A model generated the notes under the pieces. That model saw only the letters and a program-made list of their open reading frames with translations, had not been told where the DNA came from and made no database searches. DNA of 64,000 nt from Candidatus Parcubacteria bacterium (GTDB lineage: Bacteria > Patescibacteriota > Patescibacteriia > PEXW01), in the NCBI GenBank assembly GCA_003597955.1, contig QZJU01000006.1, forward strand, positions 36,161 to 100,160, in the 5' to 3' direction. The position numbers and the translations under genes are program-made. Shown piece by piece: positions 1-64,000 of this stretch (position 1 is the first letter of the stretch; each line of letters opens with the position of its first letter).

Positions 1-641
1 GCTTGAGCGGCAAAGGGCCCCCAATAACCCTGTTGGCGCGCGGATTCCAGGACCACAAACATATTATTCCAATCCGTGTCTGTGAATTTTAAGGTTGACT
101 GGGTTCGGAATTCATCGGTTAAAGCCATGGCCAAGCCAATTTTAGCGGCCATATCCCAGTCGCCGTCGGCTTTTTCTTGGTCCAAAGCCCGTAAAACACT
201 CGTCCAATCTTCTTCCGTGACCAGGCCGGGGTGGAAACGGTCTGAATCCGCACCGCGCAAATGGTGGGCGTGGGAAATAAATAAAGCCCAAGCGTCCCTT
301 TTTCGCAAATCATCCAGCGCATTAAGCAAAGCAGTCCACAAATCTTCGGGCACGACTAAAATCGAACCGCGAGCTGGGTCGAGTAATTTCAAATGCGAAA
401 GCCGCGCGCCGACCGAAAGCCAGTCTTCAGTTTCCTGGAAGCGAGAAAGTTCCGCGATCAACGCGTCCCAGTCTGGATCGGTTATTTCAATTTTTCGGTA
501 CTTTTCCGGATCCAGCATGGCCAACCGGGAGGCGTGCCAGGCAAAATCATGCCAGTGTCGGCCGCGCGAGTAATTCGAAAGCTCTTTGACCATGGCTTGC
601 CATTCTTCCTCGCTGATTTGCACATCCTTTGCAAAAGACAT
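1..641 (-). CDS. Partial repeat protein with about 44-residue W-rich repeats (3' end outside window)
   Basis: An open frame runs from an ATG at 641 off the left edge (at least 213 residues, no stop). I do not recognise the family. The translation shows about five degenerate repeats of 44-45 residues. Each starts with a hydrophobic residue plus an acidic segment and a Trp (SEEEWQAMVKEL, TDPDWDALIAEL, TEEDWTSVLRAL, TDTDWNNMFVVL) and has a second Trp about 17 residues later. The units look helical, like a TPR/HEAT-type solenoid. There is no signal peptide, so it is probably cytoplasmic. A repeat scaffold is inference only; the continuous frame and repeat period are seen directly. Confidence 0.7.
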   Translation of the reverse strand, partial: MSFAKDVQISEEEWQAMVKELSNYSRGRHWHDFAWHASRLAMLDPEKYRKIEITDPDWDALIAELSRFQETEDWLSVGARLSHLKLLDPARGSILVVPEDLWTALLNALDDLRKRDAWALFISHAHHLRGADSDRFHPGLVTEEDWTSVLRALDQEKADGDWDMAAKIGLAMALTDEFRTQSTLKFTDTDWNNMFVVLESARQQGYWGPFAAQ

Positions 642-697
642 ACCCAGATTATAGCCTGCTTAAGCGCTTTAACAAAACCTGGTCGACTTTTTTAAAA

Positions 698-2548
698 TCA
701 GGGATAAGCCTTAATCAGTGTTATGCCGGTGTAGTAATGCTTCAAAATCCAATCGAATGTCAGGCCCTGATCGCGCGCGTACTTTAAAGCCCCAAAAGCC
801 GACATGCCGACCATGTGGTTGCCGCCCCCGCCCTTGATGTAGGTAGTCGGATATGGCGGGCTGGTGCAAATGCCCAAAGGATCATTTACGGAAACCAAGT
901 AAGGGAAATAATCCTTGTCGCCGCCCCAGACTTCGTGATAACTGTGGCTGCGGCCGTCATTGCAGGAAGAATAAGCGGCGACAATCGTGCCCACCGTATT
1001 TTTTTCCGTGATCGCGCTGGGGTGCGTGGCCACCACCCCACGGGTCGTTTGAACGGCAGCGACTACATTTGGAACTTTTAATTCGTAAGCGTAGCCTTCA
1101 TAGACCTGGTCGGTGGAGGAATTGATGTCGTAAAATTCGTCTGCGTGCTTGGTTTTGCGCAAATTGTGAAAAAGCGCATATGAACGCGCCGCGGTCACCA
1201 GGGTTTTTAAAAATTCCGGGGGGCCGCTGTTGCCGCTTTCGGCCAAGCCGCTCAAATATTGTTCCAGAGGAAGTTCATTAATCACCCAAACTAAACCGGT
1301 TGCTGGCGTATGCCGGAACTCTAAGATTCCGCGGAAAAGATTGTAAGGCGTCGACCAGCTCGAAACTTTTAAAATCGTATTCGGGTTTTTGCCCGTAAGC
1401 CTGACCGGAAGTGAAGATTTAATAACCGTTGAATTATAAGTCAGCGTATAAACCCCGGCGCTGTATTGGATTTTTGTTTGACCTTGGGCGGGCACTTCCA
1501 GCAGAACCGTCCCGACCGTGTCCTGAACCAGGTAAATCTGGTCGGAGCTAAAAGTGGCAATATCTTTATTTAGAGAGGTTAAGCCCACGCGAATGATTGG
1601 TTCGGCCGCAAGCGTCACCACCCCATTTTGGATAACCGCTGGTTCAGGAATGGCGACGGTTAAACTCAGCAAACCATTAACAGCGCGGGTTAAGCCGGGC
1701 GCTATAACCTGAACCTTTTCCGTAAATTCACCATATCGATCCGGTGCCTGCAAAGCAAAACGGAAGGTGCCTTTTTGACCGGGTTTGACTTCTTTGGTGG
1801 TTAGTCGGCCCAAGATATTTTTACCGTACCAATTTTTATGGTAGAACTGGCTGGTTCCGGCCAAATCAGCGATAGCTAAGACCACTTCACCCTCGCCCCT
1901 TCGCTGCCAAGTTTTCGTCCCCGTGTTTTTAACAGTGAGTTCAAAAGTCTTGGACTTGCCTTTGGGCATAACATACACAGCCGAAGTTGTCAGCCCGGAA
2001 TCGATTTGATATTGGCTGGTTTTGGGGCCGTCTACCCTGACTAAAATTTTGAAACTTCCGCCGGGCATAAAGTCAACACCCCTTACCGCTAAAGAAAACA
2101 TTTCCACATATTCCCCAGCTTTTTTCGGAGCCTTGAGTTTAAATTTTACCTGCACGCTCTCGCCAGCCTTAACATCTTTGTTTAAGCTCGCCGGCCGCAC
2201 AATCGTCCCCCAAGATTTTTCCTTAAAAACCGTGGCGCGATTCACATCCAGACCGGTTTTGGTCATTTTTACGGCATTGAGCGCCACCAAATTGGCGCCC
2301 TTAGCTTTCCAGGTTTTGGCGCCGGTATTGTTGAAAATTACGCTTAGGTCAATTATTTCACCTGGTTCAGCTTGCAGATAGTAAGAACTACGCACGCCAA
2401 CCGAAGCCCGGTAATCAGGCTTGGATTTTTTGGTCGCCGCTTCAGCGCTTTGCGGATTAACTAGTGCAAAAATAAAAGCGCCCACGAGCATGAGTAAGCC
2501 AAGCGTGGGAAAGCGAAAAAATTCAAAATTATTTTTAAAATTTTTCAT
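698..2548 (-). CDS. Exported SpoIID/LytB-domain protein with N-terminal Ig-like domains
   Basis: Protein of about 616 residues. I place the start at 2548 (MKNFKNNFEFF) because a basic segment and a hydrophobic signal helix follow (LGLLMLVGAFIFALVNP, then SAEAA). An upstream in-frame ATG at 2602 would bury this signal. Two NBR1/CARDB-like beta-sandwich domains follow (NNTGAKTW near residue 75, NTGTKTW near 210). The C-terminal 220 residues are a SpoIID/LytB domain (LPLEQYLSGLAESG, AARSYALFH, GHMVGMS-like end GGNHMVGMSAFGA). Known SpoIID is a peptidoglycan lytic transglycosylase; LytB modifies an amidase. It probably acts on the cell wall outside the membrane. Transcribed divergently from the flippase. 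Confidence 0.85.
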   Translation of the reverse strand: MKNFKNNFEFFRFPTLGLLMLVGAFIFALVNPQSAEAATKKSKPDYRASVGVRSSYYLQAEPGEIIDLSVIFNNTGAKTWKAKGANLVALNAVKMTKTGLDVNRATVFKEKSWGTIVRPASLNKDVKAGESVQVKFKLKAPKKAGEYVEMFSLAVRGVDFMPGGSFKILVRVDGPKTSQYQIDSGLTTSAVYVMPKGKSKTFELTVKNTGTKTWQRRGEGEVVLAIADLAGTSQFYHKNWYGKNILGRLTTKEVKPGQKGTFRFALQAPDRYGEFTEKVQVIAPGLTRAVNGLLSLTVAIPEPAVIQNGVVTLAAEPIIRVGLTSLNKDIATFSSDQIYLVQDTVGTVLLEVPAQGQTKIQYSAGVYTLTYNSTVIKSSLPVRLTGKNPNTILKVSSWSTPYNLFRGILEFRHTPATGLVWVINELPLEQYLSGLAESGNSGPPEFLKTLVTAARSYALFHNLRKTKHADEFYDINSSTDQVYEGYAYELKVPNVVAAVQTTRGVVATHPSAITEKNTVGTIVAAYSSCNDGRSHSYHEVWGGDKDYFPYLVSVNDPLGICTSPPYPTTYIKGGGGNHMVGMSAFGALKYARDQGLTFDWILKHYYTGITLIKAYP

Positions 2549-2639
2549 CACTGCATTTATTTTATCAAGAATTCGGCCAAAAGTCAATAAAAACAAAACC
2601 AATCCACCAAAAAAACGAAATATGTGTTAAGGTATGGGT

Positions 2640-4076
2640 ATGTCGTTAACTCGAAAAATCGCCCTGAATTCCGCGGTGCAGATTGTGGGCAAGGTTTTAA
2701 GCACCATTCTGGGTTTAATCGTCATTGGCTTAATTACCCGAGCCTTAGGCACGGAAAAATTCGGGCATTATGCGACCGCTCTGGCATTTGTGCAAGTTTT
2801 TGGAATTTTGGTGGATTTTGGTTTGTACATAGTCTTGGTCAAAAAAATTTCCGAAGACGAAGCCAATGCGCCAGCCTGGATTAATACGGCTTTTACACTG
2901 CGGCTTTACACGGCGGTTGGATTTTTAATTCTCGCCCCGCTCATTGCTTTATTCACGGCCTACCCCGGGGAGGTTAAAAGCGCTGTTGCCATTGCCACGC
3001 TTTCGACCCTGGCGATCACGCTTAACCAGGTGTTAACCGGCATCTTTCAAAAAGCCTTGCGCATGGACAGGGTAGCAATCGCGGAATTACTTGGCCGCGT
3101 AGTTTTATTGGGCTTGACGATTTGGGTGGCGAAAGTCCACCCAACCGTTAACTGGGTGATGTTAACCGTGGCCGCTGGCTCGGTGGTCAACTTTATTTTC
3201 ATTTTTGTTTTCAGCCGAAAGTTTGTGAAAATTCGGTTAAACTTGGAAAAAGAAAAGGTGAGAATCATTTTAAAGGAAGGCTGGCCTATCGCTTTATCCG
3301 TGGTTTTTAATCTTGTATATTTTAAAGCAAACACTTTAATCCTGGCCGCAGTCAGGCCCGCCAGCGAAGTGGGCCTGTACGGCGCGGCCAACAAAGTTTT
3401 AGAAGTTTTAACCACCTTTCCCGCCATGTTCGCGGGTCTTTTGACGCCATTGCTGGCCGCCGCCTATGCCGCGAAAGATTTAAACCGATTTAAAACCATC
3501 ATCCAGAAAGCTTTTGACAACCTTTTGTTGTTGGCCACGCCTTTGGCTTTGGGTACGGGATTTGTGGCCCACCAAGTAATGTATTTTGTCGGCGGTTCGG
3601 AATTCACACCAGCCGCGCCGGTATTAACTATTCTTATGGTGGCCACGGCCTGCATCTTTTTCGGAAATTTGTTTGCCAATGCTGTGGTGACGGTGAATGC
3701 CCAGCGGAAAATGCTTTGGGGTTATGGTTCTGTGGCCGTCGGGTCGCTGGTAATTTATTTATTAACCATCCCCCGTTTTGGTTTGTACGGCGCTGCGACC
3801 ACAGCGTTTATAAGCGAATTGACAATTGCCTTGACCGCGGCGTATTTGGTGTTTCGGGCTACCAACATAAAATTGGAATATAAAATTCTATTCAAAAATC
3901 TGCTCGCCTGCCTGCCGATGTTGGGAGCCTTGGCGCTTACCCCGAATTTGCATCTGCTTTTTCGGCTGGCTCTCGCCGCCGGCGCTTACTTGGCGGGGCT
4001 CTGGCTCTTTAGGATTTTTCCCGTTACCATCATGAAGGAGATTTTTTCTCGGATAAACTATGCGCGTCGCGATTGA
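2640..4076 (+). CDS. Polysaccharide flippase (MOP/Wzx-like)
   Basis: About 478 residues with roughly 12-14 hydrophobic helices, an oligosaccharide flippase of the MATE/MOP superfamily. The N-terminus (IALNSAVQIVGKVLSTILGLI, then TRALGTEKFGHYATALAF) is typical of Wzx/RfbX transporters. It would move lipid-linked glycan units across the membrane. I prefer the ATG at 2640 over 2634 because a -10-like TAAGGT (2628-2633) ends exactly 6 nt before it, as in the leaderless genes of this window. It overlaps the next gene by 17 nt, so it is the first gene of a glycan operon. Confidence 0.88.
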   Translation: MSLTRKIALNSAVQIVGKVLSTILGLIVIGLITRALGTEKFGHYATALAFVQVFGILVDFGLYIVLVKKISEDEANAPAWINTAFTLRLYTAVGFLILAPLIALFTAYPGEVKSAVAIATLSTLAITLNQVLTGIFQKALRMDRVAIAELLGRVVLLGLTIWVAKVHPTVNWVMLTVAAGSVVNFIFIFVFSRKFVKIRLNLEKEKVRIILKEGWPIALSVVFNLVYFKANTLILAAVRPASEVGLYGAANKVLEVLTTFPAMFAGLLTPLLAAAYAAKDLNRFKTIIQKAFDNLLLLATPLALGTGFVAHQVMYFVGGSEFTPAAPVLTILMVATACIFFGNLFANAVVTVNAQRKMLWGYGSVAVGSLVIYLLTIPRFGLYGAATTAFISELTIALTAAYLVFRATNIKLEYKILFKNLLACLPMLGALALTPNLHLLFRLALAAGAYLAGLWLFRIFPVTIMKEIFSRINYARRD

Positions 4077-5127
4077 TTTGCAAGCTACGGCCGGCCAGCC
4101 GACTGGCTTTGGCCGGTATCTCAGTCAAATTTACAGGGCGCTGAAAAAGGTTGCGCCTGGGGATGTTGAGCTTGTCCAAATCAACTGGGTGAAAAAGAAT
4201 TTACGCACACCGGCGAGGTTGATCTGGGACCAAGTCGGGCTGCCTTTTGCCGCCGCCTGGAAGCGGCCGGATGTTTTATTCGTGCCGGCATTCAGCACGC
4301 CCATTCTTTGGCCGGGAAAAATGGTGGTGGCTTGCCATGATCTAATCGGCCGCCTCTTTCCAGAGAATTTTTCCAGAACAGCCAGGCTATATTGGCACGA
4401 CATCTTGCCAAAAGCTTTGAAATTTGCGGATCAGGTAATTACAATTTCCAATTCCAGCAAAAAAGACATTGTCAGGCTTTTGAAAATTCCAGAATCAAAA
4501 GTGAATGTAACGCCGCTGGCTGCCGACCCGATTTTTCAGCCCAATCAGTCTGAAGCATCCAAAACCCGCATAAAAAGAAGCTATAATTTGCCTCGGCCTT
4601 TTTGCCTGGCTGTCGGCACAATCGAGCCCAGAAAAAATTTGCCCTTTTTGGTTGAGGCTTTTGCGCGTGCCAAAAGGAATGATCATGATTTGGTAATCGT
4701 TGGCAAGCGCGGCTGGGATGCCGAAAATTTGGAAATGCATATTCGAAAATTGCATCTGCAAGATCGAGTAAAGATCTTGGCATATGTACCGGAAACGGAT
4801 TTACCGGTTTTGTACGCCTCGGCCACAGCTCTGCTGTTTCCGTCTTTGTACGAAGGGTTTGGTTTGCCGATTCTGGAGGCCATGGCGTGCGGCACGCCCG
4901 TGGTTGCCAGCACGGCATCCTCAATCCCCGAAGTAGTTGGCGAGGCTGGACTTTACGCCGACCCCAAAGATCTAAATGCCTGGCAAGAACAAATTTCCAG
5001 GATAATCACTGATTCGGTTTTGCAGAGCAAGCTGCGCGTTGAAGGCTTAAACCGGGCAAGGGGCTATACTTGGGAAAAGACCGCCTTGAGAACTTTGGAA
5101 ATATTTTATAAAGTAGCCAAGCTATGA
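4060..5127 (+). CDS. Glycosyltransferase, GT4 family
   Basis: Protein of 355 residues with the two Rossmann folds of GT-B enzymes. The N-terminal part has DLQATAGQPTGFGRY and CHDLIGRLFPENF. The C-terminal nucleotide-sugar site has GTIEPRKNLPFLVEAF, the helix EGFGLPILEAMACGTPVVAS (EX7E motif) and SSIPEVVGEAG. The family transfers sugars from nucleotide donors with retention; donor and acceptor cannot be read here. It starts inside the flippase gene and its TGA overlaps the next ATG (ATGA at 5124-5127), which indicates translational coupling in a surface-glycan operon. Confidence 0.9.
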   Translation: MRVAIDLQATAGQPTGFGRYLSQIYRALKKVAPGDVELVQINWVKKNLRTPARLIWDQVGLPFAAAWKRPDVLFVPAFSTPILWPGKMVVACHDLIGRLFPENFSRTARLYWHDILPKALKFADQVITISNSSKKDIVRLLKIPESKVNVTPLAADPIFQPNQSEASKTRIKRSYNLPRPFCLAVGTIEPRKNLPFLVEAFARAKRNDHDLVIVGKRGWDAENLEMHIRKLHLQDRVKILAYVPETDLPVLYASATALLFPSLYEGFGLPILEAMACGTPVVASTASSIPEVVGEAGLYADPKDLNAWQEQISRIITDSVLQSKLRVEGLNRARGYTWEKTALRTLEIFYKVAKL

Positions 5128-6554
5128 TTACCGCTTTAAACCTGGGCCGCCAATCAAGATTTTTTTTGGCCAGCGCCTGCCTGGTCATTGCCGTGTCTTT
5201 GGCCTTTTTTGGAAGCCGCGAACCAGTTTTGACCTTGTTCGGGCTTTTGGTTTTAGCCGGTTTTGTTTTGTTTTGTTTTAAGCCTTTTTGGGGAATCATT
5301 GCCGTGGTTTTTCTTTTGCCTTTTGAAAGAATCGGCGCCTATGATTACGCGGGCATTACAGTCCGGCCCAGTCAGGTCGTGGCCATTGTTCTTCTGATCG
5401 TCTGGTTGGTCCAGCGGGCATTTCAGGGCCGGTTGGCCTGGCAAAAACAACCAATTTTCTGGCCGGTTGTGTTTTTTTTAGGCATTAACGCCATTGGCCT
5501 GGCCAATTCCGAAAACCTTCAGCGCTCGGTTATGGTTTTTGGCTTTACGGCCTTTACTTTAATTGTGGGCTTGCTGATCCCGCAGATTATCACCAGCGAG
5601 CAACACTTAAAAATTGCCTATGTCGCCTTGGCCGTAACAACGCTCCTGGTTTCCGCTTTTGGCATTTTTCAATTCTTAGGCGATTTAGCCGGCCTGCCAA
5701 ATTCGGTGACAGGTTTACGCGAGCTTTATACCAAGGCGGTTCTCGGCTTCCCCAGAGTCCAGTCAACGGCTTTGGAGCCTTTGTATTTTGCGAATTTTTT
5801 AATTTTTCCAATCTCTTTATTCGTGGCCAGGCTTTTTGGCAAAATCAAAACCAGCGGCTTGCTGGGCTTGCCCCTGCTTATGGTGTCCGGTCTGGTTTTT
5901 GTTTTAACCGTGGCTCGGGGTGGGTATTTTGGTTTGTTGGCTAGCGTACTCGTGATCTTTTTGCTTTCTTGGCGGCAAATTTTAAACCCCGGCAAAGTTT
6001 TGGCGCTTTTTGCTTCGGGCATAATAATTGCCTTTGCCGCCATGCAGCTTTTAGGCAGCGGTACCGACGCCTTTAGCACGCAAAAATTCGGCCAACATAT
6101 TCAGGCTTTATTCACGGGCGCTTCTTTTGAAGAACGCGTGGCGACTTTTGATTTGGCCAACCAAGCGTTTCACGAGCAGCCTTGGGTTGGTATTGGCCCA
6201 GGGCAGTTCGGGCCTTACGCCTCCATAAACCCATTTTTTGAACCCGAAGACGGCTGGAAGATCGTGAACAATCTCACTTTGGAACTGCTGGCTGAAACAG
6301 GAATTTTAGGCTTATTAGCAATGGCCTGCGTTTTTATTGTAATTTTCTGGCGCAGCCTTCGGGTTTTGAAAACTCCAACCTCGCCAAACTTGCGAGCATT
6401 TTTAATCGGCGGTACAGCCGCCTTAGTGGGCATTTTGGTGCAATACCAAACTTTTTCAATTTTATACATTATGCATGTTTGGGTGGCGATCGGCCTGGTC
6501 GTCGCCGCCCAAAATATAATTTTAAAACAAGCCCATGTCGATTCTGGCAATTAG
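5124..6554 (+). CDS. O-antigen ligase/polymerase family membrane protein (first copy)
   Basis: Protein of 476 residues with about 11-12 membrane helices and a Wzy_C-type region. The large periplasmic loop follows ALFTGASFEERVATFDLA and contains WVGIGPGQFG, the usual signature of O-antigen ligase/polymerase proteins. These join glycan chains to a carrier or polymerise repeat units on the outer face of the membrane. It is coupled to the glycosyltransferase by ATGA and overlaps the next gene by 20 nt. Ligase and polymerase cannot be told apart from sequence. Confidence 0.85.
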   Translation: MITALNLGRQSRFFLASACLVIAVSLAFFGSREPVLTLFGLLVLAGFVLFCFKPFWGIIAVVFLLPFERIGAYDYAGITVRPSQVVAIVLLIVWLVQRAFQGRLAWQKQPIFWPVVFFLGINAIGLANSENLQRSVMVFGFTAFTLIVGLLIPQIITSEQHLKIAYVALAVTTLLVSAFGIFQFLGDLAGLPNSVTGLRELYTKAVLGFPRVQSTALEPLYFANFLIFPISLFVARLFGKIKTSGLLGLPLLMVSGLVFVLTVARGGYFGLLASVLVIFLLSWRQILNPGKVLALFASGIIIAFAAMQLLGSGTDAFSTQKFGQHIQALFTGASFEERVATFDLANQAFHEQPWVGIGPGQFGPYASINPFFEPEDGWKIVNNLTLELLAETGILGLLAMACVFIVIFWRSLRVLKTPTSPNLRAFLIGGTAALVGILVQYQTFSILYIMHVWVAIGLVVAAQNIILKQAHVDSGN

Positions 6555-7794
6555 TTTGGGGGTATTAATTTTGTTTTTCGCCTGGCGAAAACCCGTTTGG
6601 GTCGGCCTATTCGTCTTGCTTTTGCTGCCCACTTATCAATTGCGCTTTGAAGTGTTCGGCTTGCCGACCACGGTTTTGGAATTTTTGGTTTGGTTTTCGG
6701 TCGCCGGACTTATCTTAGCCTTGGGTTTAAAAAAAATAAGCTGGCCAAAACTTTCAAATTGGCATTGGCTGGCAACAGTGATTTGGCTGGGTGTTGGGCT
6801 TTTTGGCGTTTGGGTCTCTGGCGATCATTATCAAGCATTGGGCTTGTATCGAGCTTATTTTTTGGAGCCAATTTTGCTAATGCCCTGGCTGGTAATTATC
6901 GCCCAAAGCGAGACCAACCGCCGGTTAGTGCTTTTGGTTTTTAGTCTTCAAATTTTGATATTAGGCTTCATGGCTCTTGGCCAAAGATTCGGACTTTTTG
7001 TCTCACCTTCGCCGTGGATTCTGGAAAATCCCCCTCGGGTTTCCGGCTGGTTTGCTTTTCCCAACGCTTTGGCTCTGTATGTTGCGCCGCTTTCCGCATT
7101 CCTTTTTGGCGCGTGGCTTAAGTTAAGAAGCATAAAAAGTTGGCCGGAAACGCCCTTGTGGATAATTAGCGCTTTTTTTGGTTTTTTGGCATGCTTGCTG
7201 GCAAATTCCCAGGGCGCACTAATTGGTTTAGCTGCAGTTTTGGTGTCAGCCGGCTTTTTTGTTAAGCGCAAGCGGCTGTGGTTCGGCGTGGTCGTCATCG
7301 TCTGCGCCGCCCTGCTCTTTATCCCTATTGTCAGGCAGAAAAGTTTGGAAATAGTTACTGGCGCGGATGTTTCGACGGATGTGCGAAGAGTTTTATGGCA
7401 GGGCACCTGGCGGCTTTTGCAAGCCCGCCCAATTACCGGCGCGGGTTTGGGCAATTTTCCGGAAGTTTACAAGGTTTACAAGCTGCCCCAGCATGTTGAG
7501 TTCTTGCAGTATCCGCATAACTTGATTTTGAATGTTTGGTCAGAAGTGGGTTTGCCCGGCTTAGTTTTTAGTTTAATTGCCGTTATTTGGCTAAGCATAA
7601 GGCTTTTTCAGGCAGTGCGGAATCAGAATCATTGGGCTATGGCCGGAGTTTTTGCGTGGCTGGCTTTAGTGGTCCATGGCTTGGTGGATGTGCCATTTTT
7701 TAAAAACGATTTAGCCATTTTAACTCTGGGACTCTTTATATTTGCAGTATTTCTGCCGCCGGGCGATAAAGCCAAAAACAAAATTCCGTCATAA
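6535..7794 (+). CDS. O-antigen ligase/polymerase family membrane protein (second copy)
   Basis: Protein of 419 residues, the same fold as its upstream neighbour but divergent. It has about 11 hydrophobic helices and a Wzy_C loop with DVRRVLWQGTWRLLQARP and ITGAGLGNFPEVY, followed by YPHNLILNVWSEVGLPGL (compare WKIVNNLTLELLAETGILGL in the first copy). Two adjacent paralogues suggest one polymerase and one ligase in the same pathway, which is inference. It is the last gene of the operon; its stop codon lies between the arms of a 14-bp inverted repeat that probably terminates transcription. Confidence 0.85.
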   Translation: MSILAISLGVLILFFAWRKPVWVGLFVLLLLPTYQLRFEVFGLPTTVLEFLVWFSVAGLILALGLKKISWPKLSNWHWLATVIWLGVGLFGVWVSGDHYQALGLYRAYFLEPILLMPWLVIIAQSETNRRLVLLVFSLQILILGFMALGQRFGLFVSPSPWILENPPRVSGWFAFPNALALYVAPLSAFLFGAWLKLRSIKSWPETPLWIISAFFGFLACLLANSQGALIGLAAVLVSAGFFVKRKRLWFGVVVIVCAALLFIPIVRQKSLEIVTGADVSTDVRRVLWQGTWRLLQARPITGAGLGNFPEVYKVYKLPQHVEFLQYPHNLILNVWSEVGLPGLVFSLIAVIWLSIRLFQAVRNQNHWAMAGVFAWLALVVHGLVDVPFFKNDLAILTLGLFIFAVFLPPGDKAKNKIPS

Positions 7795-7818
7795 ATTCAA
7801 TTTAGACGGAATTTTGTT
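7777..7818. terminator. Bidirectional hairpin terminator
   Basis: Perfect 14-bp inverted repeat: AACAAAATTCCGTC at 7777-7790 and its complement at 7805-7818, with a 14-nt loop containing the TAA of the upstream membrane protein. A/T-rich ends on both sides fit termination of the glycan operon and of the opposing small gene. Confidence 0.75.
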
Positions 7819-7874
7819 AACTTGACTCTGGTTAAAATTTTCCAAAGCCAGTTTTTTGCTTTTGATTGTAAAGT

Positions 7875-7934
7875 TTAGCGCTTCTTCTTCTTTTTGCCAC
7901 CCTTCTTCTTTTTCGCTGCTTTCTTTTTTGCCAT
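7875..7934 (-). CDS. 19-residue lysine-rich peptide
   Basis: ATG at 7934 to TAA at 7875, encoding MAKKKAAKKKKGGKKKKKR. A near-perfect Shine-Dalgarno (AGGAGGTG at 7943-7950) lies 8 nt upstream, and a good promoter lies farther upstream (8005-8033). Eleven of the first eighteen residues are Lys. It resembles histone-H1-like tails or basic extensions of ribosomal proteins, so nucleic-acid binding is a reasonable guess, but I know no family for it. Being the only ORF of its own transcription unit supports expression. Confidence 0.6.
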   Translation of the reverse strand: MAKKKAAKKKKGGKKKKKR

Positions 7935-8004
7935 GGTAATGACACCTCCTCTCAAAATAAACTCAAAGTTAAATGTCAAAAATTATTTTTGCTTAACTAA
8001 AATA

Positions 8005-8033
8005 ATTATAGCACAAAAAATCTCGTCAAGCAA
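8005..8033 (-). promoter_or_regulatory. Promoter of the lysine-rich peptide
   Basis: On the minus strand: -35-like TTGCTT (8028-8033), a 17-nt spacer and a consensus -10 TATAAT (8005-8010) preceded by TGC (extended -10). It leaves a leader of about 65 nt with a strong Shine-Dalgarno. Confidence 0.65.
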
Positions 8034-8072
8034 TGTCAAGAGCCTATTTGACGATTAGGGTTTTAATAAAAA

Positions 8073-9890
8073 TTAAATTTTTTGCCTGGCTTGCCGCCGC
8101 CGATCAGCGGAATTTAGCAATTTTTTTCTAATGCGAATGCTTTGAGGCGTCACTTCTACCAATTCGTCGGCGCTTATATACTCCAAAGCGAATTCCAAGG
8201 TGATTTCTTTTGGCGGCGCCAGCTGAATGGCCTCATCCGAACCCGACGCCCGCATATTCGAAAGCCTTTTGGCCTTGCAAACATTCACTTCAATGTCTTC
8301 ATCTCGGCTGTTTTGGCCTACCACCATGCCTTGGTAGACCGGCTCCCCCGGGCCAATAAATAATTCTCCCCGACCTTGGGCGATTTCCAGTCCGTAGGCA
8401 TTGCTTTTTCCGGTTTCCGTGGCAATCAAGGAGCCGTGGGGAAAGGGGTTAAGTTCCGGAACCGCCGGTCGGAAATTTTCAAAAACATGGTGCATGATTA
8501 AAGTGCCGCGGGTTTTGGTTAAGAGTAAACTTTTCAAACCCAGCAAACCTCGGGTTGGCGTTAAGTATTCCAGTCTGACGGTTTTGTCCGCTTCGGTTTG
8601 CATATGTTTTAATTCGCCGCGACGTTTGCCGACTTCGGAGATGACTTCGCCCTGATAAGCCTCAGCCACCCTAATGCTTAGCAGTTCCCAGGGCTCTAGA
8701 GTTTTCCCGTCAAGAGTTTTGGTTATGACCTTCGGCTGACCGATCTGTAATTCAAAACCCTCGCGCCGCATGGTTTCAATTAAAATGCTCAAATGCAGTT
8801 CGCCCCGCCCCGAAACCAAAAATTGATCTGAAGTTAATCCCGGCGCGACGCGCAAAGCCACATTGGTTTCCAGTTCTTTATATAATCTTTCTTGAATATT
8901 GCGCGAGGTCACCAGCTTGCCTTCTTGGCCGACGAATGGACTGGTGTTGGCGCCAAAAGTCATTTGCATGGTTGGTTCATCGATAGCTACGGGCGGCAGA
9001 GGCTTGGGATTATCAGGGTCAGTAATCGTTTCGCCGATGTTTATTTTTTCAAAACCCGCCACTGCCACGATTTCACCCACGGCCGCCTGCTCAACGCTTG
9101 TTTTTTCTAGACCTTGGTAAACTAAAATTTCAGTCACTCGGCTTTTGGTCATCGCGCCGTCAGCGCTAATCAAGGCCGCTTCTTGGCCTTTTTTAAGTAG
9201 TCCAGCCGTGATTTTGCCAATGCCCATTTTGCCTTTGTAATTGTCGTAAGCAATGGCCAAGATCAATATTTGCAGGGTTGCGTTAGGGTCGCCCTGGGGC
9301 GCGGGAAAGAATTCCAAAATTTTATCCAGCAGGGGATTAATGTTTTTGCCCGGCTCGGCTGCGCTCAAACTCGCCGTGCCGTGCAGGGCCGAAGCATACA
9401 CGATCGGGAACTCCAATTGTTCGTGATCGGCGCCTAAGTCCACAAAAAGGTCGAAAGTTCGATTGATAACTTCTTCAATTTGCGCATCACGCCGGTCAAT
9501 TTTGTTTATTACCACAACGGCCTTTAGACCAAGCTCCAAAGCTTTTTTTAAAACAAATTTGGTTTGAGGCATTGGCCCCTCCTTGGCGTCCACCAGCAAG
9601 ATGACCCCATCCACCATGCGCAAAGTCCGCTCCACTTCACCGCCAAAATCCGCATGACCCGGCGTGTCCACGATATTTATTTTCACGCCTTGGTAAACTA
9701 CGCTGGCGTTTTTTGCTCGGATGGTAATGCCGCGCTCGCGTTCCAAATCCAACGAATCCATAATTAATTTTCCGGCTGTTTCCGAATCGACCGCGTGGGT
9801 TTGTTTCAAGATCGCGTCAACCAATGTGGTTTTGCCATGATCGACATGCGCAATGATGGCAATGTTTCTAATTTTTTGAAGTTCTGGCAT
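8073..9890 (-). CDS. typA: GTP-binding protein TypA/BipA
   Basis: 605 residues, the normal length for TypA/BipA, a translational GTPase of the EF-G family that binds the ribosome and assists assembly and stress adaptation. G1 is AHVDHGKTTLVD (residues 14-25), G2 RGITI, G3 DTPGHADFGGE, G4 NKIDR. The C-terminal half has the EF-G-like domains (GRGELHLSILIETMRREG) and the TypA-specific tail (ISADELVEVTPQSIRIRKK). It is a single-gene unit. A weak promoter, TTGACC-N16-TATTTT, lies just upstream. Confidence 0.97.
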   Translation of the reverse strand: MPELQKIRNIAIIAHVDHGKTTLVDAILKQTHAVDSETAGKLIMDSLDLERERGITIRAKNASVVYQGVKINIVDTPGHADFGGEVERTLRMVDGVILLVDAKEGPMPQTKFVLKKALELGLKAVVVINKIDRRDAQIEEVINRTFDLFVDLGADHEQLEFPIVYASALHGTASLSAAEPGKNINPLLDKILEFFPAPQGDPNATLQILILAIAYDNYKGKMGIGKITAGLLKKGQEAALISADGAMTKSRVTEILVYQGLEKTSVEQAAVGEIVAVAGFEKINIGETITDPDNPKPLPPVAIDEPTMQMTFGANTSPFVGQEGKLVTSRNIQERLYKELETNVALRVAPGLTSDQFLVSGRGELHLSILIETMRREGFELQIGQPKVITKTLDGKTLEPWELLSIRVAEAYQGEVISEVGKRRGELKHMQTEADKTVRLEYLTPTRGLLGLKSLLLTKTRGTLIMHHVFENFRPAVPELNPFPHGSLIATETGKSNAYGLEIAQGRGELFIGPGEPVYQGMVVGQNSRDEDIEVNVCKAKRLSNMRASGSDEAIQLAPPKEITLEFALEYISADELVEVTPQSIRIRKKLLNSADRRRQARQKI

Positions 9891-9967
9891 TTAGAGAGAG
9901 TGACTTTCAAAATAAAATTCGCCAACAAGTGGTCAAAATGAGAGTATCATACCTTGGATTATCGTCA

Positions 9968-10077
9968 ACCCCGCACCACTTTTCAACTAAATTCTTAAAA
10001 TTTAAGTTTTAAGATATTTGCTCGGTTGAATATCTAATTAATACTAAAAAGCGTTGGGCTGAAAAGTGGTGCGGGGT
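9968..10077. repeat. 110-bp inverted-repeat (MITE-like) element, copy 1
   Basis: The ends are perfect 18-bp inverted repeats (ACCCCGCACCACTTTTCA at 9968-9985, complement at 10060-10077) around an AT-rich centre without an ORF. A second copy lies in opposite orientation at 35460-35566 and shares parts of the interior. This fits a non-autonomous mobile element. It sits between typA and the holin-like gene. Confidence 0.75.
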
Positions 10078-10116
10078 CAAACACCCAAAGCTTTCCAAAA
10101 ATCTTGAATTTTGGTG

Positions 10117-10128
10117 TATAGTAAGGCT
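10117..10128 (+). promoter_or_regulatory. -10 box of a leaderless transcript
   Basis: TATAGT at 10117-10122 is followed by exactly 6 nt and then the ATG at 10129. RNA polymerase starting about 7 nt after the -10 would begin on the start codon. No clear -35 is visible. Confidence 0.5.
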
Positions 10129-10479
10129 ATGATTTTGATACGCTGGATCATAAATGCCCTCATGGTCATTCTGGTCACTTATGTTGTGCCAGGCATAAGC
10201 GTTACCTCATTTTATACGGCCTTAATTGTGGCTTTAATTTATGGAATACTAAACGCCATAATCAGGCCGATTTTGGTGATTTTAACCCTGCCTATAAACT
10301 TGATTACTTTGGGCCTGTTTACGCTCATTATTAATGCGGTACTGTTTTGGCTGGTCAGCACCATTGTTAAAGGCTTTGCTGTGGAAGGCTTTTGGTCGGC
10401 GTTCTTCGGCGCGCTCGTGCTCTGGGTTTTTAGCTTTTTAACCAACGGCATTTTAAAGGCGGCAAAACCAAAGATTTGA
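10129..10479 (+). CDS. Small four-helix membrane protein, phage-holin superfamily IV-like
   Basis: 116 residues (MILIRWIINALMVILV...), almost entirely hydrophobic with four membrane helices. The pattern AIIRPILVILTLPINLITLGLF is typical of the Phage_holin_4_2 family (PF04020), which is common in bacterial chromosomes without phage context. Function is unknown despite the holin name. The ATG at 10129 is preferred over a codon at 10111 because of the leaderless -10. No phage genes are nearby. Confidence 0.8.
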   Translation: MILIRWIINALMVILVTYVVPGISVTSFYTALIVALIYGILNAIIRPILVILTLPINLITLGLFTLIINAVLFWLVSTIVKGFAVEGFWSAFFGALVLWVFSFLTNGILKAAKPKI

Positions 10480-10570
10480 ATTTTTGGCTAATTTAAGCCA
10501 ATAATACCTATAAAACCCAATTAAATGGGCTGGAATTTTTTAGTTTTCCACAGCTTGTAAACATTTAGGG

Positions 10571-10598
10571 TTGACAAAAAATCTGTATGTGCTAAGGT
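10571..10598 (+). promoter_or_regulatory. Promoter of the 3D-domain gene
   Basis: TTGACA (10571-10576), 16-nt spacer, TAAGGT (10593-10598) with an extended TGTGC context. The predicted transcript starts near 10605, at the base of a 5' hairpin. Confidence 0.65.
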
Positions 10599-10604
10599 CG
10601 GGTG

Positions 10605-10645
10605 TTCAAAAATCTTGCACAGATAATGTGGCAAGATTTTTTGAA
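10605..10645 (+). promoter_or_regulatory. 5'-terminal mRNA hairpin
   Basis: TTCAAAAATCTTGC (10605-10618) pairs with GCAAGATTTTTTGAA (10631-10645), a 14-bp stem with a 12-nt loop lying exactly at the predicted transcript 5' end. It could protect the mRNA from 5' decay or act as an attenuator; the U-run inside the 3' arm resembles a weak terminator. Confidence 0.5.
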
Positions 10646-10661
10646 TTTCAAATTTGCAATT

Positions 10662-11192
10662 ATGAACCTGACCAAGCGACAATCCAAGCGCATTCGCAAG
10701 CTAATGCAATTCATGCTGGTGGTATTGATTTGGCAATTTAGTTTTCCCCAGCATGCTATGGCCCACAATGTCAACACGGAAAGAAAAGAAAATTCCGGCG
10801 CGAATTTTATGGTGCCCAAAGACTCAGATCTTTTGCCGGCCGTGCCACCAGCGGTAAAAATTGAAAAACCCATCGTTGATGAACCCAAACACATAGTCAA
10901 GCAGACTTTGACTGTGGTTATGACCGCTTACTCCTCGACTCGCGCGCAAACCGACAATGATCCTTTTACTACAGCTTCCGGAGAAAAGGTCCGTGATGGC
11001 ATTGTGGCCATGAACCAAGTGCCGTTTGGCACAAAAATCCGGATACCGGATAAATTTGGTGATAAAATTTTTGTCGTCAAAGATCGCATGAGCGCTCGTT
11101 ATGGTAAGAGCCGCGGAGACATTTGGATGAAGACATATCAGCAGGCCAAGCAGTGGGGCGTAAAGCGCGTTAAGGTTGAGATATTAAAATAA
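10662..11192 (+). CDS. Secreted 3D-domain protein (RlpA/MltA-like double-psi barrel)
   Basis: 176 residues from ATG 10662. A basic N-terminus and one hydrophobic helix (LMQFMLVVLIWQF) act as signal or anchor. A linker follows, and then the C-terminal 3D domain: MTAYSS, DPFTTASG, VPFGTKIRIPD, KDRMSARYG, DIWMKTYQQAKQWG. The three conserved Asp residues of the 3D fold can be assigned. 3D domains occur in resuscitation-promoting-factor-like and MltA-type wall enzymes, so a role in peptidoglycan remodelling is likely. A GTG at 10602 is possible but sits in the 5' hairpin. Confidence 0.82.
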   Translation: MNLTKRQSKRIRKLMQFMLVVLIWQFSFPQHAMAHNVNTERKENSGANFMVPKDSDLLPAVPPAVKIEKPIVDEPKHIVKQTLTVVMTAYSSTRAQTDNDPFTTASGEKVRDGIVAMNQVPFGTKIRIPDKFGDKIFVVKDRMSARYGKSRGDIWMKTYQQAKQWGVKRVKVEILK

Positions 11193-11259
11193 TAAAATTA
11201 TTCAGGTTTTAGTTGAAGACTTGAATAACTTTGTGTTAGGCTGGTTATGAATTGCCAAC

Positions 11260-11346
11260 GCCGCCGTGGTGGAACTGGTATACACAAGGGACTTAAAATC
11301 CCTCGGGGGCAACCCCTTGTCGGTCCGAGTCCGACCGGCGGCACCA
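11260..11346 (+). tRNA. tRNA-Leu(UAA)
   Basis: 87-nt class II tRNA with a long variable arm (CGGGGGCAACCCCTTGT). Acceptor GCCGCCG pairs with CGGCGGC; the anticodon loop is CTTAAAA with anticodon TAA. CCA is encoded (11344-11346). Confidence 0.95.
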
Positions 11347-11604
11347 GCTCGTTTCGTGTCTCGAGCTACGTTTTGCCAAAAACGGCAAGAGCCTCACTCA
11401 CTCGCAATGTCTTGTTTAAAAGCAGTTTTGTAAATCCACTTGGTTTACTGGTTAATAAAAAATTCCATTATGACGAACAGACCGTAAAAAAGCATTAAAA
11501 GCCTAAACACTCTTGATCGCTAAAGTGATTGATATTCGTACCCTTGGCAAAGTCAGCGCTTTTTACCACTCCAATCAGCGAGATTATTGGCGGTGAAAAA
11601 AAAT
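11347..11604. other. Gene-free interval after tRNA-Leu
   Basis: I see no gene here. The interval is AT-rich with small hairpins (GTTTTTGCC-type and GATCGCTAAAGTGATTGATA) and no repeat shared with other places I could detect. Confidence 0.4.
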
Positions 11605-11630
11605 AAAAAGCATGGAAATTTTGGCTTTTT
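11605..11630 (-). terminator. Terminator downstream of tRNA-Gly
   Basis: AAAAAGC (11605-11611) pairs with GCTTTTT (11624-11630); on the minus strand the stem is followed by ATTTTTTTT. It fits the end of the tRNA-Cys/tRNA-Gly transcript. Confidence 0.5.
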
Positions 11631-11695
11631 CTGTATTCTTCATGCTAGCATTTTTAAATTCGCCCTAAACCAGCCGACTCTTAGTCTGCGATTCA

Positions 11696-11770
11696 TGGAG
11701 CGGGTGATGGGATTCGCACCCACGGCCTCTTCCTTGGCAAGGAAGCGTTCTACTACTGAACTACACCCGC
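11696..11770 (-). tRNA. tRNA-Gly(GCC)
   Basis: Full cloverleaf on the minus strand: GCGGGTG/CACCCGC acceptor, anticodon loop TTGCCAA with GCC, T arm GTGGG-TGCGAAT-CCCAT, encoded CCA. Six nt downstream of tRNA-Cys in the same transcript. Confidence 0.95.
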
Positions 11771-11776
11771 ATTTAT

Positions 11777-11851
11777 TGGAGGCCACGGGCGGGATTGAAC
11801 CGCCGTATAAGGGTTTTGCAGACCCTCGCCTTACCACTTGGCTACGTGGCC
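11777..11851 (-). tRNA. tRNA-Cys(GCA)
   Basis: Minus-strand cloverleaf: GGCCACG/CGTGGCC acceptor, anticodon loop CTGCAAA with GCA, T loop TTCAATC, encoded CCA. First tRNA of the Cys-Gly pair. Confidence 0.95.
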
Positions 11852-11972
11852 ATTATGTTTATTTGTTTCAGAAGTCGTCAGTCCTCGCCAAGCTTGCGCT
11901 AGACTCGTCTGCTCCGCCCTTGGGCGGCTTGCCTCGCTTCTGCCCGTTCCGCTTTTCTGCGGAATCCACTTG

Positions 11973-12008
11973 CCCACCCGACTGAACTAAGTCAGTCGTT
12001 CGGGCGGG
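11973..12008. repeat. GC-rich palindromic repeat (CCCGAACGACTGA family)
   Basis: CCCACCCGACTGAAC...CAGTCGTTCGGGCGGGG is a hairpin-forming repeat. A related copy with the same CCCGAACGACTGA...TCAGTCGG core lies at about 47190-47226, also next to tRNA genes. No coding potential. Confidence 0.5.
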
Positions 12009-12047
12009 GCCACGTGGCCCAATTTCCCCTTGGCCTTAGTATGGCCT

Positions 12048-12076
12048 AATGTAACAAATATCCAATATTATCGCAA
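12048..12076 (-). promoter_or_regulatory. Promoter of the tRNA-Cys/tRNA-Gly unit
   Basis: Minus strand TTGCGA (12071-12076), 17-nt spacer, TACATT (12048-12053). It directs transcription toward the two tRNAs, about 200 nt away through a GC-rich palindromic leader. Confidence 0.5.
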
Positions 12077-12079
12077 CAA

Positions 12080-13113
12080 TTATAAAATTAGCATACCATC
12101 ACCAAAAGAAAAAAACTTGAATTTCTGGGCGATAGCTCTTTGGTAAAGTTGGAAAAGCGTTTTTCGGCCGGTAAAAGCTGAAACCAGCATCAAAAGGCTG
12201 GATTTTGGGACATGGAAATTCGTGATCAAACCATCAATAAATTTAAATTTATAACCGGGTTGGATAAAAAGCTGGGTATCACCAGAAAATCTATTCAATT
12301 TACTGCTGATGGCGCTTGATTCCAAAGTTCTTGCTACGGTAGTGCCAACCGCAATGATTGGCTGATGGTTTTGTTTAGCCCGGTTTAACACCTGGGCTGT
12401 TTTATGGTCTATTTCAAAATATTCAGAATGTAATTGCTTGGTTTTTAAATGTTTTTCCGTTAATGGCGCAAAAGTGCCTAAGTTTACGTGAAGGGTGACA
12501 AAGGCAATTTTATTTCCCCGCTCCTTTATTTTACTCATCAAGTTTTTGGTGAAATGTAAAGAAGCGGTTGGCGCGGCAATGGAGCCGGGAACATTGGCAA
12601 AAACCGTTTGATACTGGGCTTTTTTTTGGGCTTCGGTCAAAGGTGATTTTTTTAGGTAAGGCGGCAGCGGCGCGACTCCAAACCTCATTAAAATTGTTTC
12701 CAGCTGGCTGATGGGAAAAGTCGATTTAAAAACATAATGATTATTTATTTTTTTGACCAGCTGAAATTGAATTCGAGGGGTTAATGTGTATTTTTCGCCG
12801 ATCACTAATCGATTTTCGCATAACGCCCAAATATATCGCCGGTTTTTTTTAAGGTACAGAATTTTTATTTTGCCGCCAGTCGGCTTTTGCAAAATCAAAC
12901 GAGCCGGCAATACCTTGGTCTGATTAAAAACCAAGACCGAATTTTCGGGTAGATATTCTGGCAAATTATTAAATCTATCAAGTTTTATTTTTTTAGTTTT
13001 TCTTTCATAAATTAAAAGCCTGGCCTGGTCACGTGGCTGCGCAAGTTTTTGAGCGATTAAACTTTTGGGGATTTTGTAATCGTACAGCCTCAAAATCGCT
13101 TTTAAATTTTTCA

Positions 13114-13114
<1 letters not shown>
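12080..13114 (-). CDS. queA: tRNA S-adenosylmethionine ribosyltransferase-isomerase
   Basis: 344 residues, full length for QueA, which adds the epoxycyclopentanediol part of queuosine to preQ1 at tRNA position 34. Motifs: YDYKIPKSLIAQKLAQPRDQARLL at the N-terminus, FNQTKVLPARL, GSIAAPTASLHFT (GxxAxPTAGLHFT family motif), VTLHVNLGTFAPL, VGTTVARTLES, DGLITNFHVPKSSLLMLVSAF. The start overlaps the tgt stop by one base, so the two queuosine genes are coupled. Confidence 0.96.
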
Positions 13115-14274
<1,160 letters not shown>

Positions 14275-14347
14275 TTACGAATTACAAATAATATACGAAA
14301 TACGAATACGATTAGAATTTAACCAGCTTAACATAAAAAACCCGGAC

Positions 14348-15040
14348 TTATTTGCTCACAATAAAATATTCCGCGTTTAACAATTCTTTTATGGCAAAAG
14401 CGGGAAAGCCGGAATAAGGTCGGCCATTGTCGATTTGGGAAAGGTGACAGCAAATAATCCGTTTTTTTACGCGGGGGTTTATGGAGATTTTCAAGTTGGG
14501 TTTTGGGAATTTCGACTTGTTGGCGTACTTGCCAAATTTTCTTCGGGCTTTAAAATATATTAAGGCGCGCCGGGAAATCGTCGGCGGCAAGACAAAGGCG
14601 TAAAGGGGGAGCTGGAATTTTCGCGCTAGTTTTTTGGCGACTTTGCCCATGGCAATGTGGTCCAAATGTCCCGTAATGCCGTCAGATCCGAAACTTAAAA
14701 TCGCTTTGGGTTTAATTTTTTTTACAATGGGTAAAGATTTTCGGTAAATCGCATTTGTGAAATTTTTAATTTTTCCGTCGGGAAAATTCAGAAGCCAAAT
14801 TCTGGAAAGGTGGAAAAGTTTGCCGGCTTTTAGCAGTTCTTTACGTCGGATTTTTTTGAGCTGGGCATCGGTGACGGGTTTTTTCAAATGGGACCTCCCT
14901 CTTTCGCCGCGGCTTGAACAGATTAAAAAGTTCTGGCCGCCGGATTGGTAATTTTTGAATATCGAACCAGCCGCGGCATAACTTTCGTCGTCCGGGTGGG
15001 CGGTTAAGATCAGGATTTTTTTGCCTAGGAATGTTTGCAT
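14348..15040 (-). CDS. PIG-L family LmbE-like deacetylase
   Basis: 230 residues. N-terminal ILTAHPDDESYAAAGSI carries the metal-binding AHPDDE motif; the second His site is GHLDHIAMGK. The family removes N-acetyl groups from GlcNAc-type sugars (PIG-L, MshB, BshB), using zinc. The substrate cannot be predicted; glycan or glycolipid deacetylation fits the envelope genes in the window. Divergent from rplS. Confidence 0.88.
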   Translation of the reverse strand: MQTFLGKKILILTAHPDDESYAAAGSIFKNYQSGGQNFLICSSRGERGRSHLKKPVTDAQLKKIRRKELLKAGKLFHLSRIWLLNFPDGKIKNFTNAIYRKSLPIVKKIKPKAILSFGSDGITGHLDHIAMGKVAKKLARKFQLPLYAFVLPPTISRRALIYFKARRKFGKYANKSKFPKPNLKISINPRVKKRIICCHLSQIDNGRPYSGFPAFAIKELLNAEYFIVSK

Positions 15041-15109
15041 AGGAACAAGCTTAAGTAAGCCGTGTTTAGTATTGTATCAGAAACGCCAAAGCCATCTCGT
15101 TAGCCAGCC

Positions 15110-15138
15110 TTGACTCGAAAGAAAATTCTTATTAAACT
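15110..15138 (+). promoter_or_regulatory. rplS promoter
   Basis: TTGACT (15110-15115), 17-nt spacer, TAAACT (15133-15138). The ATG follows 12 nt after the -10, leaving a 5' UTR of only about 5 nt and no Shine-Dalgarno. Confidence 0.65.
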
Positions 15139-15150
15139 ACCCTAACCAAT

Positions 15151-15504
15151 ATGGAAAGCGTATACAAATCAGCCAAAACCAAAGAACGAACCGACTTGCC
15201 GGCTTTACGGCCAGGCATGGTGGTTAAAGTCCATCAAAAAATTAAGGAAGGCGAAAAAGAGCGAATCCAGATTTTTGAGGGCATGGTTTTGGATGTCAGG
15301 CACGGGCAGGGCTTGCACGGCACCTTTACGGTCAGAAAAATTTCCGAAGGCGTTGGTGTGGAAAGGATTTTCCCTTTTCATGCGCCTACAATCGCCAAAA
15401 TCGAACCCGTGAAGCAATTTAAAGTCCGCCAAGCTTCCTTGGGCTATCTCCGCCAAGGCTACCAAAAGCGTCTGAAGGAAGTGAAGCAGGCCAAGAAGGT
15501 TTAA
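15151..15504 (+). CDS. rplS: 50S ribosomal protein L19
   Basis: 117 residues. Typical L19 sequence: [61 protein letters not shown]. It lies at the 30S-50S interface. In many bacteria rplS follows trmD in the rpsP operon; here it is a single-gene unit 26 kb from trmD. Confidence 0.97.
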
Positions 15505-15565
15505 TTATCCGCAAGTACTAATAATGCAATGTTTAATAAATAATGAAAATTGTATTTATTTATGG

Positions 15566-15571
15566 TATACG
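15566..15571 (+). promoter_or_regulatory. Extended -10 of the free-standing endonuclease gene
   Basis: TGGTATACG: -10-like TATACG at 15566-15571 with an upstream TG. It lies 11 nt before the ATG at 15583, the same motif and spacing as in front of the intron-encoded endonuclease (46116-46121). Confidence 0.45.
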
Positions 15572-15582
15572 CTATTAGCTTG

Positions 15583-16227
15583 ATGAGTGATAGCACGCCG
15601 ATCCCTTGGAGTAGTGAACTTGCTTATGCAATCGGCCTCATTACTACTGACGGCAATCTTTCAAAAGACGGTCGACACCTTGAATTCACCTCTAAAGATA
15701 TGGAACAAATACGAAATTTTAAGTATTGTTTAGGATTGAGAGTCAAAGTGAGTCTTAAATCTTCTGGTTACACAGGCGTCAGAGTTCCTCACATACAATT
15801 TGGTAATGTTAAGTTTTACCGATTTTTACTAAGTCTAGGCTTGCATCCAGCAAAAAGCAAAACTTTAAATGCTGTTAATGTTCCAGATAAATATTTTTTT
15901 GACTTCCTGCGTGGGCATTTTGACGGTGACGGACACCTGTACTCATATTGGGATTCCCGTTGGAAGAATAGTTTTATGTACTATCTTGCATTTAGTTCAG
16001 CTAGCCCAAAGCATATCCTTTGGTTACGTACTAAACTAAAACAATTGCTTGGTGTTCAAGGGCATATTACTAGAGCGAAGGGACAGAGCGTTGAGCAGTT
16101 GAAGTATGCAAAAAGAGAAGGTTTGCTCATTTTTAGAAAAATGTATGCAAGCTCTGATTGTATTACTCTAACTCGAAAACGTAAAAAAATGCTTCAAGCT
16201 TTACAGACAGCAAAGTTGATGCTATAA
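15583..16227 (+). CDS. LAGLIDADG homing endonuclease, free-standing
   Basis: 214 residues from ATG 15583 (an in-frame ATG at 15550 would overlap the promoter). Two LAGLIDADG helices, AYAIGLITTDGN near residue 15 and FLRGHFDGDGHL near residue 110, each with the catalytic acidic residue, so it should act as a monomer on an asymmetric DNA site. It is AT-richer than its neighbours. It sits between rplS and an intact tRNA-Leu and I find no intron around it, so it looks like a stand-alone mobile gene. Its target is unknown. Confidence 0.85.
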   Translation: MSDSTPIPWSSELAYAIGLITTDGNLSKDGRHLEFTSKDMEQIRNFKYCLGLRVKVSLKSSGYTGVRVPHIQFGNVKFYRFLLSLGLHPAKSKTLNAVNVPDKYFFDFLRGHFDGDGHLYSYWDSRWKNSFMYYLAFSSASPKHILWLRTKLKQLLGVQGHITRAKGQSVEQLKYAKREGLLIFRKMYASSDCITLTRKRKKMLQALQTAKLML

Positions 16228-16238
16228 GCATAACATGT

Positions 16239-16325
16239 GCCGCGGTGCTGTAATTGGTAGCCAGGCTGGCTTGAGGTGCCAGTGCTCGCAAGAGCGTGGA
16301 GGTTCGACCCCTCTCCGCGGCACCA
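16239..16325 (+). tRNA. tRNA-Leu(GAG)
   Basis: 87-nt class II tRNA: acceptor GCCGCGG/CCGCGGC, anticodon loop with GAG, long variable arm (GTGCTCGCAAGAGCGT), T loop TTCGACC, encoded CCA. It begins 11 nt after the stop of the homing endonuclease gene. Confidence 0.94.
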
Positions 16326-16342
16326 AGCTTTCTCCGCCCTGC

Positions 16343-16427
16343 GTGTGCTTAATAAATTAAGCCCACTCAGGTTTCGCAAGCGTGCCGCTTTCCCCAAATT
16401 TTTCATTCGAAAAATTTGGAGTCCCCC
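16343..16427 (+). repeat. tRNA-flanking repeat, copy A
   Basis: About 85 bp starting GTGTGCTTAATAAATTAAGC and ending in a hairpin CCAAATTTTTCATTCGAAAAATTTGG-type segment followed by GTCCCCC. A clear homologue lies at 47652-47737 next to tRNA-Val. No ORF. Confidence 0.6.
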
Positions 16428-16612
16428 AGGAAGTCTGTTCACTACAGGTTTCAGACGCAGCCTCGGTAGACCCCAGAAATTCGCGCTCCCCTTGGGCAAG
16501 CTCAGAGTTCGCGCCAAATTCCTGGTGATTAAAATTTGACTAATAAAAATTTTTTTCTTAAGCTTTTAACAAACAAATTTTGAACCTTTAAAAAGGATGA
16601 AAAGGAGTTGGA

Positions 16613-17005
16613 ATGCTGAAAGCGAAAATTGTAGCGACTGTTAGTCTTTTGATGGTGATGTTGCAGGCCCTGATGTATTTTTTTGTTCCCAGGCAAGCCT
16701 GGTATAGTTTTCCTCAACCTTTCGCCCTCATCAGAGATATTGCTGTAATAATTTTTATTTTTACGATTTTTTGGTGGCAAATAATTGCTTCCGAATTGCC
16801 ACCGTGGGTGCGAGCTGTTTTTAAGACTTATTTAAAAACAACCTTGGTTTTATTTTTTATCTCCGTGGGGTGTATGGCGATCGAGTACATTTTGGGTCTG
16901 AATTATGGCGCTAAATTGTTTAATGTAAAGGGTTTGGGGGGTCTGTTCTTGATTGCAGTATGGTTTTTTAGCACTTGGCGAGCCTGGACAAGCGCTTATT
17001 GGTGA
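16613..17005 (+). CDS. Small multi-pass membrane protein of unknown function
   Basis: 130 residues, four predicted membrane helices (TVSLLMVMLQALMYFFV, DIAVIIFIFTIFWW, LVLFFISVGCMAIEYIL, GLFLIAVWFFSTW). I do not recognise a family. Shine-Dalgarno AAGGAG lies 5-6 nt before the ATG. It is a monocistronic unit ending in a strong intrinsic terminator, like several other unknown genes in the window. Confidence 0.75.
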   Translation: MLKAKIVATVSLLMVMLQALMYFFVPRQAWYSFPQPFALIRDIAVIIFIFTIFWWQIIASELPPWVRAVFKTYLKTTLVLFFISVGCMAIEYILGLNYGAKLFNVKGLGGLFLIAVWFFSTWRAWTSAYW

Positions 17006-17017
17006 TAAGCCATATTT

Positions 17018-17053
17018 AAAACCGTCAGCCAAAGTAGAGCGGACGGTTTTTTT
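17018..17053 (+). terminator. Intrinsic terminator
   Basis: AAACCGTC pairs with GACGGTTT, followed by a T-run (17046-17053), 10 nt after the stop of the membrane protein. Confidence 0.85.
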
Positions 17054-17077
17054 AATTTCCCCCCTGATCCAATGCCC

Positions 17078-17107
17078 TTGACAAAGAGCTGAGTTTTAAC
17101 CTAAGCT
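17078..17107 (+). promoter_or_regulatory. Promoter of the HD-GYP gene
   Basis: TTGACA (17078-17083), 18-nt spacer, TAAGCT (17102-17107). Leader about 35 nt with AAGGAT upstream of the ATG. Confidence 0.65.
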
Positions 17108-17148
17108 GATAAGCTTTAATAAACCAATTTAAGAAGGATCTTTAAAAA

Positions 17149-17778
17149 ATGAAGAATGCTGCATGTTGTAGGATGCAATGCGAAGCAGTTGCCGAGCAGT
17201 TGCTAAATTCTCTGCAAAATAAACATTCCTATTCTTATCAGCATTGCCTGGCGGTGGAGCGATACGCCTGGATTCTGGCTTTGCAAATTTCTCCGGCCTG
17301 GACCTGGGAAAATGGCGCTGCTTTGAAATTAGGCGCCCGGCTTCATGATATTGGCAAACTAAGGATTGATAACGCCATTCTAGACGGGACGGGCAAGCTC
17401 ACGGATGAAGAATTCGCCCAAATTAAAACCCATCCCCGTTCTGGTGTGGAAATTTTAATGGAAACAGGCGTTGATTTTCCGGAAGTGGTTTACGAGCCGA
17501 TTCTATGCCACCATATGGCTTTTGATCGAAAGGCTGTGGGCTATCCAATTGATTTTTGGGGCGAAGACATTCCTCTCGCCGCCCGGATTGTGGCCGTTGC
17601 TGATATCTTTGACGCATTGACCACAAAACGCAGCTATAAACCCGCTTTGAGTTTTGGTGAGTCAGCCGGAATTTTATTGGCCGAGGCCGGCAAAAAACTT
17701 GATCCGTTCTTGGTGCAAGTTTTCGTGCACGAGACCATCCCCTATATGCTTTGGAACCAAGAAAGCGCAGACTCCTAA
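17149..17778 (+). CDS. HD-GYP-type phosphohydrolase
   Basis: 209 residues, a single HD-GYP domain without a receiver or sensor domain. Metal-binding His-Asp is LHDIGKLRIDN; further ligands are KTHPRSG and CHHMAFDRKAVGYP (where the canonical motif reads HHERWDGTGYP), then ARIVAVADIFDALTTKRSYKPA. HD-GYP enzymes hydrolyse cyclic di-GMP or related dinucleotides. The altered HHE segment (HHM) may change activity. Short stand-alone form with its own promoter and terminator. Confidence 0.85.
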   Translation: MKNAACCRMQCEAVAEQLLNSLQNKHSYSYQHCLAVERYAWILALQISPAWTWENGAALKLGARLHDIGKLRIDNAILDGTGKLTDEEFAQIKTHPRSGVEILMETGVDFPEVVYEPILCHHMAFDRKAVGYPIDFWGEDIPLAARIVAVADIFDALTTKRSYKPALSFGESAGILLAEAGKKLDPFLVQVFVHETIPYMLWNQESADS

Positions 17779-17797
17779 AAACTGCGCTTTTGTTTTT
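17762..17797 (+). terminator. Intrinsic terminator
   Basis: AAAGCGCAG (17762-17770) pairs with CTGCGCTTT (17782-17790), then TTGTTTTT. It overlaps the stop codon region of the HD-GYP gene. Confidence 0.8.
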
Positions 17798-17823
17798 GGG
17801 TGACAATCAGGAGATATAAAACC

Positions 17824-17853
17824 TTGACAGTTTTTTCCGTTTTTAGCTAAGTT
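17824..17853 (+). promoter_or_regulatory. Promoter of the 87-residue protein gene
   Basis: TTGACA (17824-17829), 18-nt spacer, TAAGTT (17848-17853). Confidence 0.65.
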
Positions 17854-17904
17854 TATCGATTCCAAAAATCGTTCTTTTAACCATTTAAATCAAAGGAGGA
17901 AAAA

Positions 17905-18168
17905 GTGGCAAGTTTTCGGATTTTTGTTGAAGGCCCTAGGGGCGTTAGCGGGAGAGCCGTTTTGATTCCCGCCAACATTAATATAAGCGAAAAGCGAGTC
18001 GTCTTGAGTCTAGGCCTTGGCAAAGAGGAACCAAATTTTACGGAATTCTCTAAGGTCATTGCCGATATAGATGAGAGTTTGAAAGCTGCGAATATCCCCC
18101 ATGAAGTAATGCGGATAAATTCACAACTCAATAACCTGCCTGACGCAATTGACATTCAGTTCAGGTGA
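17905..18168 (+). CDS. Small protein of unknown function (GTG start)
   Basis: 87 residues starting at GTG 17905, with a perfect AAAGGAGG (17892-17899) upstream. Sequence: VEGPRGVSGRAVLIPANINI ... FSKVIADIDESLKAANIPHE ... INSQLNNLPDAIDIQF. No signal peptide or membrane helix. The alternating beta/alpha pattern suggests a small alpha/beta fold. I do not recognise it. Own promoter and terminator. Confidence 0.7.
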   Translation: MASFRIFVEGPRGVSGRAVLIPANINISEKRVVLSLGLGKEEPNFTEFSKVIADIDESLKAANIPHEVMRINSQLNNLPDAIDIQFR

Positions 18169-18189
18169 CGGCCTTTCGGCTTGAATTAC

Positions 18190-18217
18190 AGCGCTCTTAA
18201 AGGGGGGGCGCTTTTTA
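18190..18217 (+). terminator. Intrinsic terminator
   Basis: AGCGC (18190-18194) pairs with GCGCT (18208-18212) across a G-rich loop, followed by TTTTA. Confidence 0.65.
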
Positions 18218-18269
18218 TCCGTGCCGCTCTGTAATCCTTCAGATACCATCAGCTCTTGTTGGCGGAGAC

Positions 18270-18328
18270 TCATTTAATTTTTCCAAAACTTTTTCAAGCT
18301 CCCTGGGTAAGCGCGCTTCGAAGGATGA
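18270..18328 (-). pseudogene. Relic of an RluA-type pseudouridine synthase 3' end
   Basis: Minus-strand translation gives SFEARLPRELEKVLEKLN, nearly the same as the last residues of the intact RluA protein at 20214-20909 (SFEARLPGELEKILNKIK). The DNA upstream of the fragment degenerates, and a stop appears before the match. It is best read as the remnant of a duplicated or decayed rluA-like gene. Confidence 0.6.
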
Positions 18329-18371
18329 TTTTTAATTAATGCCAATTTCACGCATTTACCCCGATTGACAA

Positions 18372-19526
18372 TCATCCAAACATTACCCAGTCAGGCCGAA
18401 AAATAAGAAGCAGGCCAATGAAAAAGACGACGACGCCTCCGATTATACTGGCGATGCGACTGTATTTTCCGTTAAAGCCAATAGAGCGAAAAGTAAATAT
18501 CGCGATCGCAAAAATCAGCATGTCATCAAGCATAAAAATAAATGTGTACAACAGCAGATAGCTATAATGTTGCCAGGACGCGAAGTCGTGCATAGCCAAA
18601 ATTTGGGTGTAGATAGCCGGCAAACCAGCTGAACAAGCAAGCTCGATTGTGTTAATCAGTATTGCTAAAATAATAATACCGATTAGCGCTAAGAACAGCG
18701 AACGTTTTTGAATTACTTCAGTCATACGATTGGAAATTTTTTGTTTTTGCTCCAGGTTTGTCACGGTGCATTCTTCAGATTTATTTACAAAAAACCTGCG
18801 TATATAGTAAACTCCGACGCCAGCAGCAAAAACGCCGATTAGTGCCTGCAACCATCTGACAACCCCGATAAGCTTAAAAAAGTTGAACCAGGCAGCCAAA
18901 AATACAAAATAAATTGCAGCTGAAGCTACGATAAAACTTAAACCAAGAATCCACAAACGCTTTCGGTTTTGCATGCCAATTAACATGCCAATAAGCAGGA
19001 CTAAAACCCACATTGCGCAGGGGTTGAAGCCATCGAGGGCCGCAATTATGATGGTTACCATAGGCAAAGAAACGGTGGCCGCATCAATCGAGCCCAAAAG
19101 CGGTAAAGAAACCAAAAATGTCCTGGCTTCTTGCGGGGCTGAAGTTTTTTCGGCTAGTTTGGCTAATTCTTTTTGAAGCAGGGCTTGGATTTGGTTTCCA
19201 GTTGTTTCGTTCGTATCAAAACCTACAAGCATTTCGCTGCCGATAAAAGTGGTCGGAACCCCACTAGCTTGCAGGCCTTTTTCAAGAGTCATTTTTTCCC
19301 AAAGTTCCCGATTCTCGACATTAAAATAAATTTCATACATCTGGATGTTTATGTCATCCCCGTATTGTTTTTGGAGCTGTTCAAGAAAAATTTTTTCTTT
19401 GGCACAATGCGGACAGCCATCTCCCCAGAAAAAATATATATCTACAGCTTTTGCCTGCGTCATAAGCGGAAGACTAGCCGTGAACAGCATGATGAAGCTA
19501 CAAATTAGCAATTTAATTTTAAGCAT
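18372..19526 (-). CDS. Thioredoxin-like domain fused to CcdA/DsbD-like membrane domain
   Basis: 384 residues. Signal helix, then a thioredoxin-like domain with the active site GDGCPHCAKEKIF (about residues 35-47) and the cis-Pro region SGVPTTFIG. Residues from about 150 are a six-helix membrane domain with NPCAMWVLVLLIGMLIGM and ELACSAGLPAIYTQIL, the paired Cys of CcdA/DsbD electron transporters. It probably passes reducing equivalents from cytoplasm to periplasm. It overlaps the DUF134 gene by 8 nt and is the distal gene of the palindrome-controlled operon. Confidence 0.85.
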   Translation of the reverse strand: MLKIKLLICSFIMLFTASLPLMTQAKAVDIYFFWGDGCPHCAKEKIFLEQLQKQYGDDINIQMYEIYFNVENRELWEKMTLEKGLQASGVPTTFIGSEMLVGFDTNETTGNQIQALLQKELAKLAEKTSAPQEARTFLVSLPLLGSIDAATVSLPMVTIIIAALDGFNPCAMWVLVLLIGMLIGMQNRKRLWILGLSFIVASAAIYFVFLAAWFNFFKLIGVVRWLQALIGVFAAGVGVYYIRRFFVNKSEECTVTNLEQKQKISNRMTEVIQKRSLFLALIGIIILAILINTIELACSAGLPAIYTQILAMHDFASWQHYSYLLLYTFIFMLDDMLIFAIAIFTFRSIGFNGKYSRIASIIGGVVVFFIGLLLIFRPDWVMFG

Positions 19527-19803
19527 TTTTATTATGTATTGCGATAGCTCGTCCCTCGACCAAGGCCTGGGAAATTTTTTTTCGAGCGACTTGGAGTAAG
19601 CGCTGAAAAGTGCTTTGCGAGGTACGCATATGCTGGGCCGCTTGGGTTTGTTCCAATCCTCGATAGTCTTTTAGCCACAACGCTTCAAATTCTTCAGGCT
19701 GGAGCGCAACTACTTTAAGCATTCGCAAGGGCACACCTCGAGGTTTGTAATAATTAACCACCGGCCGCCGGCAACTATGATGTAAAAACCTGGGTCTTGG
19801 CAT
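19519..19803 (-). CDS. DUF134 (UPF0251) family DNA-binding protein
   Basis: 94 residues beginning MPRPRFLHHSCRRP, as in DUF134 proteins. The C-terminal half is a sigma-70 region-4-like helix-turn-helix: EFEALWLKDYRGLEQTQAAQ, MRTSQSTFQRLLQVARKKI, ALVEGRAI. The family often sits with DUF5320 and metal- or redox-related genes. Here it lies between a DUF5320 gene and the thioredoxin/CcdA-like gene, so it could regulate them. The metal-binding Cys cluster of some members is reduced to one Cys. Confidence 0.85.
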   Translation of the reverse strand: MPRPRFLHHSCRRPVVNYYKPRGVPLRMLKVVALQPEEFEALWLKDYRGLEQTQAAQHMRTSQSTFQRLLQVARKKISQALVEGRAIAIHNKNA

Positions 19804-19842
19804 ACTTGATTTTTGCTTAGTTATTTGTTAAGTTTTTTAATG

Positions 19843-19899
19843 AAAGAAGGCCAACCGGCCTCCCACTTTGCGTGAAAGGCCGGCGCGCGTGCCTTCTTT
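19843..19899 (-). terminator. Long hairpin between DUF5320 and DUF134 genes
   Basis: AAAGAAGGC (19843-19851) pairs with GCCTTCTTT (19891-19899), with an inner CCGGCCT/AGGCCGG stem. On the minus strand a T-rich stretch follows. It may terminate or attenuate transcription into DUF134, giving more DUF5320 than downstream product. Confidence 0.65.
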
Positions 19900-20141
19900 T
19901 ATTTCCGGCGGCCTTTTAAGGCTGCTTTTTCTTCTTTAATTGCTTGGAGTTCGGCTTCAAGCAATTTTTCCTCTTCATCTAAAGCCAACATTTCATTTTT
20001 AGGCGAAATAAATCTCCGACCAAATCCATTCCAGCCGGCGCTATAGCCCCGCCCTCGGTACAGACCACCACCGCAAGGGCCTAAGCCCCGTCCTGTGCCA
20101 GGCCCGTAACCCATGGGGCCGGTTCCGTCAAATCTAGGCAT
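19899..20141 (-). CDS. DUF5320 glycine-rich small protein
   Basis: 80 residues from ATG 20141: MPRFDGTGPMGYGPGTGRG then LGPCGGG, followed by a charged C-terminal helix (LDEEEKLLEAELQAIKEEKA) that should form a coiled coil. This is the DUF5320 layout, often found next to DUF134 genes. A GTG at 20150 lies inside the GGGGGTGAT Shine-Dalgarno, so 20141 is the better start. First gene of the operon, directly behind a palindromic operator. Confidence 0.82.
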   Translation of the reverse strand: MPRFDGTGPMGYGPGTGRGLGPCGGGLYRGRGYSAGWNGFGRRFISPKNEMLALDEEEKLLEAELQAIKEEKAALKGRRK

Positions 20142-20157
20142 ATGAATCACCCCCTTT

Positions 20158-20205
20158 CTATTATGAATATATATTCATAATAGAATAAGGCATATTTTGT
20201 GTCAA
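20158..20205 (-). promoter_or_regulatory. Promoter overlapped by a perfect 26-bp palindrome (operator)
   Basis: Minus strand: TTGACA (20200-20205), 17-nt spacer, TATTAT (20177-20182). The -10 lies inside a perfect 26-bp palindrome (20158-20183), half-site CTATTATGAATAT. The core TGAA-N6-TTCA is like ArsR/SmtB-family operators. A repressor bound here would block RNA polymerase; no ArsR-type gene is in the window. Confidence 0.8.
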
Positions 20206-20213
20206 GCTGGTTT

Positions 20214-20909
20214 TTATTTAATTTTGTTAAGGATTTTCTCAAGCTCCCCGGGCAACCGTGCTTCGAATGATTTTTTTAAACCGTTTAAATCCGCGAATTC
20301 CAATTTCCAAGAATGCAAGAAAGGCCGGTCAAGCTCCACTTTTTGTTTGACCTTTTTGGTTCGGTAAACTTTATCGCCGACAATCGGCATGCCATACGCC
20401 AAAAGGTGGGCGCGGATTTGGTTTGACCGGCCGGTTTCAATTTCAATTTCCAGCAAAGTCAGATGCTGGAATTTTTTTAAAACATAAAAGCGGGTGATGG
20501 CTTCGCGGGTTTTTTCCGTAGCCTGCGGTTGGGCGCTCATGCGGCCTTTTTTGCGTCGGGAACGCGCCAAAGGGAAGTTAATCACGCCCTCGGGCTTGCC
20601 TGGCCGACCGTGCACCAAGGCCAGGTAGATTTTTTTAATGGCGTGAGCTTGGAACTGTTTTTTTAAATGCAAAAACATTCTTTGGGTTTTGGGAATGACC
20701 ATAACTCCCGAAACTTCCATATCCAGGCGATGGACCAGGCCCGGCCGGCCGGGGTCTTCGCCGACCTCGGCGATCTCGGGGTATTTCCGGATTAGCCAGT
20801 GCACCAAAGTCTGCGCCTTTTCATGATGTTCAGCGGGATGGACCAATAAGCCGCTGGGCTTATCAATGACTAAGTAGTCAGCGGTTTCTTGGATAATTTT
20901 AATATCCAT
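20214..20909 (-). CDS. RluA-family pseudouridine synthase
   Basis: 231 residues, the RluA/RluD catalytic domain without an S4 domain. The catalytic motif is GLVHRLDMEVSGVMVIPKTQ (Asp in HRLD). Others are IDKPSGLLVHPAEHH, PLARSRRKKGRMSA, LLEIEIETGRSNQIRAHL, PIVGDKVY. It isomerises uridines in rRNA or tRNA; the target is not predictable. It overlaps the upstream polymerase-head gene by 11 nt. Confidence 0.93.
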   Translation of the reverse strand: MDIKIIQETADYLVIDKPSGLLVHPAEHHEKAQTLVHWLIRKYPEIAEVGEDPGRPGLVHRLDMEVSGVMVIPKTQRMFLHLKKQFQAHAIKKIYLALVHGRPGKPEGVINFPLARSRRKKGRMSAQPQATEKTREAITRFYVLKKFQHLTLLEIEIETGRSNQIRAHLLAYGMPIVGDKVYRTKKVKQKVELDRPFLHSWKLEFADLNGLKKSFEARLPGELEKILNKIK

Positions 20910-21636
20910 ATTTTTTTGCCGCGAAGCGGCGTCCCGCTACGCTGACCAAACCGGCTTTTTGGCAAAGGACTTGGAATGGTTTTTTTTGCTGAGTGATTTT
21001 TTTAAGTTCCATTCGCCAAATTTTCGGCCGAATATTTAGTTGCGGTAGGGTTTTTACGGTTTTTACCAAAGCAGCCCAGGTCTTTGGTTCGAATTTAAAA
21101 TTTAATTCCGCAGCTAGCCGCAAAGCCCTTAAAATTCTGGAATGGTCCTCGGCAAATCTTTGTTTTGGTTGACCCACCGTCGATATTTGTTTTTTTCGCA
21201 AATCCGCAACACCACCAAAAGGATCCAGCAATTTTGCTTTTTTTAAATCCCAAGCCAGGGCATTAATGGTGAAATCCCGCCTTTTTAAATCAGTTTTCAC
21301 GGGCAGGTTGGGCTTGGCAGTTATTTCAAAATCAAAATACTTGCCAGTATTTTTGGCTTTTTCCCGCCTGGGCAGAGCCACATCAATTGCTTGTTTGCCG
21401 ATTTTTACTGTCAGCACACCCCACTTTTCGCCCTTGGAGTCAACGGCACCCAGGTTTTTAAGTTGGGATTTCAGTTGGTTTAAAGATATTTTTCTCACCA
21501 GCAAGTCCAGATCTTTGATTTTTCTTTTCAGCAAAATGTCTCTAACTGCCCCGCCGACCAGAAAAACCTCGGCGGATTTTGGCAAGCGCGCCAGGATTGT
21601 TTTGATACCCTGGGTGCTGGCTGTGAAGTTGACCAT
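20899..21636 (-). CDS. CCA-adding/polyA polymerase head-domain protein (short)
   Basis: 245 residues from ATG 21636. Class II nucleotidyltransferase head: LVGGAVRDILLKRKIKDLDL with the GG and DxD signatures, RRDFTINALAWDL, FAEDHSRILRALRLAAEL. Full CCA enzymes have 370-480 residues, so the body and tail domains are missing. The last residues (VSVAGRRFAAKK) come from a palindromic repeat, suggesting the original 3' part was lost. Since CCA is encoded in most tRNAs here, a repair role is possible. Confidence 0.8.
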   Translation of the reverse strand: MVNFTASTQGIKTILARLPKSAEVFLVGGAVRDILLKRKIKDLDLLVRKISLNQLKSQLKNLGAVDSKGEKWGVLTVKIGKQAIDVALPRREKAKNTGKYFDFEITAKPNLPVKTDLKRRDFTINALAWDLKKAKLLDPFGGVADLRKKQISTVGQPKQRFAEDHSRILRALRLAAELNFKFEPKTWAALVKTVKTLPQLNIRPKIWRMELKKITQQKKPFQVLCQKAGLVSVAGRRFAAKKYGY

Positions 21637-21791
21637 AGCTGAAGGTAGCATATCTCAACCTTGAAACTTTAACAAAAGTCAGGTAAGACAAAGAGGTAGG
21701 CAGATTTTGCTTATGCGGTCTCGCGATCTGAACCTCGCATGGTCGAAAGCCTAAAAAACATTTCTTGATTTCTGTGGTCAGCCTGCTTGGC

Positions 21792-21866
21792 CGGCTCCTA
21801 GCTCAACGGTAGAGCAGGTGTCTTATACACACCTGGTTCCAGGTTCGAATCCTGGGGAGCCGACCA
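21792..21866 (+). tRNA. tRNA-Ile(UAU) by anticodon
   Basis: 75-nt cloverleaf: acceptor CGGCTCC/GGAGCCG, D arm GCTC-AACGGTA-GAGC, anticodon stem GGTGT/ACACC with loop CTTATAC (anticodon TAT), T arm CCAGG-TTCGAAT-CCTGG, encoded ACCA. UAU reads the AUA isoleucine codon. The C1-G72 pair is unusual for tRNA-Ile. Confidence 0.85.
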
Positions 21867-22005
21867 GTCCGGCGGGCAGTCACACGACCGGTTCCTGGTT
21901 TCCATCCTCCGGAGGACGGGCGAGTCCAGGGGCGCGTGCCAGAAGTTAGAGAAATTAACAAACAAAAAGACGCCAACAACTTTTGGTTGTGTGTTTTTTT
22001 AGAGC

Positions 22006-23037
22006 TTATTTAAAATTCTTGCCCGAAGTTATTGCGGCAGCGGAGTTTTTGCCAAGATTCCCCCATTTGCCGAACCAGCGGATGAGTTTAGAAACAATCA
22101 AGCCCTCTTCCAGTTTTAAGAAAAACAGAGCGGTGGCTACGAATTGGAAAGTTGAGAATATGCTCGTCAGCAAAATTGAGATGATTACAAAAATTACAAA
22201 AGAAGCATTGAGATAGTTTACCAAACCGGGCACAGCCGTGGTGGCCGAGCTGAAAAGAATGTTGATTATATTGGGCAGAAAAATTACGCTAATAATTGTG
22301 GCCGCGATTACCAATATTAAGAAAATCAAAAAGGCCATTTCCAAGGTGGCCAGCCAATTCTTGATGAAAAGTCGCCAGGCCGAAACGATGGCTGCTTTTA
22401 ATTTTAAATTCTTTATCACCGCGTAGGCCGAAGCGTATTGCAGAAGAAAGGCGACAATCACGGCAATGGGCACCAGGATAATAAAATTCAAGAATAGCAA
22501 AAGATTCGCCCAGAATTCTTGACCGCGAATGAAATATAAAGCCAGCAAAGGCAAGCCCAGAACAATCACTAAACCCGTGGTGATTATGTGATTAAAAAGA
22601 TTCAGCCAGAAAACCGGCCAGAATTTTCGAGTCCCGTCCCTAAAACTTTCTTCCGGCTGGACCAGTTTTCCCTGTCGGAATTTATCCGTAGCCGAGATCA
22701 AAGCGCCTTGTGAAAGTACCGAAAGCCAGACGCAGAAAACGAAAATGCCCAAGATGATAAGGATTGCCAAAAGATTGGCGAAAGTCAGATTGGCGAAAAA
22801 TAGCTTGATGTTATTGAAGATGTATTCCAGAGTTTTGGATTCGTATAAAATTCTGGCATTATTCAGGTTTTCGCCCTGATTTTCCAAAAAGGTCACATTG
22901 TTAAAAAACGCTCGAAATCCGCTGGCCACGCCCGAGTTCAGCAGAATTGCAAAAAAGCCGAAAAACCACAAATACTTGTGCCGCCAAGTCATGCGCCAGG
23001 CCTCGATGAGTGTTTGCCGGTAGATTGAAGTTTTCAT
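22006..23037 (-). CDS. Multi-pass membrane protein of unknown function
   Basis: 343 residues from ATG 23037, which has GGAGGAAG just upstream (the ATG at 23055 would put that Shine-Dalgarno inside the gene). N-terminal TLIEAWRMTWRHKYLWFFGF is typical of a family of glycerophosphodiester-phosphodiesterase-like membrane domain proteins in Patescibacteria and Gram-positives. About six to seven helices. No catalytic motif seen. Downstream of ftsH in the same direction. Confidence 0.8.
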   Translation of the reverse strand: MKTSIYRQTLIEAWRMTWRHKYLWFFGFFAILLNSGVASGFRAFFNNVTFLENQGENLNNARILYESKTLEYIFNNIKLFFANLTFANLLAILIILGIFVFCVWLSVLSQGALISATDKFRQGKLVQPEESFRDGTRKFWPVFWLNLFNHIITTGLVIVLGLPLLALYFIRGQEFWANLLLFLNFIILVPIAVIVAFLLQYASAYAVIKNLKLKAAIVSAWRLFIKNWLATLEMAFLIFLILVIAATIISVIFLPNIINILFSSATTAVPGLVNYLNASFVIFVIISILLTSIFSTFQFVATALFFLKLEEGLIVSKLIRWFGKWGNLGKNSAAAITSGKNFK

Positions 23038-23126
23038 ATTTTTATCTTCCTCCATACCGGTTCAGTATATCAAAAATACCGTGGCCTAGGAAAAGCCGTG
23101 AAAAAAATTCAGAATCCGCAGTTTTT

Positions 23127-24965
23127 TTAGACTTTTACCTTAACGGGCAGGAACTTTTTTGTTAAGTCGGCGAATTCTTCCTGCTCGATGGTTTCGTGGT
23201 CAAGCAGGGCGGAAACAATCGCATCCAAGGCCTCTCGGTATTTGCGGATCACTTTCTTGGCGGTTTCCGCGGCTTGCTTCAGGAATCTGTCAACGGCCGC
23301 GTCAATGGCCTCGGCGATTTTTTCTGAGTAGTCCCTTTGCTCGGTTATTTCGCGGCCCAAAAAGATTAAATCATCTTTCATGCCAAAGGTTCGGGCGCCC
23401 AACTCGCTCATACCATAATCCGTAACGAGCTTGCGCGCCAGGCGCGTGGCTTGGCGCAGATCGTTTTGCGCGCCCGTGGTAATGTCGCCAAAAATTTCCC
23501 TTTCCGCAACTTGGCCGGCCAGCATCACGGCTAAATCGTCCAAAAATTCCTTACGTGGATGTAAGTGCTTGTCGGTTTCTGGCAATTTCAAAGTATAGCC
23601 GGCAGCCTGGCCGCGGGAGATAATAGAAACTTTATGCACGGGATCAGTGTGGGGCAAAGCGGCGGCAACCAAAGCGTGGCCAGCCTCGTGCACGGCCGTG
23701 ATCTTCTTTTCTTGGTCGCTTAAAATGTGACTTTTTCTTTCCGGGCCCAGCAGAACTTTTTCAATTGATTCCAGGCAGTCAGATAAGTTAACCTGCTTGC
23801 GGTTGCGTCGCGCCGCCAAAATCGCCGCTTCATTCAGAAGGTTGGCCAGGTCGGCGCCGGAAAAACCGGGCGTGCGCTGGGCGACTTTATTCAGATCGAC
23901 ATCCGGCCCCAAAGGCTTTTGTCGGCTGTGGACTTTCAGAATCTCGACGCGGCTTTTCAGGTCCGGCGGATCCAGAATTACGCGACGATCAAAGCGCCCG
24001 GGCCGCAAAAGCGCGGGATCCAAGACATCGGGTCGGTTGGTGGCTGCAATTATAATCACATTGGTTTCCGTATCAAAACCATCCATTTCTACCAAAATTT
24101 GATTTAGGGTCTGTTCTCTTTCATCGTGGCTGCCGCCCAAACCCGTGCCGCGTTGGCGCGCCACCGCATCGATTTCGTCCACGAAGATTATGCTCGGCGC
24201 GGCCTTTTTGGCACGACGGAACAGGTCCCGCACCCGGGAAGCGCCAACACCCACAAACATTTCCACGAATTCCGAACCTGACATATGAAAGAAAGGGACA
24301 TTGGCTTCGCCGGCAACGGCTTTGGCGAGCAAGGTTTTGCCCGTACCCGGCGCGCCCACCAACAAAACCCCCTTGGGAATTTTTGCGCCCAAGTCCGTGA
24401 ATTTTTTGGGAAACTTCAAAAAGTCAACCACTTCCACTAGTTCCTGTTTGGCCTCCTGCACGCCCGCCACATCTTTAAAAGTGACTTTGACTTTCTGTTT
24501 TTCACGCTCATTTTCTTTGGCCAGGCTTTGGCCGAAAGACATGGCGCGGTTGTTGACATTCTGAGCTTGGCGCATCATAAACCAGAAAAAACCGATGAAC
24601 AACAGAACCGGCAGGGCGATCGGCAGAATGGCGCTTAACCAAAGCGAAGCACCAGAAGGCTGTTTGACGCTGATTTCCAAAGCCGAAATTTTTTCCGGCG
24701 GTACACCGTAGTTTTTCAGAACCGTGGTAAAGGAATCGGCCGATTCTTTGAAGGAAGTTTGTTTTTCCCCGTTGGTTAAAGTTAAATTCAGCTTATCTCC
24801 GGAAATTTGCACGCTTTTAATCTGGCCGTTCTGAATTTGGGTAATAGCTTCTGCCAGGCTAACATTCTTGGCTCGGTTGCTTTCGCTGTTAATCGTGGAA
24901 AATACCAAAGAAACAATAAAAAGCGCCAGAAGTCCGACCACGAGATTTTTGCTTAAATTTTTCAT
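23127..24965 (-). CDS. ftsH: ATP-dependent zinc metalloprotease FtsH
   Basis: 612 residues, full length. Two N-terminal membrane helices flank the periplasmic domain. AAA module: [13 protein letters not shown] (Walker A), [10 protein letters not shown] (Walker B), the pore loop MFVGVGA, second region [27 protein letters not shown]. Protease zinc site HEAGH ([13 protein letters not shown]). It degrades membrane and some cytosolic proteins. A good promoter precedes it. Confidence 0.98.
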
Positions 24966-25001
24966 AAGTTAAAGCCAATTAACTTAGACTGCAGTGGGCG
25001 T

Positions 25002-25030
25002 AGTATACTGGCAAAAACCGATTTAATCAA
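25002..25030 (-). promoter_or_regulatory. ftsH promoter
   Basis: Minus strand TTGATT (25025-25030), 17-nt spacer, TATACT (25002-25007). Leader about 30 nt. Confidence 0.7.
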
Positions 25031-25075
25031 CTCTGTACTCGAGCGGGGCGAATGGTGCGGGGCCAAGCGCCATAC

Positions 25076-26281
25076 TTAGGCTGTGGACTTTGATTCGGTT
25101 TTAGTTTCCGCGTCCCCTGCCTTAGCCTCATCGACCAGAGCGGTGCTGGCCGCTTCTGTTTCGCTGGCTTTTTCCGTTTCGGCTTCAGGTACAGGCCCCA
25201 GGGCTTTCACGGATAAGCCCAGCCGGTGTTGCGCCGGATCAAAAGAAATAATTTTGAATTCGCGCGTTTCGCCCGGCCGGAGAATTTCCGAAGGCTCTTT
25301 TATGCGCTTATGGGAAAGCTCGGATATGTGGCAAAGCCCGTGTATGACATCGTCCAATTCCACAAAAGCGCCAAATGTATTCAACCGCGCGATTTTGCCT
25401 TTTACCGTATCTCCGACTTTATACTTTTCGGCCGCGTGGTGCCAGGGATCGTCGGCCAATCTTTTTAAGGAGAGAGAAATTTTTGAACCCTCAATGCCGA
25501 TAATCATGGCCTTGATCGGTTGGCCAACCTGGTAATGCTCGCGGGGGTTGTCGATTCTTTGCCAGGAAAGTTCCGAGATGTGGACCAAGCCTTCCAAATT
25601 GTCGCCAAAACCGATAAAAATGCCAAAATCGACAATGCCCGTGACTTTGCCTTCGATAATTTGGTTCAATTGAAAACCCCGCAGGGCTTCAACGCGTTCT
25701 TCTTCCCAGGCGGCTTTTTCCGAAACGATTAGTTTATTGGCGGCTTCATCAATGTCCAGAATTTTTACGGTCAGGTTTTGGCCGACAAAGCGATTCAGCA
25801 ATTCCAAAATTTTATTTTTATCGCCGCCTTCAACTCGCGGGTAATGTTCAGGCGTTAATTGCGAGACCGGCAAAAAACCGTCGATGCGTCCGACTTTAAC
25901 CATTAAACCACCCTTATTCGCGGCGACCACACTAACCCTGATCGGTTCTTTGCTGGCCAACAAAGCGTCCAATTCGTTCCAGGCCTTTTCGTGTCCGGCC
26001 AAGCGGAAAGAAAGTTCCATTTCCCCGTTTTCATTTTCCAAATCTAAGACCGTCGCCTTGGCCAAATTCCCGATTTTCAAGCTGGCGGTTTCCCCGGATT
26101 CATCAATAAGTTCCTTGCCCCTGACCACGCCGGTTAATATTCCACCGATGTCAAGATGGATTTCGGATTTTGATAAGGCAATTACCTTGCCTTCAACCAC
26201 TTCACCAACTTTTGGGAATTTTGGCTGATCGGAGGAATTTAAAAGTGTACCAAATTCTGACTGCGGATTTTTGGAATTCAT
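25076..26281 (-). CDS. rpsA: S1 RNA-binding domain protein (ribosomal protein S1-like)
   Basis: 401 residues from ATG 26281 (MNSKNPQSEFG). Four S1 (OB-fold) domains: GEVVEGKVIALSKSEIHLDI, PIRVSVVAANKGGLMVKVG, NQIIEGKVTGIVDFGIFIGF, GDTVKGKIARLNTFGAFVEL, the last two with GLVHISELS and GLCHISELS. The C-terminus is an Ala/Glu/Thr-rich tail. Bacterial S1 recruits mRNA to the 30S subunit. With four domains it resembles the short S1 of Gram-positives. An upstream extension of the frame to 26524 is not part of the gene. Confidence 0.9.
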   Translation of the reverse strand: MNSKNPQSEFGTLLNSSDQPKFPKVGEVVEGKVIALSKSEIHLDIGGILTGVVRGKELIDESGETASLKIGNLAKATVLDLENENGEMELSFRLAGHEKAWNELDALLASKEPIRVSVVAANKGGLMVKVGRIDGFLPVSQLTPEHYPRVEGGDKNKILELLNRFVGQNLTVKILDIDEAANKLIVSEKAAWEEERVEALRGFQLNQIIEGKVTGIVDFGIFIGFGDNLEGLVHISELSWQRIDNPREHYQVGQPIKAMIIGIEGSKISLSLKRLADDPWHHAAEKYKVGDTVKGKIARLNTFGAFVELDDVIHGLCHISELSHKRIKEPSEILRPGETREFKIISFDPAQHRLGLSVKALGPVPEAETEKASETEAASTALVDEAKAGDAETKTESKSTA

Positions 26282-26432
26282 ATAACAAAAAAATGACTTA
26301 ACCGTGGCCTTGTTTAGGAAACATGAGGCCCCTGGCTCGCCCTGCACGTTAGCAGGACGATTGGCGAATCGTAAAAAATCGAAAAGTACAAGCTTAAGTA
26401 TCCTACTTTGGCTGTAATAATTAAGCAAGATA

Positions 26433-26461
26433 TTGACGAAATTGAGTTTTTTTGGTATAGT
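26433..26461 (+). promoter_or_regulatory. Leaderless promoter of the 26468 gene
   Basis: TTGACG (26433-26438), 17-nt spacer, TATAGT (26456-26461), then exactly 6 nt to the ATG at 26468. Confidence 0.7.
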
Positions 26462-26467
26462 ATGCGC

Positions 26468-27427
26468 ATGGTTAAATCCCGCACGCCAAATCTTCGCACT
26501 AATGAAATAAAAAAACTCGCCCATACTTTGGTTTCCAAGGCTTCAGACAAATGGGGCCAGAAACCGATTTCCAAGCAGGAGTTTAAAAAATTGGTGGAAA
26601 GAGCCCCAGGCGAACATTTTTCGCAAATTCGAAGCGGCCGGAAATTTTTTTCGCCCCACGAAACCAAAAATTTTTTTAAGGAGTTCGTGAAGCATATTCA
26701 AGAACATCCCGAGTACAAACTCTCCACAGCCGCGCGGAAAGTTTTTAATGTGCGTCTGCACCAAGGCGATAATGCGATTGAAAATTTCGATCCGGAGAAA
26801 ATCGGGAAAAAGGGCCTGGCTTTCGTGGCCCAAGCGCAAAAAGAGGCTGATGCAAAATTAAACACCGGGCCGACCGAAGAGGAAAAATTAAAGCAGTTGC
26901 GCCGGGAACGCGCCATGAAATTTTTAAATGTGTATCGCAGCAAGCAGCAGCGCGACGCCATGGCAAGCGGCAAAGGCTCGGGCCCCCCTTCAAGCATCAG
27001 CCAAGCCCAAACAAAGCAAGCCACGGGCTCAGTGGTTTCCCACGAAGGCGCGGGCACCATTGCTGGCGCCAGCCAAGTCGCCGGCCAAAGTGGGCAGGCC
27101 AGCGCCTCGATTGCCAATCAGCCAAAGGCGGATCAAGCCGGTCAACAGGATTCCGCCAGCCCCACACCTCTGGCCGCGGGCTTGCGCCAAGCCGGCAAGC
27201 CGGACTCAACTGAACCCACTAAGATAAAAATTCCAAAAATCGGCCCGGCTGACGAACCGGCCAAAGATCAGCCAACCGATGCGCAATCCCAAGAATCAAA
27301 CCAGGATTTAGCGGGCCGCTACGCGGCCGAAAAATCTGCGGCGCCAAAACCCGAAACCGAAGAAGCCGAGTCCGAAAAAGAGCCCAAAATTAAAGCCTCG
27401 GAAGTGGATAAAGACCTGCCGCTTTAA
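26468..27427 (+). CDS. Protein of unknown function with conserved N-terminal domain and low-complexity tail
   Basis: 319 residues from ATG 26468, fixed by the leaderless promoter. Residues 1-110 are basic and helical (TNEIKKLAHTLVSKASDKW, SGRKFFSPHETKNFFKEFV, STAARKVFNVRLHQGDNAIE). From about 150 on the chain is Ala/Gln/Gly/Ser/Pro-rich and then acidic (ETEEAESEKEPKIKASE), probably disordered. No family recognised. It could be a nucleic-acid-binding protein with an acidic tail, which is a guess. Confidence 0.75.
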   Translation: MVKSRTPNLRTNEIKKLAHTLVSKASDKWGQKPISKQEFKKLVERAPGEHFSQIRSGRKFFSPHETKNFFKEFVKHIQEHPEYKLSTAARKVFNVRLHQGDNAIENFDPEKIGKKGLAFVAQAQKEADAKLNTGPTEEEKLKQLRRERAMKFLNVYRSKQQRDAMASGKGSGPPSSISQAQTKQATGSVVSHEGAGTIAGASQVAGQSGQASASIANQPKADQAGQQDSASPTPLAAGLRQAGKPDSTEPTKIKIPKIGPADEPAKDQPTDAQSQESNQDLAGRYAAEKSAAPKPETEEAESEKEPKIKASEVDKDLPL

Positions 27428-27432
27428 GCCTT

Positions 27433-27493
27433 AAAATCGCTTGCTAATTCCGGTTTTTTTTGCTAACCTAAGCTTAAAAGCAAGCGATTTTTC
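27433..27493 (+). terminator. Hairpin terminator
   Basis: AAAATCGCTTGCT (27433-27445) pairs with AGCAAGCGATTTT (27479-27491) across a 33-nt loop, followed by TT. Confidence 0.65.
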
Positions 27494-27522
27494 CGTCTTT
27501 AAAAACCTGATTAAATTAGTGT

Positions 27523-28173
27523 ATGATAATCACCTGGTTCGGTCATTCCTGCTTTAAAATTCAAACCCCAAACGCTGTAGTTTTAATTGATCCGTATTCG
27601 CCCAGCATCGGCTTAAAAATGCCCAAGGTTAGCGCAGATCTGGTTTTGATAACCCATGGCCATGACGACCACAACAATTTAGACTGTTTAAACGGCACGC
27701 CATTTATCGTTGATGCGCCGGGCGAATATGAGGTTCGTGGAATTTTTGCTCACGGCATCCCGGCTTTTCATGATGATAAAAATGGTACGGAAAGAGGCGG
27801 GATCACAATTTATAATTTGGAAGCCGAAGATATAAAATTGGCGCATTTGGGCGATTTGGGCCAAAAAAAGTTAACCGATGAGCAGTTTGAACATTTAAAC
27901 GGCGTGGATATCTTATTTATTCCAGTCGGCGGCACGTACACAATTGACGGCAAAGCCGCGGCGGAATTAATTACCGAACTGGAGCCGCGGATTGTTATCC
28001 CGATGCACTATAAGGTGCCAGGCCTAAGCGCTAAATTAAATTTGAGTGGCGTGGAAAATTTTATGAAGCACATGGGCATTACTAGCAATGGCCGTGAAGA
28101 TAAGTTAAAAGTTGCAAAAAAAGACTTGCCCCAGGAAGACACTCGCGTTGTAATTCTCCGGCCAGCAGTTTAA
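27523..28173 (+). CDS. MBL-fold metal-dependent hydrolase (UlaG/COG2220-like)
   Basis: 216 residues. N-terminus ITWFGHSCFKIQTPNAVVLID and the metal motif THGHDDHNN (HxHxDH variant). Further ligands in APGEYEV, LGDLG and the C-terminal MHYKVPG. The family contains UlaG-type lactonases and many uncharacterised hydrolases. Substrate unknown. It may be co-transcribed with the next gene (8-nt gap) and gyrA. Confidence 0.85.
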   Translation: MIITWFGHSCFKIQTPNAVVLIDPYSPSIGLKMPKVSADLVLITHGHDDHNNLDCLNGTPFIVDAPGEYEVRGIFAHGIPAFHDDKNGTERGGITIYNLEAEDIKLAHLGDLGQKKLTDEQFEHLNGVDILFIPVGGTYTIDGKAAAELITELEPRIVIPMHYKVPGLSAKLNLSGVENFMKHMGITSNGREDKLKVAKKDLPQEDTRVVILRPAV

Positions 28174-28181
28174 TAGTTTTT

Positions 28182-28628
28182 ATGCCTAATATTGATTCCA
28201 TAACTCCCCATCCCAAAAAAGTCAGAAAGAAGGCTAGCTGGAAATCACCGCTGGGCGAGTCACGGCCGGCCGGTTTGGAGGCGAAAAAACGCAAAAGACT
28301 AGTTTGGTTTTCGGTGATTTCCGTGACTGCAGTCATTTTGGTGGTTTGGTTCGGAACTTTGGACGAGCGTTTGCGTTTTGGCAATGCCAATAATTCTGCC
28401 TGGCAAAATCTTAAGCAAAGATTAAGCGAGGTTTTTTCTTTCAGCAAACCGGCTAACGAAGCGATAAAAAACATCAACCCCGGCGACATTTCCGAATCTG
28501 AATTGGAATATTTGCGCGAACAAGTCTTCCCTGCCGAACTAAACCAGGGCTTATCAAATCAGAATTCAAATTTAAACCAAAACGGCAACCAAAATAGCAA
28601 TTCGAATTTAAACGCCAATGCCTCCTAA
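28182..28628 (+). CDS. Single-pass membrane protein with Asn-rich tail
   Basis: 148 residues. A basic N-terminal 40 residues, one membrane helix ([20 protein letters not shown]), a short outer helical part, and a tail of Asn/Ser/Gln repeats ([19 protein letters not shown]). No family recognised. The last 11 nt overlap gyrA, so its translation may be coupled to gyrase. Confidence 0.75.
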
Positions 28629-31104
28629 AAAAATTACGCCCTCGCCTCTGCCAGCCAAACCCACCTTGCCCGCCTCGGTCCAACCGCGACCGATTGTTTC
28701 GGAAATGCAAGAGTCTTATTTGGATTACGCGATGTCCGTAATTGTGGCACGGGCCTTGCCAGATGTGCGCGACGGCATGAAACCGGTGCACCGCCGGATC
28801 CTGTACGCCATGCGCGAACTGGGCTTGACTCACCAAGCCAAATATCGGAAATCCGCCACTGTGGTCGGCGAAGTTTTGGGCAAATACCACCCGCACGGCG
28901 ATGTCGCGGTTTATGATTCCATGGTCAGGCTGGCGCAAGATTTTTCCATGCGCTACCCCCTGATCGACGGTCAGGGCAACTTTGGTTCCATGGACGGCGA
29001 TTCGGCCGCGGCCATGCGTTACACTGAAGCGCGTTTGGCCAAAATCAGCGCGGAAATGCTAAAGGACATTGATAAAGATACGGTCAACTTTGTGCCAAAC
29101 TATGACGGTTCCAAAAATGAACCTCAAGTTCTGCCGGCGCTTCTGCCGAACCTGCTGGTCAACGGCGCCGTGGGCATTGCCGTGGGTATGGCCACCTCCA
29201 TCCCGCCTCATAATTTGAAAGAAGTCGCCGATGCCACCGTTCATTTAATTCAAGATCCCGAGGCAACCATTGGCGAATTGATGCATTACATCAAAGGCCC
29301 GGATTTTCCAACCGGCGGCACGATTTTTGATCAGAAAGAAATCGAAGCGGCATATTCCACGGGCAAGGGCGCCATTGTGATGCGCGCAAAGACCGAAATT
29401 ACAGAAACCAAAACCGGAGCTTTCAGCATAATTGTCCACGAAATACCCTACCAGGTTAATAAAGCAGCTTTGCTGGAACACATTGCCGAATTAGTGCGGG
29501 ATAAAAAAATTGAAGGCATTAGAGATCTGCGCGACGAATCGGATAAGGAAGGAGTCAGGGTAGTGATTGAGTTGAAGCGCGATGCTTACCCCAAAAAAGT
29601 TTTGAACCGGCTGTACGACACCACGGATTTGCAAACCACTTTTCATGTTAATATGCTGGCCTTGGTTGAAGGCTTGCAGCCGCGAGTTTTGAATTTAAAA
29701 GGGGTTTTGGAGCAGTTTATCGCCCATCGTGAGGTCGTGGTTAAGCGCCGGACGGCCTTTGACTTGGCCAAAACCAAGGAGCGTGTGCACATTTTGAAAG
29801 GCTTGAAAATCGCCGTTGATCACATCGACGCCGTTATTCGAACTATCAAGCGTTCAAAAGACAAAGACGAGGCCAAGGTGAATTTAATGAAGCAGTTTAA
29901 ATTAAGCGAAGCGCAAAGTATTGCCATTCTGGAAATGAAATTGCAGCAGTTGGCGAATCTGGAAAGATTGAAAATCGAGCAAGAATTGAAAGAGAAACTG
30001 GCTTTAATGAAAGAACTGGAAGCGTTGCTGGCTAGTCCAAAAAAGATCCGGCAGGTCATTGTCAAAGAAGTGGAAGAAATGAAAAATCTGCACGGCGACG
30101 AACGCCGGACTGAAGTGAATCCCAATCCCGTGGGTGAATTCAAGCAGGAAGATTTGATTCCCAACGAAGCCACGGTCGTGATGTTGACCCGCGACGGCTA
30201 TATCAAACGCACGGCGCCGGAAACCTTTAAAACCCAAAGCCGTGGCGGCAAAGGCGTGATTGGTTTAACCACCAAAGAAGAAGACACGGTTGAACATTTG
30301 TTCGCCACCATGACCCATGCCGACCTTTTGTTCTTTACCACGCGCGGGCGCGTGTTCCAGCTGAAAGCTTATGATGTGCCGACTGCTTCCCGCACGGCCA
30401 AAGGTCAGGCCATGGTGAATTTTCTGCAATTGGGACCGGAGGAAAAAGTTTCATCCGTGCTTTCCATGGCTGACATCCAGGAGGAGAAATACTTGGTTAT
30501 GGTCACGCGCCAAGGCACGATTAAAAAAGTCGAGCTTACAGCCTTTAAAGATGTCCGTCGTTCAGGCTTGATTGCGATTAAGCTCAAACCCGAAGACCGC
30601 CTGGAATGGGTGAAGCCTTCCAGCGGCAAAGACGACATAATTTTGGTGTCAGCCAATGGCCAATCCATCCGCTTTGCCGAAAAGGCTGTTCGGCCCATGG
30701 GCCGGAGCGCGGGCGGGGTTCGCGGGATGCGCTTGAAGCGCGGGGATGTGATTGCGGGAATGGATGTGATTTTGGAAGGCACGGCCATGAAGAATGAGCA
30801 GCTGCTGGTGATTATGAGTAACGGCTACGGCAAAAGAACTTTCTTAAAAGAATATCGCCCCCAGGGCCGGGGCGGGTCAGGCATTCGCTCGGCTCACATA
30901 ACAGAAAAGACCGGCAAAATTTCCTCCGCCTTTATTGTAAATGCCAAGCGGGAGCAAGAAGATGTGGTTATAATTTCGGAAAAAGGTCAAGTCATCAGAT
31001 TGCCCCTAAAGCAGGTTTCGGTCTTGGGCCGCGATACCCAAGGGGTTAGGTTAATGCGCTTTAAAGCCCCGGGCGACAGCGTGGCCAGTGTGACTTTTGT
31101 ATAA
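28618..31104 (+). CDS. gyrA: DNA gyrase subunit A
   Basis: 828 residues, full length. Breakage-reunion domain: [41 protein letters not shown], catalytic Tyr in [10 protein letters not shown] (residue 135). The C-terminal beta-pinwheel has a GyrA box (QSRGGKG), which separates it from ParC. The position equal to E. coli Ser83 is Val96 while Asp87 is kept; substitutions at this Ser are linked to quinolone resistance. gyrB is not in the window. The start overlaps the upstream gene by 11 nt. Confidence 0.97.
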
Positions 31105-31114
31105 CCCTTACTAT

Positions 31115-31178
31115 TGTCATGCTGAACTTGGTTCAGCATCTAAGCATTTAGAGATCCTGAAACGAGTTCAGGATGACA
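31115..31178. repeat. Palindromic repeat TCATGCTGAAC / GATCCTGAAACGAGTTCAGGATGAC, copy 1
   Basis: Two hairpins in tandem: ATGCTGAACTTGGTTCAGCAT and ATCCTGAAACGAGTTCAGGAT. The second is identical at 61615-61641. The sequence type is a dispersed repeat seen in many bacterial genomes. It directly follows gyrA and may also end its transcript. Confidence 0.7.
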
Positions 31179-31291
31179 AATTCGAAAGATTGCCTGCCTC
31201 GGCGGCAAAGCGGGCTTCGTCGTCCCTCTGACACGGGACTCTTCGCAATGACGGAAAATAAAAACCCCGACATGGTCGTTGGGATTTAAGA

Positions 31292-31321
31292 TTGACATTT
31301 ATTAGCATCATCTGCTAGTTT
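31292..31321 (+). promoter_or_regulatory. Promoter of the 31376 gene
   Basis: TTGACA (31292-31297), 17-18-nt spacer, CTAGTTT (-10 about 31316-31321). A leader of about 50 nt ends in AGAGGAGGT. Confidence 0.5.
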
Positions 31322-31375
31322 TAGGTATTCACAAAATCAATAGTTCTTTAAACATTTTAAAAGAGGAGGTCTTAA

Positions 31376-32044
31376 GTGTTTAAGCCCCAAACCCTAGAAA
31401 GGCTGATTATGGCCATTGTGCTTCTGGCTGTAATTGCGCTTTTTGTAGCCCTTTTTCTATTTTCTCTTGAAGGCGTAAGTTGGTCGCCTAGACTGGCACT
31501 GATAGGTGCTGCTTTATTGGTTATTGGTTGTTTTGCCGGCTGGGTTTTTACTCACAAGACCGTAAATGTTCGTCCGGATTCAATTTTGCTGGATTTACGG
31601 GGCAACATTGTTAAGATTTTTCTGCAGGATCAGACAGTATGGAAGAAAGAGTATATTGACTATGCAATTGTGCCTTTCAAAAAAACCGGTTATGAATTGA
31701 AAATGGAAGTCACGCCAATTACGCCAAATCCCAAGGTCAGGAAAATCATCTATGAAGTTGCCCTTGAAATTCCGGCTGAGACGGTTGATGCCTTATACCG
31801 GGTGAGAGCTTGGGTGCGGGAAAAATTTAAAATCCCGCATTTTCCCAGCGCAGAGGAATTGCGAAAGCGCTTTGAGTACGAACTGTACGAATTCAACGAT
31901 AAGCGAAGTACTGATCTTGCCGTTTTTTCAAATCCTTTGGACCAAGGGCAACAGGTTGCCTTCAAGCAACTTCTGCTTAATTTCTTGAGCAACCGAGCGC
32001 CTCATGAGGTCGTCGTAACTAAAGCAAAATTCACGCTTGCCTAA
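31376..32044 (+). CDS. Two-helix membrane protein with cytoplasmic domain, unknown (GTG start)
   Basis: 222 residues from GTG 31376, chosen because AGAGGAGGT lies 5 nt upstream. Two membrane helices in the first 60 residues (IMAIVLLAVIALFVALFLF; LALIGAALLVIGCFAGWVF). The remaining 160 residues are soluble, beta-strand then helix (SILLDLRGNIVKIFLQDQTV, EIPAETVDALYRVRAWVREK, FPSAEELRKRFEYELYEF). No family recognised. Own promoter and terminator. Confidence 0.75.
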   Translation: MFKPQTLERLIMAIVLLAVIALFVALFLFSLEGVSWSPRLALIGAALLVIGCFAGWVFTHKTVNVRPDSILLDLRGNIVKIFLQDQTVWKKEYIDYAIVPFKKTGYELKMEVTPITPNPKVRKIIYEVALEIPAETVDALYRVRAWVREKFKIPHFPSAEELRKRFEYELYEFNDKRSTDLAVFSNPLDQGQQVAFKQLLLNFLSNRAPHEVVVTKAKFTLA

Positions 32045-32063
32045 GCCGATTTGCTTTTTACTT

Positions 32064-32092
32064 AAGCCATGCATTATGCGTGGCTTTTTTTA
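32064..32092 (+). terminator. Intrinsic terminator
   Basis: AAGCCATGC pairs with GCGTGGCTT (one G-T), loop ATTAT, then TTTTTAA. Confidence 0.85.
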
Positions 32093-32098
32093 ATAAAT

Positions 32099-32137
32099 AA
32101 AAACCCCAGAACTTAATTAGCAAGTTGGGGGTTTTTA
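32099..32137 (-). terminator. Intrinsic terminator for the opposing gene
   Basis: AAAAACCCCAGAACTT (32099-32114) pairs with AAGTTGGGGGTTTTT on the other arm; on the minus strand it ends in TTTTT, 7 nt after the stop of the 32144-32410 gene. Confidence 0.75.
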
Positions 32138-32143
32138 AAAAAA

Positions 32144-32410
32144 CTAACGAGCAAGTTTTTCCCATTTCGGTTTGGAAACTTTCAGGGCGCGGGAAGTACC
32201 ACAATGCACGCATTCAAAGATCTCTTTGCCCTGCAGGCGTTTTTGGGAAGGCGTGAGGCGTCTGCCGCTAAAGTGCCAGACCTTGCCGGTCGGCCGCCAA
32301 GCTGGATGGGTGCAGCCACCGGTTTTGGCAGCCAAGACATTTTGGCCGGCTTGCAAGAGAAAGGCCCGTAATTCCGGCTGGTCGCCTATGGTTTTGGTTT
32401 CAGCTTTCAA
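32144..32410 (-). CDS. Small Cys-containing protein, unknown (TTG start)
   Basis: 88 residues from TTG 32410. AAGGAG (32417-32422) lies 6 nt before the TTG. Cys/His residues (GGCTHPAW, HFSG, FECVHCGTSRALKV) suggest a small zinc-binding fold ending in CVHC. No family recognised. The good Shine-Dalgarno and the terminator right after the stop support a real gene. Confidence 0.65.
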   Translation of the reverse strand: MKAETKTIGDQPELRAFLLQAGQNVLAAKTGGCTHPAWRPTGKVWHFSGRRLTPSQKRLQGKEIFECVHCGTSRALKVSKPKWEKLAR

Positions 32411-32554
32411 AACAACTCCTTTTGTAATCTCGCTTTATTTTAAAGTATTCTTACGCCATCCATGCAAGCGTGTCAAATTTTTAAGAATTCTTGCCTAAAA
32501 GCCAAGTTTTGAGTAGGATAAAAAATAGCTCGCCAATTAAAAAAATTCTGAACT

Positions 32555-32785
32555 ATGGGCCTGCCTGCCAAACGCCGAACCAAGCAATCCAAGCGCGAAC
32601 GCGCCGCGCACTTCGCTTTGAAAGCCATCACGCTTTCGGTTTGTCCAAAATGCAAACATGCAGTCAAACCGCACCGGATTTGTCAAAACTGCGGTTATTA
32701 CCGCAGTCGCGATATTTTAAAACTCGCCAGCCGGGACGCGCGCAAAACGAAGCGCAAACAGAAAAAAGATAAGAAATCCGAATAA
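32555..32785 (+). CDS. rpmF: 50S ribosomal protein L32
   Basis: 76 residues. N-terminus MGLPAKRRTKQSKRERAAH, then the zinc ribbon CPKCKHAVKPHRICQNCGYY with two CxxC pairs, and a basic C-terminal extension (RKTKRKQKKDKK) longer than usual. First gene of an rpmF-nusB-rnc-pfkB-like cluster. A possible promoter is TTGCCT-N17-TAGGAT at 32491-32519. Confidence 0.95.
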   Translation: MGLPAKRRTKQSKRERAAHFALKAITLSVCPKCKHAVKPHRICQNCGYYRSRDILKLASRDARKTKRKQKKDKKSE

Positions 32786-32788
32786 CCT

Positions 32789-33301
32789 ATGTCGAATCGA
32801 CATTTAGCCAGAACCATCGCCATGCAGGCGTTGTTTGAATGGGACTTTAACCAGCAAAAGGCGGATCTGGTGCAATTAGTAGAAAATAACAAGCACGAAT
32901 TCGCGCCCGATTTTGATGATCATGATTTTGCCTTGCGGATCGTCAAAGGCGTCCAAAAGCATCAGCGCGATATAGACAAATTGATCGTTAAATACGCGCC
33001 CGAATGGCCCCTTGACCAAATCACCAATGTTGACCGGAATGTCTTAAGGATTGGAATTTTTGAACTGGAATTCAGCCAGTCGGATGTGCCACCTAAAGTG
33101 GCCATCAACGAGTCCATTGAGCTGGCCAAGAGCTTCGGGGGCGAATCTTCTGGCCGTTTCGTCAATGGAGTTTTAGGTTCGATTTACAAAGACATCGTGG
33201 AAACGCAATCCAAAGACCCGCAAGCCCAGGTCATTACCCCGGAGAATGTGAACCAAATTTTAAATAAGAAGCAAACGCCAGGAGCCAAGGCTTCTGAATA
33301 G
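32789..33301 (+). CDS. nusB: Transcription antitermination protein NusB
   Basis: 170 residues. The all-helical NusB fold: LARTIAMQALFEWDF, LIVKYAPEWPLDQITNVDRN, LRIGIFELEFS, VPPKVAINESIELAKSFGGE, RFVNGVLGSIYKDI. It binds boxA RNA with S10 during rRNA transcription. A C-terminal extension of about 30 residues is Gln/Lys-rich. Three nt separate it from rpmF. Confidence 0.95.
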   Translation: MSNRHLARTIAMQALFEWDFNQQKADLVQLVENNKHEFAPDFDDHDFALRIVKGVQKHQRDIDKLIVKYAPEWPLDQITNVDRNVLRIGIFELEFSQSDVPPKVAINESIELAKSFGGESSGRFVNGVLGSIYKDIVETQSKDPQAQVITPENVNQILNKKQTPGAKASE

Positions 33302-33307
33302 TCAAAC

Positions 33308-34000
33308 ATGCGACACTTTCAAGAATTTGAAAAAACCACGGGTTTTGCTTTTCAAAATCCCGAATTGCTCAAACAAGCTTTCGTGCACCGCTCGTATCTG
33401 AACGAGCACCCGGATTTTCCTTTGGCGCACAACGAGCGCTTGGAATTTTTGGGCGACGCGGTTCTGGAATTGGTGGTGACTGAATACCTGTACCAAACTT
33501 ATCCAAACCCCGAAGGCGAGCTGACTAACTGGCGCGCTTCTTTGGTTAACGCTAAGACTTTGTCTGAGATTGCCATGAATTTGGAAATAGGCGAGTATTT
33601 GTTTTTGTCCAAAGGCGAAGCAAAAGACGCCAAATCCAAAGCCCGACAAATCATCTTGGCTAACGCTTTTGAAGCCGTGGTCGGCGCGATATATTTAGAC
33701 CAAGGCTACGCCGCGGCTCAAAAATTTGTTTCCGAACATGTGTTAATCCGGCTGAAATTCATAATGGACAACAATTTGGCTAAAGACGCCAAGAGCCGAT
33801 TTCAGGAAACCGCGCAGGAGAAATTCGGTTTGACCCCAACCTACAAAGTTTTAAGCGAGTCTGGCCCGGATCATAATCGAAAATTCGTCGTCGGCGTGTA
33901 TATTGGCCAAGATAAGATTGCCGAAGGTGTCGGAACTTCCAAACAGGAAGCGCAAATGTCTGCGGCGTCCGCGGGCCTTCAAGCCAAGGGCTGGATATAA
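33308..34000 (+). CDS. rnc: Ribonuclease III
   Basis: 230 residues. Endonuclease domain signature HNERLEFLGDAVLELVVTEY with the catalytic Glu/Asp, and NAFEAVVGAIYLDQGY. C-terminal dsRNA-binding domain (KSRFQETAQEKFGLTPTYKV ... GTSKQEAQMSAASAGLQAKG). It cleaves double-stranded precursor stems such as the one around the 16S gene in this window. Six nt after nusB. Confidence 0.97.
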   Translation: MRHFQEFEKTTGFAFQNPELLKQAFVHRSYLNEHPDFPLAHNERLEFLGDAVLELVVTEYLYQTYPNPEGELTNWRASLVNAKTLSEIAMNLEIGEYLFLSKGEAKDAKSKARQIILANAFEAVVGAIYLDQGYAAAQKFVSEHVLIRLKFIMDNNLAKDAKSRFQETAQEKFGLTPTYKVLSESGPDHNRKFVVGVYIGQDKIAEGVGTSKQEAQMSAASAGLQAKGWI

Positions 34001-34013
34001 TTCCTTCAAAAAA

Positions 34014-34991
34014 ATGAAATCCAAAACCCGATTAACAAATGATGTCGTGGTGGTCGGGGCGATCTACCTGGATTTTAACCTCTTGGGCCAAATGCCTTTG
34101 GCTTTTAATGTTCATCGGGATCACGAAGTGATCGGTTCGGATTATAAGGTTGCGGCCGGCGGCTCGGCATATGTGTTTGCAAAAGCGTTAAAAAGTCTGG
34201 GCTTGAAAACCGCCCTGCTTGCCCAAGCCGGCGTTGATCCAGCGGGACGGATTTTGAGCCAGGAGATTTCTAAGGATAAAGTTAAAGTAAAGCTGTTGGT
34301 TAAGGGAAAGGTTCAGACCAACATCAGCGCCAATGTCAGCGGCGATCACAATGACAGCCTGACGATTACCGCAGGCAACGCAAATCAGCGCCTGGATGCT
34401 AAAAAGGTTTTATCACAAGCCAAGCGGCTTTTAGCCGGCGCCAGGGTTTTTTACATCGGTGGGTATTTCAAAATGTCGCAGCTGGCAAAAGCGTATTTAG
34501 CTTTAGCCAAATTCTGCCAAAAACGGAAAATTTTGGTGGTCTTGGATCATGGCACGGTTCACGCTAAAGTCAGCCGCGCGGATTTGCGGAATTTATATCG
34601 ACTGCTTCAATATGTGAATTACTATTTGCCAAACCAGGAGGAATTTCTGCGCGCCATGCAGGCGAAAAATTTACGCCAAGCTTTTCAGCGCAGCCAAAAA
34701 TTTTCCAAGCCAACCATTGTGGTTAAGCTTGGCCGCCAAGGCGCGGTTTTATTCGAAAAGCATAAAGTCGTTAACGTACAAGCTTTCCGCGTGCCCATAA
34801 TGCATACCGTCGGCGCCGGCGACAGTTTTAATGCTGGCTTTATTTACGGAATATTGAATAAGTTGCCGATTCATAAGGCTTTGCGTGTGGGCAATGCCGT
34901 GGCGGCCTTAAGGATTTCCCAGCCGCGTTTGCCTACCGCCAGGGACATCAAGAAATTTTTAGCCAAAAAAATAAACACTTTTGACTATTGA
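34014..34991 (+). CDS. PfkB/ribokinase-family carbohydrate kinase
   Basis: 325 residues from ATG 34014. N-terminal VVVVGAIYLDFNLLGQMP, the di-Gly VAAGGSAYVFAKALKSLG, and the C-terminal anion-hole/base motif HTVGAGDSFNAGFIYGILN. Substrate could be a sugar or nucleoside (ribokinase-like). Placed right behind rnc, probably in one transcript with it. A good promoter for the next gene lies across its stop codon. Confidence 0.88.
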   Translation: MKSKTRLTNDVVVVGAIYLDFNLLGQMPLAFNVHRDHEVIGSDYKVAAGGSAYVFAKALKSLGLKTALLAQAGVDPAGRILSQEISKDKVKVKLLVKGKVQTNISANVSGDHNDSLTITAGNANQRLDAKKVLSQAKRLLAGARVFYIGGYFKMSQLAKAYLALAKFCQKRKILVVLDHGTVHAKVSRADLRNLYRLLQYVNYYLPNQEEFLRAMQAKNLRQAFQRSQKFSKPTIVVKLGRQGAVLFEKHKVVNVQAFRVPIMHTVGAGDSFNAGFIYGILNKLPIHKALRVGNAVAALRISQPRLPTARDIKKFLAKKINTFDY

Positions 34992-35016
34992 CAGGCTTTA
35001 GAATCTCTGTTAAGTT
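34988..35016 (+). promoter_or_regulatory. Promoter of the STAS gene
   Basis: TTGACA (34988-34993), 17-nt spacer, TAAGTT (35011-35016). The -35 overlaps the stop codon of the upstream kinase. Confidence 0.75.
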
Positions 35017-35057
35017 TTTATGAATTCATAAAAAAAGAAAAAAGGAGTTATTTAAAA

Positions 35058-35405
35058 ATGCAGTTTCAAATCAAGGAGCAAAACAGCGTGGTGGTTATTT
35101 CGCCACAGGGCGCTTTTGAAGGTGACCGGGACGACAAAGGATTTCAAGAAATCATCAACCAGAATATTGCCCAAGGCAAAACAATTTTTTTGGTGAATTT
35201 TTCCGGCGTTCCGAGAATGAATGAATTGGGCTTGGGCTTGCTCTTAGGCGCTTACCGCAAGACAACTGCCCGCTCTGTCTACATGGTTTTTTGTAATTTT
35301 AATAAAGCCATAACCCAGATGCTGGAGCGCACCAAGCTCAATACCTTTTTCAAATGCTTCGATAGTGAAGCCGAGGCTTTAGCCGAGCTGCAAAAATGCA
35401 TCTGA
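35058..35405 (+). CDS. STAS-domain protein (anti-anti-sigma-like)
   Basis: 115 residues with a Shine-Dalgarno AAAGGAG upstream. Single STAS domain: VVVISPQGAFEG, FLVNFSGVPRMNELGLGLLL, NFNKAITQMLERTKL. In SpoIIAA/RsbV the loop reads DSxG with a phosphorylated Ser; here it is NELG, with no Ser or Thr at that place. It might bind partners without phosphorylation control. Monocistronic. Confidence 0.85.
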   Translation: MQFQIKEQNSVVVISPQGAFEGDRDDKGFQEIINQNIAQGKTIFLVNFSGVPRMNELGLGLLLGAYRKTTARSVYMVFCNFNKAITQMLERTKLNTFFKCFDSEAEALAELQKCI

Positions 35406-35415
35406 TTTCTTTTTG

Positions 35416-35452
35416 AAAAACCGGGTTTGGGAATATTCGACCCGGTTTTTTG
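35416..35452 (+). terminator. Intrinsic terminator
   Basis: AAAAACCGGGT pairs with ACCCGGTTTTT, loop of 13 nt, then TT; 10 nt after the STAS stop codon. Confidence 0.85.
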
Positions 35453-35459
35453 AAAATTG

Positions 35460-35566
35460 ACCCCGCACCACTTTCCAGCAAAACGCCAACATTTAGTACT
35501 AATATATTTATTAGGCAAATAACCTCACACTAAATCTAAGGTTTAATTTGGAAAGTGGTGCGGGGT
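35460..35566. repeat. 107-bp inverted-repeat (MITE-like) element, copy 2
   Basis: Ends ACCCCGCACCACTTTCCA and its complement TGGAAAGTGGTGCGGGGT. In opposite orientation to copy 1 (9968-10077), with partly conserved interior (TATTTGC, ACTAAA, GTTGG blocks on the reverse strand). The right end runs into the -35 of the next gene. Confidence 0.75.
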
Positions 35567-35594
35567 TGACAAGATCGGGTTTGTTGATTAAACT
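35566..35594 (+). promoter_or_regulatory. Promoter with a -35 formed at the repeat end
   Basis: TTGACA (35566-35571), 17-nt spacer, TAAACT (35589-35594). The last T of the inverted-repeat element is the first base of the -35. Confidence 0.75.
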
Positions 35595-35656
35595 TGCTCC
35601 AAAATACAAATCGAATTATTGAAATCAACAACCAAAAATAGGTGGAGGTGTTTTTT

Positions 35657-36355
35657 ATGAGCAAAAAGCCGTTTGATTGGCAAATGCATTTCAGCCAAGC
35701 TGGTATTTTCCAAACTGGACACTATGTCCTAAGTAGTCAAAAACATTCCAAGGTTTATGCAAATTTCGTCAAGCCCATAAACCTAGACCACGGAGTTTTT
35801 CAAAGTATTGTTTATGGTTTGTTGGATTTGGTGGATTGCTCAATTTTTCAATATGTCAACCAGGTGGCTGTATTGGGTATTGGCACGGGCGCTTTTTACG
35901 CGCATCAATTCACCCAACAGTTATTCAAGAACTTGCTTCAAAATGGCCGTTATGGCCGCATTACCTGCGACTTTGTTTTTGCTGCCAGGAAACCCACGGG
36001 CGATTTATTTTTGGCCTATGATCAGGCCAAAATTTTGGAAGGGAAAAACGTGATCTTCGTGGATGATGTGTATTCTACAGGCAAAACCCTGGCTGAAGCT
36101 CAGCGACTCATCAAGTCCGCAAACGGTGTATTAGTGCAAGCAATTTTTATTTTAAATCGCGCCCCAGAACCGCTGGCCGAAGTAATTCTTCTTGAACATC
36201 CCATGAAAGAATCTGGCTGTTTATTGCACCACCCAATCGAGTTGTGGCCAAACCGAGCAGCCTGCCCGTTATGCCAACAGGGCGTACCCTTTAGTACGGA
36301 ATATGGGAAAGGCGAGCAGGAGTTTACCCTGCATGGCCAGCCCAGTTCAGAATGA
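35657..36355 (+). CDS. Orotate phosphoribosyltransferase-like protein
   Basis: 232 residues from ATG 35657 (GTGGAGGT upstream; the ATG at 35642 would include it). N-terminal FQTGHYVLSSQKHSKVYANF resembles the OPRT substrate loop (SGxxSxxY). PRPP motif: VIFVDDVYSTGKTLAEAQRL (VEDVxTTG type, here VDDVYSTG). The C-terminal 40 residues carry CLLHHPIELW and CPLCQQG, a possible zinc site not typical of PyrE. Since other pyrimidine genes are absent here, it may be a salvage or regulatory PRTase. Confidence 0.78.
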   Translation: MSKKPFDWQMHFSQAGIFQTGHYVLSSQKHSKVYANFVKPINLDHGVFQSIVYGLLDLVDCSIFQYVNQVAVLGIGTGAFYAHQFTQQLFKNLLQNGRYGRITCDFVFAARKPTGDLFLAYDQAKILEGKNVIFVDDVYSTGKTLAEAQRLIKSANGVLVQAIFILNRAPEPLAEVILLEHPMKESGCLLHHPIELWPNRAACPLCQQGVPFSTEYGKGEQEFTLHGQPSSE

Positions 36356-36363
36356 ACCTCATT

Positions 36364-36393
36364 AAAACCGGTCAGAATTTGACCGGTTTTTTG
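36364..36393 (+). terminator. Intrinsic terminator
   Basis: AAAACCGGTCA pairs with TGACCGGTTTT, short loop GAATT, then TT. Confidence 0.88.
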
Positions 36394-36416
36394 TGTTTTA
36401 AAATGCCCAGATCAGC

Positions 36417-36445
36417 TTGTTTTTTAGGGATTAAATTGATAAAAT
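36417..36445 (+). promoter_or_regulatory. Promoter of the leader peptide/smc unit
   Basis: TTGTTT (36417-36422), 17-nt spacer, TAAAAT (36440-36445), then exactly 6 nt to an ATG at 36452. Confidence 0.6.
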
Positions 36446-36451
36446 AGAGAC

Positions 36452-36490
36452 ATGAAATTCGCTTCGTTTTTGTCGTACCTATGTATTTAG
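36452..36490 (+). CDS. 12-residue upstream ORF overlapping smc start
   Basis: ATG 36452 to TAG 36488-36490, encoding MKFASFLSYLCI. The ATG sits 6 nt after the -10, so it would be the first codon of a leaderless mRNA. Its end overlaps the smc ATG (36481) by 10 nt in another frame, and no Shine-Dalgarno precedes smc. Translational coupling to smc is inferred. Confidence 0.45.
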   Translation: MKFASFLSYLCI

Positions 36491-39147
36491 AAAAATTGGA
36501 AATTCAGGGTTTTAAATCCTTTGCCCATAAAACCACATTGGAATTCCAAAAAGGCATTGCTGTGATTGTCGGGCCGAACGGTTCTGGCAAATCCAATGTC
36601 GCTGATGCCATTCGTTGGGTTTTGGGCGAGCAGAGTTTAAAAATGCTGCGGGGCAAGAAAAGCGAAGATGTGATTTTTGCCGGTTCAGACAAAAAAACCA
36701 AGCTTGGCATGGCCGAAGTAGTGTTGAGCTTGGACAATACCGACCATAAGGCGCCAATTGAGTATCAAAAAGTCGTGATCGCCCGCCGCATTTATAAAGA
36801 CGGCACCTCGGAATATATTTTAAACGGCGCCGTGGCTCGCTTGGTGGATATTCAGATGTTGCTTGCCCGCTCCAATATTGGCCAGCGGACTTATTCGGTA
36901 ATCGGTCAGGGCGCGGTGGACGCGGTGTTGTTGGCGTCGCCGCGGGAGCGCAAAGAATTTTTTGACGAAGCCGCGGGCGTTCGACCTTATCAAATCAAGC
37001 GCGAACAGGCTGAGCACAAATTGGCGGCCACACGTGAAAATCTGGTCCAAGCCCAGTTGCTGATTGACGAGATCGCGCCGCGCTTGCGGTCTTTAACCCG
37101 CCAGGTTAAAAGGCTGAATGAGCGCGAGGAAATTCAGAAAAATTTAAGAACCGTCCAGGCGCAAGCTTACAGCCATAAATTACTAAATTTAAGGCAGGAT
37201 TTAAGCCGAGTCGGCGAAAAGGTGGAAGCTGCAGAAGCCGAACAAACCGAAGCCTTGGCTGAAGTCCAGGCAATTCAGGCTAAATTAGATGTGGAAGAAC
37301 GCGGCATCACGCGGCATGAAAATTTCAGCCAATTGCAGAATGCCTATCAGCACCTAGTCGACAAGCGCAATCGCCTGCTGACCGAACGGGCGGCCTTGGC
37401 CGGCAAAGTCGCGGCCAGTTTGGCCAAAGCGGGCCAGGTCAATGTGGTCTGGCTGAATGCTCAAAAAGCCGAATTTGAATCGCGCCTGAAAGCCACGGAA
37501 GATTCGCACAAACACTTAAAAGAAAAATTTTTAAAATTGGAAATTCAGGCCAAGGCCGCCCTGACTGAAGTTCAGGCCTTTGATCAGGAAATTAAAAAAA
37601 TCGAAAACGACCTTTTGAAAGCCGAAACCGCCTTAAAAACCAAAACCAGCCTGACCTTGCCGGATTTGGCCAAAAGCGTAGTTGAGGTTATAACTCGGCA
37701 CCATAAATTTTTGCAGGCAATCAAGGCCGCCACCAGCCTGGAAGAGTTTTCGGCCTTAAAAAAGGAAGCCAATCGCCTGGCCACGGATGCGGAAAAATTC
37801 ATTCTTCAGGTAAATTTGCAGGCGCCCAACATTGATCCGGTTGAATTGATCGCTTTGCAGCGGCGTTTGCACGAGGTCATGAAGGCCAAAGAGCTAAAAG
37901 CCAAAACTGAGAATCAGCTGTCAGCTGAAGTCAAGGTAGCTAGCGAAAAGCTGTTTGATTTGGAAAAAGACATCCAGCGCTTGAAAGAAGAAATCCTGCG
38001 GGCGGACAAAGAATTAAAGCTCACGGAATTAAAACCCAAGAATCCGGCCGAAGCCGAGACGGCCGTGGAAAAGGCCCAAAGCGAAATGGACGCCATGCTA
38101 AGAGATTTGGAAGCGCAAATTGCAAAAGCGAAAGCCGAGGTTGAAAAATTCAATTTAACCGAGCAAGGCAAACGCGATAAATTGTTCGCATTGCAGAGGC
38201 AGGCCCGGGAAGCGCAGGAAACTGTTCGCCAATCCGAAAGCCGACTGGCGGATTTGCGCGTAGATTTGGCCCGTTTGGAAACCCGGGAAGAGGATATTTT
38301 GCGAGAATTGCATTCGGAGTTGCCGGCAGAATATATTACGGAAGTGGAAAATGTCAAAAAATTACACACGGATGCAAATTTAGAAAAACTCGAAGCCGAG
38401 GTAGCGAAAGCGAAGCATGCCTTGGAGCTGATCGGCGGCATTGACGAAAATGCCGTGAAAGAATATGAAGAGACCAAAACGCGGCATGATTTTTTAACCA
38501 CCCAAGTCCATGATTTAACCAAGGCCTCGGAAGATTTGGAAGCCGGGATCCAAAAATTAGAAAAAATTATTAAGGAGAAGTTTGAAGCGTCTTTTAAAAA
38601 AGTCTCCGATGAATTTTCAAAATATTTCAAAATCCTCTTCAATGGAGGCCACGCCAGCCTAGAGCTAGTCAAGGAATATGTTTTGGCGCCTGAGCAGCAG
38701 AATGATGAAACCGAGGATGAGGCCGAAGCAGAAGCCGAGGCCGAACTTGAGTCAAAAAAACCTTTAGGCGAAAAAGTCGTTACGGGCGTGGAAATTTTCG
38801 CCACCCCGCCAGGCAAAAGACTAAAAGGCATTGGCATGCTTTCTGGCGGCGAAAGGGCCTTGACTTCCATTGCTTTGATCTGCGCGATTTTGGCTTCCAA
38901 CCCCTCGCCTTTTGTAGTTTTGGATGAGGTGGACGCGGCTTTGGACGAATCGAATTCCATCCGTTTCGCCCAGATATTGGAAAAGCTTTCGCACCGGACG
39001 CAATTCATTACCATTTCCCACAACCGCGCCACAATGCAGCGCGCGACGCTTTTGTACGGCGTGACCATGAGCGATGATGGCGTCTCCAAATTACTTTCAG
39101 TCAAAATGGAGGATGTTGACAAGGTGGTTAACGGAAGCCGGGCTTAA
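36481..39147 (+). CDS. smc: Chromosome segregation protein SMC (short form)
   Basis: 888 residues, against about 1150-1190 for usual bacterial SMC. N-terminal head LEKLEIQGFKSFAHKT with Walker A GPNGSGKSNVADAIRWVLGE. C-terminal head with signature LSGGERALTSIAL and Walker B FVVLDEVDAALDE. Between are long coiled coils (about 165-400 and 480-650). The middle (about 390-480) is helical and lacks a recognisable SMC hinge (no Gly-rich hinge pattern). An acidic stretch precedes the signature (ETEDEAEAEAEAELES). It should organise DNA; dimerisation must differ if the hinge is truly absent. Confidence 0.9.
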   Translation: MYLEKLEIQGFKSFAHKTTLEFQKGIAVIVGPNGSGKSNVADAIRWVLGEQSLKMLRGKKSEDVIFAGSDKKTKLGMAEVVLSLDNTDHKAPIEYQKVVIARRIYKDGTSEYILNGAVARLVDIQMLLARSNIGQRTYSVIGQGAVDAVLLASPRERKEFFDEAAGVRPYQIKREQAEHKLAATRENLVQAQLLIDEIAPRLRSLTRQVKRLNEREEIQKNLRTVQAQAYSHKLLNLRQDLSRVGEKVEAAEAEQTEALAEVQAIQAKLDVEERGITRHENFSQLQNAYQHLVDKRNRLLTERAALAGKVAASLAKAGQVNVVWLNAQKAEFESRLKATEDSHKHLKEKFLKLEIQAKAALTEVQAFDQEIKKIENDLLKAETALKTKTSLTLPDLAKSVVEVITRHHKFLQAIKAATSLEEFSALKKEANRLATDAEKFILQVNLQAPNIDPVELIALQRRLHEVMKAKELKAKTENQLSAEVKVASEKLFDLEKDIQRLKEEILRADKELKLTELKPKNPAEAETAVEKAQSEMDAMLRDLEAQIAKAKAEVEKFNLTEQGKRDKLFALQRQAREAQETVRQSESRLADLRVDLARLETREEDILRELHSELPAEYITEVENVKKLHTDANLEKLEAEVAKAKHALELIGGIDENAVKEYEETKTRHDFLTTQVHDLTKASEDLEAGIQKLEKIIKEKFEASFKKVSDEFSKYFKILFNGGHASLELVKEYVLAPEQQNDETEDEAEAEAEAELESKKPLGEKVVTGVEIFATPPGKRLKGIGMLSGGERALTSIALICAILASNPSPFVVLDEVDAALDESNSIRFAQILEKLSHRTQFITISHNRATMQRATLLYGVTMSDDGVSKLLSVKMEDVDKVVNGSRA

Positions 39148-39159
39148 AGGCCAGAACGC

Positions 39160-39188
39160 TTGACTGGATTTTAATATTTATTTACACT
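39160..39188 (+). promoter_or_regulatory. rpsP promoter
   Basis: TTGACT (39160-39165), 17-nt spacer, TACACT (39183-39188). ATG 9 nt downstream: a nearly leaderless mRNA. Confidence 0.7.
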
Positions 39189-39197
39189 ACCCCCACT

Positions 39198-39578
39198 ATG
39201 GTTGCGATTAGACTAAAAAGAGTTGGCAAAAAAGGACACGCAAGTTTCCGTTTTGTGGTGTCTGATAAAAGTAAGGACACTATCGGTCCGGCTTTGGAAA
39301 TTTTGGGTTCTTACAATCCGCATATCAATCCCCCGGAAATCAAAGTAAAAAAAGAACGGGTCCAGTATTGGTTGGGTAAAGGCGCCAAGCCCTCGGCCAC
39401 AGTACATAATCTATTGGTAACCGCCGGCGTGATAAACGCGCCAAAAGTGGTTATTGTCAAAGCCAAGAAACCCGCCAAAGACGAAAAGGCAGAGCCAAAG
39501 ACTAAACCAGCCAAACCTGAAGCCAAAGCCGAAATTAAAACCGAAGCGAAAAAAACCGAAGAACCGGCGAAGAGTTAA
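39198..39578 (+). CDS. rpsP: 30S ribosomal protein S16
   Basis: 126 residues. S16 core MVAIRLKRVGKKGHASFRFV, VSDKSKDTIGPALEILGSYN, ERVQYWLGKGAKPSATVHNL. The last 45 residues are a Lys/Ala/Glu/Pro extension (AKPEAKAEIKTEAKKTEEPA), probably disordered. In many bacteria rpsP leads the rpsP-khpA-rimM-trmD-rplS operon. Here a membrane gene with its own promoter separates it from khpA, and rimM is not seen. Confidence 0.96.
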   Translation: MVAIRLKRVGKKGHASFRFVVSDKSKDTIGPALEILGSYNPHINPPEIKVKKERVQYWLGKGAKPSATVHNLLVTAGVINAPKVVIVKAKKPAKDEKAEPKTKPAKPEAKAEIKTEAKKTEEPAKS

Positions 39579-39626
39579 AGACAGTCGATAACCTAAACAA
39601 AATATTTAAGGGGCTTTCTAGTCTGT

Positions 39627-39654
39627 TTGACAGTTTTTGGTTTTTTGTTAAACT
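39627..39654 (+). promoter_or_regulatory. Promoter of the 39721 membrane gene
   Basis: TTGACA (39627-39632), 16-nt spacer, TAAACT (39649-39654). Leader about 60 nt with TGGAGG before the ATG. Confidence 0.65.
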
Positions 39655-39720
39655 AAGCAGCTATAAGTTTCTTTGAAAATTGAACACCTAATCACTCAAA
39701 ATCCAAATTGGAGGCGTTGT

Positions 39721-40611
39721 ATGAATCGTAGCGTCAGAGTGTTTTTGGCCTGTTTTTGCGGGGCCTTTATTGGCGCCTTGATTGCCCTCAAGGTTAACCT
39801 TGATTTCTGGTGGCTGGGTCTGCTAGTTGGCGGTTTAACCGGGTATATGACCTATGACTTTAAGCAAGTCATGGTAATGGTGCCTAAAGCATTCAAGTTA
39901 TTCAAGCAAGTCTTACTCCGGGATTGCGCTGAAGAACTTGATCTCATTCGAGCCTACCTCAAACCATCGCACGCTTTCAGTCATATTGCTCTAGTATTAT
40001 TAGGCATTATCTTTGCGCTTTTACTGAGCGCCGGTGAAATGCGAATAGACGCTGATGCAGACGGGAAATTTTTTAAGCTTCTTGGCTTAGCAGTCGGTTT
40101 CCTTTCGGTAACACCCATCTTTTTTATGTTTTTCTATTTCCTCATAGCTGGTTTGGCATTCCTGGGCGCCCGGTATATGGAAAAAGTTTACTGGTACCCA
40201 TACTCTGAAACTAAAATAAGAGCCAGAAGCATTGCAATCGATTTGGACAAGGCGGGTTTGCAGATGGCCGACATTAATTATCGTAATGCTTTTCGGTGGG
40301 TGGTCAAAGGTAGCGTGTATGCGGTTTGGTTTTCTTTCAAGTTCATTTTCTGGCTCGGCTGGAAATTTTTATTTCTGGGCATTTACTACACCGCCAAAGC
40401 GATTTTTGTCGGAACCCGGTATTTGTTTAAAACCATTCATTCCGACATGCGGCTGCTTTGCGGAATTGACGCGGCTCTGGGCGCGTTAATTGGTTTTTAT
40501 TTTGAAAATCCGGTTCTCGGCGCTGTTATTGGGGGCCTGATCGGAGTGCTAAATTATGAACTCATTTCTAAGCGGCTTTTGCGTCTGGTCACGGCGACCA
40601 AAGCCAGCTGA
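39721..40611 (+). CDS. Multi-pass membrane protein of unknown function
   Basis: 296 residues from ATG 39721 (GGAGG 6 nt upstream). About six membrane helices: two near the N-terminus (VFLACFCGAFIGALIAL, WWLGLLVGGLTGYMTYDF), two central, and a C-terminal pair (IDAALGALIGFYFENPVLGA). The GALIGFYFENPVLGAVIGGL repeat resembles the first pair, hinting at an internal duplication. No family recognised. Monocistronic, inserted between rpsP and khpA. Confidence 0.75.
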   Translation: MNRSVRVFLACFCGAFIGALIALKVNLDFWWLGLLVGGLTGYMTYDFKQVMVMVPKAFKLFKQVLLRDCAEELDLIRAYLKPSHAFSHIALVLLGIIFALLLSAGEMRIDADADGKFFKLLGLAVGFLSVTPIFFMFFYFLIAGLAFLGARYMEKVYWYPYSETKIRARSIAIDLDKAGLQMADINYRNAFRWVVKGSVYAVWFSFKFIFWLGWKFLFLGIYYTAKAIFVGTRYLFKTIHSDMRLLCGIDAALGALIGFYFENPVLGAVIGGLIGVLNYELISKRLLRLVTATKAS

Positions 40612-40646
40612 AAATCTGGGTACCCCTTAAAAAATCGTTCAAACCT

Positions 40647-40680
40647 AAAACCTCGATTGGAATAATCGAGGTTTTTTATT
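40647..40680 (+). terminator. Intrinsic terminator
   Basis: AAAACCTCGATT pairs with AATCGAGGTTTT, loop GGAAT, then TTATT. Confidence 0.88.
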
Positions 40681-40687
40681 GCCAGCT

Positions 40688-40716
40688 TTGACAAGCTTTT
40701 TTAAGCCTGCTATTTT
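40688..40716 (+). promoter_or_regulatory. khpA promoter with a 130-nt leader
   Basis: TTGACA (40688-40693), 17-nt spacer, TATTTT (40711-40716). The leader up to 40851 contains an ACCAAA/TTTGGT hairpin and no ORF I can support; it might carry post-transcriptional control. Confidence 0.55.
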
Positions 40717-40851
40717 TTCCCTATCGCTCGCCAGCGCTTCCTAATACCAAAAAAGAGGCTTTGGTACGCGGCAAGCCACACCGGTCCTTGTTTAGTCGCA
40801 GGATTGTCGGTTCCTGGCCAGAAACTTTCACCATTAACGAAAAAGACTGCT

Positions 40852-41202
40852 ATGGCAGAAACTTATCAAGACGCGGAATTCGTCGAGTATGTCGTCAAGT
40901 CGATCGTCGACAACCCGCAAGATGTTAAGGTCGAACGCACAGTGGATGAGATGGGTGTGCTGATCACCTTGCATGTCAATCCTTCAGACTTGGGCCAAGT
41001 GATTGGCCGGCAAGGCCAGACGGCCAAAAGCATCCGCACGTTGTTAAGGGTCGTGGGCGCCAAGAATCACGCCAGAGTGAACATGAAAATCTTTGAACCC
41101 GAAGGTTATAGAAAGTTCCAAGGCGAGAAAGGCGGCCGCCGAGGCGAAAGCCAGGCTCCAGCGAATGAAGATGCCAATCTGGCGGATGATCTTAAACTCT
41201 AA
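40852..41202 (+). CDS. khpA: KH-domain RNA-binding protein KhpA
   Basis: 116 residues from ATG 40852. Single KH domain: AEFVEYVVKSIVDNPQDVKV, GVLITLHVNPSDLGQVIGRQ (IGRQGQTA, the GXXG loop), IRTLLRVVGAKNHARV. The C-terminus is Gly/Arg-rich then acidic. KhpA pairs with KhpB in RNA binding in Gram-positives, and its gene usually lies between rpsP and rimM/trmD, as the order here roughly keeps. Confidence 0.9.
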   Translation: MAETYQDAEFVEYVVKSIVDNPQDVKVERTVDEMGVLITLHVNPSDLGQVIGRQGQTAKSIRTLLRVVGAKNHARVNMKIFEPEGYRKFQGEKGGRRGESQAPANEDANLADDLKL

Positions 41203-41212
41203 TTGTTAAATC

Positions 41213-41248
41213 AATAAAAGAGAGCTCGAAAAGAGCTCTCTTTTATTT
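41213..41248 (+). terminator. Intrinsic terminator
   Basis: AATAAAAGAGAGCTC and its complement GAGCTCTCTTTTATT with loop GAAAA, a 15-bp perfect stem, 10 nt after khpA. Confidence 0.9.
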
Positions 41249-41274
41249 GTTTTTTTTGAAAATGCGGCTATAAT
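41247..41274 (+). promoter_or_regulatory. Promoter of small unit 1
   Basis: TTGTTT (41247-41252), 16-nt spacer, TATAAT (41269-41274). It starts in the tail of the khpA terminator and drives a transcript of about 130 nt. Confidence 0.6.
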
Positions 41275-41321
41275 GAAAGCAAATAGCCCTGTTTGAAATC
41301 CCCAAGAATCGTGAGGTGAAT

Positions 41322-41375
41322 ATGCAAGACGGCAGAATAGCTCTTGATAGGTACTATGGTGACGATTCTACCTAG
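41322..41375 (+). CDS. 17-residue peptide ORF of small unit 1
   Basis: ATG 41322 to TAG, encoding MQDGRIALDRYYGDDST. GAGGTG lies 3 nt before the ATG, closer than ideal. The transcript has its own promoter and terminator (41383-41413) and nothing else inside, so it is either a peptide mRNA or a small RNA. Confidence 0.35.
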   Translation: MQDGRIALDRYYGDDST

Positions 41376-41382
41376 GCAGTTT

Positions 41383-41413
41383 CGGTGGTCAGTTCTGACC
41401 ACCGATTTTATTT
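41383..41413 (+). terminator. Terminator of small unit 1
   Basis: CGGTGGTCAG pairs with CTGACCACCG, loop TT, then ATTTTATTT. Very similar to the terminator of small unit 2. Confidence 0.85.
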
Positions 41414-41498
41414 AAGCTGATTATTCTCTTTACAGATGTTTTTAAAAAGGCTAACATACACCCCAATTGTTCCCAATAATTCTTCTTAAGAGGCAAAG

Positions 41499-41633
41499 AT
41501 GCAACTAGACTGAATTATTTCAAAAATCGCTCCCAGCGATGAATTCCTGGCTATTCTGGTATTATTTATGTTTGCATGTTTGATCTGGGGTCTTCATTCA
41601 TTTCTCGTTAGCGATTCTCGCCAGGAGTTTTAG
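41499..41633 (+). pseudogene. Small membrane-peptide ORF with in-frame TGA (small unit 2)
   Basis: AAGAGG then ATG 41499 opens MQLD, followed by TGA (41511-41513). The same frame then continues to TAG 41631-41633 as IISKIAPSDEFLAILVLF, MFACLIWGLHSFLV, SDSRQEF: a single membrane helix with a polar tail. It may be a 4-residue leader plus a decayed gene, a readthrough gene, or a small RNA. TGA is a normal stop elsewhere in the window. Confidence 0.4.
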
Positions 41634-41652
41634 TGCTTTTTTTACTAATTTT

Positions 41653-41686
41653 AGGTGGTCAAATCTTGGCCACCTATTTTTATTTA
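41653..41686 (+). terminator. Terminator of small unit 2
   Basis: AGGTGGTCAA pairs with TTGGCCACCT (one G-T), loop ATC, then ATTTTTATTTAG. Shares the GGTGG...CCACC stem and the AT tail with the unit 1 terminator. Confidence 0.85.
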
Positions 41687-41711
41687 GCTTAGCTTCATAT
41701 ACAATACATTC

Positions 41712-42353
41712 ATGCAATTCGACATTATTACAATTTTTCCTAAGGCTTTTGGCTATTTGGAGCAGAGCATTCTTGGCCGGGCGCTTAAGTCAGGTAAAAT
41801 CAAAGTCAAGATTCATGATCTGCGGAAATGGACAACCGATAAACATCGAACTGTTGATGATCGGCCTTATGGCGGTGGTCCAGGCATGGTTATGAAGGTT
41901 GAGCCGCTGCACAAAGCCATAAAAGCGATCAAGAAATCCAAAAAAGTCAAAGTGGTTTTATTTTCGGCTAAAGGCGAAAAGTTCACCCAGACTAAGGCTA
42001 GGCAATTGCAAAAATACCATCAGATAATTTTAATCGCTGGCCGCTATGAAGGTGTGGACGAGAGAATTTTAAAATGGGTGGATGTAGAACTCTCCATTGG
42101 CGATTATGTTTTAACCGGCGGCGAACTGCCGGCGATGGTCGTTATCGACGCCGTCGGCCGTTTGCAGTCCGGAGTTTTAGGCAAACGCGAATCCGCTTTG
42201 GAAGAGTCACACCGTCGGCCAGGCTGGTTGGAATATCCGCATTACACTCGACCCGAAGTTTTTAAAGGCCGACGCGTGCCCGTTGCTTTACTCTCGGGCG
42301 ATCACCGGAAAATAAAAATTTGGAGGCAACATCACGCGCGCCAAAGAATATGA
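41712..42353 (+). CDS. trmD: tRNA (guanine-N1-)-methyltransferase TrmD
   Basis: 213 residues. TrmD makes m1G37 using S-adenosylmethionine in a trefoil knot. Motifs: DIITIFPKAFGYLEQSILGRA, RKWTTDKHRTVDDRPYGGGP, GMVMKVEPLH, GRYEGVDERI, LSIGDYVLTGGELPAMVVID, HRRPGWLEYPHYTRP. The length is near the catalytic core, so the C-terminal tail is short. The -10 TACAAT ends exactly 6 nt before the ATG (leaderless). ATGA coupling to the transporter. Confidence 0.97.
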   Translation: MQFDIITIFPKAFGYLEQSILGRALKSGKIKVKIHDLRKWTTDKHRTVDDRPYGGGPGMVMKVEPLHKAIKAIKKSKKVKVVLFSAKGEKFTQTKARQLQKYHQIILIAGRYEGVDERILKWVDVELSIGDYVLTGGELPAMVVIDAVGRLQSGVLGKRESALEESHRRPGWLEYPHYTRPEVFKGRRVPVALLSGDHRKIKIWRQHHARQRI

Positions 42354-43633
42354 AGCCAGATGTTTCGGTTCTAAAGAATGTCGGCTTTCGCCGGCTCTGG
42401 CTTAGTCAGCTGACCTCCACTCTCGCCACCAATCTTTTGACCTTTGGCTATGTTTTGGCTTTGTACGAGATCTCCGGTTCCAATGCCTATGTCGCGCTCT
42501 TAGTCGGTTTCCAAAGCATTCCGCCAATTATTTTCTCCTCAGTGGCTGGTGTGATTGCAGACAGTTACGGCCGTCGGCGAATTTTGGTTTGGGTCAATTT
42601 GGGCCGGGTCCTGGTGGCATTACTTAGCATATTTACGACCCAAAGTGCTTTTATCATTCTAGTCGCGGCTTTTTTTCTGCAAATTATCACCCAGTTTTTC
42701 GTGCCTGCCGCCGCCGCCGCCATCCCCCAGGTGGTCAAACCGGAAAAATTATTTGCGGCGAACTCTTTTTTTACGCTGACCATGTACGCCATGTTCTTGG
42801 TTGGCTACGGTGCGGCCGGGCCTTTGATTGATTTAATTGGCACGCCCTTAACTTTTGCCCTGGCAATGCTTTTGTATTTAATCGCCACCTCGGCCTCAAT
42901 GCTTTTGCCAAAACTTGATGAACACCTAAAAATGCTCTCGCATAAAACCATTAATTTTTTCCATCAGCTTGGCCTGGTCTGGCATCGGTTCGTGGAGGGC
43001 TTGCGTTATGTCCGCCGTGACTTTATTATTTTTTTCATCTTGCTCCAGGTTTCGGTCTTGATCGCCGTGGAAAAAGCTTTTGCTTCTTTGATGCCGGCTT
43101 TTGCTTTGGATTTTTTGGGTTTTTCCAAAAGCGCCATCTCCTTTACTTTTATTCTGCCTACCGCCCTGGGCACCTTGATCGGCGTAATTCTTGCCAATCG
43201 GCTGAAGACCAAAATTTCAAAATTTAGGCTCATTTCCACCGGTTTGGTTTTGGATGCCTTAGCTCTGCTTTTTGCGGTTTTAATCTACCCCATCGCCAAT
43301 AGTTTGCTTTGGTTGCTTCCTAGTTTATCACCGGAAGTTTTCCGTACGGCGATTGTGATTTGTTTGGCAATGCTGTCGGGCTTTGCCGATCCTTTCATAA
43401 TCGTTTCCGCGCAAACAATTTTGCAGGAACGGGTGCCGAATCAAGAGCAGGGCCGGGTTTTTGGTTTGCAGAATACCGTGCAAAATATGTTCGCGTTCTT
43501 GCCTGTTTTCATAATCGGCGCCTTGGACGGCATCTTGGCCGTACCAGTGATAATCAGTGTTTTAGGCGCTTTAATCGCGGTCTTGGCATTTTTGGGCATA
43601 TATTTTTTCAAGACGAAGAACTCGGCGGGTTAA
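42350..43633 (+). CDS. Major facilitator superfamily transporter
   Basis: 427 residues from ATG 42350, overlapping the trmD stop as ATGA. Twelve membrane helices. The MFS loop 2-3 motif is VIADSYGRRRILVWVNLGRV. Similar to the macrolide-efflux/enterobactin-exporter-like group (GFRRLWLSQLTSTLATNLLT at the start, ILQERVPNQEQGRVFGLQNT near helix 10). Probably an exporter of a drug or small molecule; the substrate is not predictable. Confidence 0.88.
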   Translation: MKPDVSVLKNVGFRRLWLSQLTSTLATNLLTFGYVLALYEISGSNAYVALLVGFQSIPPIIFSSVAGVIADSYGRRRILVWVNLGRVLVALLSIFTTQSAFIILVAAFFLQIITQFFVPAAAAAIPQVVKPEKLFAANSFFTLTMYAMFLVGYGAAGPLIDLIGTPLTFALAMLLYLIATSASMLLPKLDEHLKMLSHKTINFFHQLGLVWHRFVEGLRYVRRDFIIFFILLQVSVLIAVEKAFASLMPAFALDFLGFSKSAISFTFILPTALGTLIGVILANRLKTKISKFRLISTGLVLDALALLFAVLIYPIANSLLWLLPSLSPEVFRTAIVICLAMLSGFADPFIIVSAQTILQERVPNQEQGRVFGLQNTVQNMFAFLPVFIIGALDGILAVPVIISVLGALIAVLAFLGIYFFKTKNSAG

Positions 43634-43645
43634 AGCATTCCTGAC

Positions 43646-43674
43646 TTGACAAGCTGACGATTCCTGGTTATGCT
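43646..43674 (+). promoter_or_regulatory. Promoter upstream of the rRNA locus
   Basis: TTGACA (43646-43651), 17-nt spacer, TATGCT (43669-43674), about 640 nt upstream of 16S. It is followed by a terminator-like hairpin at 43775-43816, so it may drive a short RNA or an antiterminated pre-rRNA. Confidence 0.65.
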
Positions 43675-43774
43675 GGTTAGGTCGATAATTTATGGTTTCG
43701 AACTGTAAATTCGACTGAATAAACCTTATCTTTATGTAAAAACTTTAGAAACTGACAATTCAGGTTTTTAAAGA

Positions 43775-43816
43775 GGAAAAACAGTGATGCCTATTTCGGG
43801 CCTCCCTGTTTTTTCT
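43775..43816 (+). terminator. Terminator-like hairpin in the rRNA leader
   Basis: GGAAAAACAG pairs with CTGTTTTTTC; an inner GCC/GGC stem supports it and T residues follow. Either ends a 135-nt small RNA or is bypassed by rRNA antitermination. Confidence 0.5.
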
Positions 43817-43956
43817 TCCCCTTCGCTCCACACAGTGGAGCTTCGGGGGACAAGCCCCTCGCTCCCTAGTACTATCAGGTACCATCAGAGATTTCGGGGG
43901 AAAGCCCTCCGTAGCCTTGGCGTAGGAGGGATGATTGTCAGGAGTGGAACTTGATC
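43817..43956. repeat. GC-rich palindromic repeats in the rRNA leader
   Basis: Tandem short palindromes (CTCCACACAGTGGAG; the GCCCTCCGTAGCCTTGGCG type that reads YAKATEG on the reverse strand). No gene. Such repeats are widespread in genomes of this kind. Confidence 0.5.
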
Positions 43957-43979
43957 GTTGACAACTAAAGAGTGGTAAG
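43957..43979 (+). other. 5' strand of the pre-16S processing stem
   Basis: GTTGACAACTAAAGAGTGG and the next 4 nt pair with 46923-46945 (CTTACCACTCTTAAGTTGTT) almost perfectly. A second block, AAATAGAAC (44016-44024), pairs with GTTCTATTT (46906-46914). Together they form a long stem bringing both ends of pre-16S together, a typical RNase III substrate. Confidence 0.75.
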
Positions 43980-44024
43980 ATGAACCAAATTCCAAAAGCA
44001 ATTTTGGATTTGGAGAAATAGAAC

Positions 44025-44314
44025 GTCAATTTTCAATAAATCTTTTTCTTGGATCTTTTTGATTCAAGGCAGTTTTTCTAAAAGTTTTCTGCAATAAACT
44101 TTTTTGAGAGTCAGATCCCGCCTTATGGGCGGGGTTAAAAACTTTCTTTTTTGAGAGTTTGCCGTGTACCAGTCGCTTCTCGCCTTTGGCGAGGCTCCGG
44201 TGCACGGCAACCCTGTACCCGAATCCCGCTCTGCGGGGTAAGTGGTACAGGGTGATCCTACCCAGCTTTTTCTTCATTGATAAAGTTGGTTTAAAGATTT
44301 AATTCTTAAAAATT
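44025..44314 (+). other. 16S leader with echoes of the 16S 5' end
   Basis: Contains two strong hairpins (GCCGTGTACC/GGTGCACGGC and ACCCTGTACC/GGTACAGGGT). The sequence TTTTTGAGAGT occurs at 44101 and 44149, like the true 16S start TTTGAGAGTTTGATCC at 44318. No ORF I can support. Confidence 0.5.
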
Positions 44315-44320
44315 TTATTT

Positions 44321-44360
<40 letters not shown>

Positions 44361-44673
44361 TTTTAGGCATGCAAGTCGAACGAACCTTCGCCCTTCACTG
44401 CGTGAAGAGCTTCGGTCCGCAGGCGCGTTGCAAATAATGCAGCGAGCTTGCTCACCGCCCGTCCTCCGCAGTAGCAGTACTACTGCTATGGAGGATGGAT
44501 AGCCCATTGCGTAGCGATGGGCGGAGGTGAGTGGCAAACGGGTGCGTAACACATTGGTAACCTGCCTCAGTCACGGGGATAACTCCGCGAAAGCGGAGCT
44601 AATACCCGATGGTCTTCTCTGTCTTATGACAGAGCAGTAAAGATGCAAGTCGGATTGAGAGGGGCCTATGGTC

Positions 44674-44709
<36 letters not shown>

Positions 44710-45306
44710 GAAGACGGATAGCGGGCGTGAGAGCGCGACCCGCCTCAGTGGAACTGAGACACTGTCCACACTCCTACGGGAGGCTGCAGTCAAGAATATT
44801 CCTCAATGGGCGAAAGCCTGAAGGAGCGACGCCGCGTGCAGGAAGAAACCCCTCGGGGCGTAAACTGCTTTTCTCTGGGAATAACTTATGAAGGTACCAG
44901 AGGAATAAGGGGCTGCTAACTTCGTGCCAGCAGCAGCGGTAATACGAAGGCCTCAAGCGTTATCCGGATTTATTGGGCGTAAAGAGTTCAACGGCGGTTT
45001 GGAAAGTTCCTGGTCAAATTGCACTGCTCAACCGTGCAACTGCTAGGAAAACTACCAGACTTGAGCCTGGGAGAGGCAAACGGAATTGTCGGTGTAGTAG
45101 TAAAATGCGCTAATATCGACAAGAACACCAATAGCGAAAGCAGTTTGCTGGAACAGTGCTGACGCTTTACGAACGAAAGCGTGGGGAGCGATACGGATTA
45201 GATACCCGTGTAGTCCACGCCGTAAACGATGGGTACTAGGCATTGCGGGATTCGACCCCTGCAGTGTCGGTTAATCAAGCTAACGCATTAAGTACCCCGC
45301 CTGGGC

Positions 45307-45345
<39 letters not shown>

Positions 45346-45346
45346 A

Positions 45347-45384
<38 letters not shown>

Positions 45385-45461
45385 ATAAACGAGGAACCTT
45401 ACCAGGTCTTGACATCCCGGGAAGTCCGCCGAAAGGTGGATGTGCCGCAAGGAACCCGGTG

Positions 45462-45500
<39 letters not shown>

Positions 45501-46115
45501 CGTTGGGTTAAGTCCCCTAACGAGCGCAACCCTCGTGTTATGTTAAAGTATTCATAACAGACTGCCGGCTTTAAGCCGGAGGAAGGCGAGGATGACGTCA
45601 AGTCAGCATGGTCCTCTGACGACCTGGGCTACACACGTGCTACAATGGGGTGCAACAATGGGCCGCGAAACCGCAAGGTGGAGCAAATCCCACCAAACCA
45701 CCCCCAAGTTCAGATTGAGGGCTGCAACTCGACCTCATGAAGCTGGAATCGCTAGTAACCGCGCATCAGCTATGGTGCGGTGAATACGTTCTCGGGCTTT
45801 GTACAAAATAAATGCGCCTGGCAGGTATATTCGCTAAATGGTGAAAGTCCATTTCCCGCAATCAAACGGGATAGCCGAAGGATAGGGCCGTAATTTCCGC
45901 AAGGGACGGCCTAAAGGATCCGAGGTGGCAAACAACAGCCAACAGGGCAAAATAGCAGAGTTTCGACCTATGCGTGTACTATAGGGAAGAAGCCATGAAA
46001 AATCTGCTGCCCCGGATGTTGGAAAAAGTGCATATATTGACCCAGGGAGATCCTGCAAATAAACGACTATTTGTAAGTTTGCAGGAAGTCAGCTGAGTTC
46101 ATAGTAGTTTCGTGG

Positions 46116-46121
46116 TATACT
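46116..46121 (+). promoter_or_regulatory. Extended -10 inside the intron
   Basis: TGGTATACT, 11 nt before the ATG at 46133; same motif and spacing as for the free-standing endonuclease at 15583. Confidence 0.45.
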
Positions 46122-46132
46122 CACACCGAGAT

Positions 46133-46582
46133 ATGCCAAGAATCGAAGGAACGAATTCTATATTACATCCACAATACATTGTCGGTTTTGTTGATGGCGA
46201 AGGTTGTTTTTGCGTCATCATAAGCAAACACAATACTTTAAAGTCAAAAAAGGAAGTGCGTTGCATCTTTGAAATAGAAGTTCGAGAAGACGATAAGCCA
46301 ATCCTAGAAGCAATTAAAAAAACTTTAGGCTGTGGTAAAATTTATCTTCTTGATTATACTCGCTATTCAAAATGGCGTGCACACGCAAAATTTAAAGTCA
46401 GTAATTTACCAGAGATTATTAATAAAATCATTCCTTTTTTTGAAAAAAATCAATTAAAAGCTAAAAAGCGAAAGAGCTTTGAAATTTTCAAGAAGATCGC
46501 CTTAATGATTCAAAATAAGGATCATTTACACTTGAAAGGCATTGAAAAAATAGAAGCTTTACGAAATAAAATGAATAAATAG
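46133..46582 (+). CDS. Intron-encoded LAGLIDADG protein
   Basis: 149 residues from ATG 46133 (MPRIEGTNSI). One LAGLIDADG helix, YIVGFVDGEGCF (about residues 15-26), then a typical beta-rich half (KEVRCIFEIEVREDDKPILE, KTLGCGKIYLLDY). With a single motif it should work as a homodimer on a near-palindromic site; it could also be an RNA maturase. The intron has no reverse transcriptase. The stop codon lies 5 nt before intron domain V. AT-rich compared with surrounding DNA. Confidence 0.85.
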   Translation: MPRIEGTNSILHPQYIVGFVDGEGCFCVIISKHNTLKSKKEVRCIFEIEVREDDKPILEAIKKTLGCGKIYLLDYTRYSKWRAHAKFKVSNLPEIINKIIPFFEKNQLKAKKRKSFEIFKKIALMIQNKDHLHLKGIEKIEALRNKMNK

Positions 46583-46783
46583 AAACTCGCTGGATGCGGA
46601 AAAGCCGCACGTCCAGTGGGGAGGAACATTATAGTCAATGATTCCAATCACCGCCCGTCACGCCAAGAGAGTCGGAAATACCTGAAGCCCCCGCATTAGC
46701 GGGGATCAAGGTAGAGTCGATGATAGGGGCGAAGTCGTAACAAGGCATCGGTAGCGGAAGCTGTCGATGGATCACCTCCTTTC

Positions 46784-47250
46784 TAGGGAGATACGGTGTC
46801 GTCCCGCCAAATGGTGGGACACATTATAGTCGTGCTGTCAGTTTAGATTGCCTTCGGGGCAATATAAACTGACAACTATTGCCTCGTGAAACGAGGCATT
46901 GATAAGTTCTATTTTTACTTCTCTTACCACTCTTAAGTTGTTAACATGAGCCGTCACGCATTTTATAAAGGCTGGCTATCTGCGGGATGGCGCCCCGCCT
47001 TTAGTCTTTCATTCGAAAATAACACCTTGAATTGCGGGGGCAAGGGGCTGGCCTATGACGGCCGGTCTTTTTTTGATAAATTATTATCACTTAGGTTGGG
47101 GCGATTGTATTTTCGATGAGTTCCTGCGGTGGGCGACTAGTTCCGATTCGCCAAACAGCAAATCGAGGATCCCGCCGAACGGCGGGAGTTACCCGCCCGA
47201 ACGACTGAAGTCGTTCAGTCGGACGGTGAGTGTTCACCCCGTGCCAAAGG
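46784..47250 (+). other. 16S trailer and spacer
   Basis: Hairpins GTCCCGCCAAATGGTGGGAC, GTCAGTTTA...TAAACTGAC (loop TTCG) and GCCTCGTGAAACGAGGC, then the 3' strand of the processing stem (46923-46945). After it come GC-rich palindromes including the CCCGAACGACTGA repeat (about 47190-47226). No ORF I can support. Confidence 0.6.
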
Positions 47251-47327
47251 GGGCATGTAGCTCAGATGGTTAGAGCGCGTCACTGATAATGACGAGGTCC
47301 CTGGTTCGACTCCAGGCATGCCCACCA
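47251..47327 (+). tRNA. tRNA-Ile(GAU)
   Basis: 77 nt: acceptor GGGCATG/CATGCCC, anticodon loop CTGATAA with GAT, T arm CTGG-TTCGACT-CCAG, encoded CCA. The classic first tRNA of a 16S spacer; no tRNA-Ala follows. Confidence 0.96.
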
Positions 47328-47519
47328 TTGCCCCTTTTGGGACGGGGCGGAGCTGATGATAATGGCCCGCCTCGCGTCAACTCGCCTCAATTAGGCGAAG
47401 CGGGCGCGAGTCGAGGCGGATTGTAGGGGTCAGAGGTTCTCCGCCGCCTAATTAATTTGGCTGGAAGGCGGATCCGCCTTTGGCGGAAAATTCTCTCAAA
47501 GCTTAATAGTAATTATTAC
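47328..47519. repeat. GC-rich palindromic spacer
   Basis: Several inverted repeats (GCCTCAATTAGGCGAAG type; GGCGGATCCGCC; CCGCCTTTGGCGG). No ORF or RNA gene seen. Confidence 0.5.
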
Positions 47520-47626
47520 GGGTGATTAGCTCAGATGGTTAGAGCGTCACATTGACATTGTGAAGGTCGGAGGTTTCCGGCAAAGCCGGACCCGGCTCTG
47601 CCGGGCGATTCCTGAGTCGCCCACCA
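47520..47626 (+). pseudogene. tRNA-Val(GAC) copy with a 30-nt double-hairpin insertion in the T loop
   Basis: All parts of a 77-nt tRNA-Val are present (acceptor GGGTGAT/GTCGCCC with G-U pairs, anticodon loop TTGACAT, CCA), but 30 nt (47576-47605) interrupt the T loop: TCCGGC-AAA-GCCGGA followed by CCCGGC-TCT-GCCGGG. The T stem also has two mismatches. Probably a pseudogene; a functional hairpin-bearing tRNA cannot be excluded. Confidence 0.7.
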
Positions 47627-47651
47627 CGCGTCAATCCTTGCGTCGGGTTAC

Positions 47652-47737
47652 GTGTGCTCAAAGTCTTGAGCCCACTCCACCCTCTGCAAGGTTGCCGCTC
47701 ACCCCAAATTTTCCATTCGAAAAATTTGGGGACCCCC
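47652..47737 (+). repeat. tRNA-flanking repeat, copy B
   Basis: Homologue of 16343-16427: GTGTGCTCAAAGTCTTGAGC, CCCACTCCAC, TGCCGCTCACCCCAAATTTT, ending in a hairpin and GACCCCC. Placed between tRNA-Val copies. Confidence 0.6.
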
Positions 47738-47756
47738 TGTAAATAGTTCAAAGTTT

Positions 47757-47833
47757 GGGCGGTTAGCTCAGCTGGTTAGAGCGTTACATTGACATTGTAA
47801 AGGTCGGAGGTTCAAATCCTCCACCGCCCACCA
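47757..47833 (+). tRNA. tRNA-Val(GAC)
   Basis: Intact 77-nt tRNA: acceptor GGGCGGT/ACCGCCC, anticodon loop TTGACAT, T arm GGAGG-TTCAAAT-CCTCC, encoded CCA. Confidence 0.95.
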
Positions 47834-47840
47834 TTATTTA

Positions 47841-47940
47841 TAGCTCAGCTGGTTAGAGCGTTACATTGACATTGTAAAGGTCGGAGGTTTCCGGCAAAGC
47901 CGGACCCGGCTCTGCCGGGCAAATCCTCCACCGCCCACCA
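47841..47940 (+). pseudogene. 5'-truncated tRNA-Val copy with the same insertion
   Basis: From TAGCTCAGCTGG to CCA it is identical to the intact tRNA-Val, except that the 5' acceptor strand is missing (ATTATTTA instead). The identical 30-nt double hairpin (47890-47919) sits in the T loop at the same place as in copy 1. Confidence 0.75.
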
Positions 47941-47975
47941 GCTGTTTGATGTTTTAAAACTCAGTTCACTTTGGT

Positions 47976-48050
47976 GCCGAGTTAGCTCAGTGGTAGAGCG
48001 CAGCCCTGAAGAGGCTGGCGTCGTCAGTTCGATTCTGACACTCGGCACCA
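47976..48050 (+). tRNA. tRNA-Phe(GAA)
   Basis: 75 nt: acceptor GCCGAGT/ACTCGGC, anticodon stem CAGCC/GGCTG with loop CTGAAGA (GAA), T arm GTCAG-TTCGATT-CTGAC, encoded ACCA. Confidence 0.95.
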
Positions 48051-48121
48051 AAGTGAACAATGAGTTGACGCTAGCGAAGCGTGAAAGTAGTCGCCTCTCC
48101 GGTAGCCCGCCGAGGAGGCAG

Positions 48122-48221
48122 GAGCGCAGCCTCCGCCTACGCTGAAGCTTCGGCGGACAGGCTGAAGAGGCTGGCGTCGTCAGTTCCCCCGGATCTAGTC
48201 CGGGGCTGACTCCAGGCACCA
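48122..48221 (+). pseudogene. tRNA-Phe fragment with two palindromic insertions
   Basis: GAGCGCAGCC, then a 30-nt palindrome (48132-48161, TCCGCC...GGCGGACAGG) inside the anticodon stem, then CTGAAGAGGCTGGCG, TCGTCAGTTC identical to tRNA-Phe, then CCCCGGATCTAGTCCGGGG in the T loop, then TGAC and a decayed acceptor end with CACCA. Confidence 0.7.
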
Positions 48222-48277
48222 GGGCGGAGGAAGTTAGCGAAGTGGGCCCAGTTGAAATCGATGACTGAAAGTTGTTT

Positions 48278-48378
48278 TTTTGCGCACGGGTCGGGGTGTA
48301 GTTCAGTTGGCTAGAACGCTCGCTTTGGGAGCGAGAGGTCCCCGGTTCAAGTCCGGGCACCCCGACCCGTGCGCAAAA
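48278..48378 (+). other. Inverted repeat extending the tRNA-Pro acceptor stem
   Basis: TTTTGCGCACGGGT (48278-48291) and ACCCGTGCGCAAAA (48365-48378) are perfect complements flanking tRNA-Pro. With the acceptor stem this gives a continuous 21-bp helix that includes the discriminator base. Confidence 0.75.
48292..48365 (+). tRNA. tRNA-Pro(UGG)
   Basis: 74 nt to the discriminator: acceptor CGGGGTG/CACCCCG, anticodon loop CTTTGGG with TGG, T arm CCCGG-TTCAAGT-CCGGG. CCA is not encoded (ACCC), unlike the other tRNAs here. Embedded in a longer inverted repeat. Confidence 0.92.
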
Positions 48379-48404
48379 GAAATAAAAACCGCGCGCTCTG
48401 CCAC

Positions 48405-48444
48405 CCGGCTGGGAGGTCGTGAGTTCAAGTCTCACATCCCTGAA
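48405..48444 (+). pseudogene. 3'-half tRNA remnant
   Basis: GGTCGTGAGTTCAAGTCTCAC contains a complete T arm (GTGAG-TTCAAGT-CTCAC) followed by ATCCCTGAACC. No matching 5' half is present upstream. Confidence 0.5.
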
Positions 48445-48599
48445 CCTTGGCGAAAATACTCGGTTTGCCGCCATCAAGAAATTAAATAAAGAAGGCGGCA
48501 TCCGCCCTCTGGCGGGACAAGTTTCTGCGTGCCGGCAGGTAGGCGGGCGCCCCGACCACTGGGAACTGGGAATTTGAAGTCCAAAATTGATTCGTTATT

Positions 48600-48661
48600 A
48601 CACCAATGGTTCGAGTCTCCGGCGAAGCTTGACCCAGCCTGTCGGGTAAGTCTCGGGACCA
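48600..48661 (+). pseudogene. 3'-half tRNA remnant with insertion
   Basis: GGTTCGAGTC, then about 30 nt of a degenerate copy of the tRNA-invading palindrome (TCCGGCGAAGC ... CTGTCGGG), then AAGTCTCGGGACCA. GTC is repeated on both sides of the insertion, like a short target duplication. Confidence 0.5.
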
Positions 48662-48723
48662 TGATCAGTAAAAGCCAAGGGGCTTTTTGAAATAATTTAA
48701 AAAATTAGGCGTATTAAGTATAT

Positions 48724-49290
48724 ATGAGGCCGGTGGTTTTAACCGATGAAGAAATCGTGTTACGAGTCCAAGATGGAGATATTCAGGCTTTTGGCGAATT
48801 GGTTATTCGCTATGAGGCCAGGCTTGTACGCTACGCCAAAAAATTGCTTTTTAATTTTAATGATCACGAAGATGTTGTTCAGGAGGTTTTTATTAAAGCC
48901 TATAAAAATATCCAAAGCTTTAAGGCAGGAAGCAGATTTTCCCCTTGGATTTACCGCATTGCTCACAATGAGTTTGTTAATACCTTAAAAAAACGACTCA
49001 AAGAACCTTTGCCTTTTATTGATGCCGATGCAATTTTTCCCCATACGGTAAGTCGCGAAGACCCCGGCCGTAAACAGGAGCTAAAAGAGTTGAGCGTGGC
49101 CATAGAAACTTGTTTGCAGAAAATACCGGCAAAATACCGGGAAGTTATTATTTTGTTTTATTTGCAGGAGCTGGAATACGTCGAGATCGCCGAAATTTTG
49201 CGCTTGCCAGTTTCCACCGTCGGCGTCAGACTTAAACGCGGCCGGGAGAGCTTAAAAGCTATTTGTCAGCATCTAAATCAACATTTATGA
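48724..49290 (+). CDS. ECF-type RNA polymerase sigma factor
   Basis: 188 residues. Region 2: FGELVIRYEARLVRYAKKLL, FNDHEDVVQEVFIKAYKNIQ, FSPWIYRIAHNEFVNTLKKR. Region 4: IPAKYREVIILFYLQELEYV, EIAEILRLPVSTVGVRLKRG. No regions 1 or 3, as in ECF sigma factors. TATTAA ends 6 nt before the ATG (leaderless). Its TGA overlaps the next gene, a membrane protein likely to be its anti-sigma factor. Confidence 0.93.
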   Translation: MRPVVLTDEEIVLRVQDGDIQAFGELVIRYEARLVRYAKKLLFNFNDHEDVVQEVFIKAYKNIQSFKAGSRFSPWIYRIAHNEFVNTLKKRLKEPLPFIDADAIFPHTVSREDPGRKQELKELSVAIETCLQKIPAKYREVIILFYLQELEYVEIAEILRLPVSTVGVRLKRGRESLKAICQHLNQHL

Positions 49291-50036
49291 AGTCTAATTT
49301 TAAACAATCACTAAAATCAAAAATCTTAGAAACAATTAAGTCCAGAAAAATCTCAATGCACTCAAAAGTCTATTTTTTGGCGCGAAGCTTACTGTTGACA
49401 TCCGGAGTCTTACTAGTTGTTTTAATTTTAGTGTTTTTGTTAAGTTTCATATTGTTTGTGGATCGGGCCAACGGTCTGGACTGGCTGTGGGGTTTTGGTT
49501 TTAAGGGTGTGATACTTTATTTATCCCTCCAACCTTGGATATTAATTATTATAAGTTTAGTTTTGATTTTAGTTATTGAAGTTGCCATTCGGCACCTTAG
49601 TTTTGCGTGGCGCCGACCGTTAATTTATTCAGCGGTTGGCGTGATAATTTTGCTTGCCAGCTTTGCTGGTTTAGTCGCCCGTACTAATTTGCACGATGTC
49701 TTATTCAAAAACGCTGCTGAAAATCGTTTATCTATTATCGGCGGGCTGTATCGAGGTTTTGGCTTACGCCAATTTAAAAACATTTATACCGGCCAAGTCA
49801 GTCAAACCTCAGCAAGCGGTTTTGTTTTAATCAGGCCAGACAATACTCAAATCCAAATTAAATATTCCAACCAAACGCATTTTCCCAATGGTCCAATTAA
49901 AAACGACGACGAAGTTTTTGTCGCGGGGAGAATTTCCGGGCAGACCCTGGAAGCCTACGGTGTTAGAAAAATCAGCCCAAACGAGAAAATTCAGTCAGGT
50001 CGTGGCCGGATGTATCGGTGGAATCTACGGCCGTGA
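49287..50036 (+). CDS. Membrane protein, probable anti-sigma partner
   Basis: 249 residues from ATG 49287 (ATGA overlap with the sigma gene). A 30-residue cytoplasmic N-terminus, three membrane helices, and an outer C-terminal domain of about 100 residues rich in beta strand (IYTGQVSQTSASGFVLIRPD, DDEVFVAGRISGQTLEAYGV), like the DUF5666/OB-type fold. The gene order sigma then membrane protein, with coupling, is typical of anti-sigma factors, but no ZAS motif is seen. Function is inferred from context. Confidence 0.75.
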   Translation: MKSNFKQSLKSKILETIKSRKISMHSKVYFLARSLLLTSGVLLVVLILVFLLSFILFVDRANGLDWLWGFGFKGVILYLSLQPWILIIISLVLILVIEVAIRHLSFAWRRPLIYSAVGVIILLASFAGLVARTNLHDVLFKNAAENRLSIIGGLYRGFGLRQFKNIYTGQVSQTSASGFVLIRPDNTQIQIKYSNQTHFPNGPIKNDDEVFVAGRISGQTLEAYGVRKISPNEKIQSGRGRMYRWNLRP

Positions 50037-50065
50037 AATAAATTTGCACTAGAATTGTATTAATT

Positions 50066-50097
50066 AATACAAGGCAAATAAGCCTTGTATTTTTTTA
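50066..50097 (+). terminator. Terminator between the sigma operon and the exported protein
   Basis: AATACAAGGC pairs with GCCTTGTATT, loop AAATAA, followed by T7. It either ends the sigma operon or attenuates expression of the next gene. Confidence 0.85.
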
Positions 50098-50118
50098 AAA
50101 ATAAAGGAGGTGAAATTT

Positions 50119-50544
50119 ATGAAGAAGATTTTTATTTATTCTCTGCCAGTTTTAGCCGCCGTGGTTTTTCTTGGTGCAAACTCGGTTTCAGCAAAAGGGC
50201 CGCAAAATACCCAGCGTGGCATTGGTTATCAAGCCATGCTGGAGACCAAAGCCAAAACCTTAGGCTTAACTTCCGAGCAATTGCAGCAGGAATTGGTCAG
50301 CGGCAAGACTTTGCTGGAAATCGCTCAGTCCAAGGGTATCAATTTGGATAAGATCAAAAGTCAAGTTCAGACCCAGCAAAAGATCCGCTTAGACGCTATG
50401 GTTAAAGCCGGCATTATTACCCAGTCTCAGGCTGATGAAAGACTTAGAAGCATCCAGTCTCGACAGGCAGATTGTACCGGTAATGGTAATTTTGCGCAGG
50501 GCCGAGGCTTTGGCCGAGGAATGGGCACGGGACTAAATCGCTAA
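50119..50544 (+). CDS. Small exported protein (DUF2680-like)
   Basis: 141 residues from ATG 50119, 9 nt after a perfect AAAGGAGG. Signal peptide KKIFIYSLPVLAAVVFLGAN with cleavage near SVSAKG. Mature part: LGLTSEQLQQELVSGKTLLE, IAQSKGINLDKIKSQV, VKAGIITQSQADERLRSIQS, the pattern of DUF2680/YckD-type secreted proteins. The end is Gly/Arg/Asn-rich. No promoter of its own is evident, so it may be expressed by readthrough of the sigma operon. Confidence 0.8.
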   Translation: MKKIFIYSLPVLAAVVFLGANSVSAKGPQNTQRGIGYQAMLETKAKTLGLTSEQLQQELVSGKTLLEIAQSKGINLDKIKSQVQTQQKIRLDAMVKAGIITQSQADERLRSIQSRQADCTGNGNFAQGRGFGRGMGTGLNR

Positions 50545-50562
50545 GTAATTTTGTGTTTTAAA

Positions 50563-50598
50563 CAAAAACACCACCGAAAATTTAAGGGGGTGTTTTTG
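50563..50598 (+). terminator. Intrinsic terminator
   Basis: CAAAAACACC pairs with GGTGTTTTTG, loop of 16 nt. Confidence 0.75.
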
Positions 50599-50793
50599 TA
50601 ATTAGAAAGAGGTGGTTTCAAAAAATCAGGAAAAATTAAAAAAGTCCTTAAAGACGAAAGACTACCCAGAATTTAAACAATAGTCTATACTGTCATTTTT
50701 CGCATTTTCTAAAGTTGCGCAGATGTTGTATTTGGAATTATTTTCAGAGGAAGTGCAATTGTATTTTTCAATTTTGTGGGGTGGGGTAGAAAT
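50599..50793. other. Gene-free interval
   Basis: AT-rich DNA with scattered -10-like TATACT (near 50685). I see no ORF, RNA gene or repeat. Confidence 0.4.
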
Positions 50794-50901
50794 TTAAGGA
50801 AGAAAAGTCGGAATTAATTCCGCTAAAATGTTAGGGAATTTTTTATTCTGAATCTGGAATTTATTCAAAGCCTTAGCGATTTCCGCCATATCCAATTTTC
50901 T
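50794..50901 (-). pseudogene. Severed C-terminal segment of the pilin-like protein
   Basis: After the TAA of the upstream gene (50902-50904) the same frame continues as RKLDMAEIAKALNKFQIQ, NKKFPNILAELIPTFLP to a TAA at 50794-50796. The pattern ARDxxRxxDxxxIxxALxxF is typical of pseudopilin-like proteins, so the gene seems cut by a nonsense mutation. Internal ATG 50889 could restart a 31-residue product. Confidence 0.65.
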
Positions 50902-52275
50902 TTATTGGTCTCGGGCCAGGACCCGTCGTTCCGATAGCGAGACCAAGATTTCTTCAAGCGATTTCGCTTCTTGAGGAACTTCCACATTTGGTTGTTCATT
51001 AATATGATTCAAGTTTACGCCAACCGTCATTCGAAATTGTTTGTCCTTAATTTTTTCCGCGGGCTTTTCCGGCAATAAAACTGCCGCAAGCTCAAATTTT
51101 CTTGGGCTAAAGTCGGATTTATTAAACCAAAAATTTAAGCTTAATTCCTTGATATAGTTATTAACCAGAACTTCCTCCTTGGTTAAGGGGGCGTTTAATT
51201 TATTTAAAAATTCCTCAATCTGCTTAATGCTTACATTTCTACTTCCCGCGTCAGTCCGATATGCTTCTATCATGGCCGGATAATTTTCTCGGTTTAGAGC
51301 AACGCTGATTTTTTGGGCAGCTTGACCGTCAATCGCTTCCACCCCAGAATTTTTCAGGACCAAAGCCTTGGATTTTATTGCAAATTTTGCCAGAATGTTT
51401 ATTTCCGTCTTAAGCTTTTCCACCTCGGCGGAATTCGGGAAATTTTTATTGACATTACTAAAGCCTAAATCCGAAGCGCTTTCGCCAAGCGTTTGTTGAT
51501 CGACATAAAACCACTGATCCTTGAAGGCGGTCAGATCGAAAAGCGGAATGCTTGGCATTTGACGGATAATAAAATAGAGTTTTTTATCCAAATATCGCAA
51601 TTCATAATCCAACGAATATTTTTGCCCATCGCCCGTGTAGGAGCCGGCAATCATCATTATCCCCGAGCCTTCATCCAGCAGATTCTGTGTGTCCGTGATT
51701 TTGTGGGTTTTTCCGAAAAAAGTAATGTGGCCGTCGATAAGCGCATCCGGTGGCAGGCTGTTTAAGGGGTTAGTGGCCAAACTCGAACTTGAATTTTTAT
51801 TCAAAGACGGGAGGTTTTGGTATGCGGGATTTTTTGCCTCGGCGGCAAGGCGAAATTCAGCACCGACTTCGGCATTTCGGACATTATCAAGACCCTTAAT
51901 AATCTGGGTTAGAATTTTTTCCGAATTGTTGCCAAGAAAGGGAATTGGCAAATACCCTTTCCAGCCGGCAAAGGCCAAGCCACCCAAAACTAATAAGCCG
52001 ATGATCGCGCTTATCATTATCGCCAAGCTTTTGGCTTTAAGGTTTTTAAATTTCGGTTGAGGTTTTAGTGTTGAGGCGTTTTGGCTGGCTTGCAGTTCTT
52101 GCTTGACTAATTGGCTGGGCGTGAGTTCAGGACCGAGTAAATTTTTGATTTGATCATTGTTCCACCCACTTTTGGTTAATTCTGATCGAATCTGCTCATT
52201 AGAAAAACCGGCTTGCCGAGCTTGCGAAAGCCATTGCTGGATTTGGGAATTTTCCCCTCCAAGTGAATTCTCCAT
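50902..52275 (-). CDS. Membrane-anchored protein, truncated by in-frame stop
   Basis: 457 residues. N-terminus with a putative UBA-like helix pair (WLSQARQAGFSNEQIRSELT, KSGWNNDQIKNLL), then one membrane helix (AIMISAIIGLLVLGGLAFAG), then a large outer domain with lipoprotein-carrier-like strands (LIDGHITFFGKTHKITDTQN, YELRYLDKKLYFIIRQMPSI). It ends SLSERRVLARDQ followed by TAA, with the reading frame continuing into a pilin-like segment. Function unknown; surface location likely. Confidence 0.75.
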   Translation of the reverse strand: MENSLGGENSQIQQWLSQARQAGFSNEQIRSELTKSGWNNDQIKNLLGPELTPSQLVKQELQASQNASTLKPQPKFKNLKAKSLAIMISAIIGLLVLGGLAFAGWKGYLPIPFLGNNSEKILTQIIKGLDNVRNAEVGAEFRLAAEAKNPAYQNLPSLNKNSSSSLATNPLNSLPPDALIDGHITFFGKTHKITDTQNLLDEGSGIMMIAGSYTGDGQKYSLDYELRYLDKKLYFIIRQMPSIPLFDLTAFKDQWFYVDQQTLGESASDLGFSNVNKNFPNSAEVEKLKTEINILAKFAIKSKALVLKNSGVEAIDGQAAQKISVALNRENYPAMIEAYRTDAGSRNVSIKQIEEFLNKLNAPLTKEEVLVNNYIKELSLNFWFNKSDFSPRKFELAAVLLPEKPAEKIKDKQFRMTVGVNLNHINEQPNVEVPQEAKSLEEILVSLSERRVLARDQ

Positions 52276-52423
52276 AATTTTTATTTTTATGTTTGTATTT
52301 TACCAAAAAATTGTTTATTCGTCAAGTTTTTAAAAATTTTCTTGACCAACTTAAACTCGGTTGAGGTGTTTTTAGTTTTTTAGAAATAGACACCGGGATT
52401 ATCGGCGCTATTTCAAAAAGCCT
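52276..52423. other. Short gene-free interval
   Basis: AT-rich sequence between the truncated surface protein and a small zinc-site gene; no feature supported. Confidence 0.3.
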
Positions 52424-52600
52424 TTATGAATTTTTGGTTTTAGTGGTTAAGGGTTGTTTGCAATGCGGGCAGGTTTGCAAGCCTTTAGCCGCCCAATTCG
52501 GATGCAATCTTGGGCAGTCAGGGTGATTTCTTTTTGGAGAATTTTTTGGGCTTGGGGTTTTTCCCGAACAGCTTTTGAGGGTTTCCAGAGGTTGAGTCAA
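52424..52600 (-). CDS. 58-residue Cys-rich protein (TTG start)
   Basis: TTG at 52600 with a perfect AAGGAGGT (52607-52614) 6 nt upstream; stop TAA at 52424-52426. Lys/Pro-rich start (LKSCSGKTPSPKNSPKRN), then HPDCPRLHPNWAAKGLQTC, PHCKQPLTTKTKNS. The DC-P-x-LH ... CPHC pattern fits a small zinc ribbon. No known family. Ends in the same kind of CxHC as the TTG-started protein at 32144-32410. Confidence 0.6.
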   Translation of the reverse strand: MTQPLETLKSCSGKTPSPKNSPKRNHPDCPRLHPNWAAKGLQTCPHCKQPLTTKTKNS

Positions 52601-52747
52601 TGTGTTACCTCCTTTTTAGGCAAAAACAATCCTTGTTAAATTTTTTATACTTCAAAAAATAAAGCAAAAAAATTTGGCTGTCAAGCTCTTGTTTTTTTAA
52701 TTTTAACTGCTATATTTAGGGCGTTTTTACCATTAAAATCTAGCCTT

Positions 52748-53206
52748 ATGACTGAAACCAAGAAATTGTACCGTTCCAAGCAAAACCGGATAATTGGCGG
52801 GGTCTGCGCCGGTTTGGGCGAGTATTTCAACATTGACCCCGTGATTTTTCGCGTGCTGTTCGTGGTTTTGACGATTTTGGAAGGTGCCGGCATTCTGATT
52901 TATATCGTTTTATGGATCGTAATTCCCGAGGCCGGCAAGGTCGAGGCCGAAAACCAAGCTTTAGGCCAGCGCGTCAGTGGCGTGGCTAATGAAATGAAAG
53001 ACAGCGCCCAAAATTTAGCCAAGGATTTTAAAGAAAACCCAAACTGGCTAAACAACCGAAGAAATTTTATTGGCCTGGCGATCGTCGTCTTGGGCTTGAT
53101 TCTGCTGATGAATCAGTTTTTCCCCTTTCACTGGTTTCGGTGGGATATTTTCTGGCCGATCGTGATAATTTTTTTGGGCTTGCTATTTATTTTTAAAAGA
53201 CGCTAA
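52748..53206 (+). CDS. PspC-domain membrane protein
   Basis: 152 residues. N-terminal PspC domain: KKLYRSKQNRIIGGVCAGLG, EYFNIDPVIFRVLFVVL, then a membrane helix (GAGILIYIVLWIVIPE). A second hydrophobic region near the C-terminus (FIGLAIVVLGLILLMNQFFP, FWPIVIIFLGLLFIF) is LiaI/DUF5668-like. PspC proteins take part in envelope-stress responses. TAAAAT 8 nt before the ATG gives a nearly leaderless mRNA. Six nt before the LiaF-like gene. Confidence 0.92.
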   Translation: MTETKKLYRSKQNRIIGGVCAGLGEYFNIDPVIFRVLFVVLTILEGAGILIYIVLWIVIPEAGKVEAENQALGQRVSGVANEMKDSAQNLAKDFKENPNWLNNRRNFIGLAIVVLGLILLMNQFFPFHWFRWDIFWPIVIIFLGLLFIFKRR

Positions 53207-53211
53207 AACCT

Positions 53212-54204
53212 ATGGAGACCACGTCTTCGCAGAATCCAGACACAAAAAATGCTAACGGAAATTCGGCCCCAAAACCCGCCGAGCCGGAAAAGACCGTGAT
53301 TAAGGAGGTGCATCACCACCATTACCGCCACGGGCCGGGCAGATTTTTTTTCGGCCTGTTTGTGGTGGTTGTTGGTTTGATGTTTCTGGGCCGCGCCGCC
53401 GGTTGGTTGCCTCAAGACATTAGCATCGATTGGAGTTGGGTTTGGCCGCTCCTGATTATCTTTCTCGGCCTTTCCATACTCACCGGCCGCTCGTGGTTTT
53501 CTTGGATTACCGGCTCGATAATCACGATTTTAGTTCTGATTTTGGTCGCCTGGATGATTTTTGGAAATTTAGGAGCGCGTGAACTGACCACCCAAGAAGT
53601 CAGCTATGATAAGGGCGCAAATGTCACCAGCGCCGTGTTAAACCTCAAGACCGGCGCATCAAAATTAAACATCAAGGGCGATTCCAGTAAATTACTAACT
53701 GGAATTTTTTCCAGCTATAATTTGAATTTAACCAAGCAGGAAACTATTGCTGACGGCGTTCAAAATATTACTTTAGGAACCACCAGCTCTTGGAAATGGT
53801 TTACTTCTTCCAAAAATACCATTGAGTTGCAGCTAACCAATGACCTTCCGGTGACCTTGAATCTTGATTCGGGAGCTTCCGACATGGATTTGGATTTAAC
53901 CAATGTCATGGCCAAAATCGTTGATGTGGATACGGGCGCTTCAACTTTGAATCTGACTTTGGGCGATAAGCTTGAACAAGCCAGTGTTAATATTGATGCC
54001 GGGGCCAGTACCCTAAATATTTTTTTGCCCAGAACTCTGGGCGCAAAACTGAATATTGACGCGGGCGTTAGCTCAAAAAACCTGACTGACTTTAATAAAA
54101 TCGACGACAAAACCTATGAATCGCAAAATTACAGTTCGGTCGCCAAAAAAGTGAATTTGGATTTTAACCTAGGCGCCGCGACCTTAAATGTGAATTGGCG
54201 TTAA
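53212..54204 (+). CDS. LiaF-like envelope-stress protein
   Basis: 330 residues. His-rich start (KEVHHHHYRHGPGRFFFG), then three membrane helices of the LiaI-LiaF type (FFFGLFVVVVGLMFLGRAAG, WSWVWPLLIIFLGLSIL, ITGSIITILVLILVAWMIFG), then a beta-helix/toast-rack domain of repeating strands (VDTGASTLNLTLGD, NIDAGASTLNIFLPR, DFNLGAATLNVNWR). LiaF and relatives modulate envelope-stress two-component systems. Co-transcribed with the PspC gene; no kinase is nearby. Confidence 0.88.
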   Translation: METTSSQNPDTKNANGNSAPKPAEPEKTVIKEVHHHHYRHGPGRFFFGLFVVVVGLMFLGRAAGWLPQDISIDWSWVWPLLIIFLGLSILTGRSWFSWITGSIITILVLILVAWMIFGNLGARELTTQEVSYDKGANVTSAVLNLKTGASKLNIKGDSSKLLTGIFSSYNLNLTKQETIADGVQNITLGTTSSWKWFTSSKNTIELQLTNDLPVTLNLDSGASDMDLDLTNVMAKIVDVDTGASTLNLTLGDKLEQASVNIDAGASTLNIFLPRTLGAKLNIDAGVSSKNLTDFNKIDDKTYESQNYSSVAKKVNLDFNLGAATLNVNWR

Positions 54205-54246
54205 TCCCCCTTGAAAAAAATCGAATAAGGCATCAAGATATAAACG

Positions 54247-54759
54247 ATGCCTTATTTTTATAAAATCAGACCAAAAGCAGCGGATGGCATGAAAATCCCC
54301 TGGGTTTTACTGGGAATAATTGTTTTAGTGATTTTGGTCGCGATGCTTTTAATCTTGCCCGGCGAGAAAGCCAATCAGACTTTGGCGTGTGAAAATTTAA
54401 ACAGCCAGCAAAAATTTGCCCAGGCGGATTTGATTGTCAGCGGCAAAGTTTTTTTGGTTTTAGCTGACGGCCAAAAGAACGCTCGGGTTTTGTTTTCACC
54501 ACGACAGATCTACAAAGGCCAATTGCCGGAGAACGGTATTGAAATTTCCGCCCAACAGGCGACGGACTTGGAAAAATCTAAAATCGGCAAAGAGCTGCAC
54601 TTTGCCGCCAATAATTTGGAGTATTTGCTATATTTAAAAACCGACGAAGCGGGCAAATTCAAAACCAGCGTTTGTTTTGGCAGTCGGGTTTTGGTCACGG
54701 ATTTAAGCCCGGAGGAAGCGCAGGTCTTGGGGCCCGGCCAGAAAGTTAATACGCTTTAA
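54247..54759 (+). CDS. Membrane-anchored extracytoplasmic protein, netrin/TIMP-like
   Basis: 170 residues; ATG 54289 is an alternative start, which would place the membrane helix (WVLLGIIVLVILVAMLLILP) right at the N-terminus. Outer domain: LACENLNSQQKFAQADLIVS, GKVFLVLADGQKNARVLFSP, ending TSVCFGSRVLVTDLS. The pattern ADLIVSGKV ... YKG ... YLLYLK ... C-GS recalls bacterial netrin/TIMP-like domains, and the two Cys could form a disulfide. Function unknown; the fold assignment is tentative. Confidence 0.7.
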   Translation: MPYFYKIRPKAADGMKIPWVLLGIIVLVILVAMLLILPGEKANQTLACENLNSQQKFAQADLIVSGKVFLVLADGQKNARVLFSPRQIYKGQLPENGIEISAQQATDLEKSKIGKELHFAANNLEYLLYLKTDEAGKFKTSVCFGSRVLVTDLSPEEAQVLGPGQKVNTL

Positions 54760-54836
54760 TCCGGTTGATTTTTTTGGTCAAACCAAAAACAGGATTTGAT
54801 TTTTTTTAATTTTAGCTTACACTAATTGCACTAGTT

Positions 54837-56591
54837 ATGAATCTGCTTTGGAAATACTTGAAAAAATACCAAAAAGTGCTTTGGGGCACTTTGGTTTTAG
54901 CCACTATCAACCAGGTTTTTTCATTGTTGGATCCGCAGATTTTTAGATTAATGGTGGATAAATACGCCAGCCGTTTTAACGAGTTAAGCCAAAGCCAGTT
55001 TATCCGGGGTATTGTTTTTTTGCTTTTACTTTCCGTCGGCACGGCTTTAGTTTCGCGCATTGCCAAGAATTTCCAAGATTATTTTACCAATGTGATTGTC
55101 CAGCGCGTTGGCGCCAAGATGTATGAAAAAAGCGTCCAGCATTCTTTTGCTTTGCCATACGCGGTTTTTGAAGATCAACGCTCTGGCGAATTACTGCAAA
55201 AACTACAAAAAGCCCGGACGGACCTGCAGAATTTCATTACTGGAGCAATCGGGGTTTTCTTTTTCTCTTTGGTAGGCGTAATTTTCGTACTAGTCTACGC
55301 TTTTTTCGTACATTGGGCCGTCGGTCTTGGCTATTTTTTGATAATTCCGGTATTGGGTTTTGTCACCTTTTCCATCAGCCGCAAAATCAAAGTCGCCCAG
55401 CAGGAAATCGTCAAACAGACCGCCAGCCTTTCCGGCTCCACCACCGAGACCTTGAGGAATGTGGAATTGGTGAAAAGTATGGGCTTGGAGAACCAGGAAA
55501 TTTCCAGGTTGAATTTCGCCAATGAACAGATCTTGAATTTGGAACTGAAAAAAATAATCATCATTCGAAAATTCAGTTTTGTCCAGGGCACACTGATAAA
55601 CGCTTTTCGGTCAGCTCTGCTGCTCTTGATGTTTTATTTGATTTTTCAGAAAGCCATAAGCTTGGGGCAATTTTTAAGTTTGTACATTTATTCCTTTTTC
55701 ATATTCGCGCCTTTGGTGGAGCTGGGTACGGTCACTAAAAATTATCAAGAGTCAAAAGCCAGTCTGGAGCAATTAGAGGAAATTTTAAAAATCCAGCCCG
55801 AAAAAAAACCCGCGCAGCCCAGTGTCATTCCCAAGCTGGAAAAGTTAGTTTTTCAGCAGATTGGTTTTGCTTATAAAACCGCCAAGCATTCGGCAGTCAA
55901 TGACATAAGCCTGGAAATCAAAGCCGGGCAAACCGTAGCCTTTGTCGGGCCCTCGGGTTCGGGCAAAACCACTTTGGTTAAGCTTTTAGCTGGTCTGTAT
56001 AAGCCCAGCCAGGGCCGAATGCTTTTTAACGAAATTGATGCCGAAATCGCGGATTATGAAAATCTTCGCCGGCGGATCGGCCTAGTCTCCCAGGAAACCC
56101 AGTTGTTTGCTGGAACCATCAGGGAAAATTTAAGGTTTGTGGAACCGCAAGTGACTGACGCCGAATGCTTGGCCGCCTTGCGAGCCGCGGCCGCCGACTC
56201 GATTCTCAAAAGGAGTTACCAAGGTCTGGACACCAAGATCGGCGAAGGCGGCTTGAAATTATCCGGCGGCGAAAGACAAAGACTCGCTATTGCCCGGGCT
56301 TTATTGCGCAATCCGGATTTGTTGATTTTTGACGAGGCCACCAGCAGTTTGGATTCGATTACAGAGAAAGCCATTACCGAGACCATCAAAAATATTACCA
56401 AAGCCAAGCCGCATTTGATGACCATACTGGTAGCGCATCGGCTTTCCACGGTTGCTCATGCCGACCGAATTTATGTATTAGAAAAAGGCCGGGTTGTTGA
56501 ACAGGGCTCGCATTCGGAACTCTTAAAAAACCGCGGCCTCTACGCGGCATTGTGGCGCGAACAGATTGGCGAAGCAGAGCAAATTAGCTAA
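54837..56591 (+). CDS. ABC transporter, fused permease and ATPase (exporter)
   Basis: 584 residues, a half-transporter of the type I exporter (MsbA/MDR) family. Six membrane helices in residues 1-310. Nucleotide-binding domain: VAFVGPSGSGKTTLVKLLAG (Walker A), LVSQETQLFAGTIRENL (Q loop), LSGGERQRLAIARALL (signature), LLIFDEATSSLD (Walker B), LVAHRLSTVAHADRI (H switch). It should dimerise and export lipids, drugs or peptides. Promoter TTGATT-N16-TACACT just upstream. Confidence 0.95.
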   Translation: MNLLWKYLKKYQKVLWGTLVLATINQVFSLLDPQIFRLMVDKYASRFNELSQSQFIRGIVFLLLLSVGTALVSRIAKNFQDYFTNVIVQRVGAKMYEKSVQHSFALPYAVFEDQRSGELLQKLQKARTDLQNFITGAIGVFFFSLVGVIFVLVYAFFVHWAVGLGYFLIIPVLGFVTFSISRKIKVAQQEIVKQTASLSGSTTETLRNVELVKSMGLENQEISRLNFANEQILNLELKKIIIIRKFSFVQGTLINAFRSALLLLMFYLIFQKAISLGQFLSLYIYSFFIFAPLVELGTVTKNYQESKASLEQLEEILKIQPEKKPAQPSVIPKLEKLVFQQIGFAYKTAKHSAVNDISLEIKAGQTVAFVGPSGSGKTTLVKLLAGLYKPSQGRMLFNEIDAEIADYENLRRRIGLVSQETQLFAGTIRENLRFVEPQVTDAECLAALRAAAADSILKRSYQGLDTKIGEGGLKLSGGERQRLAIARALLRNPDLLIFDEATSSLDSITEKAITETIKNITKAKPHLMTILVAHRLSTVAHADRIYVLEKGRVVEQGSHSELLKNRGLYAALWREQIGEAEQIS

Positions 56592-56624
56592 ACTGGATAG
56601 TAGTTATCATTAATTAAGAAACCT

Positions 56625-57065
56625 ATGCTTACCAAAAAGGGTTATATGCTAGTCGGGCTTTTTGCCTTGGCCGGGGTAGCGCTTTCCGGGTATCTTTCCT
56701 ATGTGAATCTTTTCAAAAAAGGCTGCACCGATACTTTTATTACTTGCAGCGGAAGCACCGGACCCGTGGAAATTCTCGGCGTGCCGAATTGCGTTTACGG
56801 TTTTTTCATGTTTTTAGCAGTTTTGATCTTAGCCTTGTTTGGCCTGAAAATGACCGAAAAGAAAGGTCTGCATACCTCGGTTTTGGTTTTGGGGGTTATT
56901 GGCACGCTCTTTGCCCTGGGTCTTTCTATTTATGAAATTTTCTGGTTAAAACCCGACACACTGCCGGCCTGTGTTTACGGCCTCTTCTTTTATCTGGGCA
57001 TTTTAATCACGGCTTGGGTAAGTTCAAGAGCAAAAACTGAACCCGAACAAAGACCGATTCAGTAA
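56625..57065 (+). CDS. Vitamin K epoxide reductase-family-like membrane protein
   Basis: 146 residues, four membrane helices. Helix 1 (LVGLFALAGVALSGYLSYVN) and the loop KGCTDTFITCSGSTGPVEIL, GVPNCVYGFFMFLAVLILAL match bacterial VKOR homologues. A second YG site reads LPACVYGLFFYLGILI, with a single Cys rather than the active-site CxxC, so electron transfer may differ. VKOR reoxidises DsbA-like thiol oxidases; no DsbA is nearby. Confidence 0.75.
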   Translation: MLTKKGYMLVGLFALAGVALSGYLSYVNLFKKGCTDTFITCSGSTGPVEILGVPNCVYGFFMFLAVLILALFGLKMTEKKGLHTSVLVLGVIGTLFALGLSIYEIFWLKPDTLPACVYGLFFYLGILITAWVSSRAKTEPEQRPIQ

Positions 57066-57076
57066 GTATATTTTCG

Positions 57077-57856
57077 ATGAGTTCAGAGAATTTTGAAAGG
57101 AAGCTAAATTTATCTCATGAATTCAATAATGAAGATGTTGATTTTGGAAAAAAGAGGTTTAAATTTTGGCTGGAAAATGTCCCAAAAGAAATTCGTAGAT
57201 ATGAGTACGAACTCTGGAAATTACATAGAAAGCATTTACACAGGAAATTTAATGAGATTGAAAATTCAGAAAGAATCGGAAGATTTACAAAAGTCCCCGA
57301 ATTTACGCCGGAAGATGAAGAAAGATATTGGCTAGAATTTTCTGATAGTTTTTTAAAAGGGAAAGAAAGAGAAGAGAGATTTAAAGAGATATTTAAAACC
57401 GCAAAAAACGATTTACCAAATTTGGTAAGTAAATATAATATCTCAAATGAAAACGTCCAACTAATTGCGCTTTCTGGGTCTTCTTTATATGGCCCACGAA
57501 AAGAAGGCTCCAAGTTTTCCGACATTGACACAAGTTTTTTAATTGATGACGAAACAGATTTAAAAAACTCTGAATTTTTTCCCGAACAGGATGAAGATGA
57601 ATTTACGAGTAAATATCATTTAATAGGCACAGGCAATTCCGATTTAAGTAGAGGAGAAAGAAACGAAATTCATTGGCTGTTATATCCACATTACCCAATA
57701 TTAACAAGGATAAATGAGGGAGATTTAGAAAAAATAATTGAGAAGCTCAGTGCTGAAACATTAAACCGTAAAGTTGAAATAGAAACATCAATACAACAAT
57801 TACAAAAACAGCTATTATTAGAATCTAATTCAAAGATTTTTGAAAAGTATGGCTAA
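57077..57856 (+). CDS. Nucleotidyltransferase-fold protein, unknown
   Basis: 259 residues. A charged helical N-terminus (KRFKFWLENVPKEIRRYEYE) and then an NTase-fold signature ALSGSSLYGPRKEGSKFSDIDTS (GSS...SDID: the Gly-Ser and the two Asp metal ligands). The C-terminus is helical (EKLSAETLNRKVEIETSIQQ). Similar to minimal nucleotidyltransferases, some of which are toxin-antitoxin or RNA-modifying enzymes; the target is unknown. AT-rich compared with neighbours. It overlaps the ligase gene by 8 nt. Confidence 0.7.
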   Translation: MSSENFERKLNLSHEFNNEDVDFGKKRFKFWLENVPKEIRRYEYELWKLHRKHLHRKFNEIENSERIGRFTKVPEFTPEDEERYWLEFSDSFLKGKEREERFKEIFKTAKNDLPNLVSKYNISNENVQLIALSGSSLYGPRKEGSKFSDIDTSFLIDDETDLKNSEFFPEQDEDEFTSKYHLIGTGNSDLSRGERNEIHWLLYPHYPILTRINEGDLEKIIEKLSAETLNRKVEIETSIQQLQKQLLLESNSKIFEKYG

Positions 57857-58802
57857 AAAGAAACGGGTTTTGGTAATATTTGGCGGGCCGTCAAATGAAC
57901 ACAATGTCTCTTTGGCAAGCGGGAGATTAGTTAAAGACAACCTAAATCAAATGAGTTATGAAGCCCACGAATGCCGAATCACTAAAACCGGGCTTTGGTC
58001 ATTTGATGAACAGAAGCCTTTAAAATTACCAAAAGCCCTTGAGTATTTACAACGCAAAAAATTTACAGTCGTATTTTTGGCCTTGCACGGAAAATTTGGT
58101 GAAGACGGAAAAATTCAATCAATTCTAGAAGCTTTAAAAATTCCTTATACCGGATCAGATTCTGCCAGTTCAGCAATCGCCATGAATAAAGATCTCTCAA
58201 ATAAGATCGCAAAGTTTTATGATTTTAAAGTTCCAAACTACAGTATTTTTACAAAATTTTCACTCCCTGTGTGGAATGTATTTCCATGTGTTGTGAAACC
58301 GGTAAGTCAAGGCTCAAGTTATGGGGCCTATATTGTAAAAAAACCTAAAGAACTAAAAAAAGCCGTAAGCCAAGCGTTTAATTACGACGATAAAATAATG
58401 ATTCAGGACTTTATTAGAGGCCGAGAAATTACTTGTGGAGTTTTAGAAAAATCAGGCAGGCCTATAGCTCTACCGCCAACCGAGATAATTCCCCGGGTTT
58501 CAGAATTTTTTGATTATAAAGCCAAATATAAAATCAGGGGTAGTAAGGAAGTAACACCAGCCAAATTAAATAAAAAACAAACAGGGCTTGTTAAAAATCT
58601 GGCGTTAGAAGCTCATAAAATGTTTGGATGTCAGGGAATGTCGAGGACAGATTTTATTTTAAGGGGAAAAATATTTTATTATTTAGAGACCAATACAATC
58701 CCCGGGCTTACCAAAACCAGCCTTTTGCCGCAGCAAGCAAATGCGGCAGGCATAGATTTTTCAAAAATGCTAGATTTAATTATAGAATCAGCAATTAAGT
58801 GA
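57849..58802 (+). CDS. ddl: D-alanine-D-alanine ligase
   Basis: 317 residues from ATG 57849. ATP-grasp enzyme that joins D-Ala units for peptidoglycan. N-terminal FGGPSNEHNVSLASGRLV, then VFLALHGKFGEDGKIQSILE, IPYTGSDSASSAIAMNKDLS, VVKPVSQGSSYGAYIVKKPK, GREITCGVLEKSG, and the metal site METNTIPGLTKTSLLP-like FYYLETNTIPGLTKTSLLP. AT-richer than neighbours, with the NTase gene, which may mean joint transfer. Confidence 0.92.
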   Translation: MAKKKRVLVIFGGPSNEHNVSLASGRLVKDNLNQMSYEAHECRITKTGLWSFDEQKPLKLPKALEYLQRKKFTVVFLALHGKFGEDGKIQSILEALKIPYTGSDSASSAIAMNKDLSNKIAKFYDFKVPNYSIFTKFSLPVWNVFPCVVKPVSQGSSYGAYIVKKPKELKKAVSQAFNYDDKIMIQDFIRGREITCGVLEKSGRPIALPPTEIIPRVSEFFDYKAKYKIRGSKEVTPAKLNKKQTGLVKNLALEAHKMFGCQGMSRTDFILRGKIFYYLETNTIPGLTKTSLLPQQANAAGIDFSKMLDLIIESAIK

Positions 58803-58842
58803 TTTTTGTTTCTTAATTTGATTTAAATAACCTTTCAAACTT

Positions 58843-59562
58843 ATGGATACGCCCACCGTGCCCCAGCCGGAAATTCAAGCCGTAAAAAAGAAACATAAAT
58901 TCCGCTGGCTGTATTGGTTAGTTGGAATTATTGTAGTCATCTTAATCGCCATCAGCGCAACCGGGGTTTATGCCGTACCCGGCGTCTCGGCGATTTTTGG
59001 CATGAACAAGCCCAAAGATTTGGGCATCAAGGTGACCGAAGAAGCTTATAACACCATCAAGCAAAAAATTCCTCTGCAAATCACGGGCGAAAAGGCGGAT
59101 TACAGTGCCAGCCCCGCGACGATTTTTACGGGCTCGGCGCCAGTCGACACGCAAAACACCTCCGAAGAAGTGACTTCTTGGCTTGCCAAAATGCAGGGCC
59201 CGGATCCGATTATCAGCCAAGTGCAGGTAAAAATGATTGAAGGCGGAGTGGAATTTTCAGGGCAAATAAACAAATACCTTAAATCACCGGTCTATGCCAA
59301 AGTCATGATTAACCGAACCAGCGAAAATAGCGTGAGCATCGACATCACCAGCGCCAAATTAGGAATTTTTAATGTGCCGCAGAAGTATGTCCAGCAGTTT
59401 GAAGATTGGGCGCTTAAGCAGGTGAATGGCAGGATGGCCACCATCCCGGGTTTCAGTCTGCAGCAGTTGGAATACCATGACGGCTATGACATTTGGAAAG
59501 GCACAGTGCCGGCCCAGGTTAAGCCCGCCAAAGGCGGCTGGACGGATTTGGTTTTAGAGTAA
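58843..59562 (+). CDS. Membrane-anchored protein of unknown function
   Basis: 239 residues. A basic cytoplasmic N-terminus (KKKHKFRWLYWLVG), one signal-anchor helix (IIVVILIAISATGVYAVPGV), and an outer domain of mixed strands and helices (YNTIKQKIPLQITGEKADYS, SEEVTSWLAKMQGPDPIISQ, LGIFNVPQKYVQQFEDWALK). No catalytic motif seen; similar in layout to YpmS-type proteins. Family not identified. Confidence 0.75.
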   Translation: MDTPTVPQPEIQAVKKKHKFRWLYWLVGIIVVILIAISATGVYAVPGVSAIFGMNKPKDLGIKVTEEAYNTIKQKIPLQITGEKADYSASPATIFTGSAPVDTQNTSEEVTSWLAKMQGPDPIISQVQVKMIEGGVEFSGQINKYLKSPVYAKVMINRTSENSVSIDITSAKLGIFNVPQKYVQQFEDWALKQVNGRMATIPGFSLQQLEYHDGYDIWKGTVPAQVKPAKGGWTDLVLE

Positions 59563-59569
59563 GAGAAAA

Positions 59570-60121
59570 ATGCTTAAAAAGGTTTTCATCATCCACGGCT
59601 GGGGCGGTTTCCCAGAAGAAGGCTGGTTTCCCTGGGCAAAGTCAGGGCTTTTGGCAAAAGGCTTTGCGGTTAAAGTATTTGAAATGCCCAACACAGAAAA
59701 CCCGGTTATAGAAGAATGGGTCGAATTCCTCCAGAAGAACATTGTTCCAGACGATCAAACTTATTTAATCGGCCACAGCATAGGTTGTCAGGCAATTTTG
59801 CGGTATTTGGAAAGTTTGCCTTTGAATGTGAAAATCGGCGGGTCGGTTTTGGTTGCCGGTTGGTTTGATTTGGATAATCTGGAAACCGAAGCCGAAAAAG
59901 CCATTGCCAAACCCTGGATAAACACGCCCATTGATTTTGAAAAAGTTAAAGCGCATTGCGAAAAGTTCACCGCGATTTTATCTGACAACGACCCTTTTGG
60001 TTTTTTGGAAAGCAACAAAGAAATTTTTGAAGAGAAATTGGGCGCGGAAATAAGAGTTTTGAAGAATAAAGGCCATTTGAACGAGATGCGGGAACTGCCC
60101 GAAGTGATTCAGGCGCTTTAA
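59570..60121 (+). CDS. RBBP9/YdeN-type alpha/beta hydrolase
   Basis: 183 residues. VFIIHGWGGFPEEGWFPWAK at the N-terminus, nucleophile elbow LIGHSIGCQAILRYLESL (GHSIG), then VLVAGWFDLDNLETE, the acidic region ILSDNDPFGFLE and the final catalytic His in NKGHLNEM. Serine hydrolase with unknown substrate. Seven nt after the upstream gene, so it may be co-transcribed. Confidence 0.9.
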   Translation: MLKKVFIIHGWGGFPEEGWFPWAKSGLLAKGFAVKVFEMPNTENPVIEEWVEFLQKNIVPDDQTYLIGHSIGCQAILRYLESLPLNVKIGGSVLVAGWFDLDNLETEAEKAIAKPWINTPIDFEKVKAHCEKFTAILSDNDPFGFLESNKEIFEEKLGAEIRVLKNKGHLNEMRELPEVIQAL

Positions 60122-60132
60122 AAGACTAATAA

Positions 60133-60555
60133 ATGGAAAGCAAATTAAAGCTATTTGTGGCGGCAAAAGCCTTGGTGATTTATAAGGGCAAGATTTTGCT
60201 GGTCAGGGAGTCGGCTAACAATCCGGTGGGCACCAATACCGGTAAATATGATGTAGTCGGGGGACGCTTGGAACCGGGTGAAACCGTGCAAGAATGTTTA
60301 AAGCGGGAAGTTTGGGAAGAAACAGGCTTGGAAATAAAAATCGGCAAGCCATTTTATGTGACTGAATGGCGGCCAGTGGTCAAAGGTGAAAACTGGCAGA
60401 TAATTGGCATATTTTTTGAATGTTTTGCTGATTCCGACCAAGTGAAATTAAGCCAAGACCACGATGCTTATAAATGGCTTGAACCAATAGCTTATAAAGC
60501 GGCCGGCATGATTGAGAATTTAATGCCGGTTTTTGAGGCGTACTTAAAGAAGTAA
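60133..60555 (+). CDS. NUDIX hydrolase
   Basis: 140 residues. The Nudix box is intact: GGRLEPGETVQECLKREVWE followed by ETGLEI (GX5EX7REUXEEXGU). Family members hydrolyse nucleoside diphosphates linked to other groups. N-terminal FVAAKALVIYKGKILLVRES suggests an MutT/ADP-ribose-type enzyme; the substrate cannot be fixed. In a run of tightly spaced genes (59570-61577). Confidence 0.92.
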   Translation: MESKLKLFVAAKALVIYKGKILLVRESANNPVGTNTGKYDVVGGRLEPGETVQECLKREVWEETGLEIKIGKPFYVTEWRPVVKGENWQIIGIFFECFADSDQVKLSQDHDAYKWLEPIAYKAAGMIENLMPVFEAYLKK

Positions 60556-60558
60556 ATT

Positions 60559-60993
60559 ATGCCCGTCTTTTGGATTTTTATTTGGGTTTACGCCGCCATG
60601 ATTGCTATGGCTTTTTGGGAGGCTTATGTTGAGGGCCGCAATGCCTGGGCTAAAGGCAAGCTTGGCTGGCAGATCAAGCTCGGAAATTATGTTCTGACCG
60701 GTTACCATTTCTTTATTTTTGCGGTCATGTGGCCGCTCATGCTGACTTTGCCGTTGGTCATTTACGGTTGGGACACGGAACTTTTCGGCATTTTAGTAAG
60801 CGCCTATTTTTCCGGCCTGGTCATTGAGGATTTTATGTGGTACGTGGTAAACCCGGCCGTGAAATTTTCAGAACTTAACACGGATTTCGCCAATTATTAT
60901 CCCCGCCTGAAAATCGGGAAAGTTAGAATTCCAATTTTTTATTTTGTGGGTATTGGTATGGCGGTTGTTTCCTGGCTCTTGCTTTGGAAGTAA
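60559..60993 (+). CDS. Four-helix membrane protein, unknown
   Basis: 144 residues. Helices: VFWIFIWVYAAMIAMAFW, YHFFIFAVMWPLMLTLPLVI, FGILVSAYFSGLVIEDFMWY, IFYFVGIGMAVVSWLLLW. The charged motif VIEDFMWYVVNPAVKF lies in the third helix region. No family recognised. Four nt after the NUDIX gene and 2 nt before the methyltransferase gene, so it is part of the same operon. Confidence 0.75.
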   Translation: MPVFWIFIWVYAAMIAMAFWEAYVEGRNAWAKGKLGWQIKLGNYVLTGYHFFIFAVMWPLMLTLPLVIYGWDTELFGILVSAYFSGLVIEDFMWYVVNPAVKFSELNTDFANYYPRLKIGKVRIPIFYFVGIGMAVVSWLLLWK

Positions 60994-60995
60994 AC

Positions 60996-61577
60996 ATGAA
61001 CCGAAGACAAGCAAAAATAAAGCAGGTTGCCGAAAATCGGCAAGCCGGCTTTGTGGTCGTCCTGGAAGACATTCATGATCCGCACAATGCGGCGGCAATA
61101 TTGAGGACTTGTGATGCCTTTGGCATACAGGATGTCTGGTTTATTTTTGATAAAGAAAAAGCCTACAATCCCAAACGCGTGGGCAAATCAAGTTCGTCCT
61201 CGACCAATAAGTGGCTGACTTTTCGGATATTCAAATCGGTTGCCGAATGCAAAGCGGCGTTGAAAAAATTTAAATACGAATCTATTGGCACAGTTTTACA
61301 TAGTCAGGCCAAAGATTTTACCAAAGCTAAGCTCACTGCCAAGCGTATTGCCTTGTGGGTCGGAAATGAACATGCCGGCTTGTCCGAGTCAGCCATTGCC
61401 GCGTGCGACAGGTTGCTAAAGTTGCCCATGCGGGGTTTTGTGGAAAGCTTGAATGTTTCAGTCATGGCCGCGATTTGCATTTACGAAATTAGCCGGCAAA
61501 GGCAGAAACAGCAAAAGTGGTTTCATTTAAATGCCAAATCCGCCCAGAAATTGGAAAGAGATTTTGGGAACAGATAA
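60996..61577 (+). CDS. TrmH/SpoU-family RNA 2'-O-methyltransferase
   Basis: 193 residues from ATG 60996. SPOUT knot motifs: motif 1 VVLEDIHDPHNAAAILRTCD AFG, motif 2 IALWVGNEHAGLSESAIAAC, motif 3 LPMRGFVESLNVSVMAAICI. The conserved Asn of motif 1 and Glu of motif 2 are present. The family methylates ribose in tRNA (Gm18) or rRNA. The short form without an extra substrate-binding domain resembles TrmH. Confidence 0.9.
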   Translation: MNRRQAKIKQVAENRQAGFVVVLEDIHDPHNAAAILRTCDAFGIQDVWFIFDKEKAYNPKRVGKSSSSSTNKWLTFRIFKSVAECKAALKKFKYESIGTVLHSQAKDFTKAKLTAKRIALWVGNEHAGLSESAIAACDRLLKLPMRGFVESLNVSVMAAICIYEISRQRQKQQKWFHLNAKSAQKLERDFGNR

Positions 61578-61580
61578 TTC

Positions 61581-61641
61581 CTCATGCCGAATTTATTTGG
61601 CATCTCAATATTAAGAGATCCTGAAACGAGTTCAGGATGAC
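61581..61641. repeat. Palindromic repeat, copy 2, overlapping the tkt end
   Basis: ATGCCGAATTTATTTGGCAT and ATCCTGAAACGAGTTCAGGAT hairpins; the second matches 31152-31175 exactly. The reverse strand of the repeat supplies the last codons and TGA of transketolase. Confidence 0.7.
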
Positions 61642-63458
61642 GATGTTGAGTGAATTGCTCGCACTATCGCTTTAGCTGAAATTCCTTCAAAATCCAGCAA
61701 CTGTTCCGGTCTGCCAGAACGCGGGATTTTTTTAACAGCCAAGTGGATAATTTTAACATCCATTCCAGTAACCGCGTTTTTCACGGCTTCACCAATACCG
61801 CCTTCGGCTACATGGTCTTCAACCACAATTAAGTTTTTGGTTCGTTTGGCGGCATTGCGTAGGGTTTTTACATCAATCGGTTTGAGGCTATATAAATCGA
61901 TAATTCTGACATTGATTTTGCGTTTTTGCAGTTCAGTATAAGCTTTTAGGGCTTCGTGCAGAGTTATGCCGGCCGCGATTATCGTGGCCACATCTTTTTG
62001 GCTTTGCTTTAAAATTTTGCAGCCGCCAATGGGAAAATTCTCGGTGTTTCTATAAATCACCGGGGTTTTACCGCGCGTAGTGCGGAGGTAAACCAAGCCC
62101 TTAGCTTTGGCGGCTTGCTCGACCAGTTTTTCCGCGGCCACGGCATCGCTGGGATATAAAACTATAGAATTTTGCAAAGTCCGGAACATTGCCAGATCCT
62201 CCAAACCCATTTGCGAAGCCCCATCTTCGCCAATGGAAACGCCGGCATGGGAGCCGCAAAAAACCAGATGCGCGTTTGCGTATTGGCTCATTCGGATTTG
62301 GTCAAAAGCCCGGGTCAAAAACGCGGCAAAGCTGGAAATGAACGGCAGTTTGCCTCTTAAAGCCAAGCCCAAGCCAGTCCCGATCATATTTTGCTCGGCA
62401 ATGAACATTTCCAGGAATTTTTTGGGATAAGTATTTTTTAAAAATTCCGAATAAGTGGAATTGCTGACTTCCGCGTCCAATGCAATTAGGTTAGGAAATT
62501 TAGGCGCGATTCGAACTAAAGCATTGCCATAAGCTTCGCGGGTCGCTACTGATTCGCCTTTAGCATAATTTACCGCTTTGGCATGCCTGACTTTCAAAGA
62601 TTTAAGTTTTTTTGAGACTGGTTTTGAAATTATGCCCCTAATTTTTTTATCTAGCGGCCCAAGTTCAGCCAAAGCGGTTTTAAATTGCTCTGGTTTCAAA
62701 GTTTTCCCATGCCAGCCATTCTTATTTTCCAAAATTGAAACGCCTTTGCCCTTAAGGGTCTTGGCTATAATCACAACTGGTTTGCCGGTAAATTTTCTTG
62801 CTTCCACGAAAGCCTTGGTGATTTGTTTGAAATCATGGCCGTCAATCAAAATGGTTTTCCAGCCGAAACTCGAGAGCCTTTTTTGGTAAGCTTTCAAATT
62901 ATGGCCATACATTGTCTGGCCTCTTTGGCCTAAACGGTTCACATCCAGAATTCCAATCAAATTATCAAGTTTATAATAAGCGGCTAGTTGGACAGCTTCC
63001 CAAATTTGGCCTTCAGCCATTTCTGAATCACCCAAAAGCACAAAAGTTTTGTAATTCAATTTATCCAGCCTGGCATTCAGAGCCATGCCCAATCCAATAG
63101 ACAAGCCTTGGCCCAGAGAACCGGTTGGTGCCTCGGTAAAAGCAAAGCTGGGCATAGGGTGCCCCTCCAAGGGGCTATTAAATTTTCTTAAAGTCAATAA
63201 TTGTTTTTCCGTGAGTTTGCCGGCGGCCGCGTACAAAGCGTACAGAAGCGGGGCGGCGTGGCCCTTGGAAAAAATCAAGCGATCATTATTCGGATTTTTC
63301 GGCTGGTTTAAGTCAGCTTTAAAAAAGCCGCCGAACAGTAAGCCAGTCATTAAATCCGTAGCTGATAAAGCAGAACTGGGGTGGCCAGAACCAGCTTTGG
63401 TTGTTGAGATTAAAATGAAATAGCGGATTAATTGGGCGAGTTTTTGGAGTTTGTGCAT
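61632..63458 (-). CDS. tkt: Transketolase
   Basis: 608 residues from ATG 63458 (MHKLQKLAQLIRYF), near full length. TPP-binding GDSEMAEGQIWEAVQLAAYY with DVNRLGQRG; substrate region KAGSGHPSSALSATDLM, EGHPMPSFAFTEAPTGSLGQ; the conserved Glu in MFIAEQNMIGTGLGLALRG; C-terminal domain VIDLYSLKPIDVKTL-like IIDLYSLKPIDVKTLRNAAK. Non-oxidative pentose phosphate pathway. The C-terminus (HSTSSS) is encoded by a dispersed repeat. Confidence 0.96.
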   Translation of the reverse strand: MHKLQKLAQLIRYFILISTTKAGSGHPSSALSATDLMTGLLFGGFFKADLNQPKNPNNDRLIFSKGHAAPLLYALYAAAGKLTEKQLLTLRKFNSPLEGHPMPSFAFTEAPTGSLGQGLSIGLGMALNARLDKLNYKTFVLLGDSEMAEGQIWEAVQLAAYYKLDNLIGILDVNRLGQRGQTMYGHNLKAYQKRLSSFGWKTILIDGHDFKQITKAFVEARKFTGKPVVIIAKTLKGKGVSILENKNGWHGKTLKPEQFKTALAELGPLDKKIRGIISKPVSKKLKSLKVRHAKAVNYAKGESVATREAYGNALVRIAPKFPNLIALDAEVSNSTYSEFLKNTYPKKFLEMFIAEQNMIGTGLGLALRGKLPFISSFAAFLTRAFDQIRMSQYANAHLVFCGSHAGVSIGEDGASQMGLEDLAMFRTLQNSIVLYPSDAVAAEKLVEQAAKAKGLVYLRTTRGKTPVIYRNTENFPIGGCKILKQSQKDVATIIAAGITLHEALKAYTELQKRKINVRIIDLYSLKPIDVKTLRNAAKRTKNLIVVEDHVAEGGIGEAVKNAVTGMDVKIIHLAVKKIPRSGRPEQLLDFEGISAKAIVRAIHSTSSS

Positions 63459-63492
63459 GCGTCTAGTATAGCCCAAAAAAAATTTTTTTCAT

Positions 63493-63526
63493 AAAAAAAT
63501 CCCACTTTAAAAACTTAAAGCGGGAT
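63493..63526 (-). terminator. Intrinsic terminator of the 63543 gene
   Basis: Minus strand ATCCCGCTTTAAG and CTTAAAGTGGGAT-like arms (63500-63525, one G-T) with a short loop, followed by TTTTTTT. Confidence 0.75.
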
Positions 63527-63542
63527 AAAATCCAAGCGGCAA

Positions 63543-63893
63543 TCAGCCAGTGGGTTTCTTCGCCCAAACCTTGATAAGCTGACCAATGATCAAGGCTGCG
63601 TCGGCTGTCAAAGCATGGTACCAACCAACCGAGTAACCCAAATTCCAAGAGAGTAACAAGAGCAGGAGTGCGGAATTTCCAGCCAGAAAGCTTAAGGCGG
63701 CATTAAGGTTTTCGTACCACACTTTTACAAGCCCGGCCATTAAGCCGATGATACCAATTAAAAGCCAAGCGTATTCATCTGGCAATTTAGTCACGGCCCG
63801 GAAAGCCCAGTAGACTAGCATTATCAATATGGCTGCGCCAATGCCCAGACCGGCGCTCAACCATTCGCTGGTTTCCTTTTTCGAATTTTCCAA
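63543..63893 (-). CDS. Membrane protein of unknown function
   Basis: 116 residues, four hydrophobic helices (LGIGAAILIMLVYWAFRAVT, YAWLLIGIIGLMAGLVKVWY, LSFLAGNSALLLLLLSWNLG, ALTADAALIIGQLIKVWA). A charged N-terminus faces the cytoplasm. No family recognised. It is a single-gene unit ending in an intrinsic terminator, upstream of transketolase. Confidence 0.7.
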   Translation of the reverse strand: MENSKKETSEWLSAGLGIGAAILIMLVYWAFRAVTKLPDEYAWLLIGIIGLMAGLVKVWYENLNAALSFLAGNSALLLLLLSWNLGYSVGWYHALTADAALIIGQLIKVWAKKPTG

Positions 63894-63903
63894 AATTTAA
63901 CCC

Positions 63904-63929
63904 TGTCAAGACCCCCAAAATTAAGACAC
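63904..63929. repeat. Probable insertion-sequence terminus
   Basis: TGTCAAGACCCCCAAAATTA followed by AGACAC overlaps the transposase stop codon. A TG-starting, repeat-like border right after a transposase end fits an IS terminal inverted repeat; the other end is not visible. Confidence 0.4.
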
Positions 63930-64000
63930 TTTTTCGACGAGTGGGAGCAGCCGTTGGGCAAACAATACCGGCGGCATTTTCAGTACCGAATGAATACGGG
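63921..64000 (-). CDS. C-terminal end of a probable transposase (partial)
   Basis: Minus strand frame entering from the right edge: RIHSVLKMPPVLFAQRLLPL, VEKVS, TAA (63921-63923). The R-x-HS-x-L-x-x-x-P pattern is that of the C-terminal end of rve-type (IS3/IS481-like) integrase-core transposases. The rest is outside the window. Confidence 0.5.
   Translation of the reverse strand, partial: RIHSVLKMPPVLFAQRLLPLVEKVS

Follow-up and report, generated by a model that had tools for sequence, protein, structure and literature searches.

Group II introns with a LAGLIDADG homing endonuclease (LHE) are already known from the decoding-site segment of bacterial 16S rRNA genes. The rns-1396 family was first reported in Thiomargarita (Salman 2012, cited in PMC13190283) and is described in the accessible text of Liu 2026 (PMC13190283) as group IIC, with a single-motif LHE in domain IV, a linker in all members and no EBS2. 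The class of the Thiomargarita relative is disputed, being IIB1 in PMC4424553 and PMC4853749 and IIC in the accessible part of PMC13190283. At 16S position 1400 (16IS9) of CPR bacteria, the accessible text of Tsurumaki 2024 (PMC11270868) gives 53 group II-like inserts, 39 of them with an LHE, and cites Brown 2015 for the removal of such inserts from transcripts. Mitochondrial IIB1 rRNA introns (Li 2011, as cited in accessible parts of PMC4424553 and PMC13190283) carry 1–33 extra nt at their 5′ ends and LAGLIDADG ORFs, are without EBS2, and their linkers go with branch-point loss. The intron C.te.I1 of C. tetani is spliced 8 nt upstream of GUGCG and self-splices by hydrolysis (PMC3919590). Several group II lineages are known to depart from the rule that GUGYG lies directly at the splice site (PMC4424553).

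The window analysed here is a 64,000 nt stretch of a Candidatus Parcubacteria genome (contig QZJU01000006.1) and contains one 16S gene, on the plus strand, as are all the parts of its insert described below. The bacterial SSU model (SSU_rRNA_bacteria, Rfam RF00177) matches from 44315, is broken by an 843 nt insert (45806–46648) after E. coli position 1396, and the 3′ exon begins again at 46649. The 5′ exon (44315–45805) ends in TTGTACA, and the junctions read TTGTACA/AAATAAATGCG...GATTCCAAT/CACCGCCCG, where slashes mark splice junctions. The 3′ exon (46649–46787, end approximate) is matched by RF02542 to 46769 and includes the anti-Shine-Dalgarno sequence CACCTCCTTT. In L005 and L009, two genomes from the same family, the matching place reads TTTGTACA/CACCGCCCG without interruption, and these clean empty sites make the boundaries of the insert independent of any distant reference. 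The insert and the adjoining exon each match once in the 0.99 Mb genome (98.5% complete), and no second, intact 16S gene was seen by these matches.

Domains I–III and the start of domain IV of the insert occupy 45817–46135 (limits approximate, from RNAalifold and RF01998). The model group-II-D1D4-1 (RF01998) scores 36.0 bits at 46052–46151, against a cut-off of 35. For 12 introns of the same type (type A, below), a consensus fold was made over the initial 330 nt; it has 74 pairs, 47 of them with compensatory changes, and lets the helix that closes domain I start at 45817, past AAATAA and AUGCG. Domain V (46585–46621) scores 56.1 bits with the domain V model R1. Among 16 relatives, 96% of the domain V cells are paired, two-sided changes occur in eight of 14 pairs, and the covariation far exceeds that of slid versions of the same structure. 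The catalytic triad CGC (46588–46590) is invariant in the 16 seed sequences, and a two-nt bulge and a covarying helix are present beside it. This triad is associated with group IIC. Domain VI (46622–46648) ends in AAU and has an unpaired adenosine, A46641, 7 nt before the 3′ splice site.

Since group II models match, no group I model does (zero matches of the Rfam group I models, even at E ≤ 10), and both domain V and the 5′ domain covary, the insert is read as group II. Group I introns are the usual home of LAGLIDADG proteins, and bacterial rRNA has known inserts that are excised by RNase, so a group I intron, or excision by RNase with no ligation of the exons, was weighed as well; the model searches and the covarying group II domains speak against the former, and the EBS1 matches described below imply exon ligation and so speak against the latter, leaving both very improbable. 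With a probability of about 0.87, the insert belongs to the group II introns of the rns-1396/16IS9 kind, has IIC-like features, and is predicted from its sequence to be self-splicing and to home by a LAGLIDADG protein. Against this reading, the Thiomargarita relative is assigned in older papers to IIB1, not IIC (PMC4424553, PMC4853749), and the Intron_gpII model of domains V and VI (RF00029) matches 46585–46648 with 30.9 bits (E = 7e-4), under its gathering cut-off of 40.

The first-pass annotation, made from the letters of the window, had described a 16S gene of a CPR-like host split by 843 nt of group II intron, with the CGC triad, the bulged adenosine 7 nt from the end, extra nucleotides at the 5′ end and a LAGLIDADG ORF without a reverse transcriptase. 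All of this agrees with the results given here. Its suggestion of hydrolytic splicing or an altered first step is plausible. Its view of the bacterial combination as new or rare found no support, since CPR cases were published in 2024 (PMC11270868) and the rns-1396 family in 2026 (PMC13190283). By the published definitions in the accessible text of these two papers, the window intron fits rns-1396/16IS9 on every feature tested. It shares with rns-1396 the insertion after 1396, the single-motif LHE in domain IV, the 5′ linker and conserved IBS1/IBS3, and with the CPR 16IS9 introns the type of host, the 16S segment, a LAGLIDADG_1 protein and the lack of a reverse transcriptase; DNA homing was proposed there too. 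The rns-1396 hosts in the accessible part of PMC13190283 are Thiotrichaceae only, whereas the present host belongs to the CPR, which adds CPR members to a family listed only from Thiotrichaceae in that 2026 survey. A contig scan for Thiotrichaceae relatives found three loci, none of them from Thiotrichaceae. What is new here is a comparison of registers, EBS1, linkers and branch adenosine across 81 introns. The accessible text of PMC11270868 was found to hold no discussion of 5′ linkers, splice registers, EBS1 or the branch point, that of PMC13190283 gives no branch-point status for rns-1396, and in the running text of open papers (figures and supplements apart) no publication was found on a register series with EBS1 matching, the CPR linker range or the retained branch point.

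Relatives were gathered with the domain V model and the LHE protein, and are spread over several CPR classes. In a sample of 379 genomes from across the phylum the domain V model matches 37 (E ≤ 0.05), and in one other class it matches 59 of 373 (E ≤ 0.01). The comparison set holds the 81 introns readable with both exons, with duplicates removed and the window intron included. Their exon ends span about seven registers (1395–1402), as read from exon sequence alone and so ambiguous by one nt in some introns. In order, these are 1395 (type D, 15 introns), 1396 (type A, 13 introns including that of the window), 1397 (type C, 12), 1398 (type B, 21), 1399 (three), about 1400–1401 (the single intron L048) and 1402 (type E, 16). 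By contrast, 16IS9 is treated as one site in the accessible text of PMC11270868. L048 (2382–3310 of JALWWR010000072.1, labelled Thermodesulfatator) is a related LHE group II intron on a contig carrying 16S and 23S; its domain VI is very short and the contig coverage is low, so that contamination and transfer are both possible. Some placements differ between the RNA tree and the LHE tree. The RNA part of L022, for example, groups with type B introns and its endonuclease with those of type A, probably through an ORF swap between introns. A recent register shift in L022 was considered and dropped, because such module exchange explains the discord equally well.

The EBS1 sequence was sought 130–260 nt into each intron, as a six-nt complement of that intron's own exon end with at most one G-U pair. 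It fits in 73 of 81 introns, compared with 22.7 on average and 32 at most when introns and exons are permuted, and about 13 for shuffled sequence. Each type has an EBS1 appropriate to its own register: GUGUAC for GUACA/C in type A (45974–45979 in the window), GGUGUGU for ACACA/CC in type B, GAGUAC for GUACUC/ or GUGUAC for GUACAC/ in type C, GUACAA for UUGUAC/ in type D, and GCGGU for ACCGC/ in type E. In two type D hosts (L119 and L139) the exon variant UUGCAC is paired with an EBS1 of GUGCAA. The comparison shows what appears to be a sliding of these introns along the decoding-site sequence with re-matching of EBS1 to the exon. It is a well-sampled case in which the splice register in a near-invariant rRNA has changed by one to seven nt via changes in EBS1. 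In types A (12/12), B (16/19) and E (15/15), the base adjoining EBS1 can form a pair with position +1 of the 3′ exon as well. In types C (3/11) and D (0/15) it mostly does not, and there the EBS1 pairing takes in one more base of the 5′ exon. Pairing of the EBS1 loop with the 5′ exon only is a criterion of group IIC (PMC4424553).

As EBS1 tracks the exon end across registers, the 5′ splice site is placed at the exon end and the sequence preceding the GUGYG-like motif is taken as intronic. In the window intron, GUGYG is not directly at the splice site; its counterpart AUGCG (45812–45816) sits six nt inside, behind the linker AAATAA (45806–45811). EBS1 would pair across the exon junction, with GUACA on the 5′ exon side and C1397 on the 3′ exon side, fixing the splice site at A1396/C1397, six nt upstream of AUGCG, with the A/U-rich linker looped out. 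Domain V would then catalyse release of the 5′ exon and its ligation to CACCGCCCG, giving an unbroken 16S with the junction TTGTACACACCGCCCG if excision is exact. Such excision with exon ligation is suggested by the pairings. Canonical group II introns start at GUGYG, and splicing at AAATAA/AUGCG would leave six nt in the mature 16S, but EBS1 follows the exon end over seven registers and not the linker end, linkers in the family reach 53 nt and some contain hairpins, and at least six additional nt in the decoding centre are expected to be harmful; splicing at the consensus site is therefore a highly improbable alternative. A proposal that the linker is retained exon sequence was likewise ruled out by the EBS1 register matching.

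Linkers of 4–53 nt are found in 69 of 81 introns, with the placement of the GUGYG-like motif approximate in the most divergent ones, while all 12 type C introns have a linker of 0–1 nt. Short linkers are 93% A+T, compared with 57% in the intron body, and several long linkers have a hairpin inside. C.te.I1, which reacts by hydrolysis in vitro, resembles these introns as a bacterial group II intron spliced upstream of GUGCG, with altered EBS1-IBS1 pairing; it differs in lying in a surface-layer protein gene and not in rRNA, and in serving alternative splicing (PMC3919590). In a first RNA tree, type C appeared paraphyletic to type D, and a repeated origin of the linker was considered. No such claim is made, as type C as one clade is not rejected by the AU test (p = 0.44), and a single loss or gain of the linker suffices.

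An adenosine corresponding to A46641 is present at position −8 in 79 of 81 introns, including all 69 with linkers, and the two without it, both type C, have an A at −9. The four bases after A(−8) can pair with the strand just past domain V in 75 of 81 introns, using many pair types. The mitochondrial IIB1 introns share the 5′ extra nucleotides and LAGLIDADG ORFs of this family but lose the branch-point motif, and the work on them linked 5′ insertions, branch-point loss, EBS2 loss and LAGLIDADG mobility as one set. With its many members, the bacterial family is a natural test of this link, in which an LHE occurs with a linker and (type C) without one, and the branch adenosine is always there. 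Because linker and adenosine coexist, and type C has an LHE and no linker, linker, branch-point loss and LHE do not form a unit here, and linker gain is separated from branch-point loss in rRNA introns of this family.

Group IIC ribozymes have a preference for hydrolysis that holds without their protein. Their splicing is almost exclusively hydrolytic according to the accessible part of PMC7161350, and on this behaviour, together with that of the C. tetani intron with its shifted 5′ site, the 5′ exon of the window intron is judged somewhat more likely to be released by hydrolysis than by branching. The conserved A(−8) and the covarying basal helix beside it count against a first step that is purely hydrolytic. 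Branching, in which A46641 would attack the A1396/A45806 phosphate six nt upstream of the consensus 5′ end and form a lariat joint away from the usual G1, is favoured by the conservation of this adenosine and its adjoining 4 bp helix in elements that need no lariat to move by DNA homing. Set against it are the linker introns tested to date, which are hydrolytic (C. tetani, PMC3919590, where the fungal rRNA introns of Li 2011 are cited too), the preference of IIC ribozymes for hydrolysis, and the chance that the A is kept for docking of domain VI; branching is accordingly a possible route, though not the preferred one. A wider proposal can be made only tentatively: that introns with linkers of 4–53 nt still branch, with the lariat joint well upstream of the GUGYG-like motif, and that a linker can be gained, branching lost and DNA homing adopted as separable steps in the same family that slid through about seven registers by re-matching EBS1.

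The ORF in domain IV (46112–46582 from a GTG start, or from ATG at 46136) matches LAGLIDADG_1 (PF00961, E = 1.8e-23) and has one motif; the LHE is 148 aa long. Sequence comparison with proteins of solved structure returns LAGLIDADG homing endonucleases, with E-values down to 1e-45 and I-PanMI and I-SmaMI among the best. In the LHE tree, the endonucleases of the collected introns form one group (support 100/99), and the acidic residue of the LAGLIDADG motif is E in 57 of 57 group II LHEs. Of 12 CPR LHEs from other, mostly 23S, loci, 11 fall outside this group; the twelfth (L047) is a long branch within it. Such a single-motif protein, expected to be a homodimer, would cut an intron-less 16S gene at the decoding-site sequence, and repair of the cut gene would copy the intron in, a DNA homing pathway that does not involve a reverse transcriptase and is the likely one for the window intron. 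An LHE-like ORF is present in 59 of 81 introns. The 22 without an intact ORF raise the prospect that the window intron, too, is a dead remnant that has lost splicing and merely persists, but it has an intact ORF, an intact EBS1 and domain V, and its branch A, and the exon and insert match once each in the 98.5% complete genome, with no intact second 16S seen, making this a most unlikely reading.

The 23S and 5S genes of the source genome lie on a contig other than that of the 16S gene. The 23S gene (L150, contig C2 of genome G000, 2844–6210), which is followed by 5S, spans 3367 nt against a model of 2925 positions, and this length indicates that it probably carries an insert, one for which none of the Rfam intron families reaches its curated cut-off. 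Downstream of the 16S gene, an intact tRNA-Val (47757–47833) is flanked by two tRNA-Val-like copies (47522–47625 and 47841–47938), the T arms of which are each interrupted by the GC-rich palindrome GGCAAAGCCGGACCCGGCTCTGCC, exact in both. ARAGORN calls the intact copy only. Two further near-copies of this palindromic element are found elsewhere in the genome.
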